Of a stretch of 54,440 nt of DNA, positions 1 to 54,440 are shown piece after piece. The position numbers and the translations under genes are program-made. The first letter of the stretch is position 1. Each line of letters opens with the position of its first letter. The notes under the pieces were generated by a model. The model saw only the letters and a list, made by a program, of their open reading frames with translations. It did not search any database and was not told the origin of the DNA. Source of the stretch: Sphingomonadales bacterium Ga0077559 (GTDB lineage: Bacteria > Pseudomonadota > Alphaproteobacteria > Sphingomonadales > Sphingomonadaceae); NCBI GenBank assembly GCA_001464315.1, contig LNFK01000054.1:1-54440 (forward strand). Reading direction: 5' to 3'.

Positions 1-390
1 CAAATGCCGATACAGGTGCATCTGTGACCTTGAACCAAACCTCTTCCCGCCCAGCGTTCGGCTTAGGCTCTGCAAACGTCGAGAACGGCACAAGGCGGCT
101 GGGACATGAACAAGCAGGTGACAGTGGCCGCCTTTCCCGTCGCCGTTGTCGAGCGTCCATAGCCATGCCGTTTTGCTATCATGCCGGGCGAGCGCTTTGG
201 TCGGCAAATCGAGAAAGCGCGCTGTTGCCTTCACCATGTCACCCAGCGCCACTCCAGCCGCCTGCCAGTGTACTGCAATCATTCTGGTGAACGGTAGGCC
301 GATTGCTCTCGAATGGCGCTCATCAGCCGTTAAATTGGCAATCTGGGCCTCAGTGAGTGCATCGCTTGTGCGGCCTACATGGTTGGGCAT
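1..390 (-). CDS. Partial ORF with His-Cys-His motif, possible HUH-type replication or mobilisation protein
   Basis: An open frame begins at the ATG at 390 on the minus strand and runs off the left edge after 130 codons. It is too short and incomplete for firm identification. About residue 90 it carries GDGKGGHCHLLVHVP; a His-x-His pair in a hydrophobic strand recalls HUH endonucleases (rolling-circle Rep or relaxase). The N-terminal part (IAVHWQAAGV, MVKATARFLDL) looks like genuine protein. After roughly residue 97 the sequence turns Arg/Ser-rich, and another frame of the same strand then reads more protein-like, so a frameshift is possible near base 100. Its position beside a truncated aminotransferase and a chimeric pseudogene suggests a mobile or rearranged stretch. 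The HUH call is inference. Confidence 0.35.
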   Translation of the reverse strand, partial: MPNHVGRTSDALTEAQIANLTADERHSRAIGLPFTRMIAVHWQAAGVALGDMVKATARFLDLPTKALARHDSKTAWLWTLDNGDGKGGHCHLLVHVPAALCRSRRLQSLSRTLGGKRFGSRSQMHLYRHL

Positions 391-569
391 TTCTGCTGCT
401 CTTACGTAAGCGCTAGGTACCTATTGTCGTGACCCCTGTCTAACGGTTGACGCGGCAGCAAATTTTCCGGACACAATATTCTTTTCAATCGAGAATAAGG
501 GTGTTTACGTCGCATAAGCGAGTGAAACTGGTTGGTGGAGCGAAATGATGAAATTGGAAAACGACCCCC

Positions 570-1832
570 TTGCCGCATAAGGCGAGCCCGCGTCAGTTGA
601 AGTCTGCCAAGGACATGCATTATACCGCCGACGACGGACGGCAGATTCTCGACGGTACGGCGGGGCTTTGGGCAGTCAATGCCGGCCATTGCCGCGCGCC
701 GATTGTCGAGGCGATCCAGAAATGCGCGGCTGAGCTGGATTACGCGCCGCCGTTCCAGCTTGGCCACCCGCTCGCATTCGAGCTGGCGTCGCGGATTGCT
801 GCGATCATGCCCGAGGGGTTGGACCGGATTTTCTTTACCAATTCGGGATCGGAATCGGTCGACACTGCACTCAAGATAGCCCTCGCCTATCAGCGGGCGA
901 TTGGACAAGGCACACGCACGCGACTGATTGGGCGCGAACGTGGTTATAATGGTGTTGGTTTTGGTGGAATTTCGGTCGGCGGCATTGTCAACAACCGGCG
1001 GCAATTTGGCACTTTGTTAACGGGCGTCGATCACATGCCGCACACCCATAATCTGGAGCATAATGCCTTTACGATGGGTCGTCCCGAATGGGGTGCGCAT
1101 CTGGCCGATAATCTTGAGGCTATCGTCGCGCTGCATGGTGCAGAAACCATCGCCGCCGTGATTGTCGAACCGATGGCGGGGTCAACGGGTGTTTTGGTGC
1201 CACCGATTGGCTACCTCGAAAAACTACGTGAAATCACGCGCAAGCACGGCATCGTGCTCATTTTCGACGAAGTCATCACTGCCTTCGGTCGTGTCGGCGG
1301 CGCCACGGCATCGGAAACGCTCGGTGTGACCCCAGACATCATCACGACGGCAAAGGGCCTTACCAACGCCGCCGTGCCCATGGGTGCAGTCGCCGTCAGC
1401 CGCCATATCCATGACGGTGTCGTAGAGGGCGGACCCGATGGCATCGAGTTGTTCCACGGCTACACCTATTCCGGCCACCCGTTGGCAGCAGCAGCAGCAC
1501 TTGCGACGCTTGACCTGTACAAGTCGGAGGGAATTTTTGAACATGCCAGCTCACTCCATGGTTATTGGCAGGAAGCGGTGCACAGTCTCAAAGGAAAGCG
1601 CCATGTCATCGACATTCGCAATATGGGCATTGTCGCAGCCATAGAGCTCGCGCCGCATTCAGCCGGTGTGGGTAAGCGGGGGATGCAGTTGTTTCACAAA
1701 TGCTTCGACAATGGCGTGCTGGTCCGCGCGACCGGGGACATTATCGCATTATCGCCACCGCTCATTCTCGAAAAAGCGCATATCGACGAAATTGTCGGAC
1801 GTATTGGCGAGCTGATCGAAACTATCGACTAA
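570..1832 (+). CDS. Omega-amino acid (beta-alanine)--pyruvate aminotransferase, class III PLP-dependent, probably 5'-truncated
   Basis: Class III aminotransferase, expected to move the amino group of beta-alanine or another omega-amino acid to pyruvate. Visible landmarks are DGTAGLWAVNAGH near the N-terminus, the FTNSGSESVDTALK cofactor-phosphate region, FDEVITAFGRVG with the PLP aspartate, and TTAKGLTNAAVPMG with the PLP lysine at about residue 262. The reading frame can only start at a TTG (570): upstream there is an in-frame TGA at 549-551 and no ATG. Family members usually have another 20-25 residues, including a FWMPFT-like active-site stretch, and these are missing. The N-terminus therefore looks lost or frameshifted, in line with the disturbed region to its left. 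The gene may be inactive. Family call is firm; exact substrate is inferred. Confidence 0.8.
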   Translation: MPHKASPRQLKSAKDMHYTADDGRQILDGTAGLWAVNAGHCRAPIVEAIQKCAAELDYAPPFQLGHPLAFELASRIAAIMPEGLDRIFFTNSGSESVDTALKIALAYQRAIGQGTRTRLIGRERGYNGVGFGGISVGGIVNNRRQFGTLLTGVDHMPHTHNLEHNAFTMGRPEWGAHLADNLEAIVALHGAETIAAVIVEPMAGSTGVLVPPIGYLEKLREITRKHGIVLIFDEVITAFGRVGGATASETLGVTPDIITTAKGLTNAAVPMGAVAVSRHIHDGVVEGGPDGIELFHGYTYSGHPLAAAAALATLDLYKSEGIFEHASSLHGYWQEAVHSLKGKRHVIDIRNMGIVAAIELAPHSAGVGKRGMQLFHKCFDNGVLVRATGDIIALSPPLILEKAHIDEIVGRIGELIETID

Positions 1833-2607
1833 AGCGACAGGACAATCTTTCCGACATGCTTCTTCGTCAAAAACGTTTCTTGCGCTTTGACGATGTCGGA
1901 CAAGTCATAAGTCGCTGCGACCACCGGCCAGATTTCGCCGCGTTCAATATATGAGACGAAGTTTGCAAAAACTTCCGGCTCTAAAACCGTGCAGCCAATC
2001 AGCCGCAAATCGTTGAGGTACAGCGCACGTAGATCCAGATCGACGACGGACGCGGAAATGGCACCCGATACGCCGTAACGACCACCCCGTTTGAGGACGT
2101 TCAGGATCTCGCCGAACTGCGCACCGCCGACAATGTCGACCGCGGCGTCAAAATGCTCCTGCCCGAACAGTGATACCAGATTGGCATCGCGCGGCATGAC
2201 CTGAGACGCGCCGAGCGAGCGGACGCTATCGGCCTTCGCATCGCCGGCCATGGCTATCACCTCTGCGCCGCGCCGTTTCGCAAGCTGAACTGCGGCCGAC
2301 CCAACAGCACCTGACGGACCCGTGACGAGTACGCGCTCGCCTGCCGTGCCGGTAATCTGAAGGCCGGGCGAGTCCGTCGATAGACCGCGAATGAAGATAC
2401 AAGAAGCACCCGGACCACACGACGCCGCACGGACATTGGGGAGATATTCGATCAGCTTGTCAAATTTGGTGATGTTGAGGTCGCTGAGAGTATCCCCACC
2501 CATAGCGGTTATGGCGAGCGGAATTCTGTTCGTAGACTCTTAACGACGTGTGGCGGTCAAGACAATGTCAACAATGCCGCGGTCGAAATCTTCTGATAGG
2601 CTTTCAT
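1829..2607 (-). pseudogene. Chimeric pseudogene: TonB-dependent receptor N-terminus joined to MDR dehydrogenase C-terminus
   Basis: The open part (ATG 2503 to 1829, 224 codons) begins with a receptor plug: KFDKLIEYLPNVRAA, then FIRGLSTDSPGLQI. Near residue 55 it changes without a stop into the nucleotide-binding half of a medium-chain dehydrogenase/quinone reductase: GERVLVTGPSGAVGSAAVQL, then KRGGRYGVSGA and a normal C-terminus. Upstream the receptor continues in frame (LTATRR, stop, ESTNRIPLAITAM) with a TAA at 2540-2542 where Lys or Gln is usual. A signal-peptide-like start, MKAYQKISTAALLTLS, lies at 2607 in another frame. So the receptor has a frameshift, a stop and a lost barrel, and the dehydrogenase has lost its catalytic N-terminal domain. 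A deletion with its junction at about 2335-2350 explains both. No function is expected. Confidence 0.75.
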
Positions 2608-2842
2608 TTTTTTCCTTCAACCATCCCTTGTCATTGCAAGGGTCCCAATTCTCCACTGGCCAGACTGAAACTGGAGTCCCCCGCAAGAAACTGACCAAGT
2701 TTTCATCATTCGTAAAATTAATTCCTCAACCAATCACATCATCTATATGTTGCGATTAGAAGACCTAATATATGAGATCGGCAATGGATGGACCGGATTG
2801 GTGACGCTACGCGGTCAGCAGGTTTAGAGGATGGGGACAATT

Positions 2843-3700
2843 ATGCATTCTGGGGCTGACTTTGTTCTGGTGATCGCGTGCGAGGACCGCAAAGGCATCG
2901 TGGCAGCGGTGGCCAATTCAATTGCCAGCCAGGACTGCAACATCGTCGAAAGCTCGCAATATGGCGATGAAAATACCGGCCGTTTCTTCATGCGCGTGGC
3001 GATATTATGTCCGCAAGAGATGACATCACAGAGTTTCACCGAAGCATTCATGCTGGTGGCCACCGCGTTCCAGCTCGACTGGCGTATCCACGATTTGCGC
3101 AAGAAACTGCGCGCGATGATCATGGTTAGCCAAGCGGGGCATTGCCTGAACGACCTATTATATAGGACATCAACAAACCGGCTGCCGATGGAAGTGACCA
3201 GCATTGTGTCGAACCATATCAACTGGCAGCGACGCGCCGAGCATGAAGGGATTTCTTTTCACCATCTTCCCATCACGGCTGAAACAAAATTGGATCAGGA
3301 AGCAAAACTGCTTTCGATGGTCGAAGAACAGCAAGTCGACCTGATCATACTTGCCCGGTACATGCAGGTCTTGTCCGATCAGCTTTGCCGCCAGCTCGAT
3401 GGACGCGTAATCAATATTCACCACAGCTTTCTGCCCGGCTTCAAGGGCGCAAAACCCTATCACCGTGCCTATGAACGCGGGGTAAAAATGGTCGGTGCGA
3501 CCGCGCATTATGTGACGCCCGACCTCGATGAGGGACCGATCATCACGCAGGACGTATCTGTTGTCGATCATGCCGACACGGTTGAAGATTTGATCACACA
3601 GGGCCAAGATACCGAAAGCCGTGTGCTGGCTCGCGCGGTGAAGCTGCATCTGGAACATCGTGTTATGTTGAATGGCAACCGCACAGTTGTTTTCAAATAA
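2843..3700 (+). CDS. purU: Formyltetrahydrofolate deformylase (10-formyl-THF hydrolase)
   Basis: Hydrolyses 10-formyl-THF to THF and formate in the cytoplasm. An N-terminal ACT-type domain (about residues 5-85, ACEDRKGIVAAVANSIASQD) precedes a GART-like formyltransferase fold with the catalytic Asn/His/Asp set visible in INIHHSFLPGFKGAKPYHRA and GATAHYV-DLDEGPII. About 285 residues, normal for PurU. I prefer the ATG at 2843 (MHSGADFVLV) because the upstream ATG at 2831 lies directly on its purine-rich ribosome site. It sits 49 bp before the formate dehydrogenase genes in the same direction, so the formate it releases could be oxidised by the next enzyme. The enzyme call is firm; coupling to formate oxidation is inferred from position. 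Confidence 0.93.
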   Translation: MHSGADFVLVIACEDRKGIVAAVANSIASQDCNIVESSQYGDENTGRFFMRVAILCPQEMTSQSFTEAFMLVATAFQLDWRIHDLRKKLRAMIMVSQAGHCLNDLLYRTSTNRLPMEVTSIVSNHINWQRRAEHEGISFHHLPITAETKLDQEAKLLSMVEEQQVDLIILARYMQVLSDQLCRQLDGRVINIHHSFLPGFKGAKPYHRAYERGVKMVGATAHYVTPDLDEGPIITQDVSVVDHADTVEDLITQGQDTESRVLARAVKLHLEHRVMLNGNRTVVFK

Positions 3701-3749
3701 TGCATGCGGGCGATGACCCGACAGGATGGAAACGGCATCGGGAGTTAAA

Positions 3750-4160
3750 ATGACGTCGATTGATGACATCTTGATTGAACATCATGACCAGGAGGGGCCC
3801 CTCCTGCCGATCTTGCATGACGTTCAAAAAGCGTTCGGCCATGTGAGCGAAGATGCGATGCGTCAAATTGCGGAAACGCTCAACCTGACCCGCGCCGAGG
3901 TCTACGGCGTTGTCAGCTTCTACCATGATCTCCGCATGGAGGTGGAAACGCGACCCGTGCTGAAACTTTGCCGTTCCGAAGCATGCAAGGCGCGCGGGGT
4001 CGAAGCGCTGGTCCCGCTTGCCGAGAGCCAATCGCGAGTTAAGGTCGAGACGGTCTATTGCCTTGGGCTTTGTTCGGTCGGCCCGGCGGCAATGGTTGGT
4101 GATCAGGTTCATGCACGCTTGAACCAGGATAGGTTTTCAGCGTTGATGGCAGCTATATGA
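3750..4160 (+). CDS. fdsG: NAD-dependent formate dehydrogenase gamma subunit (24 kDa NuoE-like, 2Fe-2S)
   Basis: Small electron-transfer subunit of a soluble FdsGBA-type formate dehydrogenase, homologous to NuoE. It should carry one [2Fe-2S] cluster on four cysteines: LCRSEACKA (about residues 75-80) and VYCLGLCSVGPA (about 110-115). The thioredoxin-like fold is preceded by the usual helical part (PILHDVQKAFGHVSEDAM). The start at ATG 3750 has GGGAG about six bases upstream; an upstream in-frame ATG at 3726 lacks a good site. It overlaps the next gene by ATGA (4157-4160), indicating translational coupling. 136 residues, slightly short for the family but complete in its motifs. Confidence 0.92.
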   Translation: MTSIDDILIEHHDQEGPLLPILHDVQKAFGHVSEDAMRQIAETLNLTRAEVYGVVSFYHDLRMEVETRPVLKLCRSEACKARGVEALVPLAESQSRVKVETVYCLGLCSVGPAAMVGDQVHARLNQDRFSALMAAI

Positions 4161-5599
4161 AAGTGCGGATATCCGACGACGCTTTGGCATTGGCGTGCGG
4201 TGCGGATATCGTAGCAGCAGGATTTAAAAAAGCAGGAGTCGTAGTGGAGCGTGTCTCGAGTTGGGGGATGCACTGGCTAGAGCCATTGGTCGAATTTGAC
4301 GGCGTCGGCTACGGACCGGTGTGTGTCGATGACGTTGCCATGATCATAGACGGGCGCGCGCAATCAATTGGTCGGATTGAGGACCATCCTTTCATTGCCA
4401 GACAAAGCCGCCTGACCTTTGCCCGCGCTGGCAAAACGCGACCCACCTCGTTGGACGACTATTACGCAACAGAGGGCTGGATTGGCCTTGCCAAAGCGCG
4501 CGAAATTGGAGCAGCGGCGACAATTGATGTGGTTCTGGAATCAGGCTTGCGCGGCCGCGGCGGCGCGGGTTTTCCAGCTGGTATAAAGTGGAAGACCGTC
4601 GCGAGCGCGGTGGCCGAACAGAAATATATCGTCTGCAACGCCGATGAAGGCGACAGCGGAACCTTTGCCGATCGGATGGTGATGGAGGGCGACCCCTTCA
4701 TGCTGATCGAGGGCATGGCAATTGCCGGTTTCGCAGTCGGCGCCAGCATGGGTTATGTATATATCCGCAGCGAATATCCGCACGCTATTGCCAAGATGGA
4801 AGCGGCTATCAGGCTGTCTGCGCATTTGATCGCACCATTTGTTATCGAAGTCCGAGTGGGCGCTGGCGCTTATGTTTGCGGCGAGGAAACCTCGCTCTTG
4901 AACAGCATTGAGGGCAAGCGGGGCGAGGTTCGCGCCAAGCCCCCCCTGCCCGCACTTGAAGGCCTGTTCGGCAAGCCGACTGTGGTCAACAATGTGCTGA
5001 CGCTGGCTACCGTGCCCTGGATATTGGCGCATGGCGGTGACACGTATGCGGCATTTGGTGCAGGCCGATCAAAGGGTACGATGCCAATCCAGCTGGCTGG
5101 AAACGTCAAATATGGTGGCCTGTTCGAAGTCGCATTCGGAATCACGCTAGGCGAGCTGGTCAATGAAATCGGTGGCAGTACCGCGAGCGGCCGCCCGGTG
5201 CGCTGCGTTCAGGTCGGCGGGCCGTTGGGCGCCTATATCCCGCCTTCGCAGTTCGATCTGCCCTTCGATTATGAGGCTTTTGCGGCTGCCGACGCGCTGA
5301 TTGGCCATGCAGGCATAACCGTTTTCGATGATACCGTAGAAATGGCGCAAATGGCGCGCTTCGCGATGGAGTTCTGCGCTTTCGAAAGCTGCGGCAAATG
5401 TACGCCGTGCCGACTGGGCAGCACGCGCGGCGTCGAAACGATCGACCAGATTATCGCGGGCAAGAATGTCGACGCCAATCTGGCGCTGATTACCGACCTT
5501 GCCGAAACGATGAAATACGGTTCGCTTTGCGCCTTGGGCGGGTTCACGCCTTATCCTGTCATGAGTGCCATCAAGCATTTTCCGGAGGATTTTCGTTGA
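4157..5599 (+). CDS. fdsB: NAD-dependent formate dehydrogenase beta subunit (NuoF-like, FMN and NADH binding)
   Basis: Diaphorase subunit that passes electrons from the formate dehydrogenase core to NAD+. The first ~110 residues form an extra thioredoxin-like domain, followed by the NuoF core: GLRGRGGAGFPAGIKW (NADH loop), CNADEGDSGTFADRM (FMN), GAYVCGEETSLLNSIEGKRG, and the [4Fe-4S] ligands ESCGKCTPCRLGS near residue 420. 480 residues, close to usual for FdsB. In this copy the N-terminal domain shows no obvious cysteine set for an additional cluster. It overlaps fdsG (ATGA) and mobA (stop TGA 5597-5599 within the mobA start), so the block is translated as a coupled operon. Confidence 0.93.
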   Translation: MKVRISDDALALACGADIVAAGFKKAGVVVERVSSWGMHWLEPLVEFDGVGYGPVCVDDVAMIIDGRAQSIGRIEDHPFIARQSRLTFARAGKTRPTSLDDYYATEGWIGLAKAREIGAAATIDVVLESGLRGRGGAGFPAGIKWKTVASAVAEQKYIVCNADEGDSGTFADRMVMEGDPFMLIEGMAIAGFAVGASMGYVYIRSEYPHAIAKMEAAIRLSAHLIAPFVIEVRVGAGAYVCGEETSLLNSIEGKRGEVRAKPPLPALEGLFGKPTVVNNVLTLATVPWILAHGGDTYAAFGAGRSKGTMPIQLAGNVKYGGLFEVAFGITLGELVNEIGGSTASGRPVRCVQVGGPLGAYIPPSQFDLPFDYEAFAAADALIGHAGITVFDDTVEMAQMARFAMEFCAFESCGKCTPCRLGSTRGVETIDQIIAGKNVDANLALITDLAETMKYGSLCALGGFTPYPVMSAIKHFPEDFR

Positions 5600-6141
5600 A
5601 AAGGCTTGGAGCGATCATTGCAGGCGGCAAGGCAACGCGCTTTGGCAGCGACAAGGCCGCAGCCAACTTGAACGGACGACCTCTGATTGAACATGTCATG
5701 GAAGGGTTGCGCAAACAGGTAGATCGACTGATCGTGGTAGGACGCGATTGGCCCGGTGTGGAGTCGGTCAGCGACCTGCCCTCCGCTGGTTTAGGGCCAC
5801 TTGGCGGCTTAAATGCAGCACTTCAATTTGCGCAGCTAAACGGCTTTGACGAAGTGGTGACAGCCGGTTGCGATGTCCTGCCGGTCCCCGAATTCCGGAG
5901 TGAGCGGCTTGATGGATATGCCATCTATGTCGACGGGCATTATCTGTTCGGTGTGTGGCCCGTTGAACTTGCGCCACTCCTACAAAGGCGCCTGTCAGGC
6001 CAAAATAATCTATCGATGCGGAACTGGATCGCAGCGATTGACGCACATCCGATCAATTGCCCGGTTGTTTTTCAAAATTTGAATACGCCCTCGGATGTGG
6101 CGCATTTTGCTGCTCAAAATTCGACTTTTGGTTTAAGGTGA
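5596..6141 (+). CDS. mobA: Molybdenum cofactor guanylyltransferase inside the formate dehydrogenase operon
   Basis: Attaches GMP to molybdopterin to make the guanine dinucleotide form that formate dehydrogenases need. The N-terminal loop GAIIAGGKATRFGSDKA is the nucleotide-binding signature, followed by VVGRDWPGV, GPLGGLNAAL and TAGCDVLPVP. I place the start at TTG 5596, overlapping the fdsB stop, because a strong CCGGAGGA sits six bases upstream; a longer frame back to 5398 lies wholly inside fdsB and is not credible. 181 residues, normal to short for MobA. In known fds loci accessory genes often lie at the operon ends; here mobA sits between the beta and alpha subunit genes, so cofactor supply is coupled to apoenzyme synthesis. 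Confidence 0.88.
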   Translation: MKRLGAIIAGGKATRFGSDKAAANLNGRPLIEHVMEGLRKQVDRLIVVGRDWPGVESVSDLPSAGLGPLGGLNAALQFAQLNGFDEVVTAGCDVLPVPEFRSERLDGYAIYVDGHYLFGVWPVELAPLLQRRLSGQNNLSMRNWIAAIDAHPINCPVVFQNLNTPSDVAHFAAQNSTFGLR

Positions 6142-6145
6142 AAGC

Positions 6146-9004
6146 ATGACGTATCAGCCGCAAAAGGATTTCGGGACGCCGGAAAGCCGGTCGGAGGAAG
6201 CGGTCACGCTGACCATTGACGGCCGCACAGTCACTGTGCCCGCAGGATCAAGCGTCGTGCGTGCTGCTGCAGAACAGGGAACTTCGATCCCCAAATTATG
6301 CGCCACCGACAACGTCAAAAGCTTTGGCTCATGCCGATTGTGCCTCGTGGAAATCGATGGTCGCAGGGGCACTCCCGCAAGCTGCACCACTCCCGTTGAA
6401 CCCGGCATGGTCGTGCGTACCCAGACCCCGCATCTGGCGAAATTGCGCAAAGGCGTGATGGAGCTCTACATCTCCGACCATCCGCTTGATTGCCTGACTT
6501 GCGCCGCCAATGGCGATTGCGAATTGCAGGATCAGGCAGGCGCCGTTGGTTTGCGCGATGTCCGGTATGATGTGCAGGCGACGCATCTGGGGCAGGACAA
6601 GGATCACTCCAACCCCTATTTCGATTTCGATCCAAGCAAGTGCATTGCTTGCTCGCGCTGCATCCGCGCCTGCGACGAAGTACAGGGCACCTTCGCGCTG
6701 ACAATGGAAGGCAGAGGCTGGGACTCCAAAATATCCGCTGGGCTCGCCAGCGATAATTTCCTCGGCTCGGAGTGTGTGTCATGCGGCGCCTGTGTGCAGG
6801 CCTGCCCGACGGCAACGCTTGTTGAGAAAAAGGTCGTTGAAGTGGGTACACCCGAGCGTAGTGTCGTTACCACCTGCGCTTATTGCGGTGTCGGCTGCAC
6901 CTTCCGCGCCGAGATGCGCGGCGAGCAATTGGTGCGGATGGTTCCCTATAAGGACGGCAAGGCCAATCGCGGGCATAGCTGCGTCAAGGGCCGCTTTGCT
7001 TGGGGCTATGCGCAGCATCAGGAGCGCATTCTCAATCCCATGATACGCAAATCTATCAGTGACCCGTGGCGTGAAGTCGAATGGGACGAAGCCTTTGCCT
7101 ATACGGCATCCGAACTGAAACGGATTAGCGAGAAATATGGCAGCCATGCGCTTGGGGGCATAACCTCAAGCCGCTGCACCAACGAGGAAACCTTCCTCGT
7201 TCAGAAACTGGTGCGTGCTGGCTTTGGGAATAACAATGTCGATACCTGCGCGCGGGTGTGTCATTCGCCGACCGGATATGGTTTGAAAACCACCTTTGGC
7301 ACGAGCGCGGGAACGCAGGATTTCGACAGCGTCGAGGACAGTGATGTCATCCTGATTATCGGAGCGAACCCGACCGACGCACACCCGGTATTTGCCAGCC
7401 GGATGAAACGGCGCTTGCGTGGTCAGGACAGACGTCCGGGGGCAAAGCTAATCGTCATTGACCCACGCCGCACCGATATCGTTCGTTCGCCGCATATTGA
7501 GGCGCAGCATCATCTTCCGCTTCGCCCAGGAACCAATGTCGCCGTGTTGACTGCGATGGCGCATGTGATCGTGACCGAGGGCTTGGCTGACGAGAAATTT
7601 ATCAACGAACGCTGCGATTGGGATGAATATAGCCACTGGGCCGAATTTGTCTCGCAAGCCCGAAACAGTCCCGAAAATTTGCAGCCGGTAACGCTTGTCG
7701 ATCCGGAGGAATTACGCGCAGCAGCCCGGCTCTACGCAACCGGCGGCAATGGAGCGATTTATTACGGCCTCGGCGTCACCGAGCATTCTCAAGGCAGTTC
7801 AACCGTCATGGCGATCGCCAATCTGGCAATGGCGACTGGCAATATCGGGCGGCGCGGTGTTGGCGTGAATCCGTTGCGTGGCCAGAACAACGTCCAGGGC
7901 GCGTGCGATATGGGCAGCTTTCCGCATGAGCTCTCCGGTTACCGGCACGTCTCGGATGACGACGCGCGGCGATTGTTCGAGGACGATTGGGGCGTATCTC
8001 TCGATCCCGAACCGGGCTTGCGCATTCCCAATATGCTCGATGCCGCGGTCGATGGTGTGTTCAAGGCGCTATACTGCCAAGGCGAAGACATACTTCAGTC
8101 CGACCCCAACACGGCGCATGTCTCTGCAGGGCTCGCTGCAATGGAATGTGTCATCGTCCATGATCTTTTCCTCAACGAAACCGCAAACTACGCGCATATC
8201 TTCTTGCCCGGATCGACCTTTCTGGAGAAAAACGGCACATTCACCAATGCCGAGCGTCGCATTCAGCCGGTGCGCAAGGTGATGACGCCGATGAACGGAC
8301 TTGAAGATTGGGAAGTAACGCAAGCGTTAGCCCAAGCGATGGGGCTAGACTGGAATTATAGCCACCCGTCCGAAATTATGGATGAAATCGCGCGGCTGAC
8401 ACCAACCTTTGCTGGCGTGTCCTTTGACCGGTTGGACGAAGCAGGGTCGCTGCAGTGGCCAGTAAATGCGGAAGCACCCAATGGATCACCGATCATGCAT
8501 GTCGACGGCTTCGTCCGGGGCAAGGGCAAGTTCGTTGTGACGGACTACGTACCCACTGACGAAAAGACAGGTCCGCGCTTCCCATTGTTGCTGACGACCG
8601 GCCGAATATTGTCGCACTATAATGTCGGCGCACAAACACGGCGGACCGAAAATGTCGTTTGGCATCCTGAAGACCTGCTTGAAATCCATCCGATCGATGC
8701 CGAGGATCGCGGCATAAAATCAGGCGACTGGGTGAATTTGGCTAGCCGTGCGGGCGAGACAACTTTGCGCGCGACCGTAACCGACCGCGTAGCGCCCGGG
8801 ATCGTCTACACGACCTTCCACCATGCGGTAACGCAAGCCAATGTGGTCACGACTGACTATAGCGACTGGGCGACGAACTGCCCCGAATATAAAGTCACTG
8901 CTGTTCAGATTAGTGCGTCCAATGGTCCAACCGATTGGCAGGAAGAATATGAAGCGCTATCGACACGCGCGCGCCGAATATCGACGGACATTCCCGCCGG
9001 ATGA
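6146..9004 (+). CDS. fdsA: NAD-dependent formate dehydrogenase alpha subunit (bis-MGD Mo/W catalytic subunit)
   Basis: Catalytic subunit that oxidises formate to CO2. The NuoG-like N-terminus holds a [2Fe-2S] site (FGSCRLCLVEIDG), a His/Cys [4Fe-4S] site (HPLDCLTCAANGDCELQ) and two ferredoxin clusters (CIACSRCIRACDE, CVSCGACVQACPT). The molybdopterin part starts with the proximal [4Fe-4S] motif CAYCGVGCTF. The expected metal ligand is a cysteine in DTCARVCHSPTGYGL, so this is not a selenocysteine enzyme. The C-terminal MGD-binding domain is present (LLTTGRILSHYNVGAQTRR). 952 residues, typical for FdsA. It starts 4 bp after mobA and overlaps fdsD by ATGA. Mo versus W cannot be told from sequence. 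Confidence 0.95.
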   Translation: MTYQPQKDFGTPESRSEEAVTLTIDGRTVTVPAGSSVVRAAAEQGTSIPKLCATDNVKSFGSCRLCLVEIDGRRGTPASCTTPVEPGMVVRTQTPHLAKLRKGVMELYISDHPLDCLTCAANGDCELQDQAGAVGLRDVRYDVQATHLGQDKDHSNPYFDFDPSKCIACSRCIRACDEVQGTFALTMEGRGWDSKISAGLASDNFLGSECVSCGACVQACPTATLVEKKVVEVGTPERSVVTTCAYCGVGCTFRAEMRGEQLVRMVPYKDGKANRGHSCVKGRFAWGYAQHQERILNPMIRKSISDPWREVEWDEAFAYTASELKRISEKYGSHALGGITSSRCTNEETFLVQKLVRAGFGNNNVDTCARVCHSPTGYGLKTTFGTSAGTQDFDSVEDSDVILIIGANPTDAHPVFASRMKRRLRGQDRRPGAKLIVIDPRRTDIVRSPHIEAQHHLPLRPGTNVAVLTAMAHVIVTEGLADEKFINERCDWDEYSHWAEFVSQARNSPENLQPVTLVDPEELRAAARLYATGGNGAIYYGLGVTEHSQGSSTVMAIANLAMATGNIGRRGVGVNPLRGQNNVQGACDMGSFPHELSGYRHVSDDDARRLFEDDWGVSLDPEPGLRIPNMLDAAVDGVFKALYCQGEDILQSDPNTAHVSAGLAAMECVIVHDLFLNETANYAHIFLPGSTFLEKNGTFTNAERRIQPVRKVMTPMNGLEDWEVTQALAQAMGLDWNYSHPSEIMDEIARLTPTFAGVSFDRLDEAGSLQWPVNAEAPNGSPIMHVDGFVRGKGKFVVTDYVPTDEKTGPRFPLLLTTGRILSHYNVGAQTRRTENVVWHPEDLLEIHPIDAEDRGIKSGDWVNLASRAGETTLRATVTDRVAPGIVYTTFHHAVTQANVVTTDYSDWATNCPEYKVTAVQISASNGPTDWQEEYEALSTRARRISTDIPAG

Positions 9005-9213
9005 ACAGCGTTGAACGCCTCGTTTATATGGCTAACCAGATTGCGACCAATCTTGCGACCGATGGTACGCCTGTTGCTGCGGTGGCCGATCATATTCAGC
9101 AGTTCTGGGACCCTAGGATGAAGCAGCTGATATTTGCGCATGGGACCGAGGGCCTGTCTCCAGTTGCCGCTGCCGCCATTCGCAAGTTGGCGAAGAGCCA
9201 AAATGCTGCCTGA
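9001..9213 (+). CDS. fdsD: Formate dehydrogenase delta subunit
   Basis: A 70-residue protein that begins MNSVERLVYMANQIATNL and contains WDPRMKQLIFAH, the recognisable core of FdsD. The family is thought to assist assembly or activity of NAD-linked formate dehydrogenases; its exact role is not settled. Its ATG overlaps the fdsA stop (ATGA, 9001-9004) and its 3' end overlaps the fdhD start by about 11 bp. Tight coupling and family position support the call. Confidence 0.88.
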   Translation: MNSVERLVYMANQIATNLATDGTPVAAVADHIQQFWDPRMKQLIFAHGTEGLSPVAAAAIRKLAKSQNAA

Positions 9214-10003
9214 AGAGAGCTCCAAGCCTTTCCGGTTTTCGGTACTTAGGCCAGGTGGCGGCACGAACGAAGTCATAGAGCGGGCGGTCATATTAGAAGA
9301 ACCCGTCGCGATTGAATATAATGGCATTGGCTATGCAGTGATGATGGCGACACCCACCGACATTGATGACTACGCCGTGGGCTTCAGCCTATCGGAAAGG
9401 CTGATTGCCCTCGCTGACGAAATTTTGGCAATCGACATGCACCAGGCTGATTTAGGCTGGATATTGCGCATCCAATTGCCGCAGGAAAATGCAGAAAAAG
9501 TTATCGCCCGCGCGCGCCAACGTGTCTCCGAAAGCAGTTGCGGCTTATGCGGCATGGACAATCTCGAAGAAGTCATGCGCCCCTTGCCGCGTGTGACCTC
9601 GCAGATTGAAGTAGCTGATGATGCAGTTTTTACCGCATTATCAGCATTGCGAGCCCATCAGACCTTGAACGCCTCAACAGGTTCCGCGCATGCAGCAGCG
9701 TTTTGCGCGCCCGATGGCGCTATCCTTATGACGCGCGAAGACGTTGGTCGGCACAATGCACTCGACAAATTGATTGGGGCGCTGGCCAGGGCCGGAATGA
9801 ATATCTCCACAGGCTTCATCTTATTGACCGCACGCTGCAGCCTTGAGTTGGTCCAAAAGGCCATTCTCGCCAACTGTCCGATGCTCATCACCATTTCTGC
9901 GGCAACCGATTTGGCAATCGATATTGCGGATAAATCCGGCCTTCGCCTGATCAGCCTAGCGCGCGCTGACTCGGCTCTTGTCGCAATGCCCCAAACCGGC
10001 TGA
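9203..10003 (+). CDS. fdhD: Formate dehydrogenase accessory sulfurtransferase FdhD
   Basis: FdhD passes sulfur from the IscS cysteine desulfurase to the molybdenum cofactor of formate dehydrogenase and is needed for activity. The catalytic cysteine pair lies in SESSCGLCGMDNLEEV (about residues 110-125); the C-terminal half shows TREDVGRHNALDKLIGA and GFILLTARCSLELVQKA, both family signatures. I choose ATG 9203 (MLPEESSKPFRFS), which overlaps the end of fdsD; the same frame can be extended to 9134 but that part lies inside fdsD. 266 residues, normal for FdhD. It is the last gene of the formate operon. Confidence 0.92.
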   Translation: MLPEESSKPFRFSVLRPGGGTNEVIERAVILEEPVAIEYNGIGYAVMMATPTDIDDYAVGFSLSERLIALADEILAIDMHQADLGWILRIQLPQENAEKVIARARQRVSESSCGLCGMDNLEEVMRPLPRVTSQIEVADDAVFTALSALRAHQTLNASTGSAHAAAFCAPDGAILMTREDVGRHNALDKLIGALARAGMNISTGFILLTARCSLELVQKAILANCPMLITISAATDLAIDIADKSGLRLISLARADSALVAMPQTG

Positions 10004-10148
10004 TCAACCAGCTTCGAAACATCGAAATCGCTGGGTCGGACAAGTCATCGGCGTGGAGTTTCAGATAATAGCCATAGCCGTCTGCTATGTCAGACGAAGC
10101 CGTTGTGCGGCAATCGGATTGCGTCATCAAAGCGTAGTTATGGTTTTT

Positions 10149-10165
10149 CTAATATTAGATATTAG
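10149..10165. repeat. Inverted repeat CTAATAT-TAG-ATATTAG
   Basis: Perfect 7-bp arms around 3 bp, with no T-run immediately after. Reads more like an operator than a terminator. It lies 146 bp after fdhD and 218 bp before mreB; the binding protein is unknown. Confidence 0.4.
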
Positions 10166-10290
10166 CTAAAATCACCTCCTAGGCTAAGGCGGCCGCGTCT
10201 GAATTTTATTTTACTGAAATCTGGCAAATAAAATCCGCCGTTCATTTTCGGGTCACATACGCCATGACAACCGGAAGTCGGGGCCGATTT

Positions 10291-10316
10291 TACCGATCCG
10301 CTTGCAGGGATCGGTA
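10291..10316. repeat. Inverted repeat TACCGATCC / GGATCGGTA upstream of mreB
   Basis: Perfect 9-bp arms (10291-10299 and 10308-10316) around an 8-base loop, about 67 bp before the mreB start. In RNA it would form a stable hairpin in the mreB leader. No poly-U tail follows, so a regulatory hairpin or operator is likelier than a terminator. Confidence 0.45.
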
Positions 10317-10383
10317 GCAGTTCAAGATGCAATCAAACGACCCGACCTTGTTTTCATCATTCCTGAAGGTGCTTCCCAACTAA

Positions 10384-11424
<1,041 letters not shown>

Positions 11425-11461
11425 TATTCCGTTGATCTGAGTTTTGACTTATTTGCGAAAT

Positions 11462-11484
11462 AATCAATCACTGCAACATTGATT
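11462..11484 (+). promoter_or_regulatory. Candidate operator AATCAAT-N9-ATTGATT upstream of ahpC
   Basis: Perfect 7-bp arms separated by nine bases, extended on each side by AT-rich near-symmetry, about 105 bp before ahpC. The spacing resembles sites of LysR-type regulators such as OxyR, which commonly control ahpC. It does not match the full OxyR consensus, so assignment to OxyR is a guess. Confidence 0.35.
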
Positions 11485-11590
11485 TATTAAAGCGATGACT
11501 GTTTGCAGAAACCATAGCTGGACTGCGCTGGCCCAATCCGCTTGAGGGCGCGCTCAACATCCTCTCCATAAAATCTAAAAGGGAAATGCT

Positions 11591-12154
11591 ATGGGAATCA
11601 TTGGTTCCAATTTGAAGCCGTTTGTTACGCAGTCTTACAAAGCTGGAAAATTTGTAGAAGTGTCCGAAGCCGACGTGCATGGCAAATGGGCCGTGTTCTT
11701 CTTCTATCCAGCCGACTGGACCTTTGTGTGCCCGACCGAGCTCGAAGACCTTGCTGATCAGTATCCTGACCTTCAGGGCATGGGCGTCGAAGTATTTGCC
11801 GTGTCGACCGACACGCATTTCAGCCACAAGTCATGGCATGACAGCTCGCCCGCGATCGGCAAGATCAACTTCCATATGCTCGGCGACCAGAACCATGTGA
11901 TCAGCAACAATTTCGGCGTGCTGCGCGAAGGCCAAGGCCTTGCCGACCGTGCCACCTTCGTCGTCGATCCCGACGGCGTAATCCAGGTCATGGAAATCAC
12001 CTGCGAGGGCGTTGGCCGCAACGCGGTCGAAATGGTTCGCAAGATTAAGGCTGCGATCTATGTGCGCGAACATCCCGGTCAAGTCTGCCCTGCGAAGTGG
12101 GAAGAAGGCAGCGAGACGCTCGCACCTTCGATCGACCTTGTCGGCAAGATCTAA
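11591..12154 (+). CDS. ahpC: Alkyl hydroperoxide reductase subunit C (2-Cys peroxiredoxin)
   Basis: Reduces hydrogen peroxide, organic peroxides and peroxynitrite in the cytoplasm. The peroxidatic Cys47 is in DWTFVCPTE and the resolving Cys166 in GQVCPAKW, the classic 2-Cys AhpC pattern. 187 residues, exactly family length. A good ribosome site (AAGGGA) precedes the ATG. A strong hairpin terminator separates it from ahpF, which supplies its electrons, so ahpC can be made in excess of ahpF. Confidence 0.96.
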   Translation: MGIIGSNLKPFVTQSYKAGKFVEVSEADVHGKWAVFFFYPADWTFVCPTELEDLADQYPDLQGMGVEVFAVSTDTHFSHKSWHDSSPAIGKINFHMLGDQNHVISNNFGVLREGQGLADRATFVVDPDGVIQVMEITCEGVGRNAVEMVRKIKAAIYVREHPGQVCPAKWEEGSETLAPSIDLVGKI

Positions 12155-12167
12155 ATAGCCAATCTCT

Positions 12168-12203
12168 ACAGGGCCGCGCCGTTTGCCGCGCGGCCCTGTT
12201 TAT
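12168..12203 (+). terminator. Rho-independent terminator or attenuator between ahpC and ahpF
   Basis: Perfect 12-bp GC-rich stem (ACAGGGCCGCGC, 12168-12179, with GCGCGGCCCTGT, 12188-12199) around an 8-base loop, followed by a short T-rich tail. It lies 14 bp after ahpC. The poor U-run suggests partial read-through to ahpF. Confidence 0.75.
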
Positions 12204-12273
12204 CACCACAATATAACCGATAGGTCAGCTGCAAACATGCGGTCACCGCCAACTCGCTTTGAAAAGATATTCC

Positions 12274-13824
12274 ATGTTTGATGCTACAACCACGACTCAG
12301 TTGAAGTCCTATTTGACCAATGTGCGCACGCCGGTTGAACTGGTGGCGACGCTGGACGACAGCGCGAAGTCCGCAGAGATGCGCGCGATGGTCGAGCTGG
12401 TCGCAGAACAGTCGGACCTAGTGACTGCGCGTTTTGATGGAACTGCACCGCGCGTGCCATCCTTTGCCGTGCGCCGCGCCGACGGCACCGCAGAAACGCA
12501 TTTCGCTGGTCTTCCGATGGGGCATGAATTTACGTCCCTGGTACTTGCGCTGCTCCATATGGGCGGCCATCCGCCGAAAGAAGAGGCCGAGTTGCTCGAT
12601 TCAGTCAAGGCGCTCGAAGGCAGCTTCCATTTCGAAACATTTTTCTCGCTTTCGTGCCAGAATTGCCCCGACGTCGTGCAGGCATTCAACATCATGGCGG
12701 CGCTCAACCCGAATGTCAGTCATGTCGCCATCGATGGCGCATTGTTCCGCGAGGAAGTTGAAACCCGCAAAGTCATGGCTGTTCCCGCTGTATATCTGAA
12801 CGGCGAGCCCTTTGGACAAGGCCGCATGGATCTGGCGCAGATCATGGCAAAGCTTGATACAGGCACTGTCGCGCGTGCAGCTGAAAAAATTGCTGCCAAA
12901 GAGCCGTTCGACGTGCTCGTAGTTGGCGGTGGGCCTGCTGGCGCGGCGGCAGCGATTTACGCCGCGCGCAAAGGCATCCGCACCGGTGTCGTCGCCGAAC
13001 GTTTTGGCGGCCAGGTGCTTGATACGATGGGCATCGAAAACTTCATTTCGGTCTCGCACACCGAAGGTCCGAAGCTTGCAGCGCAACTGGAACAACATGT
13101 TCGCGACTATGACGTCGACATCATGAACCTTCAGGTTGCAAGCGAACTGGTGCCTGCCAATGGCAGTGGCCTGCACGAAATCAAGCTTGCGAGTGGAGCG
13201 AGCCTGAAAGCGAAAACGGTCATTCTCTCAACCGGCGCTCGCTGGCGCCAGATTGGCGTCCCGGGCGAAGAAACCTATCGCAACAAGGGCGTGGCGTATT
13301 GTCCCCACTGCGATGGCCCCCTGTATAAGGGCAAGCGCACTGCCGTTATCGGCGGCGGCAATTCAGGAGTCGAAGCTGCAATCGATCTGGCAGGTATCGT
13401 CGCGCATGTGACGTTGATCGAATATGACTCGACTCTTCGCGCCGACGCGGTGTTACAGACCAAGCTCAAGAGCCTTCCCAATGTCGATATCATCACTTCG
13501 GCGCAGACTACCGAAGTGCGCGGCGACGGCGAAAAGGTCGTTGGCCTGACGTACAAGAACCGCGAGAGCGACGAACTTCACCATGTCGATTTGGACGGTA
13601 TCTTTGTCCAGATCGGTCTTGTTCCAAACACCGAATGGCTGAAGGGTCCTTTGACGCTGTCACGCCATGGCGAAATCGAAATAGACAGCCACGGCGCAAC
13701 CAACATTCCCGGCGTGTTTGCTGCGGGCGACGTGACAACCGTCCCCTATAAGCAGATTATCGTTGCGACCGGCGAAGGGACGAAGGCGGCGTTGTCCGCG
13801 TTCGATCACCTGATCCGAATCTAA
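12274..13824 (+). CDS. ahpF: Alkyl hydroperoxide reductase subunit F
   Basis: NAD(P)H-dependent flavoprotein that reduces AhpC. The N-terminal double thioredoxin-like domain has its redox pair in SCQNCPD (Cys128/Cys131). The thioredoxin-reductase-like part has FAD ([15 protein letters not shown]) and NADPH ([15 protein letters not shown]) motifs and the second pair in YCPHCDG (Cys343/Cys346). The C-terminal FAD motif is [16 protein letters not shown]. 516 residues from ATG 12274; a TTG five codons earlier is unlikely because [13 protein letters not shown] matches the usual N-terminus. Its stop lies 4 bp from the end of the convergent acyl-CoA dehydrogenase gene. Confidence 0.95.
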
Positions 13825-13828
13825 GGCA

Positions 13829-14950
13829 TCAGCCGAGCAGCAGATCGCTCAGCTTTGCGCGCTGCCAAGCCGCGTCACCAAATTGCGAGGCGTGGAATAT
13901 GGCGGCGCGTCGGTGCAGGCCAGCATCGCAGTCATGCGTGAAGCCGAATCCGCCGTGAAACTGGATCGCTCGGTCAGAAGCATAGCTGTAGACACCGTCG
14001 GCAGCAGCCTTCGCCATACGAACCGCTATTTCGCCGAGGCCCTGATCACCGAAGCTGTCAGCGGCGCTGTACAGATGTGACCGTGCCTTTTCATAATCGA
14101 CATAAGCATCGACAATCGGGTGCTTAAGCGCCTGATATTCACCGATGATCTTGCCGAACTGTTTGCGCGTGCGCAGATAATCAAGCGTGTAATCAACTAC
14201 GCTTTGAGTCCCGCCGCACATTTCTGCGCTTTGAAGCAACGCGGCCGAGACGTCGATGTGCGCGAGTGTGGCGGTGGCTTTTGCCGTATCAAGCAGCGCC
14301 GTTCTGGCAACCGACAGCCCGTCCAGATTGAGTGCGAAACTGCGTTTGGTTTCGTCAATGATAGATTCGCGGCGGAGGCGGCCTGCGATTTCTTCGGCGG
14401 TGAGCAACACCAACGCTCCTTTGCCGTCGAGTGTGACCGATGCAATTACTATCTCGGCGCTTTCGGCCCACAGGACGAACAGCTTCTCACCCGACAGAAG
14501 CAGCCGATTGCCATCAGCGCGCACGGTGGCGGTAATGTTGGTCAGGTCCCAGTCGCCATGTGCTTCGGCAAGCGCAAGCGTACCAATTGCGCCTTCGGCA
14601 AGCCCGGGCAACCATTCGGCCTGCTGCACTTCAGTGCCGCCCGAAATCAGCGTCTGCGCCGCCAATGTAGTCGCGACAAAGGGTGATGCCAGCAGGTTGC
14701 GGCCCATCTGCTCGACCAGCGGCACGACTTCAGACATCGAAAGCCCGACGCCGCCATGTGCTTCGGGAATGGCAACTGCCGTCCAGCCAAGTCCGGCAAT
14801 CTCTGCCCATACAGCAGCGTCATAGCCGGTTTCGCTTTCCATCAGCTTGCGGACCTTGTCGATCGGCGACTTGTCACGACAGAATGTCGTCGCAACATCA
14901 AGCAGTTCGATCTGCTCCTCGCTATAGCCAAGCCCCGCCAGTTGCATCAT
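13829..14950 (-). CDS. Acyl-CoA dehydrogenase family protein
   Basis: FAD-dependent acyl-CoA dehydrogenase fold: N-terminal helices with GYDAAVWAEIAGLGWTAVAI and PEAHGGVGLS, a middle beta domain (about residues 120-210), and a C-terminal helical domain with YLRTRKQFGKIIGEYQALKH and IQFHGGFGFTHDCDAGLHRR. The usual Glu base of straight-chain enzymes is not evident; this C-terminus resembles the short (about 370 residue) alpha-type subunits seen in steroid or branched-chain degradation, which often work as heteromers. No partner gene lies beside it. A GAGGAG ribosome site precedes the start; the second ATG (14947) is equally possible. Substrate unknown. Confidence 0.85.
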   Translation of the reverse strand: MMQLAGLGYSEEQIELLDVATTFCRDKSPIDKVRKLMESETGYDAAVWAEIAGLGWTAVAIPEAHGGVGLSMSEVVPLVEQMGRNLLASPFVATTLAAQTLISGGTEVQQAEWLPGLAEGAIGTLALAEAHGDWDLTNITATVRADGNRLLLSGEKLFVLWAESAEIVIASVTLDGKGALVLLTAEEIAGRLRRESIIDETKRSFALNLDGLSVARTALLDTAKATATLAHIDVSAALLQSAEMCGGTQSVVDYTLDYLRTRKQFGKIIGEYQALKHPIVDAYVDYEKARSHLYSAADSFGDQGLGEIAVRMAKAAADGVYSYASDRAIQFHGGFGFTHDCDAGLHRRAAIFHASQFGDAAWQRAKLSDLLLG

Positions 14951-15026
14951 TCTCTCCTCTTGTCCTCCGTGCTCTATGACGCGAGGCAGAGAAAGAAATC
15001 AAGCGGGTTTAACTGGACAATTAAAT

Positions 15027-16652
15027 TTACGCCATCTCCAGTACGTTCCGGCCAGCGCGCACCCGCATCTTGTGGCTCTTCTTTGTGCCCATCGACACAG
15101 ATTTCACGGTATCCATGAACACCCATTCATTGGTCGCAGCCTGCGGGGTGAGCGAAAGGTGCATATAGCCGCGGTTCGATGTATCCGCCCAGCGCAGCTC
15201 GCCTTTGGGGTCGGCGGCGAGTTTGCCAGCAACCATCATCGGATCGACGCCTTGCGTAGCGCTTTCGAAACCGGGCGAGGTGACGCTGTGTCCGCCGAAT
15301 TCGACACCCGCCGGTTTGCCGCCTTCAGGCAGATCGAATGCCCAGCCATTATGGCTATCTCCGGTTACGACGACCAGATTGGCCCCTGCCCGCTGCGCCG
15401 CCGCCAACAGCCGCGAACGAGCGGCAGGATAACCACCCCAGTTGTCGAGATTATAGGGAAGCCCCGCTTTTGAAGCGGCTATGCCCTGTCGTGCATAATT
15501 TTTGGCACGCTCGGATGCATCCTTGGGGAACCAGTCAAGCGCATCCTGCGGAGTCGAACTGAAGCCCATATTGGTGCCCGAACCGACGACAGTCCACACG
15601 CCTGCGTCTTTCATCATCGTCTTGCTAAGCCAGCTTTCCTGCTCGCTGCCGAGCATGGTCATGGCAGCATCACGCCATGCGCCATCGCGGAATTCGGTCA
15701 GCGCCTTTGCCGGATCGGCGCTGCGCATGAAGTCCGCCGTTGCATAAGGCTTTGACCGGGCAACGGCGCGCGTATCGGTTCGGTAATAAGTCGCCAGATC
15801 GCCGATTTCGTAGGACTTCCAAGGCGTCTCGCCAACGGGTAGCCATTCGCGCCACACCTGCATCGCGGCATTTTTTCGGTTGGTCCAGTCGCCCTCGTCC
15901 GGCTGGTGGTTCTGTGCGCCACCTTCCCACATGTCGTTGGTGCCTTCATGGTCATCGGTGTTGGGGATGACCGGGAAGTTGGCGTGGATCGCTTGTAACT
16001 GCTTGTCCGAGCGGTAGCTCGCGTGACGCAGCCTGTAATCGGCAAGCGTCAGTATTTCGTCGTTCGGGAATATCCGTTTGGCAAACTCGGCGCCGCCATC
16101 ATAGCCGCCGCGAGCATATTCATAGATATAGTCCCCCATGTGAAGAACGAGGTCGACATCGTCGCGCATCGCGCCGTGGCCATATGCGTTGAATTCGCCA
16201 AAGCCCAGGTTCGAGCAGGAGAAGATCGCGATGTTGAACTTGGCGACCTTGCCCGCTGGCAATGTCCTGGTGCGGCCAACCGGCGACATGCTACCATCGG
16301 GGCCGATAAAGCGGAACCAGTGCCATCTGCCTGGCGCCAGACCGTCGACGGTGATCTTTACCGTATGGTCGCGCCACGGGCCGGTTGTCATCTGTCCGCC
16401 GCCTGCGATTTTAGCGAAATCCTGAGTTTCGGAAATCTCGACACGCACTTTCGATGGAGCGCCGGTGGCACTGACATAGCGAGTCCAAAGCAGCACCGAA
16501 TCCTGGCTCGGCTCACCGCTCGCGACATTATGTGTGAAGCCGGTCAAACCGAGCAACGCCTGCGCCATTGCGGCACCGCCCGGCAGCATCAGTCCGCCTA
16601 TCCCGAAACCTGCGGTGGCCATAAGTGCGCGGCGATTGATTATGAATGACAT
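15027..16652 (-). CDS. phoD: Alkaline phosphatase D family phosphodiesterase/phosphatase, Tat-exported
   Basis: PhoD-type metallophosphatase, expected to release phosphate from phosphomono- and diesters outside the cytoplasm. The N-terminus NRRALMATAGFGIGG followed by AAMAQ is a twin-arginine signal peptide. A fibronectin-like PhoD_N domain (GLTGFTHNVASGEPSQDSV) precedes the catalytic domain with HMGDYIYEY, TDDHEGTNDM and VVTGDSHNGWAFDL, which provide Fe/Ca ligands in the family. 541 residues, normal. A second, shorter PhoD relative lies at 35234-36385. No Pho-box was identified. Confidence 0.92.
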   Translation of the reverse strand: MSFIINRRALMATAGFGIGGLMLPGGAAMAQALLGLTGFTHNVASGEPSQDSVLLWTRYVSATGAPSKVRVEISETQDFAKIAGGGQMTTGPWRDHTVKITVDGLAPGRWHWFRFIGPDGSMSPVGRTRTLPAGKVAKFNIAIFSCSNLGFGEFNAYGHGAMRDDVDLVLHMGDYIYEYARGGYDGGAEFAKRIFPNDEILTLADYRLRHASYRSDKQLQAIHANFPVIPNTDDHEGTNDMWEGGAQNHQPDEGDWTNRKNAAMQVWREWLPVGETPWKSYEIGDLATYYRTDTRAVARSKPYATADFMRSADPAKALTEFRDGAWRDAAMTMLGSEQESWLSKTMMKDAGVWTVVGSGTNMGFSSTPQDALDWFPKDASERAKNYARQGIAASKAGLPYNLDNWGGYPAARSRLLAAAQRAGANLVVVTGDSHNGWAFDLPEGGKPAGVEFGGHSVTSPGFESATQGVDPMMVAGKLAADPKGELRWADTSNRGYMHLSLTPQAATNEWVFMDTVKSVSMGTKKSHKMRVRAGRNVLEMA

Positions 16653-16710
16653 CTTCGTCCCCTTTGATTTCGATTTAGCAATGCGTTAGGCATTCGCTGT
16701 TGCAGCGATA

Positions 16711-17520
16711 TTACAATTGCGTACGCAGCGACCATAATTCGGGGAATGCCCGTTTTGTCAAAGTGCTGCTCAGATAACTTACGCCCGCCGTCCCGCCAGT
16801 GCCACGTTTGCCCCCGATAATCCGTTCAACGGTGATCACATGTTTATGCCGCCACGTCGCCATCGCGTCGTCGAGGTCGACGAGCTTCTCGGCGAGCTGA
16901 TACAATTCCCAATAGCGTTCGGTGTCGCGATAAACTTGCAAAAACCCCGCCTCGACCTCTTGCGAAAACACATGTGGCTGCGCCCAATCACGGTCCAGTT
17001 GGTTCAAAGGCACGTCGATGCCCGCCCGCGCCAAGGCAATGATAGTATCGTCCCAGATGCTCGGGCCCGTGAGCGCATCGACCAGTGCGGCGCGTGCTTC
17101 GGGCCGGTCGTTCTGAAATTTCAGGTGACTGGCATCCTTCAGTCCCAGCATGAATTCAACAGTACGAAACTGGTCCGACTGAAAGCCCGAACTCGGTCCC
17201 AGCACATGGCGGAAGCGGGTATAATCGGACGGCGTCATGGTCGAGAGTACATCCCAACTTAGCGTCATAACCGCTTGAATCCGGCTAACTCTTGCTAGTG
17301 CCTTGTAAGCTGGAATAAGAGCGTCATTGCGGATGTCCGACTGCGCAAGTTTCAGCTCGCGGATCATCTGTTTCAGCCACAATTCCTTGGTCTGGTGAAT
17401 GATGATGAACAGCATTTCGTCGTCGAGTTCGGACTGCGGGTGCTGGCTGGCGAGCAAGGTATCAAGCGCCAGATAGCGCGCGTAGGTCATCGGTTTGGAA
17501 TCTGTGTCAGCATCGGTCAT
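16711..17520 (-). CDS. kynA: Tryptophan 2,3-dioxygenase
   Basis: Heme enzyme that opens the indole ring of L-tryptophan to N-formylkynurenine, the first step of the kynurenine route. Signatures include MTYARYLALDTLLASQHP, FIIIHQTKELWLKQMI and SGFQSDQFRTVEFMLG, with the heme-contact C-terminal GTGGTAGVSYLSSTL. 269 residues, close to the bacterial average. No kynB or kynU is adjacent, so downstream steps must be elsewhere. N-formylkynurenine hydrolysis releases formate, which the Fds enzyme about 7 kb away could use; that link is inference. Confidence 0.95.
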   Translation of the reverse strand: MTDADTDSKPMTYARYLALDTLLASQHPQSELDDEMLFIIIHQTKELWLKQMIRELKLAQSDIRNDALIPAYKALARVSRIQAVMTLSWDVLSTMTPSDYTRFRHVLGPSSGFQSDQFRTVEFMLGLKDASHLKFQNDRPEARAALVDALTGPSIWDDTIIALARAGIDVPLNQLDRDWAQPHVFSQEVEAGFLQVYRDTERYWELYQLAEKLVDLDDAMATWRHKHVITVERIIGGKRGTGGTAGVSYLSSTLTKRAFPELWSLRTQL

Positions 17521-17534
17521 GCCGCAACATTACC

Positions 17535-17548
17535 GTTGCAATTGTAAC
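17535..17548 (-). promoter_or_regulatory. Near-palindrome GTTGCAATTGTAAC just upstream of kynA
   Basis: Fourteen bases, symmetric at all but one base pair, 15 bp upstream of the kynA start codon. Lrp/AsnC-family regulators such as KynR control kyn genes in other proteobacteria and bind short AT-rich palindromes. That assignment is inference; only the symmetry and position are seen. Confidence 0.35.
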
Positions 17549-18077
17549 TATACCAGTGTGGTCGTGGTTCGGGCGATGAAAGCTGAGCGCAGCCAGCGCG
17601 CCATCATGGGAATGCCCGTTCATTGCCCGCGCTCCCCTTCTCTGTGGTCAAGCCCCACCAGGCCAGCAGGAGCACCCCGAAGGTCCGCCCCTAGCTTAAA
17701 TTCTCGGTTAATGATTCAGACCCGCCCTTATATCCTTCCGGATAAAACAAGACCGATAACGGTACTTCGCAATAAATAACGCCGTAATTCTGGCGCGCAG
17801 ACGGCGTTATGCCCGGCCTCGTGGAGCAAGTCCCCGGGGAACGATTCGGCTTCGGGATCGATCCGAATCGAGCCTTCGACGACGGCCAGACCTAGAACGA
17901 ATATTTTGTCCGAAATTGGCGCGATCGTCACCCGAATATTCTCCGTTTCGAGGAATGCGCAAATTTTGCGAGCCGCCGCAAGCCCGCCCGGCTCGCGCCA
18001 TATGCAGTTGGCGATGTTGCTAGCGTTATTGATTCACGAATGGATAGCCACGCTCCACTCCCCGCGAAAGTATCTTT
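17549..18077. other. Gene-poor stretch between kynA and the TetR gene
   Basis: Apart from the HEAGH remnant at 17728-18030 I see nothing supportable. A 94-codon plus-strand frame (17495-17779) starts inside kynA and has a low-complexity Pro/Ser/Arg composition typical of a spurious ORF. A TTCCGGATAA stretch near 17736 is not followed by a gene. Confidence 0.5.
17728..18030 (-). pseudogene. Fragment of a small protein with HEAGH motif, probably decayed
   Basis: On the minus strand a frame opens after a TGA near 18030 and reads NIANCIWREPGGLAAARK, then VTIAPISDKIFVLGLAVVEG, then FPGDLLHEAGHNAV before ending at 17728. The HEAGH segment and coherent amino-acid pattern suggest real coding history. 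Sphingomonads have small uncharacterised proteins with a GDLLHEAGH-like motif, to which this may belong (recalled, not checked). There is no ATG with enough upstream protein: the only start (GTG 17931) leaves 67 codons, and the C-terminal 20 residues look out of frame. I treat it as a remnant; it could be a short intact protein. Confidence 0.35.
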
Positions 18078-18680
18078 TCAATGGAGATCGGCAAGTAATG
18101 CGCAGAGCCATTTTTCGGCCAGCTGCTCTGCCTCTTCGGGCGTGAAAGGCGCATTACCCAAACTGAGTTCGAGCCATAGGCCATCGACCAGCGCGGTCAG
18201 CGCTATCGCGGCGAGGCGCGGATCGGCTGGCGCGCCCGGACAGGCAGCAATGAGCCGTTCCATATCGCGGCGGTTATCGGCATAAATTTCGTCATGGATT
18301 GCGCCGATGGCCGGATTTGTGCGCGACAGGCTCCAGAAAGCGAGCCAGGTTGCGAGCAGTTCCGGATCGGCGATTGGCGCGCGAAAGCTGGCGGTTATGA
18401 ACGCGAGTAAACGCGCACGTGGATCGGTTTCGGCATCGACTGCGGCGAGCAACGCGTCGGCCACACGCGCGCCGGTGGCGCAATAGGTATCGGTAATCAG
18501 CGCCTCAATCCCGTCGAAATAGTGCCGGAGCAACCCCGGCGAAACCCCCGCCTCGGTACAGATGACCCGCACCGATGCGCCCTGCGCACCGTGCTGCGCC
18601 AACACCCGCGCACACGCCGCGATGAGCGCATCGCGCCGCGTATCTGCGCTCTCACGCGTATAGGCTTGCCTATGGTTCAT
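18078..18680 (-). CDS. TetR/AcrR-family regulator, BetI-like
   Basis: Probable ligand-controlled repressor of the divergent Rieske oxygenase operon. The N-terminal helix-turn-helix reads RRDALIAACARVLAQHGAQG then VRVICTEAGVSPGLLRHYF. The C-terminal ligand domain (ATWLAFWSLSRTNPAIGAIH, LTALVDGLWLELSLG) resembles BetI, which senses choline. Start at ATG 18680; a longer frame to 19037 would run through the oxygenase gene on the other strand and is rejected. 200 residues, typical for BetI-like TetR proteins. The operator lies in the 36-bp gap to the divergent gene. Confidence 0.9.
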   Translation of the reverse strand: MNHRQAYTRESADTRRDALIAACARVLAQHGAQGASVRVICTEAGVSPGLLRHYFDGIEALITDTYCATGARVADALLAAVDAETDPRARLLAFITASFRAPIADPELLATWLAFWSLSRTNPAIGAIHDEIYADNRRDMERLIAACPGAPADPRLAAIALTALVDGLWLELSLGNAPFTPEEAEQLAEKWLCALLADLH

Positions 18681-18684
18681 GGCG

Positions 18685-18706
18685 TTGTTATACACTCGTA
18701 CAACAA
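18685..18706. promoter_or_regulatory. Candidate TetR operator TTGTTATAC-N4-GTACAACAA
   Basis: Nine-base arms around four bases, matching at eight of nine pairs, filling the gap between the divergent TetR gene and the Rieske oxygenase gene. Size and placement fit a TetR-dimer operator that would repress both directions. Confidence 0.7.
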
Positions 18707-18716
18707 AGGAATCAAC

Positions 18717-19880
18717 ATGGCGCTTCGCGCAGTGGAAATTGGGAACAACGATCCGCTGGAGGGCTGGAGCCTGCCAGCCTGGACCTATGACGACCCCGAA
18801 TTCGCTCGGGTCGAAATCGACCGGATATTTCGCTCCAGTTGGCAAGTCGTCTGCCACGTCTCCGACGTCCCCAATCCGGGTGACTGGCACAGCCTCGATT
18901 ATATTGGCGAAAGCGTAATCGTCGTGCGCAGCCAAGACAATCTTCTCCGCGCGTTCATCAACGTCTGCCGGCATCGCGGCTCGCGGCTCGTCGATGGTGC
19001 GAGTGGTTGCGCAAAGAAGCTGGTGTGTCCCTATCACGCGTGGACATATGATCTCGACGGCCGCCTGACCGGCGTTCCCGACAGTGCCAGCTATCCCAAC
19101 CTAAACAAGGACAATGCCGGGCTGGTGCCGGTTGAAATGGAAATCTGGCGTGGCTTTATTTTCGTCCGATTAGAATGCGGCGGGCCATCGGTCGCCGACA
19201 TGATGGCCCCTTATGAAGCGCAGATCGCGCCCTACCATTTCGAAGAACTCGAACCACTGGGCCGCGTTACCCTTCGTCCGCGCGATGTGAACTGGAAGAA
19301 TGTTGGCGACAATTATTCTGACGGACTGCACATCCCGGTTGCCCATCCGGGCCTCACCCGCCTGTTTGGTAAAAGTTATGGCATCGAGGCCTCCCGCCAC
19401 GTTGACCGGATGTGGGGCGATCTGGCTGAACGGCCGTCCGCCAACTGGTCAGAACGGGCTTATCAGAACCTGCTTCCACCCGTACCGCACTTGCCCGATG
19501 CCAACCAGAGGCACTGGCTCTATTTCAAACTCTGGCCGTCGGTTGCATTCGACGTCTATCCTGATCAGGTCGATTTCATGCAATGGCTGCCCACCGGCCC
19601 GACAAGCTGCGTCATTCGCGAGATCAGCTACGCGTTGCCTGATGACCGCAGGGAAATGCGCGCGGCGCGTTACCTCAACTGGCGGATTAACCGGCAGGTC
19701 AATGCCGAAGACACTGTGCTCATCACCCGCGTTCAGCAGGGGATGGCATCGCGCAGTTTCTCCATGGGGCCGCTATCCGACAAGGAAGTCTGCCTCAAAA
19801 GCTTTTGCCGCCGCATCCGCGAACTCATCCCAGAGGCGCGCCAGGAACATCGCCCCGCTTTGGGCTGGAGTAATAAATGA
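18717..19880 (+). CDS. Rieske-type aromatic-ring/quaternary-amine oxygenase alpha subunit
   Basis: Mononuclear-iron oxygenase with a Rieske [2Fe-2S] domain: CRHRGSRLVDGASGC then CPYHAWTYDLDG (about residues 85-120), and catalytic iron ligands in DNYSDGLHIPVAHPGL. 387 residues. The family includes ring-hydroxylating dioxygenases and the choline, glycine-betaine and carnitine-type monooxygenases; a BetI-like regulator next door favours an amine substrate, but this is inference. Start ATG 18717 has AAAGGA eight bases upstream; a frame to 18522 enters the TetR gene and is rejected. Its stop overlaps the next start (ATGA, 19877-19880). No dedicated reductase gene is adjacent. Confidence 0.9.
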   Translation: MALRAVEIGNNDPLEGWSLPAWTYDDPEFARVEIDRIFRSSWQVVCHVSDVPNPGDWHSLDYIGESVIVVRSQDNLLRAFINVCRHRGSRLVDGASGCAKKLVCPYHAWTYDLDGRLTGVPDSASYPNLNKDNAGLVPVEMEIWRGFIFVRLECGGPSVADMMAPYEAQIAPYHFEELEPLGRVTLRPRDVNWKNVGDNYSDGLHIPVAHPGLTRLFGKSYGIEASRHVDRMWGDLAERPSANWSERAYQNLLPPVPHLPDANQRHWLYFKLWPSVAFDVYPDQVDFMQWLPTGPTSCVIREISYALPDDRREMRAARYLNWRINRQVNAEDTVLITRVQQGMASRSFSMGPLSDKEVCLKSFCRRIRELIPEARQEHRPALGWSNK

Positions 19881-21478
19881 CCAAGAAATATGACGCGCTC
19901 ATCATCGGTGCTGGCCATAACGGCCTTGTTTGCGCCTTCTATCTGGCCCGCGCCGGCCTCAAAGTCCGCATCGTCGAGCGCCGCGATGTCGTCGGCGGCG
20001 CGGCGGTGACTGAGGAATTCTTCCCAGGCTTCCGCAACTCAGTGGCAAGCTACACCGTCAGTTTGCTGCAGCCAAAAGTCATTGCCGACATGAAGTTGGC
20101 CGATCATGGCTACCGCGTGATCGAACGTCCGATTTCCAATTTCCTGCCGCAGGAAGACGGCGGTTACCTCAAACTCGGCGGCGGATTGGAACGGACGCAG
20201 AAGGAATTTGCGCGCTTCTCCGAACATGACGCCCGGGTACTGCCCGAATATTACGAAATGCTCGAAGGCGTGGCCGATGTCTTGCGTGACTTGGCGCTGA
20301 AATCGCCGCCCAACGTCGGCGACGGGTTCAAGACGTTCATCGACGGCGCCCGGCAGGGACGTGGTCTGATGAAGCTGAACATCAGCCAGCAACGCGATGT
20401 GCTTGACTTGTTCACCAAGTCGGCGCGCACGTTCTTGGACAGCTGGTTCGAAAGCGAGGCAGTCAAGGCCGCGTTCGGGTTCGATGCCGTCGTCGGCAAC
20501 TATGCTAGCCCCGACACGCCGGGCAGCGCTTATGTCCTGCTCCACCATGTCTTTGGCGAGGTCAACGGCAAGAAAGGCGCATGGGGCCACAGCATCGGCG
20601 GCATGGGCGCGATTACGCAAATCATGGCCAAGGTCTGCCGCGATCTCGGCGTCGAGATTAGCCTTGAGGCTCCCGTTTCACGCGTGCTTGTCGATGGCGA
20701 CAAAACGGTAGGCGTGCGACTTGAAAGTGACGAGGAAATTGTCGCAGATCGCGTCATTGCCAATGTCGGTCCGAAAATCCTGTACGAACGCATGTTCAAC
20801 GACGCTGACCTGAAACCCGAATTCAGACGCCGCGTTAAAGGCTTCAAGGCGGGAAGCGGCACGTTCCGGATGAATGTTGCATTGTCCGAACTGCCGCGCT
20901 TCACGTGCCTGCCCGAACCCGGCGAGCATCACCAGTCGGGGATCATCATTGCGCCAACGCTCGATTATATGGACGAGGCGTTTCTTGATGCAAAACGCTA
21001 TGGCTGGTCGAAAAAGCCCATCGTCGAGATGCTTATACCATCGACGGTGGACGACAGCCTTGCGCCGCACGGTCAACATGTCGCGTCGCTCTTTTGCCAG
21101 CAATTCGCGCCCGCGCATGACTGGGACGCGGACGAAGGCAAAGCCGCCGATTGCATCATCGACACAGTCGAAGCCCACGCTCCCGGCTTCCGCGCCTCGA
21201 TCCTTGGGCGACAAGTTCTTTCACCGCTCGGCCTCGAACGCAAATTCGGCCTCGCGGGCGGCGACATCATGCACGGCAATATGAGCCTCGACCAATTGTG
21301 GAGCGCCCGGCCTGTGCTCGGCCACGGGGCCTATCGTGGGCCGCTCAAAGGGCTTTATATGTGCGGTGCAGGCGCGCATCCCGGCGGCGGTGTCACCGGC
21401 GCACCCGGGCATAATTGCGCTCAGGAAGTGCTTGCGGATGCCTCGCTTTTTGGAAGACTGCGCCGCGCCCACCAATAA
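19877..21478 (+). CDS. FAD-dependent oxidoreductase, phytoene-dehydrogenase-like (PYROXD2-type)
   Basis: Large flavoprotein with the N-terminal dinucleotide motif IIGAGHNGLVCAFYLARAG and the CrtI/amine-oxidase-like continuation VVGGAAVTEEFFPGF. The C-terminus has YMCGAGAHPGGGVTGAPGHN, the second FAD motif. 533 residues. The group is related to phytoene desaturases and amine oxidases and includes eukaryotic PYROXD2; bacterial members mostly lack a proven function. Coupling to the Rieske gene by ATGA suggests it acts on the same compound, perhaps oxidising the product. Its last 58 bp overlap the end of the convergent permease gene. Confidence 0.85.
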   Translation: MTKKYDALIIGAGHNGLVCAFYLARAGLKVRIVERRDVVGGAAVTEEFFPGFRNSVASYTVSLLQPKVIADMKLADHGYRVIERPISNFLPQEDGGYLKLGGGLERTQKEFARFSEHDARVLPEYYEMLEGVADVLRDLALKSPPNVGDGFKTFIDGARQGRGLMKLNISQQRDVLDLFTKSARTFLDSWFESEAVKAAFGFDAVVGNYASPDTPGSAYVLLHHVFGEVNGKKGAWGHSIGGMGAITQIMAKVCRDLGVEISLEAPVSRVLVDGDKTVGVRLESDEEIVADRVIANVGPKILYERMFNDADLKPEFRRRVKGFKAGSGTFRMNVALSELPRFTCLPEPGEHHQSGIIIAPTLDYMDEAFLDAKRYGWSKKPIVEMLIPSTVDDSLAPHGQHVASLFCQQFAPAHDWDADEGKAADCIIDTVEAHAPGFRASILGRQVLSPLGLERKFGLAGGDIMHGNMSLDQLWSARPVLGHGAYRGPLKGLYMCGAGAHPGGGVTGAPGHNCAQEVLADASLFGRLRRAHQ

Positions 21479-22725
21479 AACGGGAAGCCGGCCAACATTA
21501 GCAATATGCTCAGTCCGCCTGCTTCCCAGCCCGCGCCCCATAGGCTCCACACGCCAAATACCAGTCCCGCGATGGCGAACGGAATCGCGATGCGGCGCTT
21601 CAGTGCAACTGCGGCGCAGGCGAGGTAGAGCCATAAAGTTACCGACGTCGTCAGCAGCGCCATGAAGGTGAAGAGCCCACCCATCGACTGCGCGCTATTG
21701 GCAAAAATCAAGAGGCTGCCGAGCACCGTCGCCGACAACAGCCCGTTAATCGGGACACCATTCGCCGCCGTCTTGCCAAACCAAGCGGGCATCATCCGCC
21801 GCCGGGCCATTTCGAGCGGCAGTTCGCCCTGCACCAAGGTCCAGCCATTGACTGCACCAATGGCGCTGATCGCGGCAAAAAGCCCGATGAACGACGCTGC
21901 ACCGGGTGACCAAAAGGTCGACACAAACAATGAAAATGGCGCATTGGATGCGGCGACCTTTTCGGCAGGAAGCATCAAAGTGATCCCTGAGCAAACGATG
22001 AGATAGAGGATGCCAGCGAGCAATGCGCCAAGGAAAGTCGCGCGAGGTACATTGACTTGCGGATTGTCAATTTTGTGTGATGCTGCGCACGCAGCTTCGA
22101 AACCGACCATCGCCCACAACGTCAATGCCGCGGCAGCATTTACCGAGGGAAGCGATAGTCCTTCTGACGGGAAAGGCGCGAGCGTTGCAGTACCCTGCCT
22201 TGAAAATATCATTGCGATAATGACGGCCACGACAAGCAACGGAATGATCTTCAATATCGTCGTGACTACCTGAAACGATCCCGCCGAACGCACTCCAAGC
22301 AAGTTAATCCCCGTCATCGCCCAGATAACGCCGAGCGCGGCGAGCGACGGATGTTCGCCCAATATTGGCAGGAAACTCGCCAAATAGGACACCGCGCCAA
22401 CCGCTATGGTCACACAACCTGTCCAAACCGATACCCAGAAGGCAAAGCCGATGAGGAACCCCGCCAGCGGGCCGAAGCTGCGCTCGACGAGTTCGGCAGG
22501 CCCGATCGCGCCGTCGTGATTGGCTGTCAGCTTTGCCAAAACATGCGCAAGACATAATGCACCCGCGATTGTAATCCCCCAGCCAGCAATTGCATTCCAG
22601 CCGTAAGGCGCAAGCCCTTGCGGCAAGAGGAATACGCCCGAGCCGATCATATTGCCCATTACCAGAGCGACGGTCATGAAAAAGCCGAGCTTTCGGCCCG
22701 GCTCTTTCGTTTCGTTTTGCATCAA
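21421..22725 (-). CDS. APC-superfamily amino acid/polyamine permease
   Basis: Inner-membrane transporter of about 12 helices. The N-terminal VALVMGNMIGSGVFLLPQGL carries the APC unwound-helix GSGVF motif; further segments include WVSVWTGCVTIAVGAVSYL and AAALTLWAMVGFEAACAASH. 434 residues, usual length. Likely imports an amino acid, amine or related cation. It faces the oxygenase pair tail to tail and precedes the TonB receptor gene's 3' end by 8 bp, both on the minus strand, so outer- and inner-membrane uptake genes for one substrate may be grouped. Substrate not determinable. Confidence 0.9.
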   Translation of the reverse strand: MMQNETKEPGRKLGFFMTVALVMGNMIGSGVFLLPQGLAPYGWNAIAGWGITIAGALCLAHVLAKLTANHDGAIGPAELVERSFGPLAGFLIGFAFWVSVWTGCVTIAVGAVSYLASFLPILGEHPSLAALGVIWAMTGINLLGVRSAGSFQVVTTILKIIPLLVVAVIIAMIFSRQGTATLAPFPSEGLSLPSVNAAAALTLWAMVGFEAACAASHKIDNPQVNVPRATFLGALLAGILYLIVCSGITLMLPAEKVAASNAPFSLFVSTFWSPGAASFIGLFAAISAIGAVNGWTLVQGELPLEMARRRMMPAWFGKTAANGVPINGLLSATVLGSLLIFANSAQSMGGLFTFMALLTTSVTLWLYLACAAVALKRRIAIPFAIAGLVFGVWSLWGAGWEAGGLSILLMLAGFPFYWWARRSLPKSEASASTS

Positions 22726-22733
22726 GCGACCGG

Positions 22734-25187
22734 TCAGAAATCGCGCGAGAATTTAAGGCCGATGACTCGCGGTTTGATGAGCACGTCATAGAACGCGCCA
22801 CCCGTCGGCGTAGCGGCAGTGACGCCTGTACCGCAGACGGTTTCAAGGCACTGCACCCCGGTATTCACCACGCCGCGCGTGTCGAACAGGTTGGTCGCAA
22901 AAGCCTCGATGGCCCAGACCTCGTTTTTCACTCCAATCGAGAAATCGGCGGTGGTGTACGCGCCAAGATTACCCTTTAGCGTGTTTTGCGCAGGCCGCAA
23001 ATCGCTACGGCGGCTGCCAGTGTGGTTGACCGCGAACTGTACATGGCCGTCCCAGTCGGCGACGGGGAATTCATAGCGTGCGATGGCGTTGCCCTTGAAC
23101 TTGGCGGTCACCGGCAGGCGCGAACCGGCAGGTGCAAGCAGCTCGTTATCGTCGGGTAGCAAGTCGTTGTCGCGCTTGCTGTCTGGCAACGGCAGAGTGC
23201 AGTCAAACTGAGGGTTAGCAACGCGGCAGAAGTCGCGGCGGATTTCTGCATCGTTATAACTGAAGCCCGCGTTCAAACTGAACCCGCCCACTCGGTAACC
23301 GAAATCCATCTCGACCCCTCTAATCCGGGCGATACCAGCGTTGCGAATTTCAGTCAGGCCGTTTGCCCCGAGAAAGGACAGCTGGATATTATTCCAATCC
23401 TGCTGATACACCGCACCATTCCAACGAAACGCTCCAAATGTTGCCTTCCAGCCGAGTTCATAGTTATCGAGCTTGTCCGAACCATAAGGCGGCAATGTGC
23501 CTCGTCGGTTGATCCCGCCGGGACGGAACCCGCGTGACCATGTCGCATAGACCAACGCGTCTTCAGTAATCTTGTACGTCGCGTTCAGCTTGTGGATGAA
23601 GCCCGTGTCGGAAGTTGATTTATTCACATTCGTACAGGGCGAACCCCTGACGATTGCGGGCTGACCGTTGCAGGCGGCTTCACCCGTTCCGTCGACAGCG
23701 AAGTCGCCAAGGACTGGATCAAACTTATCTCCGGAATAACCAGCCGCAAAACCGAAAAACCCTTTCAACGAGTTGTCGAACTTATAATAACGACCGCCGC
23801 CGGTCAGCGACAGCTTATCAGTCACATCAAAGGTCAGCTCGCCAAACGCCGCGTAATCGCGGTCCACGCGCAGCTGCTTGGTCAGCCAGATATTGCTATC
23901 GGTGCCGGTAACCGTGATCGAATCGGCAATATCGTTGATGATATAATTCTGCTCGATATTGTGAGATTGCCGCTGGTAGAACAGCCCGCCGATGAAGCGC
24001 AGCGGCGCGTCGGCCGGGCTCGCAATACGAATTTCGCCGAACGTACGCTTATATCGGTCGATGCCTTGGATATACTGGTTCGGATTGACCAGATTTCCGG
24101 CATTATCATAGAAATAATTGCCGTAACCCGCGAGCGCATCATAGAAATAGGCGTAGTCCGAATAATCGCTTTCGGTCTCGGTCTTGCGCCGCAGATGGCC
24201 GCCGGTTGCGGTCAGGTCCCAATTGCCGATCTTGCCCTCGATCGTCAATGCAGCTTGAATCCATTTATCCTTACTGCTTTCAGGATTGTACTGAACGGTC
24301 TGCAGTCCGCCAGTCGTCTGGCCCGAACGTTCGCGTGAGTAACTGCCTTCGGTTTGCTGGACCTGCCCCATTAAAGTCGGCTTTATTGTCCAGTTGTCAT
24401 CGAGGTCGATCCCCAGCGCCAACCGCGCGCCATAGGTCTCCGCGTCGTTATAGTTTTTCTCGGACAGCGCCGCATTATTCTGGGTAATTCCCGATGAGGC
24501 GTATGTGCGTGCACCGGCGACATTATCGATATAGCCGCCGTCATCGCGGTACCAGCCGACCAGCCGCGCCGCTGCGCCTTCGGCGATGGGTACATTGAGG
24601 AAGCCTTCATAGATCGCGCCAAAATCGCCATGTGCGACATTGTTGATCTCGACGCCTGCACCGCCATAGAAGCCCGACGGATCGGGGGCATTGGTGACAA
24701 GCTTCAACGTGCCTGCCATCGAACTTGCACCATAGAGTGTGCCTTGCGGTCCAGCCAGAGCCTCGACACGTGCCAGATCATATGCATGCAAATCGAGCGC
24801 GCCCTGAATCGTCGTGATCGGCATTTCGTCGAGATACGTGCCAACTGTCGGCAATGATGCCGAGTGGTTGGCATTTTCGCCAGATGCGACACCTCGGAAA
24901 TAAACTTGCGCAAAGCCCGGGCCGCCTTGCTGGATAGTGACGGACGGAAGGAATTTCACCACATCCTGCAATTCGCTTACCTGGAGTTGGTCAAGCTTTT
25001 CATTGCCGATGGCATTGATGGCGATTGGCACGTCTTGAAGGTTTTGTTCACGCTTTTGCGCGGTAACGACAATGACATCGTCATCTTCGTCCGCCGCCGC
25101 ATCCTGAGCCATTGCCGGCATGGCAAGGCCAAGCGCGGTCGACGCAAAAAACGACGATGTGAGTATCCGATTGTTGAAACGGCGCAT
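22734..25187 (-). CDS. TonB-dependent outer-membrane receptor
   Basis: 817 residues. Signal peptide with FFASTALGLAMPAMAQ, then the TonB-box region VIVVTAQKREQNLQDVPIAI, a plug domain (LPSVTIQQGG, VEALAGPQGTLYGASSMAGT) and a 22-strand-type barrel ending in aromatic Phe (GLKFSRDF). The plug wording is typical of the sphingomonad receptors for plant- or pollutant-derived compounds rather than of siderophore receptors. Its neighbours are the permease downstream and a TPR-sulfotransferase upstream, all on the minus strand. Substrate unknown. Confidence 0.93.
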   Translation of the reverse strand: MRRFNNRILTSSFFASTALGLAMPAMAQDAAADEDDDVIVVTAQKREQNLQDVPIAINAIGNEKLDQLQVSELQDVVKFLPSVTIQQGGPGFAQVYFRGVASGENANHSASLPTVGTYLDEMPITTIQGALDLHAYDLARVEALAGPQGTLYGASSMAGTLKLVTNAPDPSGFYGGAGVEINNVAHGDFGAIYEGFLNVPIAEGAAARLVGWYRDDGGYIDNVAGARTYASSGITQNNAALSEKNYNDAETYGARLALGIDLDDNWTIKPTLMGQVQQTEGSYSRERSGQTTGGLQTVQYNPESSKDKWIQAALTIEGKIGNWDLTATGGHLRRKTETESDYSDYAYFYDALAGYGNYFYDNAGNLVNPNQYIQGIDRYKRTFGEIRIASPADAPLRFIGGLFYQRQSHNIEQNYIINDIADSITVTGTDSNIWLTKQLRVDRDYAAFGELTFDVTDKLSLTGGGRYYKFDNSLKGFFGFAAGYSGDKFDPVLGDFAVDGTGEAACNGQPAIVRGSPCTNVNKSTSDTGFIHKLNATYKITEDALVYATWSRGFRPGGINRRGTLPPYGSDKLDNYELGWKATFGAFRWNGAVYQQDWNNIQLSFLGANGLTEIRNAGIARIRGVEMDFGYRVGGFSLNAGFSYNDAEIRRDFCRVANPQFDCTLPLPDSKRDNDLLPDDNELLAPAGSRLPVTAKFKGNAIARYEFPVADWDGHVQFAVNHTGSRRSDLRPAQNTLKGNLGAYTTADFSIGVKNEVWAIEAFATNLFDTRGVVNTGVQCLETVCGTGVTAATPTGGAFYDVLIKPRVIGLKFSRDF

Positions 25188-25268
25188 GAAGCGAACCTCC
25201 CTAGTTCAATGCCTTTTTACACGTTTGTGAATAGACTCAGTTCGCTTCGCTAATGCAATAAATTTTCG

Positions 25269-25283
25269 GCAAACATCGTTTGC
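25269..25283. promoter_or_regulatory. Palindrome GCAAAC-ATC-GTTTGC upstream of the TonB receptor
   Basis: Perfect 6-bp arms around three bases, 82 bp upstream of the receptor start and in the 139-bp gap after the sulfotransferase gene. Probably an operator for a regulator of the receptor; the protein is unknown. The sequence differs from the TetR operator at 18685. Confidence 0.4.
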
Positions 25284-25326
25284 GGCGTATCAATTGCAAA
25301 GCCACTGTGTCTTTGCCGCAACGATA

Positions 25327-26943
25327 TTAGGTGGGGTAGGTTATCCAAAGATCGCCAAGCGCGACCTTGAGCGGCTTTAAATGCGTTTCATAGGGTTGCC
25401 ATTGACCAACCCCATCGCGGTTGATCGGACGGCGAACCTGTTCGCTGGAAGCTGTCCTGACAGCGCGTTTGTTTTCATGGAAATTGAGGCAGTTGTCTTC
25501 GAAGGGCAATCCGAGGTGATAAAGCAAGGCTCGAATTTCTGTTTCGGGGTCATCGAGCATCGCCTCGTGGATGACACGGTGGATCCGGCCCGGCAAAACG
25601 TCGTCGAAATGCGCCATCGCGCGCACATAATCAGCATAATACTGCCCCATATGGGCGAGTTCATAGCTGAAGGCCTGACCACGCGCGAAATGCTGACGGA
25701 AGTTCGAAAAGCAACAATCGAGCGGATGCCGCCGCGCATCGATGATTTTCGCATTGGGCAGAATGAGATGGATGAGCCCTGTGTAGGCCCAGTTATTGGG
25801 AAGCTTGTCGATGAAAAAGGGCTTGCCGGTTTTGCGCTGGATGCGCGTGCGTTCGATAAATTCCGCTCCAAGTTCCGCGAGCCTTTCGGGTGCCATTGCG
25901 GCGACGGCCTCAACCCACGCGGCGGGACCACCGCCAAATTCACGGCCCTCACGAATGGCAATCGCGGGAATGTCGGGCAGCTCCATTGTACCTTCAACCA
26001 TCGAGTGGCTCGCGAGGATCTGCTCTATCAAAGTTGAACCAGCGCGGGGCATACCGAGAATGAATATAGGGTCCGGCGCTTCGTGGCCTTGCCCGGAATG
26101 CGCCGCCAAAAATTCCGGCGTAAAGCGAGCTATCACCTTGTCAACATGCTCCGAAACCTCGGCGGGGTCATGTTCGAGCTCGGCACTGCGCAACGCATTG
26201 CCCTTGGCATATTGTTCAAACGCAGCTTCCTGCGAATGCCGATCTTCAAACGCCTTGCCGAGCGCGAAATGGAGGTGGAACCGGTCTTCATGCGCCAAAC
26301 CATCGGTTGTCAGCGCTGATTCCATCGCCGCTACATCATGGTCCGAAAAGCCCACGGTCTTTAGATTGGCGAGACTCCAATAGACTTCACCCAATGTCGG
26401 CTCGACCGCCAACGCGTGGCGATATGCCGCAACGCTTCCATCCTGATCGCCGATGGTCTTAAGCATATGGCCATAGCTCATCCACAATTTGGCATGGTCG
26501 GGGAAACGCTCGGTCAGTTGTTTGTAAAGCCCGACCGCTTCATCGTAGCCACCAATCCGGCCCAACGCCGCCGCCTTCAGACTTTCCTGTGCAGGATTAT
26601 CGCCGCCTGCCTCCAGCACCGCATCCAGTTCGACCACTGCGTCGGCAAAACGGTTTTGCTTATACAAGACCGTCGCCAAATTCGCCCGCGCCGCGCCGAA
26701 TGATGGAGCCAGTTCAAGTGCGCGCCGGAGCAATCCTTCGCTGTCCTTCAACCGGCCAATGCGCGCGGCAAGTTCTGCCATCAAACGAATTGCGGCCACA
26801 TCGGTTGGCTTTTGTTTGAGATGCGCGCGCAGCAAGGGTTCGGCGTCTGACAATCTGTCCTCTGCCAGCGCCAATGCCGCCGCCATGAGCTGCGGGTTAC
26901 GAAGACCGGATTCGATGGATTTTTGCGCAAGGTCGGTGGACAT
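25327..26943 (-). CDS. TPR-repeat sulfotransferase family protein
   Basis: N-terminal tetratricopeptide repeats (about residues 20-220; NPQLMAAALALAEDRLSDAE, PSFGAARANLATVLYKQNRF, AKLWMSYGHMLKTIGDQDGS) joined to a C-terminal sulfotransferase domain with the PAPS-binding loop FILGMPRAGSTLIEQILASH and DARRHPLDCCFSNF. 538 residues from ATG 26943; the frame could extend to 27075, but that would overlap mocA. In sphingomonads such proteins often accompany TonB receptor genes; the functional reason is not established. A role in modifying the imported compound or surface component is speculation. Confidence 0.87.
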   Translation of the reverse strand: MSTDLAQKSIESGLRNPQLMAAALALAEDRLSDAEPLLRAHLKQKPTDVAAIRLMAELAARIGRLKDSEGLLRRALELAPSFGAARANLATVLYKQNRFADAVVELDAVLEAGGDNPAQESLKAAALGRIGGYDEAVGLYKQLTERFPDHAKLWMSYGHMLKTIGDQDGSVAAYRHALAVEPTLGEVYWSLANLKTVGFSDHDVAAMESALTTDGLAHEDRFHLHFALGKAFEDRHSQEAAFEQYAKGNALRSAELEHDPAEVSEHVDKVIARFTPEFLAAHSGQGHEAPDPIFILGMPRAGSTLIEQILASHSMVEGTMELPDIPAIAIREGREFGGGPAAWVEAVAAMAPERLAELGAEFIERTRIQRKTGKPFFIDKLPNNWAYTGLIHLILPNAKIIDARRHPLDCCFSNFRQHFARGQAFSYELAHMGQYYADYVRAMAHFDDVLPGRIHRVIHEAMLDDPETEIRALLYHLGLPFEDNCLNFHENKRAVRTASSEQVRRPINRDGVGQWQPYETHLKPLKVALGDLWITYPT

Positions 26944-26968
26944 TGTCAGTGGGTAGGCCAAGCCGTGC

Positions 26969-27535
26969 CTATTTTGAAGCCAGCAAATCTGCAGGCGTAT
27001 CGATATCGCGAAGTTCTCCAAACGGCGCGGCCACAAGTTTTGCGTGCTTAAGCAAAGCCCTCGCTCCGGCGTCACCAGAAGTTGTCAGCAAGTCGGGCCA
27101 GCTTTCTCGCGGAAAAATCGCTGGCGGCATTGAAGTGGAACCATTGGTGGACGCCGCTATTGTGCCTTCATACCCGGCAACCAGCGCACTTAAATGCGCC
27201 GCCGAAACAAACGGCATGTCGGCAAGTGCCACAAGCAACGCCGTAGCTTGTGACATCATCGCCGCCTTCACCGCGAGCTGCAACGAGAGCGCTTGGCCTA
27301 TTTCAGGTTGTTGGTTCGTGACAACATTGAAGCCAAGATTTGCGTAAAGCCCTGCCAATTCACTGTCGGACTTACAGACTGCGATATGGCTAGCGAATGG
27401 CAAACCAACGAGCGTTCGTGCGGCCTTCATACCCAACGCCTCGCCCTCAAATTGAGCGTGCAACTTATCGCTGCCAAATCGAATGCTCCGCCCCGCCGCC
27501 AACAAGGCAACAGCAATATCAGCGTAGGCCATCAT
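26969..27535 (-). CDS. mocA: MobA-like nucleotidyltransferase, probable molybdenum cofactor cytidylyltransferase
   Basis: 188 residues with VALLAAGRSIRFGSDKLHAQ, the nucleotide-binding loop of MobA/MocA enzymes, and ALLVALADMPFVSAAHLSAL. Beside xdhC and xanthine-oxidase-family subunits it most likely makes the CMP form of molybdopterin that these hydroxylases use, in contrast to the GMP-type mobA in the formate operon. It overlaps xdhC by 17 bp. MocA versus MobA is inferred from context. Confidence 0.8.
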   Translation of the reverse strand: MMAYADIAVALLAAGRSIRFGSDKLHAQFEGEALGMKAARTLVGLPFASHIAVCKSDSELAGLYANLGFNVVTNQQPEIGQALSLQLAVKAAMMSQATALLVALADMPFVSAAHLSALVAGYEGTIAASTNGSTSMPPAIFPRESWPDLLTTSGDAGARALLKHAKLVAAPFGELRDIDTPADLLASK

Positions 27536-28457
27536 TGAACTTCCGGATCATCCCGCCCGCAATTGACAAAGCAATTTCAGGCGCACTGATCGCGTTGATC
27601 GAAACGCCTGCAGGCCCCTCGATACGTGCCAGCTGGTCGTCGGTTATGCCCGCAGCCGAGAGCCTTCCAAGCCGTGCCGCATGCGAAGCCTTTGAACCTA
27701 AGGCGGCCAAATAAACCGCCGGACTGTCAAGCGCGACGATCAACGCGGGGTCGTCGATTTTCGGATCATGGCTGAGTGTAACCACTGCGCTGCGACTATC
27801 TGGCGAAAAGGCCCTGACTGCTTCGTCGGGCCAGCGTTCGTCCAAAGTCATGCTGGGGAAGCGCTCCGCGGTCAAAAACCGTGCGCGTGGGTCGCATAAG
27901 GTAACTGCAAAACCTTGCGAACTCGCGATGGCGGCAAGTGCGGCAGCGATTTCGACCGCGCCCACAATTAGCAACCGGCGAGGCGGAGGATAGATGTTGA
28001 TGAACTCTGCGTCGCTGTCTTGTTCAACGATATAGCTGACGCCGCTTTCCAGATCGGTGCCAACAGACAATGTCTGTCCGACTGTGCGCGCCTTGATGAC
28101 TTTATCAAACAATACCGGCGCGAAGCCGGTCTCGGACACCGGCTGGATCAAAACTTGGATATCCCCGCCACAGGGCAATCCGACCTCCCAAGCCGCTCCA
28201 TCCGCAACGCCATATCGGCGAACCACCGCGGGGGCACCGGCGATGACTTCGGCAGCGACATGAAGGACGTCACCCTCGACACAGCCACCCGACACCGACC
28301 CGACAAAGCGCCCGTCGGCATGTACCAGCATATGCGTTCCCACGGGACAAGGCGCGGACCGCCACGTTTCAATCACGGTCGCCAACGCCATCGGCGAGCC
28401 CGCCCAATCGCCGGCGCTGGCCAATATTCTATCGTGGTTAGCGCTGCCCGTTTTCAT
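27519..28457 (-). CDS. xdhC: XdhC/CoxI-family molybdenum hydroxylase maturation protein
   Basis: XdhC proteins bind molybdenum cofactor, help its sulfuration and deliver it to xanthine-dehydrogenase-type enzymes. The N-terminal XdhC domain shows GTHMLVHADGRFVGSVSGGC and AWEVGLPCGGDIQVLIQP; the C-terminal Rossmann-like domain begins RRLLIVGAVEIAAALAAI. I start at ATG 28457 (MKTGSANHD); a GTG at 28532 would leave no room for the divergent promoter. 312 residues. It overlaps mocA by 17 bp and diverges from the hydroxylase subunit genes it should serve. Confidence 0.88.
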   Translation of the reverse strand: MKTGSANHDRILASAGDWAGSPMALATVIETWRSAPCPVGTHMLVHADGRFVGSVSGGCVEGDVLHVAAEVIAGAPAVVRRYGVADGAAWEVGLPCGGDIQVLIQPVSETGFAPVLFDKVIKARTVGQTLSVGTDLESGVSYIVEQDSDAEFINIYPPPRRLLIVGAVEIAAALAAIASSQGFAVTLCDPRARFLTAERFPSMTLDERWPDEAVRAFSPDSRSAVVTLSHDPKIDDPALIVALDSPAVYLAALGSKASHAARLGRLSAAGITDDQLARIEGPAGVSINAISAPEIALSIAGGMIRKFNDGLR

Positions 28458-28532
28458 CGCCAAACGCGCTAGCAAAGAGCGCAACGCGTTGCTATGTGAA
28501 ACGTATATCGAGTTCGGGAAGGAAGCTGCCAC

Positions 28533-29015
28533 ATGGCCATCGAAACCACCGTCAACGGCAAAGCCGTGTCCATAGAGGCCGAACCCGATACGCCGTTGTT
28601 ATGGGCATTGCGCGAGGATCTCGGGCTTACGGGCACAAAATTCGGCTGTGGCATATCTGCGTGCGGCGCTTGTTCGGTACATGTAAATGGGGAAATAACT
28701 CGCTCTTGCAGCGTTCCGGTGAGCGCGGTCGCTGGCAAATCGGTCACTACCATCGAAGGCCTGAAAGGCGAAGACGGCACGCTCCATAAGGTCCAGCAAG
28801 CCTGGATCGACGCGCAGGTGCCGCAATGCGGGTACTGCCAGTCGGGGCAGATCATGGCCGCCGTTGCGCTCATTCAAAAAACCGGCACGCCCAGCGCCGC
28901 ACAGGTTGACGAGGCGATGACCAACATCTGCCGCTGCGGCACTTATCCACGTATCCGCAAGGCGATCCTTGCCGCCACCGGCCAGGCCGCCGTCGCAGTC
29001 GAAGGAGCCGCATAA
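28533..29015 (+). CDS. iorA: (2Fe-2S)-binding small subunit of molybdenum hydroxylase, isoquinoline 1-oxidoreductase alpha type
   Basis: Carries two [2Fe-2S] clusters: a plant-ferredoxin-like one ([17 protein letters not shown] ... RSCSVPV) and a helical one (QCGYCQSGQ ... [10 protein letters not shown]). 160 residues. Pairs with a two-part system lacking a separate FAD subunit, as in IorAB, so electrons probably go to a cytochrome or another acceptor. Stop and next start share one base (TAATG, 29013-29017). The iorA symbol marks the closest described type; the real substrate (N-heterocycle or aldehyde) is not known. Confidence 0.88.
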
Positions 29016-31177
29016 TGGGTGTCAAGCGCAGGGCATTTTTGATCGGCGGTGCAGCAATCGTCGGCGGCGGGCTGTTTGCGGTCTATTCGGCCGACAGTTC
29101 GAACCGCAAACGCGCGGTTGAATTGACCGCCAAGGGCAAGGACGGATCGTTCCTCAGCTGGGTTAAAATCAGCGAGGATGATACCGTCACCGTTTATTCG
29201 CCACATATCGATTTCGGCCAAGGATCGCACACCGCACTGGCGCAAATGGTTGCCGAAGAACTCGATGCCGACTGGACCAAGGTCGTCGTCGAACATGCGC
29301 CTGCTGATCCCGCTTTCGCCAACAGCGCGCTTGGCCGGGGCTTCATGGCCGATATGTCGGGCCAGCCCGGCGTCGTAGCGGCGCTACCTGCGTCGTTCAT
29401 TTCAATGGCCGCGCGGTCGATGAATCTGCAAATCACCGGCGGATCGTCGGCTGTTCGCTTTACCGGCCAAAGCGGGATGCGCGTCGCAGGTGCTGCCGCT
29501 CGCGAGGCGCTGGTTGCCGAAGCCGCCGAGCGATTGAAGGTACCAGTCAGCGAGCTGACCACACTCGACAGCCGCGTCATCCACGAAAAAACCAGCGCAT
29601 CTCTGCGCTATGGCGAACTGGCGCAAGCCGCCGCCGCGCGGTCGCTCAACAGCGATGTGAAGTTGAAAGACCGCAAGGATTTCCGCTATATCGGCCAGGG
29701 CGTGCACCGGCTCGATATTCCGGCAAAGGTCGATGGCAGCGCGACTTACGGCATCGATTTCACTCTGCCCGATATGCGCGTCGCGACTATCATGATGGCC
29801 CCGGTTCGGGGCGGCAAATTGACCTCGGTCGACACCGCGCCTGCTTTGGCTGTCAAAGGCGTCGAAAAAGTCATCGAGCTCGAAGACGCGGTGTTGGTCA
29901 TCGCAAAGGGCTATTGGCAGGCGACCAAGGGTATGCAGGCACTAGCTCCGAAGTTCAGCGACGGGGGCCATGGCGGCCTTTCAACAGCGTCGATTTACGC
30001 CGCGCAGGACAAGCTCAACGCCGCGGGTGAAAAGCTGGTCGCACCGGAAGGCGGCAAACTACTAACCGCAGACTATAAAGCGCCGTTCCTGCATCAGGCG
30101 ATGATGGAACCGTTCGCGATGACCGCGCATCATAAGGATGGCAGGCTCGATATGTGGGGCGGCTTGCAAGACCCGCTTGCGGCACGGATGATGGCGGCGG
30201 AATCGGCAGGTGTCGATGCCGCCAAGGTCATGTTCCACCCAATGATCATGGGCGGCGGGTTCGGGCGGCGCTTCCCGCCATATAGCCAGATTGTCGACCA
30301 ACTGGCAAAGATTGCGATGCAGGTGCCCTATCCGGTAAAACTGATCTGGAGCCGCGAACAGGACGTGCAGCACGGTGCGTACCGCCCGCAGGTCGCCGCG
30401 CGTTTGCAAGCCGTCACCGGCAAGAAACGCATGGCTGCTTGGGCGTCGGATTATGCCCAGAACGACGATGCGGCAGCGGAAGGCACAGTGCCGTATGCCA
30501 TCCCCAATTTCGAGGCGCGGCATCACGAATATATCTCCAATCAGGTCAATGCCTATTGGCGCTCGGTCAACGCCAGCCAGCATGGCTTTTTCAATGAAAG
30601 CTTCGTTGACGAACTCGCTGTTGCCGAAGGCGAAGACCCTTACACATTTCGCCGCAACCACCTGAAAGCCGGGTCGCGGCAGTTGCTGGTGCTCGACACC
30701 GTCGCCACCCGCGCCGGTTGGGGAAAGCCTTTGCCCGAAGGCCGGGCGCGCGGCATCGCGATGGTCGAAAGTTTCGGCTCCATCGTCGCCGAAGTCGTCG
30801 AGGCATCGCTGAAAGAAGATGGCACGCCTAAGGTCCACAAGGCATGGGCGGTGGTCGATTGCGGCACCACCGTAAACCCGCTGAACGCTGCAGCGCAAAT
30901 CGAAGGCGGCCTGATCATGGGGCTGTCGGCGGCAATTGGCGAGCAGATCACGCTTGAAAAAGGCGCGGTGGTTGAGAGTAATTTCAACGACTATCCGATC
31001 CTGAAATTGGCAGACTCGCCTGAAGTCGATGTCCACTTCATCGAAAGCGGCGCAAAGATGGGCGGGATCGGCGAACCGGGATTGCCGCCAGCAGCACCGG
31101 CGCTGGCCAACGCACTGTTTGCGCTCACCGGCAAGCGCGTCCGGCAATTGCCGATTCTCGCGCAAGCAAAGGTCTGA
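29015..31177 (+). CDS. iorB: Molybdopterin-binding large subunit, isoquinoline 1-oxidoreductase beta type, Tat-exported
   Basis: 720-residue catalytic subunit of the xanthine-oxidase family. The N-terminus KRRAFLIGGAAIVGGGLFAV is a Tat-type signal, so the complex should act in the periplasm with its small subunit carried along. Landmarks include IDFGQGSHTALAQMVAEEL, HPMIMGGGFGRRFPPYSQ (cofactor binding) and the C-terminal GGIGEPGLPPAAPALANAL with the catalytic Glu. Members hydroxylate N-heterocycles or oxidise aldehydes; the sequence alone does not decide which. Confidence 0.9.
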   Translation: MGVKRRAFLIGGAAIVGGGLFAVYSADSSNRKRAVELTAKGKDGSFLSWVKISEDDTVTVYSPHIDFGQGSHTALAQMVAEELDADWTKVVVEHAPADPAFANSALGRGFMADMSGQPGVVAALPASFISMAARSMNLQITGGSSAVRFTGQSGMRVAGAAAREALVAEAAERLKVPVSELTTLDSRVIHEKTSASLRYGELAQAAAARSLNSDVKLKDRKDFRYIGQGVHRLDIPAKVDGSATYGIDFTLPDMRVATIMMAPVRGGKLTSVDTAPALAVKGVEKVIELEDAVLVIAKGYWQATKGMQALAPKFSDGGHGGLSTASIYAAQDKLNAAGEKLVAPEGGKLLTADYKAPFLHQAMMEPFAMTAHHKDGRLDMWGGLQDPLAARMMAAESAGVDAAKVMFHPMIMGGGFGRRFPPYSQIVDQLAKIAMQVPYPVKLIWSREQDVQHGAYRPQVAARLQAVTGKKRMAAWASDYAQNDDAAAEGTVPYAIPNFEARHHEYISNQVNAYWRSVNASQHGFFNESFVDELAVAEGEDPYTFRRNHLKAGSRQLLVLDTVATRAGWGKPLPEGRARGIAMVESFGSIVAEVVEASLKEDGTPKVHKAWAVVDCGTTVNPLNAAAQIEGGLIMGLSAAIGEQITLEKGAVVESNFNDYPILKLADSPEVDVHFIESGAKMGGIGEPGLPPAAPALANALFALTGKRVRQLPILAQAKV

Positions 31178-31178
31178 A

Positions 31179-31775
31179 TTGCCTCAAGCAAAGCTGCTGT
31201 CGCCCACCGATAATCTGGACGCCGCCGAAACGCTCGCGCGCGCGTTCCAGAACGAAACCGGCTGGAGCTATGTCATTCCCGACCCCAATCTGCGTGCGAA
31301 GCGGTTGGTCGGCGCATTCCACCTCTTCCTGCGCGACGAGCACCGCAAAGGCGCAGTATTCGGCACCGACGGTTTTGAGGCAGTCACCTTATGGCGCGGC
31401 CCCGGTCAGGCGCATGACAATCTGTGGGATCGCGCACGGCTGATCGTGCCATTCATGCAGACGCTGCGTTATTCGATTTTTCGCGGGCTGGAAGTTGCCG
31501 ACTTGATCGAAAAACATCTGCCTAAGGAGCCAGTCTGGTATCTCCACTACGCCGGATGCGACCCGTCATTTCAGGGCCAGGGCTTCGGAGGAGCCGCTAT
31601 CCGCACAGGCCTAGACCGCGCCGACCATGACGGCCTACCGGCGTATCTCGAAACCGCCGACGAACATAATATCGCGCTCTACCAGAATTTCGGTTTTGAG
31701 GTGAAGCATAGCTGGCACGTGCCGGAAGGCCCACAATTCTGGGGGATGCAACGGCCGGGGAAGACCCGGCATTAG
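31179..31775 (+). CDS. GNAT-family N-acetyltransferase
   Basis: 198 residues; the acetyl-CoA motif is WYLHYAGCDPSFQGQGFGGA, followed by LPAYLETADEHNIALYQNFG, typical of GNAT enzymes acting on small molecules. The start is TTG 31179, one base after the iorB stop; no ATG is available near there. Tight spacing suggests cotranscription with the hydroxylase genes. Substrate unknown. Confidence 0.85.
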   Translation: MPQAKLLSPTDNLDAAETLARAFQNETGWSYVIPDPNLRAKRLVGAFHLFLRDEHRKGAVFGTDGFEAVTLWRGPGQAHDNLWDRARLIVPFMQTLRYSIFRGLEVADLIEKHLPKEPVWYLHYAGCDPSFQGQGFGGAAIRTGLDRADHDGLPAYLETADEHNIALYQNFGFEVKHSWHVPEGPQFWGMQRPGKTRH

Positions 31776-31784
31776 GCCGATCAA

Positions 31785-32351
31785 CTAACCCTTGGGCATT
31801 GTGTCCGGACGAATATATTGAAACATGTGCGGCACATAATCCGCCTTGCCAAGCTCAACCCCCTTGCTACGCAATATCGCATAGGCGGTCATCAGGTGAA
31901 AATAGAACTGCGGCACCGTCCAGTCCCGCGCATATTGCTCCGCCGTCAGGTCAAAAATCATGCCGTTGGGAAGTTCATGCGCGATTGGATTATCGGCCCC
32001 CGTATCAAGTGCTCCGGGTGCAAGATCGGCCAGCAGCGTAAGTGTTTCTTCAATCCGTTTCCGGGCATCGGCAAGCGAACCCGGCTGCTCTCCAGCATTG
32101 CGGCCTTCTTCCAGAAGTATGCCGTGAATTTCCACAAATGCTTCGCCGCGAAGTAAATAAACCGCTTCGTACACTTGCCGACAGGCAAAGCGTACCTGAG
32201 TAGATAAAGGAAACATATCTGGCGCAAGCCGAGCCGACATCAGCGCTTCGGCATCTGCCCCGGGCAGTTGGGTCTGAGCTTTCTCAAGCCAACCCGACAA
32301 TGTTTTCAGCATTTGTGAGAAGGTAGGGACGACCAGGTTGGTTATTAGCAT
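31785..32351 (-). CDS. DUF1993 family protein
   Basis: 188 residues. N-terminus LVVPTFSQMLKTLSGWLEKA and the later DWTVPQFYFHLMTAYAILRS plus GKADYVPHMF place it in DUF1993, a helical family related to DinB-like four-helix proteins, without a proven function. The start is ATG 32351. The same frame stays open up to 32870 but that would read through a riboswitch and btuB on the other strand, so it is rejected. Confidence 0.85.
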   Translation of the reverse strand: MLITNLVVPTFSQMLKTLSGWLEKAQTQLPGADAEALMSARLAPDMFPLSTQVRFACRQVYEAVYLLRGEAFVEIHGILLEEGRNAGEQPGSLADARKRIEETLTLLADLAPGALDTGADNPIAHELPNGMIFDLTAEQYARDWTVPQFYFHLMTAYAILRSKGVELGKADYVPHMFQYIRPDTMPKG

Positions 32352-32436
32352 GTAGGTTTCTCCATCATGCTTGCGGTGCTCGACCGGGTATTGCATTGCA
32401 ACAACAATCATCCTAACGACCTGCCCACGCAACGGG

Positions 32437-32612
32437 TCTTTGTGAAAGCAAGGATAATAGGGAATGTGGTGCGGACCGGGGTTGACCCCGGACTTAATCC
32501 ACAACTGCTCCCGCAACTGTAACCGGCGAGTTCGCGTCCCATATGCCACTGGAGAAATCCGGGAAGGCGGGGCGCAATGGACGTTGACCCGGAAGTCAGG
32601 AGACCTGCCCGC
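32437..32612 (+). ncRNA. Cobalamin (B12) riboswitch
   Basis: Contains the conserved parts in order: AATAGGGAA-TGTGGTG (32456 on), CTGCTCCCGCAACTGTAA, ATGCCACTGG, CGGGAAGGC and the B12 box AAGTCAGGAGACCTGCC (32593-32609). It lies directly upstream of a btuB-type receptor on the same strand. Binding of adenosylcobalamin or hydroxocobalamin should lower receptor expression. Ends are approximate. Confidence 0.93.
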
Positions 32613-32639
32613 CTGCGGTCGTCTTTCTGCACGGGCGGG
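32608..32639 (+). promoter_or_regulatory. Hairpin overlapping the B12 box, candidate expression platform
   Basis: CCCGCC (32608-32613) can pair with GGCGGG (32634-32639). The first arm overlaps the last aptamer bases, so ligand-bound and hairpin states would compete. It is more than 100 bp before btuB and has no U-run, so the mode of control is uncertain. Confidence 0.4.
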
Positions 32640-32741
32640 ATGCACCGGGTGGACGGAGTTGGGCTTGACGGCGCTATGGCGATACTGTGCCCGACCTTCG
32701 CATGACGGCGATTTCGAACCGTTATGTGAAGGATTAGACTC

Positions 32742-34589
32742 GTGAAATATCTTAAATTTAGTGCTGCAGCACTTGCGATTTTGCCAGCGGCGGCGTTTGC
32801 CCAAACTACCGACGAAGACATCGTGGTCACCGCCAGCGGCTTTGAACAACCGCGCGTTGAAACCGGCCAAGCCATTACTGTTATCGCCGAAGATCGGCTA
32901 AATGAATTGCAAGCCGTGAGCATCACAGATGCGCTCGAAACCGTGCCCGGTATAGCCATCGCCACGCGCGGGCCGGTTGGCAGCCAGACCGCCGTTTTCC
33001 TGCGCGCCGGCAATGGGTCGCAGACATTGGTTCTCGTCGACGGTGTCCGGATCAATGACCCATCGAGCCCCAATGCGGCGTTTGACTTTGGTGCAATGCT
33101 GACGGGAAATATCGGCCGAGTCGAAGTGTTGCGTGGGCCGAACTCGATTATCTGGGGTAGCCAGGCGATTGGCGGAGTCATCAATGTGCAGTCGGTCGCA
33201 CCGACCGACGCACTGGTCGTCCGCATCGGCGCGGAATATGGCTATGCAGATAGCGTGCGCACCAATGCCAATCTGTCGGGCACGAGCGGCATGTTCGAAG
33301 GCAGCGTGGGCGGGGCTTATTACCGCACCGAAGGTATATCAGCGCTGAGCGGCGGCACCGAGAAGGACGGATATGAAAACACCTCGGCTAACGGGCGACT
33401 GAAGGTCAATCTTGCCGACAATTTTGCGCTCGATTTCCGGGGATATTACAATCGCGGCATCATCGAATATGACTCGCCTTTCGGTCTCGGCGCAAATGCC
33501 CTGCCCATTTCAAAGAACCGCCAATTTATCGGCTATGTCGGCGCGCAATTTGATTTAGCCGATGGCCGTTTCCAGAACCGCGTTTTTTATGCCCGCACGG
33601 ACATCACGCGTATCGGCAGCGACCCCGTTGTGTTCAGCTTTAACAATTTCGATGTCGAAGGGACGATTGATCGTTTCGAATATCGCGGCGCGTTCGACTT
33701 GGGTGATGCTGCAACGATCGTATTCGGCGCAGAGCATGAGCGGACCTATGCCAGTACCTCTTTCGAAGGTGCAGCCGCCGACGTCGCGCGCAACGAGGTT
33801 ACCAGCGGTTTCGGACAGTTGATTCTGCGGCCCCTTACCGGCTTGACGCTGACCGGGGGAGTCCGGCACGACGATTATAGCGACTATGGGGGCCAGACGA
33901 CCTTTGGCGGCAATGCGGCCTATACACTTAATGCGGGCGACACCGTCTTGCGCGCCACCTATGCCGAAGGCTTCCGCGCGCCGACCTTAAGCGAAGGCCA
34001 GCCGCCGTTTGGCAATCCGGACCTCCGCCCCGAAACCGCGCGCAATTTCGATCTTGGCATCGAACACCGGTTTCTCGATGGCAAGGCGCAGGTGTCTGCG
34101 ACCTATTTCAACCGCCGCAGCACCGACCAGATCACCTATTCGTTTGTTACCTTCCAGTCAGAAAATATCGGGCGGGTGAAGACCGAAGGCGTTGAACTGG
34201 GCTTAGCGCTTCAGCCCACCGAGCAGTTGAGCATTCAGGCGAATTTCACGCTGACCGACGCGATCAACCGCTCGGCAGGTGCGAACTTCGGCAACCGGCT
34301 CGAACTGCGCCCGCAACATTCGGGCAGCTTTACGCTCGATTGGCAGACGCCGTGGACCGTCAAGCTTGGTGCCACGTTGCTATTGACCGGCGACAGCTTC
34401 GACAATGCAGCGAACACGGTCCGGCTTGACAGCTATGCACTGGCCAATGTCCGCGCAGCGTGGCCGGTGACCGAGGCAATCGAGCTTTATGGCCGCGTCG
34501 AAAATGTGCTCGACACCGAATACACCGTCGTGAACCGCTATAACACCTACGGACGCAATGCGCATGTCGGTGTACGTGCCCGTTTCTGA
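32742..34589 (+). CDS. btuB: Vitamin B12 TonB-dependent outer-membrane receptor
   Basis: 615 residues. Signal peptide ending AAAFAQ, TonB box DIVVTASGF, plug with VFLRAGNGSQTLVLVDGVRI, VEVLRGPNSIIWGSQAIGG and a barrel ending in Phe (HVGVRARF). Size, plug wording and the upstream cobalamin riboswitch together identify it as BtuB. The next gene, a small membrane protein, begins within about 50 bp, so both should be under the riboswitch. No btuCDF genes are in the window. Confidence 0.93.
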   Translation: MKYLKFSAAALAILPAAAFAQTTDEDIVVTASGFEQPRVETGQAITVIAEDRLNELQAVSITDALETVPGIAIATRGPVGSQTAVFLRAGNGSQTLVLVDGVRINDPSSPNAAFDFGAMLTGNIGRVEVLRGPNSIIWGSQAIGGVINVQSVAPTDALVVRIGAEYGYADSVRTNANLSGTSGMFEGSVGGAYYRTEGISALSGGTEKDGYENTSANGRLKVNLADNFALDFRGYYNRGIIEYDSPFGLGANALPISKNRQFIGYVGAQFDLADGRFQNRVFYARTDITRIGSDPVVFSFNNFDVEGTIDRFEYRGAFDLGDAATIVFGAEHERTYASTSFEGAAADVARNEVTSGFGQLILRPLTGLTLTGGVRHDDYSDYGGQTTFGGNAAYTLNAGDTVLRATYAEGFRAPTLSEGQPPFGNPDLRPETARNFDLGIEHRFLDGKAQVSATYFNRRSTDQITYSFVTFQSENIGRVKTEGVELGLALQPTEQLSIQANFTLTDAINRSAGANFGNRLELRPQHSGSFTLDWQTPWTVKLGATLLLTGDSFDNAANTVRLDSYALANVRAAWPVTEAIELYGRVENVLDTEYTVVNRYNTYGRNAHVGVRARF

Positions 34590-34629
34590 TGAATTGCCTT
34601 TGGCTTTAAATACAGATAGAACTGAAAGG

Positions 34630-35172
34630 ATGACGAACATGACATCAGCGAAATTGAACGCGGGACAGGTCGTGTGGCCGCTCTCGCTTGGCGCCAGCAC
34701 CGTGGTCGGCAGCCTGCTGCTCGCCTGCGTTTTTCCCTTCGCAAGCTTCGCCGCTTTGGCCGCGCTGACCATGACGCCTCGCCGCGGCCTCATGCTGGTT
34801 ACGGCGGCTTGGGCGGTCAATCAGGCAACCGGGTTTTTTCTGATGTCTTTCCCGTGGGACGCGCAGGCCGTGGGCCATGGAATAGCGATACTGGCGGCTA
34901 CATTGGCAGCGACCGTGGTTGCGCGGCTGGTGGCTGACAATATGCGTAGCGTAACGGCGTTGCGCGCGCTCGCGGCCTTGGCATCGGCGTTTGTCGTCCA
35001 TCAGGTACTACTGCGCGCCTATGCAAGCGTCGGCGGCGGCGCAGAAAACTTCTCGGCCGAGATCATTTCAGCCGTCGCAGTCAACGACGCGATGTGGTTC
35101 ACCGGCCTGTTGGCGCTGCGCTTTGTCATCGCCCATTTCTCGGGCGAGAAGGCTTTGCCAGCTACCGCTTGA
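34630..35172 (+). CDS. Small multi-helix membrane protein downstream of btuB, candidate cobalamin permease component
   Basis: 180 residues (171 if the ATG at 34639 is used). I do not recognise it with certainty. It has five or six hydrophobic helices: LSLGASTVVGSLLLACVFPF, GLMLVTAAWAVNQATGFFLM, GIAILAATLAATVVARLV, ALRALAALASAFVVHQVLL and DAMWFTGLLALRFVIAHF. It contains a single cysteine, in the first helix. Size and helix count resemble the S-components of ECF transporters and the solitary BtuM-type B12 transporters, and it lies under the same riboswitch as btuB. A role in moving B12 across the inner membrane is inference from context. Confidence 0.55.
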   Translation: MTNMTSAKLNAGQVVWPLSLGASTVVGSLLLACVFPFASFAALAALTMTPRRGLMLVTAAWAVNQATGFFLMSFPWDAQAVGHGIAILAATLAATVVARLVADNMRSVTALRALAALASAFVVHQVLLRAYASVGGGAENFSAEIISAVAVNDAMWFTGLLALRFVIAHFSGEKALPATA

Positions 35173-35233
35173 CGCGAATCGCTGCGGCGGGGAGAAAAGG
35201 ACTGTTGTCCCTCCCCCGCTACAGGATCGCATC

Positions 35234-36385
35234 ATGACCCGCTTTCTTCCACTTGCCGCTCTACTCCTCGCCGGTTGCGCGACCACGCAGTCGCCTGTTG
35301 CACCAGCCGCGGCCCCGCAAAGCGCGCAGGAAGCATTGCGTCCCTTTTATGCGGCGCTTGAAACCAAGCTGCCCAAGGCCCCGGCGAACCCTGCTCTTGC
35401 GTCCGAAACCGTCCTGACGCGCTTCGCCTTTGGCAGTTGCGTCAACGAAAACAGGGATATGAAATTCTGGGACGTGATCGCCGCGCAAAAGCCGCAGGCG
35501 TTCCTGCTGATTGGCGACAATGTCTATGGCGACACGCGGCCAACCAATGGCGCGGACATCCCGACGCTCGCCGCGAGCTACAAGAAACTGAGCAGCCGAG
35601 TTGAATTCGACCGCTTCCGCCGCAGCGTGCCGATGATGACCGCCTGGGACGACCATGATTATGGCGCGAACGACGCGGGCGGTGCCTTTGCCTTCAAGGA
35701 GTGGGCCGAGAAGGTCTATGAAACCTATTGGAGCAGCAGCGACGAGGTAAAGTCGCGCTCCGGCGTGTATGAAAGCCGCATCGTCGGCCCCGAGGGCAAA
35801 CGTGTTCAATTCATCATGCTTGATGGACGCTTTTTCCGGTCGGATCTCGCGACCATGCCTTATCGCGACCCCGGCCCGTCGCTTGGTTGGTATATCCCCA
35901 ACACAGACCCGAATGCGACCATACTCGGAAAAGCGCAGTGGGATTGGCTGGCGCAGGAACTGGCTAGGCCTGCAGAGTTGCGCTTCATCATCTCGTCGAC
36001 CCAAGTCATCACCGACGCGCATAATTTCGAAGGCTGGACCAACTTCCCCAAAGAGCGCGACCGGCTATACGGATTGCTCGCCGAAAAGGGCGTCAACAAC
36101 GCGATTTTCCTGACCGGCGACCGGCATTCGGGGGGCTTTTACAAAACCAATGCGCCCGGTGTCGCTAAGCCTTTGTGGGATTTCACTTCAAGCTCACTGA
36201 ACTTTGCATTTGGCAAAGGCGACGGCAGCGACCGTGAACCCGACCCGCGTCGGACCGGTGGCTTCTGGGGCATCCCCAATTTCGGACAGATCGACATTGA
36301 TTGGGCAGCGAAAAAGGTAACGATGAGCCTGCGCAAGGATGATGGCAGCGTGATCGAGACTCAGGTCGCTAATGCGATCGATTGA
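35234..36385 (+). CDS. PhoD-like metallophosphatase, predicted lipoprotein
   Basis: 383 residues. N-terminal lipobox LLLAGC (Cys at about residue 15) predicts a membrane-anchored lipoprotein. The catalytic domain has FGSCVNENRDMKFW, FLLIGDNVYGDTRP, AWDDHDYGANDAG and FLTGDRHSGGF, the PhoD metal-site motifs. It lacks the PhoD_N domain of the Tat-exported copy at 15027-16652. Start ATG 35234; longer frames enter the previous gene. Its end overlaps the convergent PH-domain gene by 17 bp. Substrate unproven. Confidence 0.87.
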   Translation: MTRFLPLAALLLAGCATTQSPVAPAAAPQSAQEALRPFYAALETKLPKAPANPALASETVLTRFAFGSCVNENRDMKFWDVIAAQKPQAFLLIGDNVYGDTRPTNGADIPTLAASYKKLSSRVEFDRFRRSVPMMTAWDDHDYGANDAGGAFAFKEWAEKVYETYWSSSDEVKSRSGVYESRIVGPEGKRVQFIMLDGRFFRSDLATMPYRDPGPSLGWYIPNTDPNATILGKAQWDWLAQELARPAELRFIISSTQVITDAHNFEGWTNFPKERDRLYGLLAEKGVNNAIFLTGDRHSGGFYKTNAPGVAKPLWDFTSSSLNFAFGKGDGSDREPDPRRTGGFWGIPNFGQIDIDWAAKKVTMSLRKDDGSVIETQVANAID

Positions 36386-37910
36386 TCGCTGAGTAATCGA
36401 CAGCGGCCACACGTTCCATAACTGCATCGCAGATCGCGTGTGCCGTTGCGAGCGGCACTGCGACCATATCGAATGTGCCACCAGCAATGCCGAATTTAAG
36501 CGTCGCCAGCCCTTGTCGACGCGATATGGGGCCTTGAGCGATTTCGACCGTTTGGACTTTGACTTGTGGCACTATCGCCAGTCTTTGCTGCCACCAGCCA
36601 CGCCGGACATAAATTTGCCGAGCGTCCAATGCATAGCGATATTTGTGCCAGTCGAGCCACAGAAACGTCACAAATGGAACGAGCAACAATAGCAGCAACA
36701 GAGATCGTAAAGGCCTAGCATCGGCGAACAACACCAGCACAAGCATTGCCAATAATATCACCGGAAGCAGCAGTAATATCTGGACACTCCAATACTGACC
36801 GGCGCCCCGCTGGAACTGTGTTTCATTATCCGGGGCATCGATCACCGCAGCGGCTGCAATCGGCCAGATTTCACCCATCGTCGCAAAAGGTGCAGCGACA
36901 AAGTTGCTTTCTTCTTTGCTGTCCTGAGCGAGACTGACAAATTTCAGGCTATGCCAACCACGCCGTTTGCGGATCGGGCCAGTCTGGATAAAAGCTGCCT
37001 GAACACGGTGTGCGGGCATGACGACATCGGTCAGCGTGAGCAACCCGCGACGTCGGCGAAAGCCTTTGGCGGTGCGTTCAAGCCGGAAGCCATGTTCGCG
37101 CAACACAGTGCGGATTACGCCGGTGGCTAGGCCAATGAAAATCAGACCGCCGAGCGCAATCAGCGCCAATATGACCCGGCTGGTCACGCTAATACCGTTG
37201 AGGTTATCGACCGACACGCCTTGATCTTCGGCCATTCCGATCCAGTGCTTGAAATCCCAAATATCGAACGGCAACAGAAAATCGAACTGCTGCGCGAGAC
37301 CGCCGAGCACGGCGAAGATTACGAGCGAAAAAGAATATAGCCCAAGCGTAAAGACACGCTTGCCATCCATCGCGAATATGGGTGATGCATTTTCGTGTTC
37401 AGCAACTTCTTCCGGTCCGGCGAGATCAGCAGCACCACTCTTGTGCGCCTTCACGACCTCGCGCAGGCGACCCGCTTCCTCGACACTGACAAAGCTTAAT
37501 TTGGCATCGTCGCCGTCACCGCCGCCGGTTTCGAATTTGACCTCACCCAGCGAGAATATTCGCGCCAGCGGCTTTTGCTCGATGCTGACATCCTGAATTC
37601 GCTCATAGGGGATCGAGCGCGCGGTTCGGCTCAATATACCGCTCTCGATTCGGACATCATGCTCGCCGATATAATATCGGAACCGTATCCATGACAGCCA
37701 GCGGAAGAAAAGGCTGAAAAACAGGATTGCGGTCACGGCGATAACGGAAATCATCGGCTTGCCGGTGCCGCGCGTCCCAAACACTGCAGCGACAATCGGG
37801 AAAATCAGTTGCGGGATGCCGGTAACGAAACCGACCAGCAGACCGGAAATGTGAAGGCGCTGACCTTCGTCGGCCTGCTGCATTGCCGCATCGGCCACGA
37901 TATCGCTCAA
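36369..37910 (-). CDS. Membrane protein with three bacterial PH (bPH2) domains, YdbT-like
   Basis: 513 residues. Several hydrophobic segments alternate with bPH2 domains recognisable by FRYYIGEHDVRIESGILSRT and SIPYERIQDVSIEQKPLAR, HGFRLERTAKGFRRRRGLLT with MPAHRVQAAFIQTGPIRKRR, and ALDARQIYVRRGWWQQRLAI with QVKVQTVEIAQGPISRRQGL. This matches YdbT of Bacillus, encoded with YdbS. Its ATG overlaps the stop of the ydbS-like gene (37907-37910). Function in proteobacteria is not established; a role in envelope stress or bacteriocin tolerance has been reported for firmicute relatives. Confidence 0.85.
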   Translation of the reverse strand: MSDIVADAAMQQADEGQRLHISGLLVGFVTGIPQLIFPIVAAVFGTRGTGKPMISVIAVTAILFFSLFFRWLSWIRFRYYIGEHDVRIESGILSRTARSIPYERIQDVSIEQKPLARIFSLGEVKFETGGGDGDDAKLSFVSVEEAGRLREVVKAHKSGAADLAGPEEVAEHENASPIFAMDGKRVFTLGLYSFSLVIFAVLGGLAQQFDFLLPFDIWDFKHWIGMAEDQGVSVDNLNGISVTSRVILALIALGGLIFIGLATGVIRTVLREHGFRLERTAKGFRRRRGLLTLTDVVMPAHRVQAAFIQTGPIRKRRGWHSLKFVSLAQDSKEESNFVAAPFATMGEIWPIAAAAVIDAPDNETQFQRGAGQYWSVQILLLLPVILLAMLVLVLFADARPLRSLLLLLLLVPFVTFLWLDWHKYRYALDARQIYVRRGWWQQRLAIVPQVKVQTVEIAQGPISRRQGLATLKFGIAGGTFDMVAVPLATAHAICDAVMERVAAVDYSAINRSH

Positions 37911-38368
37911 AGCACATCCTGCCTGATCGCAGCGCGGATCGCTTCGCGCATCGCTAATGCGTCGGCATTAAGCAATCCGGGCAAAGCGACGGTGCTGTTG
38001 TGATTGCCCGCTGTATGGACGGTCAAAGTTGCCAAATCATACCGCCGGTCAATCGGCCCCTGATCGACATCGATATGCTGGATTCGCCCGAACGGCACAA
38101 TGGTATCGCGGCAGAACATGTAGCCGCGCACAACGCGCAGTCGGTCCGCATCCATCGCATAGCCCCAATGGCGATATTTGCGCGCTGGGACGACAAAGGC
38201 CATGAATGCGTAGAGGAGCAGCACGGGGACTAGGAATGTGCCAACCGGCATAACCTGCGCGGAATCCAAGACGCCAGCGCCTATTACAAACGGCAACAGC
38301 CCCAACCCCGAAGCAATCCGCGTTGTAGTAACGTAGGCTGGATCAAGCGGGGTAAGTTCGTCGTTCAT
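37907..38368 (-). CDS. PH (bPH2) domain membrane protein, YdbS-like
   Basis: 153 residues with two hydrophobic helices near the N-terminus and one bPH2 domain: WGYAMDADRLRVVRGYMFCR and VPFGRIQHIDVDQGPIDRRY. It is translationally coupled (ATGA) to the larger three-domain partner, the arrangement of ydbS-ydbT pairs. The two proteins probably form one membrane complex; this is inference from gene order. Confidence 0.85.
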   Translation of the reverse strand: MNDELTPLDPAYVTTTRIASGLGLLPFVIGAGVLDSAQVMPVGTFLVPVLLLYAFMAFVVPARKYRHWGYAMDADRLRVVRGYMFCRDTIVPFGRIQHIDVDQGPIDRRYDLATLTVHTAGNHNSTVALPGLLNADALAMREAIRAAIRQDVL

Positions 38369-38417
38369 GCGGATGATATGAGAGCACTGTGTTGTGTTGG
38401 CAAGACGGTTTTGGCTT

Positions 38418-38575
38418 GATTCCCTCTTCTCGTGCGGGAGAAGGTTGCGCAGACTTACGAGCTTGCTCGTTAAACATAGCTGGGAGAGGGGGCCGCAACG
38501 TTAATACCCCTCTCCAACTTCGCGTATTCAGCAAACTGACAACGCTACGTATCCTCTCCCGCAAGGGGAGAGGAA
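38418..38575. repeat. REP-like intergenic element with several hairpins
   Basis: Between the PH-domain gene and the nitronate monooxygenase gene lie several GC-rich short inverted repeats built on CCTCTCCC/GGGAGAGG: TTCTC-GTGCGG-GAGAA, a GGGAGAGGGG copy, a CCCCTCTCC copy, and CCTCTCCC (38553-38560) with GGGAGAGG (38566-38573). Such elements are dispersed in many proteobacterial genomes. It may also end transcription of the flanking gene. Confidence 0.65.
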
Positions 38576-38582
38576 AGCAGAA

Positions 38583-39581
38583 TTAACGCGCCAACGCGGC
38601 ATTGGCTTCATCCACCAGCTTGGCGATGATATCGACCACTGGCCGCTCGACATGCACCATGCCGACCGATTGCCCGGCCATCACCGAACCATATTCGACA
38701 TCGCCATCGATCACTGCACGGCGGAGCGCGCCTGCCCAGTATTTTTCGATTTCGAGTTGTGCCGCTTCCATGTTGATTTCGCCGCGATCAAGCATTGCAG
38801 CCACCTCGACCTGTATGCGGGAAAATTCCTCGGTGCCCTTGTTCTTTAGCGCACGGACCGGGATGACCGGCAAGCGTGGATCGATCTGAACGCTGGCGAC
38901 GGCATCGCGGGCGTTGGCACGCAGGAAAGCGGCCTTGAAATTGGGATGCGCGATGCTTTCATGCGCGCAGACAAAACGCGTACCGAGTTGCACCCCGGAA
39001 GCGCCCATTTCGAGATAGCTCGCCATCAACCCGCCGCGCGCGATGCCGCCTGCGACAAAAATCGGCAATTGTTCTCCGAGTTCGGGCAATATTTCCTGCG
39101 CAAGCACGCTTGTCGCCACCGGCCCGATATGCCCGCCCGCCTCGCTGCCCTCGATCACCAGCGCATCGACCCCCGAACGCGCAAATTTCTTCGCCAGCGT
39201 CAGCGCTGGCGCAAAACAAATGACCTTCGCACCAAAATCCTTGATCGCCTCGATGCTCCCCTTGGGTGGCAAACCGCCTGCGAGCACGACATGGCTGACT
39301 TGATGTTTCGCACACACCGCGATCAAATCCATGATCTGGGGGTGCATGGTGATCAGGTTCACACCGAACGGTTTGGCAGTCAAAGCCTTCGTCGCGGCAA
39401 TCTCAGCGTCAAGCAGTTCGGGCGTCATCGCCCCGCCAGCAATCACCCCAAACCCGCCCGCGTTTGATATCGCCGATACCAGGTTCCGCTCAGAAACCCA
39501 TGACATAGCGCCGCACATGATCGCGAATTCACAGCCGAGAAATTCGGTACCGCGTTGCATTAAGTAAGCGAGTTTTGTCAT
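38583..39581 (-). CDS. Nitronate monooxygenase family flavoprotein
   Basis: 332 residues, FMN-dependent TIM-barrel of the nitronate monooxygenase/FabK-like group: GGFGVIAGGAMTPELLDAEI, VLAGGLPPKGSIEAI, VIEGSEAGGHIGPVATSV (FMN phosphate) and GGIARGGLMASYLEMGASGV followed by GTRF. Members detoxify alkyl nitronates such as propionate-3-nitronate, or serve as 2-nitropropane dioxygenase-like proteins. Its ATG overlaps the vapC stop (39578-39581), so it may be cotranscribed with the toxin-antitoxin pair, which is unusual. Confidence 0.87.
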   Translation of the reverse strand: MTKLAYLMQRGTEFLGCEFAIMCGAMSWVSERNLVSAISNAGGFGVIAGGAMTPELLDAEIAATKALTAKPFGVNLITMHPQIMDLIAVCAKHQVSHVVLAGGLPPKGSIEAIKDFGAKVICFAPALTLAKKFARSGVDALVIEGSEAGGHIGPVATSVLAQEILPELGEQLPIFVAGGIARGGLMASYLEMGASGVQLGTRFVCAHESIAHPNFKAAFLRANARDAVASVQIDPRLPVIPVRALKNKGTEEFSRIQVEVAAMLDRGEINMEAAQLEIEKYWAGALRRAVIDGDVEYGSVMAGQSVGMVHVERPVVDIIAKLVDEANAALAR

Positions 39582-39970
39582 ATCTTCCAGATTTCCAGCT
39601 TAAGCCCGTCGATGTCGACAAAATCTTGCCCGTTGGTGGTGATTAAAGTGAGGTCAGCGACCAGTGCCGTTGCAGCAATCATTCGGTCGATGATTTTTCG
39701 TCGAGAGTAACCCGATTGCACGACGATTTGACCGTAAGTCTCTGCCATATCGTCCGTAAATTCGACGATATTGAGATTGGCGAGCAGCAAATCCAGCTTG
39801 GCACGTCTAAGCGAAGCAAGTTCGGGAACAGACGCGACGCCACTTTCCAGTTCTACGCGCGAGATTGCGGAAAGAAAGGCCTGCGTCGTCAGATTGGCAA
39901 TATGATCCCCGATGCCAGCCGTTTCATCGCGCAGATGAATGGCAACACTTGTATCGAGAAGAACAGACAA
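39578..39970 (-). CDS. vapC: PIN-domain ribonuclease toxin, VapC type
   Basis: 130 residues. PIN-domain acidic residues are visible at LLDTSVAIHL (Asp near the N-terminus), ISRVELESGV (Glu), KIIDRMIAATALVADLTLIT and TTNGQDF (C-terminal Asp). As a toxin it should cut specific RNAs, commonly initiator tRNA or rRNA loops. It follows the antitoxin gene after 2 bp and overlaps the next gene's start by ATGA. Confidence 0.9.
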   Translation of the reverse strand: MSVLLDTSVAIHLRDETAGIGDHIANLTTQAFLSAISRVELESGVASVPELASLRRAKLDLLLANLNIVEFTDDMAETYGQIVVQSGYSRRKIIDRMIAATALVADLTLITTNGQDFVDIDGLKLEIWKI

Positions 39971-39972
39971 AT

Positions 39973-40239
39973 TCAGTAAAGGCCTGGACGATCGGGAAAT
40001 TCTATTCGGCCGTCATTAGGGTCGCCACCGACCACTGGCCCGAGTGCGCGTAATTCACTCACCATCTGTTTCCACCTGGCTTGTTCCTGTTCAGGGTCGA
40101 GTGCGGGACGAATTTCAATCGAGTTACCATTACGCTTGATTTGCAAAGCATCGCCCGGCTTTATCCCGAAACCCTTAGGCAATCGGACAGCGACGCTGTT
40201 GCCAGATTTGAAGGCGTTAGTTTTTACAGTAGCGTTCAT
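39973..40239 (-). CDS. vapB: AbrB-fold antitoxin, VapB type
   Basis: 88 residues. The N-terminal swapped-hairpin DNA-binding domain reads NAFKSGNSVAVRLPKGFGIK; the C-terminal acidic/aromatic tail (EQARWKQMVSELRALGPVVG) should wrap and block the VapC active site. The order antitoxin then toxin is standard. A symmetric site just upstream (40246-40262) is the likely autorepression operator. Confidence 0.9.
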   Translation of the reverse strand: MNATVKTNAFKSGNSVAVRLPKGFGIKPGDALQIKRNGNSIEIRPALDPEQEQARWKQMVSELRALGPVVGGDPNDGRIEFPDRPGLY

Positions 40240-40245
40240 TCAAAA

Positions 40246-40262
40246 GTATATACCGGATATAC
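40246..40262 (-). promoter_or_regulatory. Candidate VapBC operator GTATAT-ACCGG-ATATAC
   Basis: Perfect 6-bp arms around five bases, 7 bp upstream of the vapB start codon. Position and symmetry fit autoregulation by the VapBC complex through the AbrB domain. Confidence 0.65.
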
Positions 40263-40271
40263 GAAATGGCG

Positions 40272-41528
40272 TCAATCAGCATCCAACCCATAGGCCGTAT
40301 GCAATACACGCACCGCGAGCTCGGTCTCATCCTCGTCGATCAACACGCTCACCTTGATCTCACTGGTCGAAATCGCCTGAATGTTGATCTTGCGGTCCGC
40401 TAACGAGCTAAACATCGTCGAGGCGACGCCTGCGTGGCTCTTCATGCCGACACCGACGACGGAAATCTTGGTCACCTTGGTATCGGGGATCAGGCGGTTG
40501 TAACCGATCGAGTCGCGCTGGTTTTCCAATATGTCGGTACAGCGCGCAAGGTCGGCCTGCGGGCAGGTGAACGTCACGTCGGTCTCGCCCTTGTCACGAC
40601 CGACATTCTGGATGATCATATCGACGTTGATATTGGCATCAGCCAAAGGCGAGAAGATATTCGCCACCGCACCGGGCCGGTCTGGCACGCGGGTCAGGGT
40701 GATCTTAGCTTCGTTCTTGTCGGCGGCGATGCCGGTGATTAGCTGGCGTTCCACTTGATACTTCTCCAATTCTTCGTCGGTCACGATCATCGTGCCGGGG
40801 ATGCTGTCGGCGTCGGGGGCGTTTTCATCGATGAACGAGCTCAGCACCTGAACGCGCACGCCTTCCTTCATCGCCAAGCCGACCGACCGGGTTTGCAAGA
40901 CTTTTGAGCCGACCGAGGCCAGTTCGAGCATTTCTTCGTAGGTGACGGCCTTCAACTTCCGCGCGCGCGCCACGATGCGCGGATCGGTGGTGTAGACGCC
41001 ATCGACGTCGGTATAAATGTCGCAGCGGTCTGCCTTGATTGCGGCGGCGACAGCGACTGCCGACGTATCGGAACCACCGCGGCCCAATGTGGTGATGCGG
41101 TTGTCGTCGGTTAAGCCTTGGAAACCAGGAATGACCGCGATGTTTCCAGCTTTCATCGATGCGAGCAGTTCTTCGGTGTCTATCGAACCAATCCGCGCCT
41201 TGGCATGAGCGCCATCTGTGTGGATCGGCATCTGCCAGCCGAGCCAGCTGCGCGCATTACAACCCAGCGCCTGCAACGTAATCGCCAGCAACCCTGAGGT
41301 AATCTGCTCGCCCGCCGCGACCACCACATCATACTCTGCCGGATCGTAAAGCGCGTTCGATTCGCGGCAGAAATTCACCAGTCGGTCGGTGTCGCCTGCC
41401 ATGGCGCTGACCACTACAGCCACCTCGTCGCCGCGTTCGGCCTGACGCTTGACTAATTGCGCGACACGCCGGATGCGTTCGGTCCCGGCCATAGACGTGC
41501 CGCCAAATTTCATTACTATGCGGGCCAT
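40272..41528 (-). CDS. lysC: Aspartate kinase
   Basis: Phosphorylates aspartate at the entry to lysine, threonine, methionine and diaminopimelate synthesis. Kinase signature VMKFGGTSMAGTERIRRVAQ at the N-terminus, GRGGSDTSAVAVAAAI and TDVDGVYTTDPRIV in the core, and two ACT domains at the C-terminus (ITLTRVPDRPGAVANIFSPL and KISVVGVGMKSHAGVASTMF), so feedback inhibition by lysine and/or threonine is likely. 418 residues, normal. Divergent from ubiG with a 54-bp gap. Confidence 0.96.
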   Translation of the reverse strand: MARIVMKFGGTSMAGTERIRRVAQLVKRQAERGDEVAVVVSAMAGDTDRLVNFCRESNALYDPAEYDVVVAAGEQITSGLLAITLQALGCNARSWLGWQMPIHTDGAHAKARIGSIDTEELLASMKAGNIAVIPGFQGLTDDNRITTLGRGGSDTSAVAVAAAIKADRCDIYTDVDGVYTTDPRIVARARKLKAVTYEEMLELASVGSKVLQTRSVGLAMKEGVRVQVLSSFIDENAPDADSIPGTMIVTDEELEKYQVERQLITGIAADKNEAKITLTRVPDRPGAVANIFSPLADANINVDMIIQNVGRDKGETDVTFTCPQADLARCTDILENQRDSIGYNRLIPDTKVTKISVVGVGMKSHAGVASTMFSSLADRKINIQAISTSEIKVSVLIDEDETELAVRVLHTAYGLDAD

Positions 41529-41582
41529 GAAAACCTTACATTATGGCTATATTACAATCGGGCGCCCTGATAGGGACAGGAT

Positions 41583-42317
41583 ATGACAAACGCAAGCATG
41601 GCTACGACAATAAACGCCGCTGAAGCCGCGCATTTTGGTGCGCTGGCGGCGGAGTGGTGGGACCCCTATGGCTCAAGCGCGATGCTGCATAGATTGAACC
41701 CGGTTCGGCTTGGGTTTATCCGAAAGGCGATTGATGCCCATTTTGGAGGCGACGGCAAGACGCGGTTTCCGTTGGCGGGCAAGAGCGCGTTGGACGTTGG
41801 TTGCGGTGCTGGATTGCTGTGCGAGCCACTGTGCCGGATGGGTGCAGCGATAACGGGTATCGATGCTGCGCCCGAGAATATCGATGCAGCCGAGGCTCAT
41901 GCCGCGCTGTCTGGTTTGCAAATCGATTATCGCGCTGGCGAGATTGCCCAACAAGGCTTGGGTCAATTTGACCTTGTGACCTCGATGGAAGTCATTGAGC
42001 ATGTCACTGACCCCGCCGCGTTCGTTGCGGAATTGGCGCGGCATTTGACGCCGGACGGGTTGCTCTTGTTATCCACCCCCAACCGGACACTGGCCTCGCG
42101 ATTGTTTCTGGTCGAGGCGGCAGAACGGCTCGGCCAGGTTCCGCGCGGTACGCATGACTGGGAACAGTTTTTGACACCCGAGGAGTTGACTGCACTGCTA
42201 GCGGACGCGGGACTGGAAATCGTGGAGATGCAGGGAATTGCGTTCTCCCCGCTCAAGGGTTTGCATTTGAGTCCGAATATGGCCCTGAATTATATATTAT
42301 TTGCAAAATTTGTTTGA
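41583..42317 (+). CDS. ubiG: Ubiquinone biosynthesis O-methyltransferase
   Basis: SAM-dependent methyltransferase for both O-methylation steps of ubiquinone synthesis. N-terminal AAHFGALAAEWWDPYGSSAM is the UbiG signature, followed by the SAM motif ALDVGCGAGLLCEPL, FDLVTSMEVIEHVTDPAAFV and STPNRTLASRL. 244 residues, typical for alphaproteobacteria. Divergent from lysC, a widely conserved neighbourhood in this class. Confidence 0.95.
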   Translation: MTNASMATTINAAEAAHFGALAAEWWDPYGSSAMLHRLNPVRLGFIRKAIDAHFGGDGKTRFPLAGKSALDVGCGAGLLCEPLCRMGAAITGIDAAPENIDAAEAHAALSGLQIDYRAGEIAQQGLGQFDLVTSMEVIEHVTDPAAFVAELARHLTPDGLLLLSTPNRTLASRLFLVEAAERLGQVPRGTHDWEQFLTPEELTALLADAGLEIVEMQGIAFSPLKGLHLSPNMALNYILFAKFV

Positions 42318-42352
42318 GTGTCAAAGCAAAGCCAATCTGGCCAAATTCTATA

Positions 42353-42475
42353 TCACGCAAAGGCGCAAGGATTTTTAAGAGGTCGGCGAAGCCCTTAAGT
42401 TTTGCCCAAGCAAAAAGCACACGTGACATTTCATTAAATAGCTGCCGTCTTCACAATCTTTGCGCCTTTGCGTGA
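42353..42475. repeat. Intergenic inverted repeat with TCACGCAAAGGCGCAA arms
   Basis: Arm 42353-42372 (TCACGCAAAGGCGCAAGGAT) and its near-perfect reverse complement 42456-42475 differ at one base and enclose about 83 bp; flanking TTTAAGAGG/CCTCTTAA adds to the symmetry. It lies between convergent ubiG and dnaB. The motif resembles a dispersed intergenic repeat seen in sphingomonads; it could also end both transcripts. Confidence 0.7.
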
Positions 42476-42504
42476 AAACATCCTCTTAAGTCGGATGCGA
42501 AGCC

Positions 42505-43989
42505 TTAATCATAACCAGAATCGCCATATTGGTCGTCGGCAAGATCGCTGAACTTCGTAATCTTCGCCTCGAACTTCATCCGCACCCGTCCCGTCGAGCC
42601 ATGCCGTTGTTTTGAAACAATAAGCTCTGCAACGCCATGGATCCTCTCCATTTTTTCGTTCCAAGCGTCGAACGCGGGCGTGCCCTCATCGGGCTTTTTC
42701 ATCAGCTCATAATAGTCTTCTCGATAGACGAACCAGACCATGTCGGCGTCCTGCTCGATCGAACCCGATTCGCGCAAATCTGACAGCATGGGCCTCTTGT
42801 CCTCGCGCTGCTCGACAGCACGGCTAAGCTGCGACAGTGCAACGACAGGGATGCTGAGTTCCTTCGCAAGTGTCTTCAGGCCACGGCTGATCTCCGAAAT
42901 TTCGTTGACGCGGTTGTCATTGGCGCGGCTTGAGCCTTGCAGCAGCTGCAAATAGTCGACCACAATCAAACCGATGCCATGACGCCGCTGCAACCGCCGG
43001 GCGCGGGTGCGTAGTGCTGCGATGGTCAGCGCGGGGGTATCATCGATATAGAGCGGCAATTCCTGCAGCTCGCGGCTGGCGCGCGACAGCTCGCGGAAAT
43101 CTTCGCGGGAAATCTTGCCCATGCGGAGCAACTCGGAGCTGATTCCCGATTGTTCGGCCAATATCCGCGTCGCCAGCTGATCGGCGGACATTTCGAGGCT
43201 GAAAAACGCAACCTTTGCGCCTGCGCCTTTGGCTTCTTCGATGCCATCTTCGCGCTCGCGGATCCAGCGCCGTGCGGCGTTGAACGCGATATTGGTAGCG
43301 AGCGAGGTCTTGCCCATACCGGGACGGCCAGCCAAAATAACCAAGTCAGAATTATGCAGGCCGCCGCATTTCGCATTGATACTATCAAGCCCGGTAGTAA
43401 CTCCCGAGAGGCTGCCGCCAGAATTCAACGCCTTTTCGACATTCTTGATCGCCTCGGTCGAAGCCATCAGGAAGCTTTTCATCGAGCCGGTTTCGCCCTC
43501 GCCCTCGGCAACTTTGTACAAAGCGCTTTCAGCGGCTTCGATCTGGCCCTTGGGATCGACGCTTTCGCTTGTGTCGAGCGCATTATCGACCAAGGTCCGC
43601 CCGACCGTCACCAGTTCGCGAAGTAAGGCCAAATCATAAATCTGCTGCGCAAAATCGCGCGCGCCAATGAGGCCAGCGCCATCGGCGGTCAGTTTCACCA
43701 AATAACCCGGCCCGCCCAGTTCGCGCATAGATTCGTCGGCTTCGAAAAACGGCTTGAGCGTTACCGGCGTGACAAGCATATTGCGGTCAAGCAATCGCAG
43801 GATTTGTTCGAAAATACGGCCATGCAACGGCTCGAAAAAATGGTCGGGCTGCAACTTGATCGAGACATCTTCGATAATCCGGTTGTCGATCAGGATCGCG
43901 CCCAGAAAAGCCGCCTCCGCCTCGATATTGCGCGGCAAGCGCTGAGGTTCTGCTTCGTTCGCTGCTGCTAATCTGATCGGTTCGGCCAT
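42505..43989 (-). CDS. dnaB: Replicative DNA helicase
   Basis: Hexameric 5'-3' helicase of the replication fork. The N-terminal primase-interaction domain (RNIEAEAAFLGAILIDNRII, FEPLHGRIFEQILRLL) is followed by the RecA-like motor with Walker A LAGRPGMGKTSLATNIAF, Walker B LIVVDYLQLLQGSSRANDN and RESGSIEQDADMVWFVYR. 494 residues, as expected; no intein. Confidence 0.97.
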   Translation of the reverse strand: MAEPIRLAAANEAEPQRLPRNIEAEAAFLGAILIDNRIIEDVSIKLQPDHFFEPLHGRIFEQILRLLDRNMLVTPVTLKPFFEADESMRELGGPGYLVKLTADGAGLIGARDFAQQIYDLALLRELVTVGRTLVDNALDTSESVDPKGQIEAAESALYKVAEGEGETGSMKSFLMASTEAIKNVEKALNSGGSLSGVTTGLDSINAKCGGLHNSDLVILAGRPGMGKTSLATNIAFNAARRWIREREDGIEEAKGAGAKVAFFSLEMSADQLATRILAEQSGISSELLRMGKISREDFRELSRASRELQELPLYIDDTPALTIAALRTRARRLQRRHGIGLIVVDYLQLLQGSSRANDNRVNEISEISRGLKTLAKELSIPVVALSQLSRAVEQREDKRPMLSDLRESGSIEQDADMVWFVYREDYYELMKKPDEGTPAFDAWNEKMERIHGVAELIVSKQRHGSTGRVRMKFEAKITKFSDLADDQYGDSGYD

Positions 43990-44090
43990 GGCTCCCTATC
44001 GTTTAGCAGAAACGCACAAGCAAGGGCCGGAAAAAATAGAACCGGGGACAGGGCTGTGGACAAACGATTATCTCAAGCTAACACAAGCCT

Positions 44091-44573
44091 ATGAGCGACC
44101 CGCGCATCATTAAAGTCGAGCTGGATGAGGCTACCATCCTTCGCCGCAATGCCGATATCGAGCAGGAACGGCGTGTCGCGATTTTCGATTTGATCGAGGA
44201 AAATTTCTTCAAGCCGTTGCGCGATATGGGTGAGGGCTATGCGGGGCCATTTCTTCTCAACATCAGCGTCGAGGAAGGCCGCCTGATCCTCGATATCCGC
44301 CGCGAAAATGGCGATCCGCATGAAACGCTAATCTTGGGTCTTGGTCGATTCCGTCGCGTGGTGAAGGATTATTTTGCAATTTGCGATAGCTACTATCAGG
44401 CCATCCGCAAGGCGAGTGCAGCTGAGATCGAAACCATCGATATGGCACGGCGCGGTGTTCACAACGAAGCCGCCGAATTGTTGATAGAGCGCCTTGAAGG
44501 CAAAGTCGAAATCGACTTCCCCACCGCTCGCCGACTGTTCACGCTGATTTGCGTGTTGCACATCAAAGGCTAA
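44091..44573 (+). CDS. UPF0262 family protein
   Basis: 160 residues matching the alphaproteobacterial UPF0262 family: [20 protein letters not shown] at the N-terminus, [20 protein letters not shown] in the middle, and [17 protein letters not shown] at the end. No known enzyme motif. Family function is undetermined; it is found mainly in alphaproteobacteria. Divergent from dnaB with a 101-bp gap. Confidence 0.9.
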
Positions 44574-44618
44574 AGAAGCCCCCGGGGCAATTTTCTGATT
44601 CGGGAGCAGTTGGGTCGC

Positions 44619-45305
44619 ATGGCCGGGGGTAAAAGCCGATTATTTCGCGCCGGCGCAGTTACGCTCGCTACAGCGCTAATGGTCTATGTGATCTGGAGCT
44701 ATGTTTCCGGCTGGGCCCCGTCGCGTGAAGAATATCGCGTTCAAGGCATCGTCGTCAGCGCAACCAATGGCAAACCTGCATGGTCGGAATTGGGCGCTAC
44801 CGGCGTCGATTTCGCCTATATCACTGCGGTCGAAGGTGCTCGCGGTCGCGATGTACAGTTTCAGGCCAATATGGAAGGTGTGCAGCAAGCCGGCATTCGC
44901 TTTGGCGCGTTGCATCATTTCGACATTTGCCGCTTGGCTTCGGATCAAGCGACTTTGTTCATCACCACCGTACCGCGCAGCGAGCGGGCATTGCCACCTG
45001 CGGTCCAGCTTGATTTTTCAGAGACCTGCACTGGTCGCCCCAATCGTGCATTGATCCTGTCAGAGCTTGCGACTTTCTTGGGCCAGATCGAGGCGCATAG
45101 CGGGATGCCTGCGATCCTGCTACTCACGCCGGAGTTTGAAAAGGAGTATCGGGTGAGTGAGGCAATTGACCGGACAGTGTGGTTAGAGGGCAACTGGTTC
45201 CTGCCCGATTATTCTGCGCGGCCATGGGTGATGTGGACAGCCAATACAGAGCGGACCGTGGATGGCGTCGAGGGTCCGGTTCGCTGGGTGGTGGTACGCA
45301 AATGA
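44619..45305 (+). CDS. GH25-like (lysozyme family) membrane-anchored protein with altered active site
   Basis: 228 residues. One N-terminal helix (TLATALMVYVIWSYVSGW) predicts anchoring in the inner membrane with the domain in the periplasm. The domain has the GH25 layout: FAYITAVEGARGRDVQFQAN, AGIRFGALHHFD, and a PAVQLDFSET strand. The opening strand reads GIVVSATNG where GH25 enzymes have Gly-Ile-Asp, so a usually acidic position is Val, and the normal D-x-E strand is changed to LDFSE. It may be inactive or bind without cutting peptidoglycan. Start ATG 44619 preferred over TTG 44610. Stop overlaps cdd (ATGA). Confidence 0.7.
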   Translation: MAGGKSRLFRAGAVTLATALMVYVIWSYVSGWAPSREEYRVQGIVVSATNGKPAWSELGATGVDFAYITAVEGARGRDVQFQANMEGVQQAGIRFGALHHFDICRLASDQATLFITTVPRSERALPPAVQLDFSETCTGRPNRALILSELATFLGQIEAHSGMPAILLLTPEFEKEYRVSEAIDRTVWLEGNWFLPDYSARPWVMWTANTERTVDGVEGPVRWVVVRK

Positions 45306-45724
45306 GCGCCGAGCTCGTCAAAGCGGCGATCGTAGCAGCGGCCAATGCCTATGCGCCTTATTCGAATTTCCACGTCGGCGCGGCCTTGCTGCTCGATGAC
45401 GGTAGCATCGTGACGGGCGCAAATTTTGAGAACGCCAGCTACGGCATGACGCTATGCGCCGAAACGGTCGCTATCGCAAAGGCCAATAGCGATGGACAGC
45501 TCAAGCAGATCGTCGCTATCGCTGTTGCGGGGGGGCCTGAGGGTCAAGTCGCCAAGGCATCTGACTCGATTACGCCCTGCGGCCGCTGCCGCCAGATCAT
45601 CAAGGAAGTCGCTGACCTGACCGAAACAGATATTCCGGTCCACTGCGCGCACGCCAACGGGTTTGAAACTTACACTTTATCACAGTTACTGCCGCACGGC
45701 TTTGGCCCCGCCAGCCTCAAATAG
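45302..45724 (+). CDS. cdd: Cytidine deaminase
   Basis: 140 residues, homotetrameric zinc type: [19 protein letters not shown], the zinc/catalytic motif [12 protein letters not shown] (Cys-Ala-Glu) and PCGRCRQ supplying two further Cys ligands. Deaminates cytidine and deoxycytidine to uridine forms for pyrimidine salvage. Its ATG overlaps the previous stop; the next gene, dcd, is also a cytosine-nucleotide deaminase, making a small pyrimidine pair. Confidence 0.95.
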
Positions 45725-45734
45725 AAAGCTAAGC

Positions 45735-46289
45735 ATGTCCATTCTTTCCGACATCTGGATCCGCGAACAAGCCCAAGCCCACAATATGATCGAACCCTTT
45801 GTCGAGGCGCAGCGCCGCGATGGCTGCATCAGTTATGGTTTGTCTTCTTATGGCTATGATGCACGTGTGTCCGACGAGTTCAAGATTTTCACCAATGTCG
45901 ACAGCTCGATCGTCGATCCCAAAGAGTTCGACCCGAAAAGCTTCGTCGACCGCAAAACCGATGTCTGCATCATCCCGCCCAACAGCTTCGCGCTGGCGCG
46001 CACCGTCGAATATTTCCGCGTCCCGCGCGATGTGCTGGTGATCTGCCTTGGCAAATCGACTTATGCGCGGTGCGGGATTATCGTCAACGTAACGCCGCTT
46101 GAGCCGGGTTGGGAAGGTCATGTGACATTGGAGTTTTCCAACACAACGCCGCTGCCCGCCAAAATCTATGCCAACGAAGGCGCATGCCAGTTCCTGTTCC
46201 TCAAAGGGGAGCAGCCCTGCGAGACCAGCTACGCCGACCGCGCAGGCAAATATATGGGGCAGCGCGGAGTGACGTTGCCTAAACTTTAG
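45735..46289 (+). CDS. dcd: dCTP deaminase
   Basis: 184 residues. Converts dCTP to dUTP, the main source of dUMP for dTTP synthesis. Signatures: [40 protein letters not shown] and [20 protein letters not shown]. Start ATG 45735, 10 bp after cdd. Members of this length are usually monofunctional dCTP deaminases. Confidence 0.96.
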
Positions 46290-46364
46290 CCGGAAAAAAT
46301 GTCGCCATTGGCTCAATTTCCCCGCTCGGTAGTTATGGCCAGCATGGGATAAAGGAGATTGGTG

Positions 46365-46808
46365 ATGTTTTCAGGGTTATTTGCATTCGTGGGTCGCATC
46401 ATGCTGGCCCTAATCTTCATCATTTCCGGCGCGATAAAGCTTGGTGACCCTTCAACTACAGTCACCGCCCTGACCAGCGTCGGGTTTCCCGCAAGCCTTG
46501 CGTTACCATCGATTTTATTTGAGCTTGTCGGCGGCGTCATGATCGCGCTTGGCATATTTACGCGGATCATGGCGCTGATCTTCGCGGCATTTTGCTTGCT
46601 CACAGCGCTGTTGTTCCACAGTGAAACCGCCGACACGATGCAGGCCGCAATGGCGATGAAGAATATTGCGATTGCTGGCGGATTTCTATGCCTGTTCGCA
46701 TATGAAGGCAAAAGCTGGAGCCTCGATCATTATCGCGCCCGCAAACACCGCGAAGCAGACGCGAGGGTCGCCGCGACCAACGATCACCCGGCAACTGGCG
46801 CAGGCTAA
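46365..46808 (+). CDS. DoxX family membrane protein
   Basis: 147 residues with four hydrophobic helices: GRIMLALIFIISGAIKLG, LPSILFELVGGVMIALGIFT, IMALIFAAFCLLTALLF and IAIAGGFLCLFAYEG. This is the DoxX/SURF4-like layout. Bacterial members have been linked to redox balance, but most lack a proven role. ATG 46365 follows AAAGGAGA by seven bases; upstream GTG and TTG codons are less well placed. Confidence 0.85.
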   Translation: MFSGLFAFVGRIMLALIFIISGAIKLGDPSTTVTALTSVGFPASLALPSILFELVGGVMIALGIFTRIMALIFAAFCLLTALLFHSETADTMQAAMAMKNIAIAGGFLCLFAYEGKSWSLDHYRARKHREADARVAATNDHPATGAG

Positions 46809-46884
46809 AAACATCACGCCCTTTTTGACTTTGCCGCCCGCGCAGCGCATCACAAAGCGCAACAGAATCACGGGAGAAAGCAGA

Positions 46885-48042
46885 ATGTCAGACGCACGCG
46901 AATTCGACGTTATTGTCTATGGCGCAACCGGATATACCGGGCGTCTGGTAGCCGAATATATCAAAGGTAAATCCGGCCTAAAATGGGCAATGGCAGGACG
47001 ATCGTTGTCCAAGCTTGAGGAGGTGCGCGATCTGATCGGCGCTTCGGCCGATACGCCGTTGGTTGTCGCAGATGCGTCCGACCCCGCTTCGCTCGATGTG
47101 ATGTGCAAGCGAACAAAGGTCGTGCTCACCACCGTCGGCCCATATCAGCTTTATGGCGACGAGCTCGTCGCGGCCTGCGTCGCCAACGGTACCGATTACA
47201 CCGATTTGTGCGGCGAACCAGCTTGGATGCGGCAGAAAATTGACCAGCATGACGCGGCGGCCAAAGCATCGGGTGCTCGGATTGTCTTTTCCGCAGGGTT
47301 TGATTCGATCCCCTTCGATCTCGGGGTATTGTTCCTTCAGCAGAAGGCGGTGGAACGTCACGGTACGCCTGCGCCCCGCGTCAAAGGCCGCGTGCGCAAA
47401 ATGCAAGGCGGCGCCTCGGGCGGGACCATTGCCAGCCTGACCGAAACCATGAAGGCGGCAGCGAAGAATCCAAGCATCATCGGGCTGCTCAGATCATCCT
47501 TCGCTTTGACGCCTGGTTTTGAGGGACCATCGCAGCCGTCCGGCCTGATCCCCGAATATGACAGCGATGCAGGTGCCTGGGCGGCACCGTTCGTAATGGC
47601 GCCGATCAACACCAAAAACGTCCACCGGACAAACTTCCTGCTCGGCCACCTTTGGGGCACCGATTTCGTCTATGACGAGATGATGCTGACGACCATGGGA
47701 GATGCGGGCAAGGCGATTGCCGAGGGAATCGCCAAGATGAACCCGTTCGGCGATTCCAAGCTCAAGCCCGGCGATGGCCCGAGTCCCGAGGAGCGCGAAA
47801 ATGGCTTCTACGACATATTGTTCATCGGCCAATATCCCGACGGACGCGAGATCCGCGCATCGGTCAAGGGCGACCGCGACCCGGGATATGGCTCGACATC
47901 GAAGATGATCGCCGAAACCGCGATTGCTTTGTGTGAGATCGACGGGCCAGGTGGGGTTACGACGCCGGGAGCGGCTTTGGGTGAGGCTTTGGTTGATCGA
48001 TTGGGGTCGAACGCTGGGCTGACATTCGCTGTGGAGGGCTAA
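46885..48042 (+). CDS. Saccharopine dehydrogenase-like / trans-acting enoyl reductase family protein
   Basis: 385 residues. N-terminal Rossmann motif DVIVYGATGYTGRLVAEYI, then VVLTTVGPYQLYGDELVAAC and GTDYTDLCGEPAWMRQKI. This branch of the saccharopine-dehydrogenase-like group includes the mycobacterial trans-acting enoyl reductase; it is not expected to make lysine. Start ATG 46885 with GGGAGAAAG upstream. Substrate in this organism is unknown. Confidence 0.82.
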   Translation: MSDAREFDVIVYGATGYTGRLVAEYIKGKSGLKWAMAGRSLSKLEEVRDLIGASADTPLVVADASDPASLDVMCKRTKVVLTTVGPYQLYGDELVAACVANGTDYTDLCGEPAWMRQKIDQHDAAAKASGARIVFSAGFDSIPFDLGVLFLQQKAVERHGTPAPRVKGRVRKMQGGASGGTIASLTETMKAAAKNPSIIGLLRSSFALTPGFEGPSQPSGLIPEYDSDAGAWAAPFVMAPINTKNVHRTNFLLGHLWGTDFVYDEMMLTTMGDAGKAIAEGIAKMNPFGDSKLKPGDGPSPEERENGFYDILFIGQYPDGREIRASVKGDRDPGYGSTSKMIAETAIALCEIDGPGGVTTPGAALGEALVDRLGSNAGLTFAVEG

Positions 48043-48072
48043 CCCCTTCCATCTGCGGATGAGCGCGCCTAT

Positions 48073-48849
48073 ATGCCGCACTCCATGTTAGGTCGCCTCT
48101 TCAAAAAAGCCGCAGTCCAACGCCCGCTCGATACTGCGCGGGTGCCAGACGGCATGCGCGTATATGCCATTGGTGATATCCACGGGCGCAACGACCTTCT
48201 GCACAACTTGCTCAAGCAAATTGAGGCTGACGATGCAGCCCGTGGTGCAGCTGACACGCATATCATATTCCTTGGTGACCTGATGGATCGCGGGCCTGAT
48301 AGTGCGGGCGTCATGAATACCGCGATGGCGCTGCGCGATGCTGGCAGAAAAGTCCGGTTCCTGATGGGCAATCACGAAGAAGTGTTCGTCCGCGTTTGTC
48401 GCAAGAACGATACCAAAGTGACCCGCTTTTTCCTGCGGATCGGCGGCGAGGAGACCGTGCTCTCTTACGCGATCACCCGCGCCGAATATATCACGCTCGA
48501 TATGGAGCAATTGTCCGAGCGGTTGGCGACCCTAGTTCCGGAAGCGCATCTTGAGTTTGTCGAGAGCTTCGAGGACCAGATTGTCATCGGCGACTATGCC
48601 TTTGTCCACGCAGGCATCCGCCCAGGAGTACCGCTGTCCGAGCAAAAACCAAGCGACCTGCGTTGGATTCGCGAAGATTTCGTCGACCAGCGCGGGGATC
48701 TCGAAAAGGTAGTTGTCTACGGCCATACGATCTACGATGAGGTCGAAGAACGCGGTTCGCGAATTGGCATCGATACAGGGGCTTATGCTTCGGATAAATT
48801 GACCGCGCTGGGATTAGAGGGCGGCGAACGCTGGTATTTGCAGACCTGA
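48073..48849 (+). CDS. Serine/threonine-type PPP-family metallophosphatase
   Basis: 258 residues with the three PPP motifs: YAIGDIHGRNDLL, FLGDLMDRGPDSAGV and FLMGNHEEVFVR, plus VYGHTIYDEV near the C-terminus. These bind two metal ions. Bacterial members act on phosphoproteins or on small molecules such as diadenosine tetraphosphate; size and wording do not settle which. An alternate ATG four codons on (MLGRLF) is possible. Confidence 0.87.
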   Translation: MPHSMLGRLFKKAAVQRPLDTARVPDGMRVYAIGDIHGRNDLLHNLLKQIEADDAARGAADTHIIFLGDLMDRGPDSAGVMNTAMALRDAGRKVRFLMGNHEEVFVRVCRKNDTKVTRFFLRIGGEETVLSYAITRAEYITLDMEQLSERLATLVPEAHLEFVESFEDQIVIGDYAFVHAGIRPGVPLSEQKPSDLRWIREDFVDQRGDLEKVVVYGHTIYDEVEERGSRIGIDTGAYASDKLTALGLEGGERWYLQT

Positions 48850-48866
48850 TGCGCTAGCCATTGGGC

Positions 48867-50189
48867 ATGAAAAAAATACCCCTGTTCGCAAGCCTGCTTG
48901 CCCTTGCCGTCGCTACCCCCGCAATCGCCCAGACTGAACCAAGCCCGTCAAGGCTAAAAGCCGATGTCGAAAAACTGGTCAGCTTTGGTACGCGCCATAC
49001 TCTGTCGTCCGCAACCGACCCCAAACGCGGCATTGGTGCTGCGCGGCGCTGGGCCGAATCCGAGTTCAAGAAAATCTCGAAGGCTTGCAGCGGCTGCCTG
49101 ACCACCGAAAAAATCGAACGCAACATGTCCGGACCGCGCGTGCCGAATGGCGTGAATATCGTTGATGTGCTGGCGATCAAGCCAGGCAAAATGGGCTGGG
49201 ACCATGTCATCATCATAGCCGGTCATATTGATAGCCGCGTTTCGGACGTCATGGACTTCACCAAAGACGCGCCGGGTGCAAATGACGATGGATCGGGCAG
49301 CGCACTGGTCATTGAGGCCGCGCGATTGATGTCAAAACAGCCCCAAGGCGAAGCGACGATCGTCTTCGCCTTGCTCTCTGGTGAAGAACAGGGCCTATTC
49401 GGCGGCCGTTTGCTCGCCGAAACCGCCAAGGAACGCGGCTGGAAAGTCACCGCGATGCTCAACAACGATATTGTCGGCGGTACGCTTGGCACCGATGGCC
49501 GCAAGGTTGATAATGTCGTCCGCATCTTCAGCGAAGGCATCCGTGCTTCGGAAGATATGGCTGCGCAACTGGCACGACGCGGTAGCGGCGGTGAGGATGA
49601 CGGCCCAAGCCGCGCCTTGATGCGCTATGCCGACAAGGTAGCCGAAAGCGAACTTGGCGAGATAGGACTGGACGCATTCGGCGTCCGCCGCCCGGACCGC
49701 TTTGCGCGCGGCGGCGACCATTTGCCAGCGCTCGAGCTTGGGCTTCCGGCAATCCGCTTCACCGTGGGTGTCGAGAATTACCACCATCAACATCAGGACT
49801 TACGCACCGAAGACGGCATCGAATATGGTGACACCGTTGATAAAATGGACTTCGACTATCTCGCCAAAGTTACGGCGCTAAACGTCGCAACCGCCAATTC
49901 GCTGAGCGTGGCCCCGCCCGCCCCAACCTCGGCAAAACTCGGCGGAGCGGTATCTTCGGATACCAAGGTCGAATGGACACCCGTAACCGGGGCTACCGGT
50001 TATCGCATTTACTCGCGCAAAGCCGACCAGCCCAACTGGACCGATGTCGTCGCGATAAATGAAGCTTCGGCCACTTCGCACGTTTTGACGGGCGTTATCG
50101 TCGATGACCATTTCGTCGGCGTTTCCGCCGTAAACGCGTCGGGCAAGGAAAGCATCATTACCTTCGCTGGCTTACCCCCGCGCCAATAG
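48867..50189 (+). CDS. Secreted M28-family zinc aminopeptidase with C-terminal FN3-like domain
   Basis: 440 residues. Signal peptide LLALAVATPAIAQ, then an M28 peptidase with metal ligands in IIAGHIDSRVSDV (His), APGANDDGSGSAL (Asp), LLSGEEQGLFGG (Glu pair), LNNDIVGG (Asp) and ENYHHQHQDL (His). Residues ~345-440 (PAPTSAKLGGAVSSDTKVEW, ATGYRIYSRKADQPNW) look like a fibronectin III-type domain. Expected to cut N-terminal residues from peptides in the periplasm or outside. Start ATG 48867; TTG 48861 is less likely. Confidence 0.9.
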   Translation: MKKIPLFASLLALAVATPAIAQTEPSPSRLKADVEKLVSFGTRHTLSSATDPKRGIGAARRWAESEFKKISKACSGCLTTEKIERNMSGPRVPNGVNIVDVLAIKPGKMGWDHVIIIAGHIDSRVSDVMDFTKDAPGANDDGSGSALVIEAARLMSKQPQGEATIVFALLSGEEQGLFGGRLLAETAKERGWKVTAMLNNDIVGGTLGTDGRKVDNVVRIFSEGIRASEDMAAQLARRGSGGEDDGPSRALMRYADKVAESELGEIGLDAFGVRRPDRFARGGDHLPALELGLPAIRFTVGVENYHHQHQDLRTEDGIEYGDTVDKMDFDYLAKVTALNVATANSLSVAPPAPTSAKLGGAVSSDTKVEWTPVTGATGYRIYSRKADQPNWTDVVAINEASATSHVLTGVIVDDHFVGVSAVNASGKESIITFAGLPPRQ

Positions 50190-50234
50190 GCAAAAAACAA
50201 AGGGCGCGGCCTCCTAAGACCACGCCCTTTGGGC
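50190..50234. terminator. Bidirectional terminator between M28 peptidase and ctrA
   Basis: Stem AAAGGGCGCGG (50199-50209) with CCACGCCCTTT (50220-50230), one C-A mismatch, loop of about 10 bases. On the minus strand it is followed by a run of six T, making it a good terminator for ctrA; it also closes the convergent peptidase gene. Confidence 0.8.
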
Positions 50235-50262
50235 TACTCTCGGGTGTTTTCGAGCAATTCGA

Positions 50263-50964
50263 TTAAGCAACCAGCGGCTGCTCCATGTCGTCGAGATCGC
50301 GCAGCACATAGCCGCGGCCCCATACGGTTTCGATATAATTTTCGCCCATGCAGGCCAGCGACAGTTTTTTGCGCAGCTTGCAGATGAAGACGTCGATAAT
50401 CTTGAGTTCGGGTTCGTCCATGCCGCCATACAGGTGGTTCAGGAACATTTCCTTGGTGAGCGTCGTGCCTTTGCGTAGCGAGAGCAGCTCCAGCATCGCA
50501 TATTCCTTGCCGGTCAGGTGAACGCGGCTGCCGTCGACTTCAACGGTCTTGGCATCGAGATTGACCGCAAGCTTGCCGGTACGGATGACCGACTGCGAGT
50601 GGCCCTTCGAACGGCGCACAACTGCGTGGATGCGGGCGACCAGTTCTTCACGGTGGAATGGCTTGGTGACATAATCATCGGCACCGAAGCCGAACGAACG
50701 GACCTTGCTGTCCATTTCCGAAATACCGGAGAGAATGAGTACCGGCGTCTGCACCTTGGCGACGCGCAGTTTTTTCAGCACATCATAACCATGCATGTCG
50801 GGCAAATTCAGGTCGAGCAGGATGATGTCATAATCATAGAGCTTACCCAGATCGAGGCCTTCTTCGCCCAGATCGGTGGTGTAGACATTGAACCCTTCGG
50901 TTGCGAGCATCATTTCGATGGCCTTCGCGGTTGTTGGCTCGTCTTCAATCAAAAGCACACGCAT
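50263..50964 (-). CDS. ctrA: Cell cycle response regulator CtrA
   Basis: OmpR-family regulator that controls cell-cycle, motility and envelope genes in alphaproteobacteria. Receiver domain with phospho-acceptor Asp51 in [20 protein letters not shown] and KPF at the conserved Lys; C-terminal winged helix with [18 protein letters not shown] and [18 protein letters not shown]. 233 residues, normal. The C-terminus ends in PLVA, a hydrophobic end of the kind needed for ClpXP degradation in Caulobacter. Its promoter region carries a full CtrA box and four GANTC sites. Confidence 0.97.
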
Positions 50965-51038
50965 TGGGCAAACCCCTTTAAGTTTTGCAACTACCCAACG
51001 ACCGATCTACACCCCTGCGATGCAGCCATTGGAATTCA

Positions 51039-51153
51039 TTAACCATATTGGAAATGAACTGAAAAGGTTAATTTCATCTTAACGCAGCGATTCCAACGAG
51101 TCGCGAGAGGGGTTTCAGACAAAAAATGACTCATTTCTGCGGGTTTAGGAGTC
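51039..51153 (-). promoter_or_regulatory. ctrA promoter region: CtrA box and cluster of GANTC methylation sites
   Basis: TTAA-TTTCATC-TTAA at 51068-51082 is an exact TTAA-N7-TTAA CtrA box; a further half site TTAACC is at 51039. Four GANTC sites follow at 51089, 51098, 51128 and 51149 (GATTC, GAGTC, GACTC, GAGTC), far denser than one per 256 bp. The arrangement implies autoregulation by CtrA and dependence on CcrM methylation state. The rest of the 300-bp gap (50965-51264) shows no gene. Confidence 0.75.
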
Positions 51154-51264
51154 CTTTGGAGATCTTAAGATTTTTTTCGCGCCCTGGCTCATTTGATCGA
51201 TTAGGCAGCAAGTTGCGCCACAAATCACATGAGCATCATATTTACTCGTTCGTTTCGGAGCAGA

Positions 51265-52155
51265 CTAGCCCAATCGCGCTACCAGATACTCGATCAATGC
51301 CGTCACCCTTGCAGGCCTGATCATTCCTGGCGGGGTGACCAGATGCAGCGCCACCTGCTGCGGTCGCCACTCTTCTAAAATGGTAACCACCGCACCGCTT
51401 GCGAGATCGCCGTTGATGATGAAGTCAGGCACCACAGCGATCCCGTGGCCCGATCGTAAACTGTACAGCATCACGTCGCTGTTGTTCGCGCGCAGGCGGC
51501 CATTCGGGCGGACAGCGGCTTCTTCGCCTTTGAGGTTCGTAAACCGCCACAGTTCGGGCGTTGTCAGTAACGAATAACGCAGACATTCATGTTCGCCCAA
51601 CTCTGCCGGATGGCGGGGCGTTCCCATGCGTTCAAGATAGGAAGGCGCGGCAACGATGTGGGTTTTTACATCGCGAAGCTTGCGTGCACGTAGCGAACTG
51701 TCGGGGAGCAACGCGATCCGCAGGCCGATGTCAAAGCCTTCACCAATCAGATCGACCTTCGCATCGGATAAGTGCATGTCGATGCTGATCCCGCGATATT
51801 CGCACAGGAATTCGGCAACCACCGGCCCAACATGACTAAGCCCGAAGCTCATCGGCACAGCGAGGCGGACGAGGCCAACGGGTACTGACGCTTCACCACG
51901 CGCCGCTTCCTCCGCCGCCCGTCCTTCGGCCAAAATCGCGCGGGCATGTTCGACCAGCTTTGCGCCGCTCTCGGTCAGCGACAATCGCCGCGAGGTGCGG
52001 TGGAATAACGGCGCGCCTACCTGTGCTTCTAGACGGGTGACTGCCTTTGATACGGTAGCCTTGGATAGGCCGAGCGCGTCCGCCGCGCCGGTAAAGCTCT
52101 TATGCTCGACAACGCAGGCAAAAATGCTCCAGGCTTCGAAATCTGGAAGTCTCAT
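51265..52155 (-). CDS. LysR-family transcriptional regulator
   Basis: 296 residues. N-terminal helix-turn-helix FTGAADALGLSKATVSKAVT followed by LFHRTSRRLSLTESG, then the two-lobed effector domain. Start ATG 52155 (MRLPDFEAW); the frame extends four codons further. It is transcribed away from a pirin gene, with an inverted repeat immediately upstream, so it probably controls the pirin/wrbA genes. A link to quinone or electrophile stress is inferred from wrbA. Confidence 0.92.
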   Translation of the reverse strand: MRLPDFEAWSIFACVVEHKSFTGAADALGLSKATVSKAVTRLEAQVGAPLFHRTSRRLSLTESGAKLVEHARAILAEGRAAEEAARGEASVPVGLVRLAVPMSFGLSHVGPVVAEFLCEYRGISIDMHLSDAKVDLIGEGFDIGLRIALLPDSSLRARKLRDVKTHIVAAPSYLERMGTPRHPAELGEHECLRYSLLTTPELWRFTNLKGEEAAVRPNGRLRANNSDVMLYSLRSGHGIAVVPDFIINGDLASGAVVTILEEWRPQQVALHLVTPPGMIRPARVTALIEYLVARLG

Positions 52156-52158
52156 ATG

Positions 52159-52186
52159 TAGAAACAATATGTTTCTAACGTTTCTA
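52159..52186. promoter_or_regulatory. Candidate LysR operator TAGAAAC-AATAT-GTTTCTA with a third half site
   Basis: Perfect 7-bp arms around five bases (52159-52177) just upstream of the LysR start, plus another GTTTCTA at 52180-52186. Position between divergent genes fits autoregulation and control of pirin. Confidence 0.65.
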
Positions 52187-52244
52187 TTTCAATCACAATC
52201 TTTGGGCCTATTTCTGGCAACATGAAATCCACCCCCAATTAGGA

Positions 52245-52967
52245 GTGACCGCCATCACTGACACTAAAACCAAAATCGAAATCCGGCCCTTTATATCGCT
52301 TGGTGCAGCCAATCATGGCTGGCTCAATGCGCATCACCATTTTTCTTTCGCCGATTATTATGACCCGGCCCGAATGAGCTGGGGCGCGATCCGCGTGTGG
52401 AACGATGACATCATTGCACCGCAGTCGGGCTTCCCGCCACACCCACATGCCGACATGGAAATCATTACCTATGTCCGCACTGGCGCGATTACCCACAAGG
52501 ACAGCATGGGCAATGAAGGCCGCACCGAGGCCGGCGACGTCCAGGTGATGAGTGCCGGTAGCGGCGTTCGCCATGCCGAATATAATTTGGAAAACGATCC
52601 AACGACCATCTTCCAGATATGGATCATGCCCAACCGCAAGGGCGGCTCGCCAAGCTGGGGCGCAAAGCCGTTTCCCAAGGGTGACCGGTCCGGCGCTTGG
52701 CAGGTATTGGCGAGCGGCTTTGCCGCTGACGTCGATGCGCTGCCGATCCGGACCGATGCCCGCGTGCTTGGCGCAACCATCAAGGCGGGCGACAGCCTAA
52801 ACTACGAGGTCGGCGCAACGCGCCATGCCTATATGGTGCCTGCAACCGGCTCGGTCGAGATCGACGGTCAGCGCGCCTACGCCCGCGATGGCGTCGCGAT
52901 TGGTGAAGGTCCGATTACAATTACCGCGATTGAGGACGCCGAAATCGTCCTCGTCGACTCCGAATAA
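52245..52967 (+). CDS. Pirin family protein (YhhW-like bicupin)
   Basis: 240 residues. Cupin metal site [20 protein letters not shown] plus [10 protein letters not shown] supply the His/Glu ligands. Opening [20 protein letters not shown] is typical of bacterial pirins, some of which have quercetin dioxygenase activity; the natural substrate is usually unknown. The start is GTG 52245, overlapping the end of AGGAG; no ATG is nearby. Divergent from lysR and followed 62 bp later by wrbA on the same strand. Confidence 0.9.
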
Positions 52968-53029
52968 CCTTCCCCCAGCCCCCTTCAGCAACCCGAAGGG
53001 GGCACCCCTCTCCCACAAAGGAAATCCCC

Positions 53030-53629
53030 ATGACCAAAGTCCTAGTCCTCTATTATTCCAGCTACGGCCATATCGAAACGATGGCCGAAGCCATTGCCGA
53101 GGGCGCGAGTGGCGCGGGTGCAGACGTCACCATCCGCCGCGTCCCTGAAACCGCGCCGCTTGAAGTCGCGCAGGCCGCGCATTTCAAGCTCGACCAAAAA
53201 GCAGAGATCGCGACCATCGACGAGCTAAAGGATTATGACGCCATTGTCGTCGGCACCGGCACCCGCTTTGGCCGCATGTCCAGCCAGATGGCCAGTTTCT
53301 GGGACACCGCCGGCGGCGTTTGGATGCGCGGCGAGCTCAACGGCAAAGTCGGTGCTGCGTTTACTGCGACAGCATCTCAGCATGGTGGTCAGGAAACGAC
53401 GCTCTTTTCGATCATCACCAACCTGTTGCACTTCGGCATGACCATCGTCGGCCTCGATTATGGCTTCCAGGGTCAGATGCGCAATGACGAAGTCACTGGC
53501 GGCGCCCCCTATGGCGCAACGACGATTGCCAATGGCGACGGAAGCCGCCAGCCAAGCGAGACCGAACTTGACGGCGCGCGCTACCTTGGAAAACGCGTTG
53601 CCGAAACAGCGGCGAAGCTGTCCGCCTGA
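53030..53629 (+). CDS. wrbA: NAD(P)H:quinone oxidoreductase, WrbA type
   Basis: 199 residues. Flavodoxin-like FMN protein that reduces quinones by two electrons, avoiding semiquinones. FMN-phosphate loop [18 protein letters not shown], then [20 protein letters not shown] and [19 protein letters not shown] clear ribosome site (AAAGGAAAT) precedes the ATG. Follows the pirin gene, probably in one operon. Confidence 0.96.
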
Positions 53630-53668
53630 GCGTAGCAATGAGCGGCCGCGTCTGTTAAGGGCGCGGCC

Positions 53669-53752
53669 ATGGCCTTTGACCTGCCCGAAGACTTGATTGA
53701 AGAAACTTTCCTGGCCTCCACCGGGCCGGGTGGGCAGAATGTCAACAAGGTC
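53669..53752 (+). pseudogene. arfB: 5' fragment of arfB (yaeJ) peptidyl-tRNA hydrolase, interrupted by a mobile element
   Basis: ArfB rescues stalled ribosomes by hydrolysing peptidyl-tRNA with a GGQ motif. The gene starts normally (ATG 53669, FDLPEDLIEETFLASTGPGG) and runs through QNVNKV (to 53752). After that the sequence (CNSPPCISIMQ) no longer resembles the family and the frame stops at 53866. Full ArfB is about 140 residues; only 28 remain. The junction is at or within the conserved GGQ codons, and a serine recombinase follows. The 3' part should lie beyond the element, outside the window. Confidence 0.85.
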
Positions 53753-53766
53753 TGTAATTCTCCCCC

Positions 53767-53785
53767 CTGCATTTCAATAATGCAG
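53767..53785. repeat. Inverted repeat CTGCATT-TCAAT-AATGCAG next to the arfB junction
   Basis: Perfect 7-bp arms around five bases, 15 bp past the last arfB-like codon and before the recombinase. Could be a recombinase arm site or an operator for the recombinase gene. Its role is unproven. Confidence 0.5.
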
Positions 53786-53816
53786 AACTTGGCTTCGATA
53801 GACTACAGTTTGGGGT

Positions 53817-54440
53817 ATGACAAAAGGGATACAGCTACAGTAGGTTTTCGACGCCTGCCCAGATGAAGGGCGACTCACTGCGACGCCAACTGGCAAAGGC
53901 AGAGCGGTTCGCGCTGCAACACGGACTCGAACTTGATACCAGCCTGCGCGATTTGGGTGTGTCAGCTTACACGGGTCAACATCGCAAAAAGGGCGCGCTC
54001 TCCTCATTTCTCGGCAGAATAAAGGCTGGAGAAATAGCCGTAGGCTCGTGGCTGATCGTTGAGAACATCGACAGATTGTCACGGGAAAATGCTTGGGATG
54101 CTTTTGGCATGATCAGGGAAATAGTCGAAAGCGGCATCACGATCGCTTCTCTCGTAGATGATATGATCTATGATCTCCCGAGACTCCAAAAAAGTCCGCA
54201 ACTATTTCAAACCCTGCACGCAGTCTTGACCAAAGGCCATAGGGAGTCGGCTGACAAAGCTGACCGGCTTCAAGAAGTTTGGGCTGAAAAGCGGGCTGGA
54301 ATAATGGATGGCGGAAGAAAAAAGCTCACCCGCCAAGGTCCGGGCTGGCTTTATCTCAACGCCGATGACGCACGAGAGCCCCTTGTCGGTGATTGGGAAT
54401 TTAATGAGCAGGCGCAGATTGTAAGGCGTGCATTTGCCTA
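53817..54440 (+). CDS. Serine recombinase/integrase, partial at right edge, with +1 frameshift near its start
   Basis: The frame from 53821 reads YSYSRFSTPAQMKGDSLRRQ, the resolvase-type N-terminus with the catalytic Ser in RFST. It continues GVSAYTGQHRKKGALSSFLG, SWLIVENIDRLSRENAWD and a linker into the Recombinase domain, and is open to the window edge. The only well-placed ATG (53817) is one base out of frame: ATGACAAAAGGGATAC would read MTKGYSYSRFST if one G were missing. The next in-frame ATG (53863) lies after the catalytic Ser. So the gene is frameshifted by one base, uses programmed +1 shifting, or has a base error. Large serine recombinases commonly integrate phages or islands; this one abuts interrupted arfB. 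Confidence 0.85.

Follow-up and report, generated by a model that had tools for sequence, protein, structure and literature searches.

The right-hand end of the window (the whole stretch of DNA analysed, 54,440 nucleotides, which is the entire contig C54 of a 2.86-Mb, 78-contig genome that is 99.78% complete) appears to hold the left terminus of an element that has integrated into arfB and probably derives from a phage. We put the probability at roughly 80% that the attB of a lineage of temperate-phage integrases is formed by the GGQ codons of arfB, and that the phage brings a site-altered ArfB which supplies ribosome rescue in the lysogen. Direct observation covers the two junctions with their shared core, the empty site, the replacement gene and its constraint, and the same layout in two other species. 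To our knowledge, elements that integrate into conserved genes usually land at an edge of the gene or rebuild one of its ends. In the present case integration strikes the catalytic codons of a factor for ribosome rescue, and a complete, diverged copy with an altered site comes along on the element.

Interruption of arfB in the window

We identified the following features at the end of the window:

52245..52967, + strand: pirin-family gene of the upstream flank, 74% identical to the annotated pirin gene of S. parapaucimobilis, where the gene order is the same
53030..53629, + strand: wrbA, the upstream neighbour of arfB, 74% identical to the annotated wrbA of S. parapaucimobilis
53669..53752, + strand: 5' part of native arfB, 28 codons ending in GPGGQNVNKV, matching RF-1 profile positions 5-30
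53742..53752, + strand: attL core TCAACAAGGTC, 11 bp, common to the second junction at C44:1938-1948
53753..53820, no strand: left arm of the element, from the core to the recombinase frame, with an equal layout in L066 and L067
53821..54438, + strand: large serine recombinase, N-terminal 206 codons (Pfam PF00239, Resolvase, E 1.5e-14), ending at the contig end

Similarity to arfB ended right after the core TCAACAAGGTC. An earlier note on this DNA had described a broken arfB followed by a serine recombinase, and this description was borne out: the 28 codons run to 53752 and the recombinase frame opens 68 bp on.

Second junction and the empty site

The RF-1 profile found five matches in the source genome, namely two long release-factor-like frames, the arfB 5' part, and two adjacent matches at the start of contig C44, where the features were as follows:

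within the first ~1.5 kb of C44 (L006): a 149-aa frame on the opposite strand
C44:1483-1905, oriented like arfB: complete divergent ArfB of 140 aa, 32 bp ahead of the attR core
C44:1938-1948: attR core TCAACAAGGTC
C44:1938 to 2266: 3' part of arfB, beginning at the core
C44, downstream of the arfB 3' part: GAF-domain gene (named by eye)

The other junction and the direct repeat that the earlier note had proposed to look for were both located in this way, with the arfB 3' part of C44 starting at the 11-bp core. We also noted that the ~1 kb upstream of the divergent ArfB (L006, 500-1480) contained no frame of 100 aa or more.

When we joined the two flanks at the core, we obtained an unbroken 133-codon arfB reading frame that, in the comparison with uninterrupted relatives which the earlier note had suggested, aligned with all 29 congener loci compared. 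Identical positions in these loci numbered 51-69 out of 73 nt in the left flank, ahead of the core, and 226-276 out of 330 nt in the right flank. Chance can be excluded since a matching 3' part lies elsewhere in the genome, starts at the identical core, and gives a joined gene without gaps relative to 29/29 congener loci. Serine integrases cross over at a short core; attL and attR here share such a core and join into the empty site, as is the case for a large serine recombinase.

Congener L044 had pirin, wrbA, an intact arfB and the GAF gene, the same neighbours as in the source genome. The downstream GAF gene was present at all 29 congener loci, and wrbA was found upstream, within the fetched stretch, at 7 of them. 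Among eight loci inspected closer, a pirin region took the place of wrbA in six (L042, L039, L037, L032, L035 and L045), and L053 had neither gene upstream.

A query with the arfB 3' part, which detected both copies in the source genome, gave a single match in a stop-free frame in 35 of the 36 same-genus genomes searched, and no match in the remaining one (G304). The interrupted 3' part had a median pN/pS of 0.105 against 21 congeners, compared with 0.088 over 210 congener pairs. The ratio still points to constraint on this part, so arfB was probably interrupted recently. No intact native arfB was found in the source genome. The refuting case named in the earlier note, in which an intact arfB lies elsewhere and the interrupted copy is an old duplicate, does not apply: among the five RF-1 matches, the sole complete ArfB besides the two release-factor-like frames is that of the element.

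The serine recombinase

The window recombinase was 69-70% identical to that of L061, a 43-kb IMG/VR phage record which, at 70%, carries the closest recombinase. The window recombinase has a YSRFSTP motif, of which R-F-S-T is shared with L061, and we take its serine to be the catalytic serine. The frame encoding this motif had no ATG, GTG or TTG between the preceding in-frame stop and the motif, and the first in-frame ATG, at 53863, lies past it. To judge from the reading frame, this copy may be inactive, or there may be an error at the contig end. The Recombinase domain PF07508 scored above its cut-off in all three relatives (L061, L066 and L067) and the zinc ribbon PF13408 in two of the three; the window copy is truncated by the contig end.

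We searched the source genome for the rest of the gene. With PF07508 the sole match was a different, 218-aa recombinase frame on C17, a full-length relative used as the query matched the window alone, and the DNA of the contig end matched only itself, with no assembly overlap leading onward.

With the window recombinase as the sole query, a first genome scan confirmed none of 16 candidates. When the query was an alignment that combined the window recombinase with its phage relative, the genome collection yielded three loci. Across the family, relatives of the recombinase occurred in 19 of 298 genomes, and at E 1e-60 in 18 of 396, the source genome included in both counts. Besides the window, the only one of these relatives with arfB beside it, within fetched flanks of ~1.5 kb, was on a Novosphingobium contig (L087). 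We then built a recombinase tree of 20 rows from 39 tried, after dropping 16 loci without a long motif-bearing frame and three duplicates. The arfB-adjacent recombinases and that of L061 formed one clade (100/100), apart from those adjacent to comM-like sequence.

Related elements in other species

The earlier note had proposed a search for this recombinase subfamily beside arfB in other genomes, and two further elements of the same clade were indeed found in arfB. In S. xinjiangensis (L066), both ends of the element lay on one 496-kb contig, at a distance of 10,207 bp from core to core. The order was arfB 5' part, recombinase (573 aa), transposase (by eye), primase-like gene, methyltransferase, endolysin, complete ArfB and arfB 3' part; the endolysin, primase-like and methyltransferase frames were the three examined. 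In Novosphingobium sp. Rr 2-17 (L067/L192/L083), both ends were found on two contigs, the first with the arfB 5' part, recombinase, terminase, portal, and head and tail genes, and the second with the terminase small subunit, a methyltransferase, a complete ArfB and the arfB 3' part. The two parts sum to a minimum size of ~40.9 kb. Since this element carries TerS, TerL, portal, major head protein and tape measure, we class it as a prophage. The core was identical at both ends in S. xinjiangensis, and in Novosphingobium the ends differed by one mismatch. The source genome and Novosphingobium differ in genus code; three species from two, probably three, genera carry this layout.

Both junctions of the source genome lie near contig ends (the core at 1938 of C44, and the end of C54 at 54440), and the recombinase is truncated, as could be expected if chimeric contig ends or another assembly artefact had split an arfB that is intact in the real genome. 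We consider this extremely improbable, as S. xinjiangensis shows the whole arrangement on a single contig, with a recombinase and a replacement ArfB that are both related to those of the source genome, and a nearly complete source genome yielded no intact native arfB.

The terminase and portal of L061 belonged to the same PHROG families as those of the Novosphingobium element. L061 contained no RF-1 protein, and its record stops where the recombinase begins. In the source genome we found no match to TerL, portal or head proteins of the related phage, the interior of the window element being absent from the assembly. The prophage nature of the window copy rests on its relatives, by comparison with which it is probably phage-derived. 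Among other records, L068 had an N-terminal recombinase piece of 56% identity and no arfB match, and the DNA pattern of the attR arm had no match in viral contigs. A 29-kb, frameshift-rich phage record from viral contigs (L086) opens with FLAASGPGGQNV, apparently inside arfB at its GGQ codons, followed by a clade-related recombinase; it gave no RF-1 match and is weak support for arfB as the target.

The element carries a complete, divergent ArfB

All three element copies matched the ArfB equivalog model NF006718 with 168.5-168.9 bits (cut-off 100). A profile of the element ArfBs aligned with E. coli YaeJ (4v95) over positions 4-139 (E 2.6e-36), with the GGQ motif and the basic tail kept. PHROGs had no family for the single element copy tested. 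All three element ArfBs read GGQHVNTTDS, as against GGQNVNKV in host arfB, and E. coli ArfB (YaeJ) has HVNKTSTA after GGQ, as against VNTTDS in the element. The element copies of S. xinjiangensis and Novosphingobium were 69% and 74% identical, respectively, to that of the source genome. Pairwise among the three, protein identity was 69-74%, pS was 0.69-0.84 (beyond correction in two of the three pairs) and pN/pS was 0.23-0.33. Judged by these substitution ratios, selection has kept the element ArfBs, and they are not carried debris.

The earlier note had suggested that arfB was lost, or that the element might restore a partial gene at its other end. The first is not simply so, since a complete, separate ArfB of another lineage sits on the element, and the second does not apply, as a whole gene of that lineage is carried.

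We surveyed the occurrence of the core in arfB genes. The core, its degenerate form included, was absent from the three element copies and from all 25 chromosomal copies of the VNTTDS type (see below). Among 71 native-type loci, the degenerate core was found in 68 and the exact 11-bp core in 18. The Novosphingobium element ArfB still held GTCAACA.

The earlier note had also proposed integration at an attB placed within the GGQ-coding stretch, and the second junction, the repeated core, the uninterrupted relatives and the two further same-clade elements in arfB all support it. GGQ is the catalytic motif of ArfB. The motif is likewise reported in a passage of PMC4814080. A large serine recombinase would take the GGQ codons of native arfB as attB and would probably cross over within TCAACAA, because this is the stretch over which the two Novosphingobium ends agree before a one-base difference. 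Integration would leave 28 codons of arfB on the 5' side and, on the 3' side, a part that lacks GGQ. As its DNA lacks the full core, the element copy should not be recognised by the integrase, and the loss of the core is the state expected if the integrase must spare the element's own gene. Since the Novosphingobium copy keeps GTCAACA, which is most of the presumed crossover stretch, we infer, and do not observe, immunity to the integrase. Ribosome rescue in the lysogen would be supplied by the element copy, and excision would restore native arfB. If the element copy does supply rescue, an invariant coding site becomes usable as attB at little cost to the phage.

A different lineage may have arrived at the same arrangement. 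In G097 (L137, contig C175, 5541-6330), an ArfB that is complete and belongs to another lineage (GGQKVNKTSSAV) precedes an arfB 3' part that runs from NVNKV onward and shares 99% identity with intact arfB in congener G003. The arfB 5' part was not found in G097 at E 0.1, a search in which short pieces score low, and the contig ends in an apparent transposase (by eye). If real, this may be a second element with the same target codons and the same solution. Among the 397 family genomes, only the source genome and G097 had two ArfB matches at E 1e-8, a threshold at which weaker fragments would not show.

We also considered that an ordinary integration simply knocks out arfB, with the element ArfB as a passenger of use to the phage itself (e.g. 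in rescue during lytic growth) and with the loss tolerated through trans-translation. A passage of PMC11633108 gives ssrA in 2,293 of 2,376 alphaproteobacterial genomes, and in the relatives the element copy adjoins phage genes, both of which would suit such a passenger. In all three two-ended elements, however, the ArfB and the broken gene are neighbours at the attR end and this ArfB is without the full core, and in G097 the same codons mark the join between another complete ArfB and an arfB 3' part. On this evidence we think it unlikely that the copy is only a passenger, and favor a replacement gene that serves the lysogen.

VNTTDS-type ArfB in host chromosomes

ArfB matches at E <= 1e-8 were present in 386 of 397 family genomes, the source genome included. 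At least 24 of the 396 other family genomes had a VNTTDS-type ArfB, with 62-81% identity to the source-genome element copy; this number is a minimum, as the motif was not read in the unfetched genomes, all of which were at most 59% identical. S. parapaucimobilis was a further case, for a total of 25 (L108-L131 and L106). All 25 adjoined the pseudouridine-synthase gene, the GAF gene or both, which places them at the native locus. No separate arfB remnant was found at E 0.01 in the fetched flanks of these 25 loci (at most ~1.5 kb per side for 24 of them). In 8 of the 25, arfB was inverted relative to its neighbours. The same held for 1 of 63 other loci, a set that includes 10 without either neighbour.

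In an ArfB tree of 79 rows, with few columns and with the bootstrap not settled, VNTTDS-type and element copies formed one clade (100/98), in which the element copies took different or unresolved places, distant from the native clade. The tree lacks L121, L123, L133 and L185, which the motif filter missed. L121 and L123 read GGQGVNTTDS and were counted in the core and neighbour surveys.

Two viral contigs from one sample (L104, 9300-10900, and L105, 9100-10800) had an ArfB on the opposite strand amid small phage-like frames. These ArfBs read GGQHVNTTNS and grouped with a locus of another family in the order. They belong to another clade than the element ArfBs.

The presence of the same ArfB clade at the native locus in these sphingomonads could also mean that the VNTTDS ArfB is a host gene, set beside the broken arfB by tandem duplication, and not cargo of the element. 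We find this very improbable: in all three elements the ArfB is inside the core-to-core segment, 35 of 36 congeners have a single match to the query that finds both copies in the source genome, and the tree places the element copies a long way from the native clade. We continue to treat the gene as element cargo.

The patchy presence of VNTTDS-type ArfB within genus codes, the core loss and the inversions fit a takeover of the locus by element copies, and they fit phage capture of a host allele as well. We raise, as a tentative and rather doubtful proposal, that a site-altered phage ArfB repeatedly took over the native arfB locus of sphingomonads and became the only chromosomal ArfB, an allele from which attB is removed and which is immune to integration. 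If true, a phage drives the turnover of a core translation gene.

Comparison with known systems

According to passages of PMC11633108, arfB is present in 2,022 of 2,376 alphaproteobacterial genomes, arfA and rqcH are present in none, and among the tabulated alternatives to trans-translation ArfB is the only one reported for this class. In Caulobacter, ArfB is described as essential when trans-translation is lacking (PMC11633108 and PMC4814080). The finding opens two questions to testing: whether selection acts on backup rescue of ribosomes in lysogens, and how core genes come to be swapped by phages. In the open-access literature, none of the matches listed described arfB as a target of a phage or serine integrase; supplementary target lists may contain arfB.

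SXT/R391 elements supply prfC with a new 5' end and promoter. These integrative conjugative elements likewise integrate site-specifically into a conserved translation-termination gene, that of release factor 3 (PMC2791158). They use a tyrosine recombinase and the 5' end of the gene and are conjugative, whereas the arfB element has a serine recombinase, cuts the catalytic codons and supplies a whole divergent gene. The CP4-57 prophage at ssrA of E. coli is similar in that the prophage state decides the ribosome-rescue pathway, but it lies at the tmRNA gene, inactivation is by excision and not by integration, and the abstract mentions no replacement rescue gene (PMC10107115).

A parallel in the recombinase itself is a set of elements in genomes of the same bacterial family, whose related serine recombinases are 30-42% identical and lie beside comM-like sequence. 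This sequence, which we take to be comM, was found at 9 of the 18 loci of the first set at E < 1e-60 (L009, L010, L011, L012, L013, L014, L016, L017 and L020). At L009 it starts at the P-loop codons GPPGAGKS; for the other eight the query itself began at the P-loop codons, and the junction position was not read. Competence genes are described as enriched among the targets of large serine recombinases in a passage of PMC10083194. The comM elements differ from those in arfB in their target, and the recombinases of the arfB elements form a separate clade in the tree.
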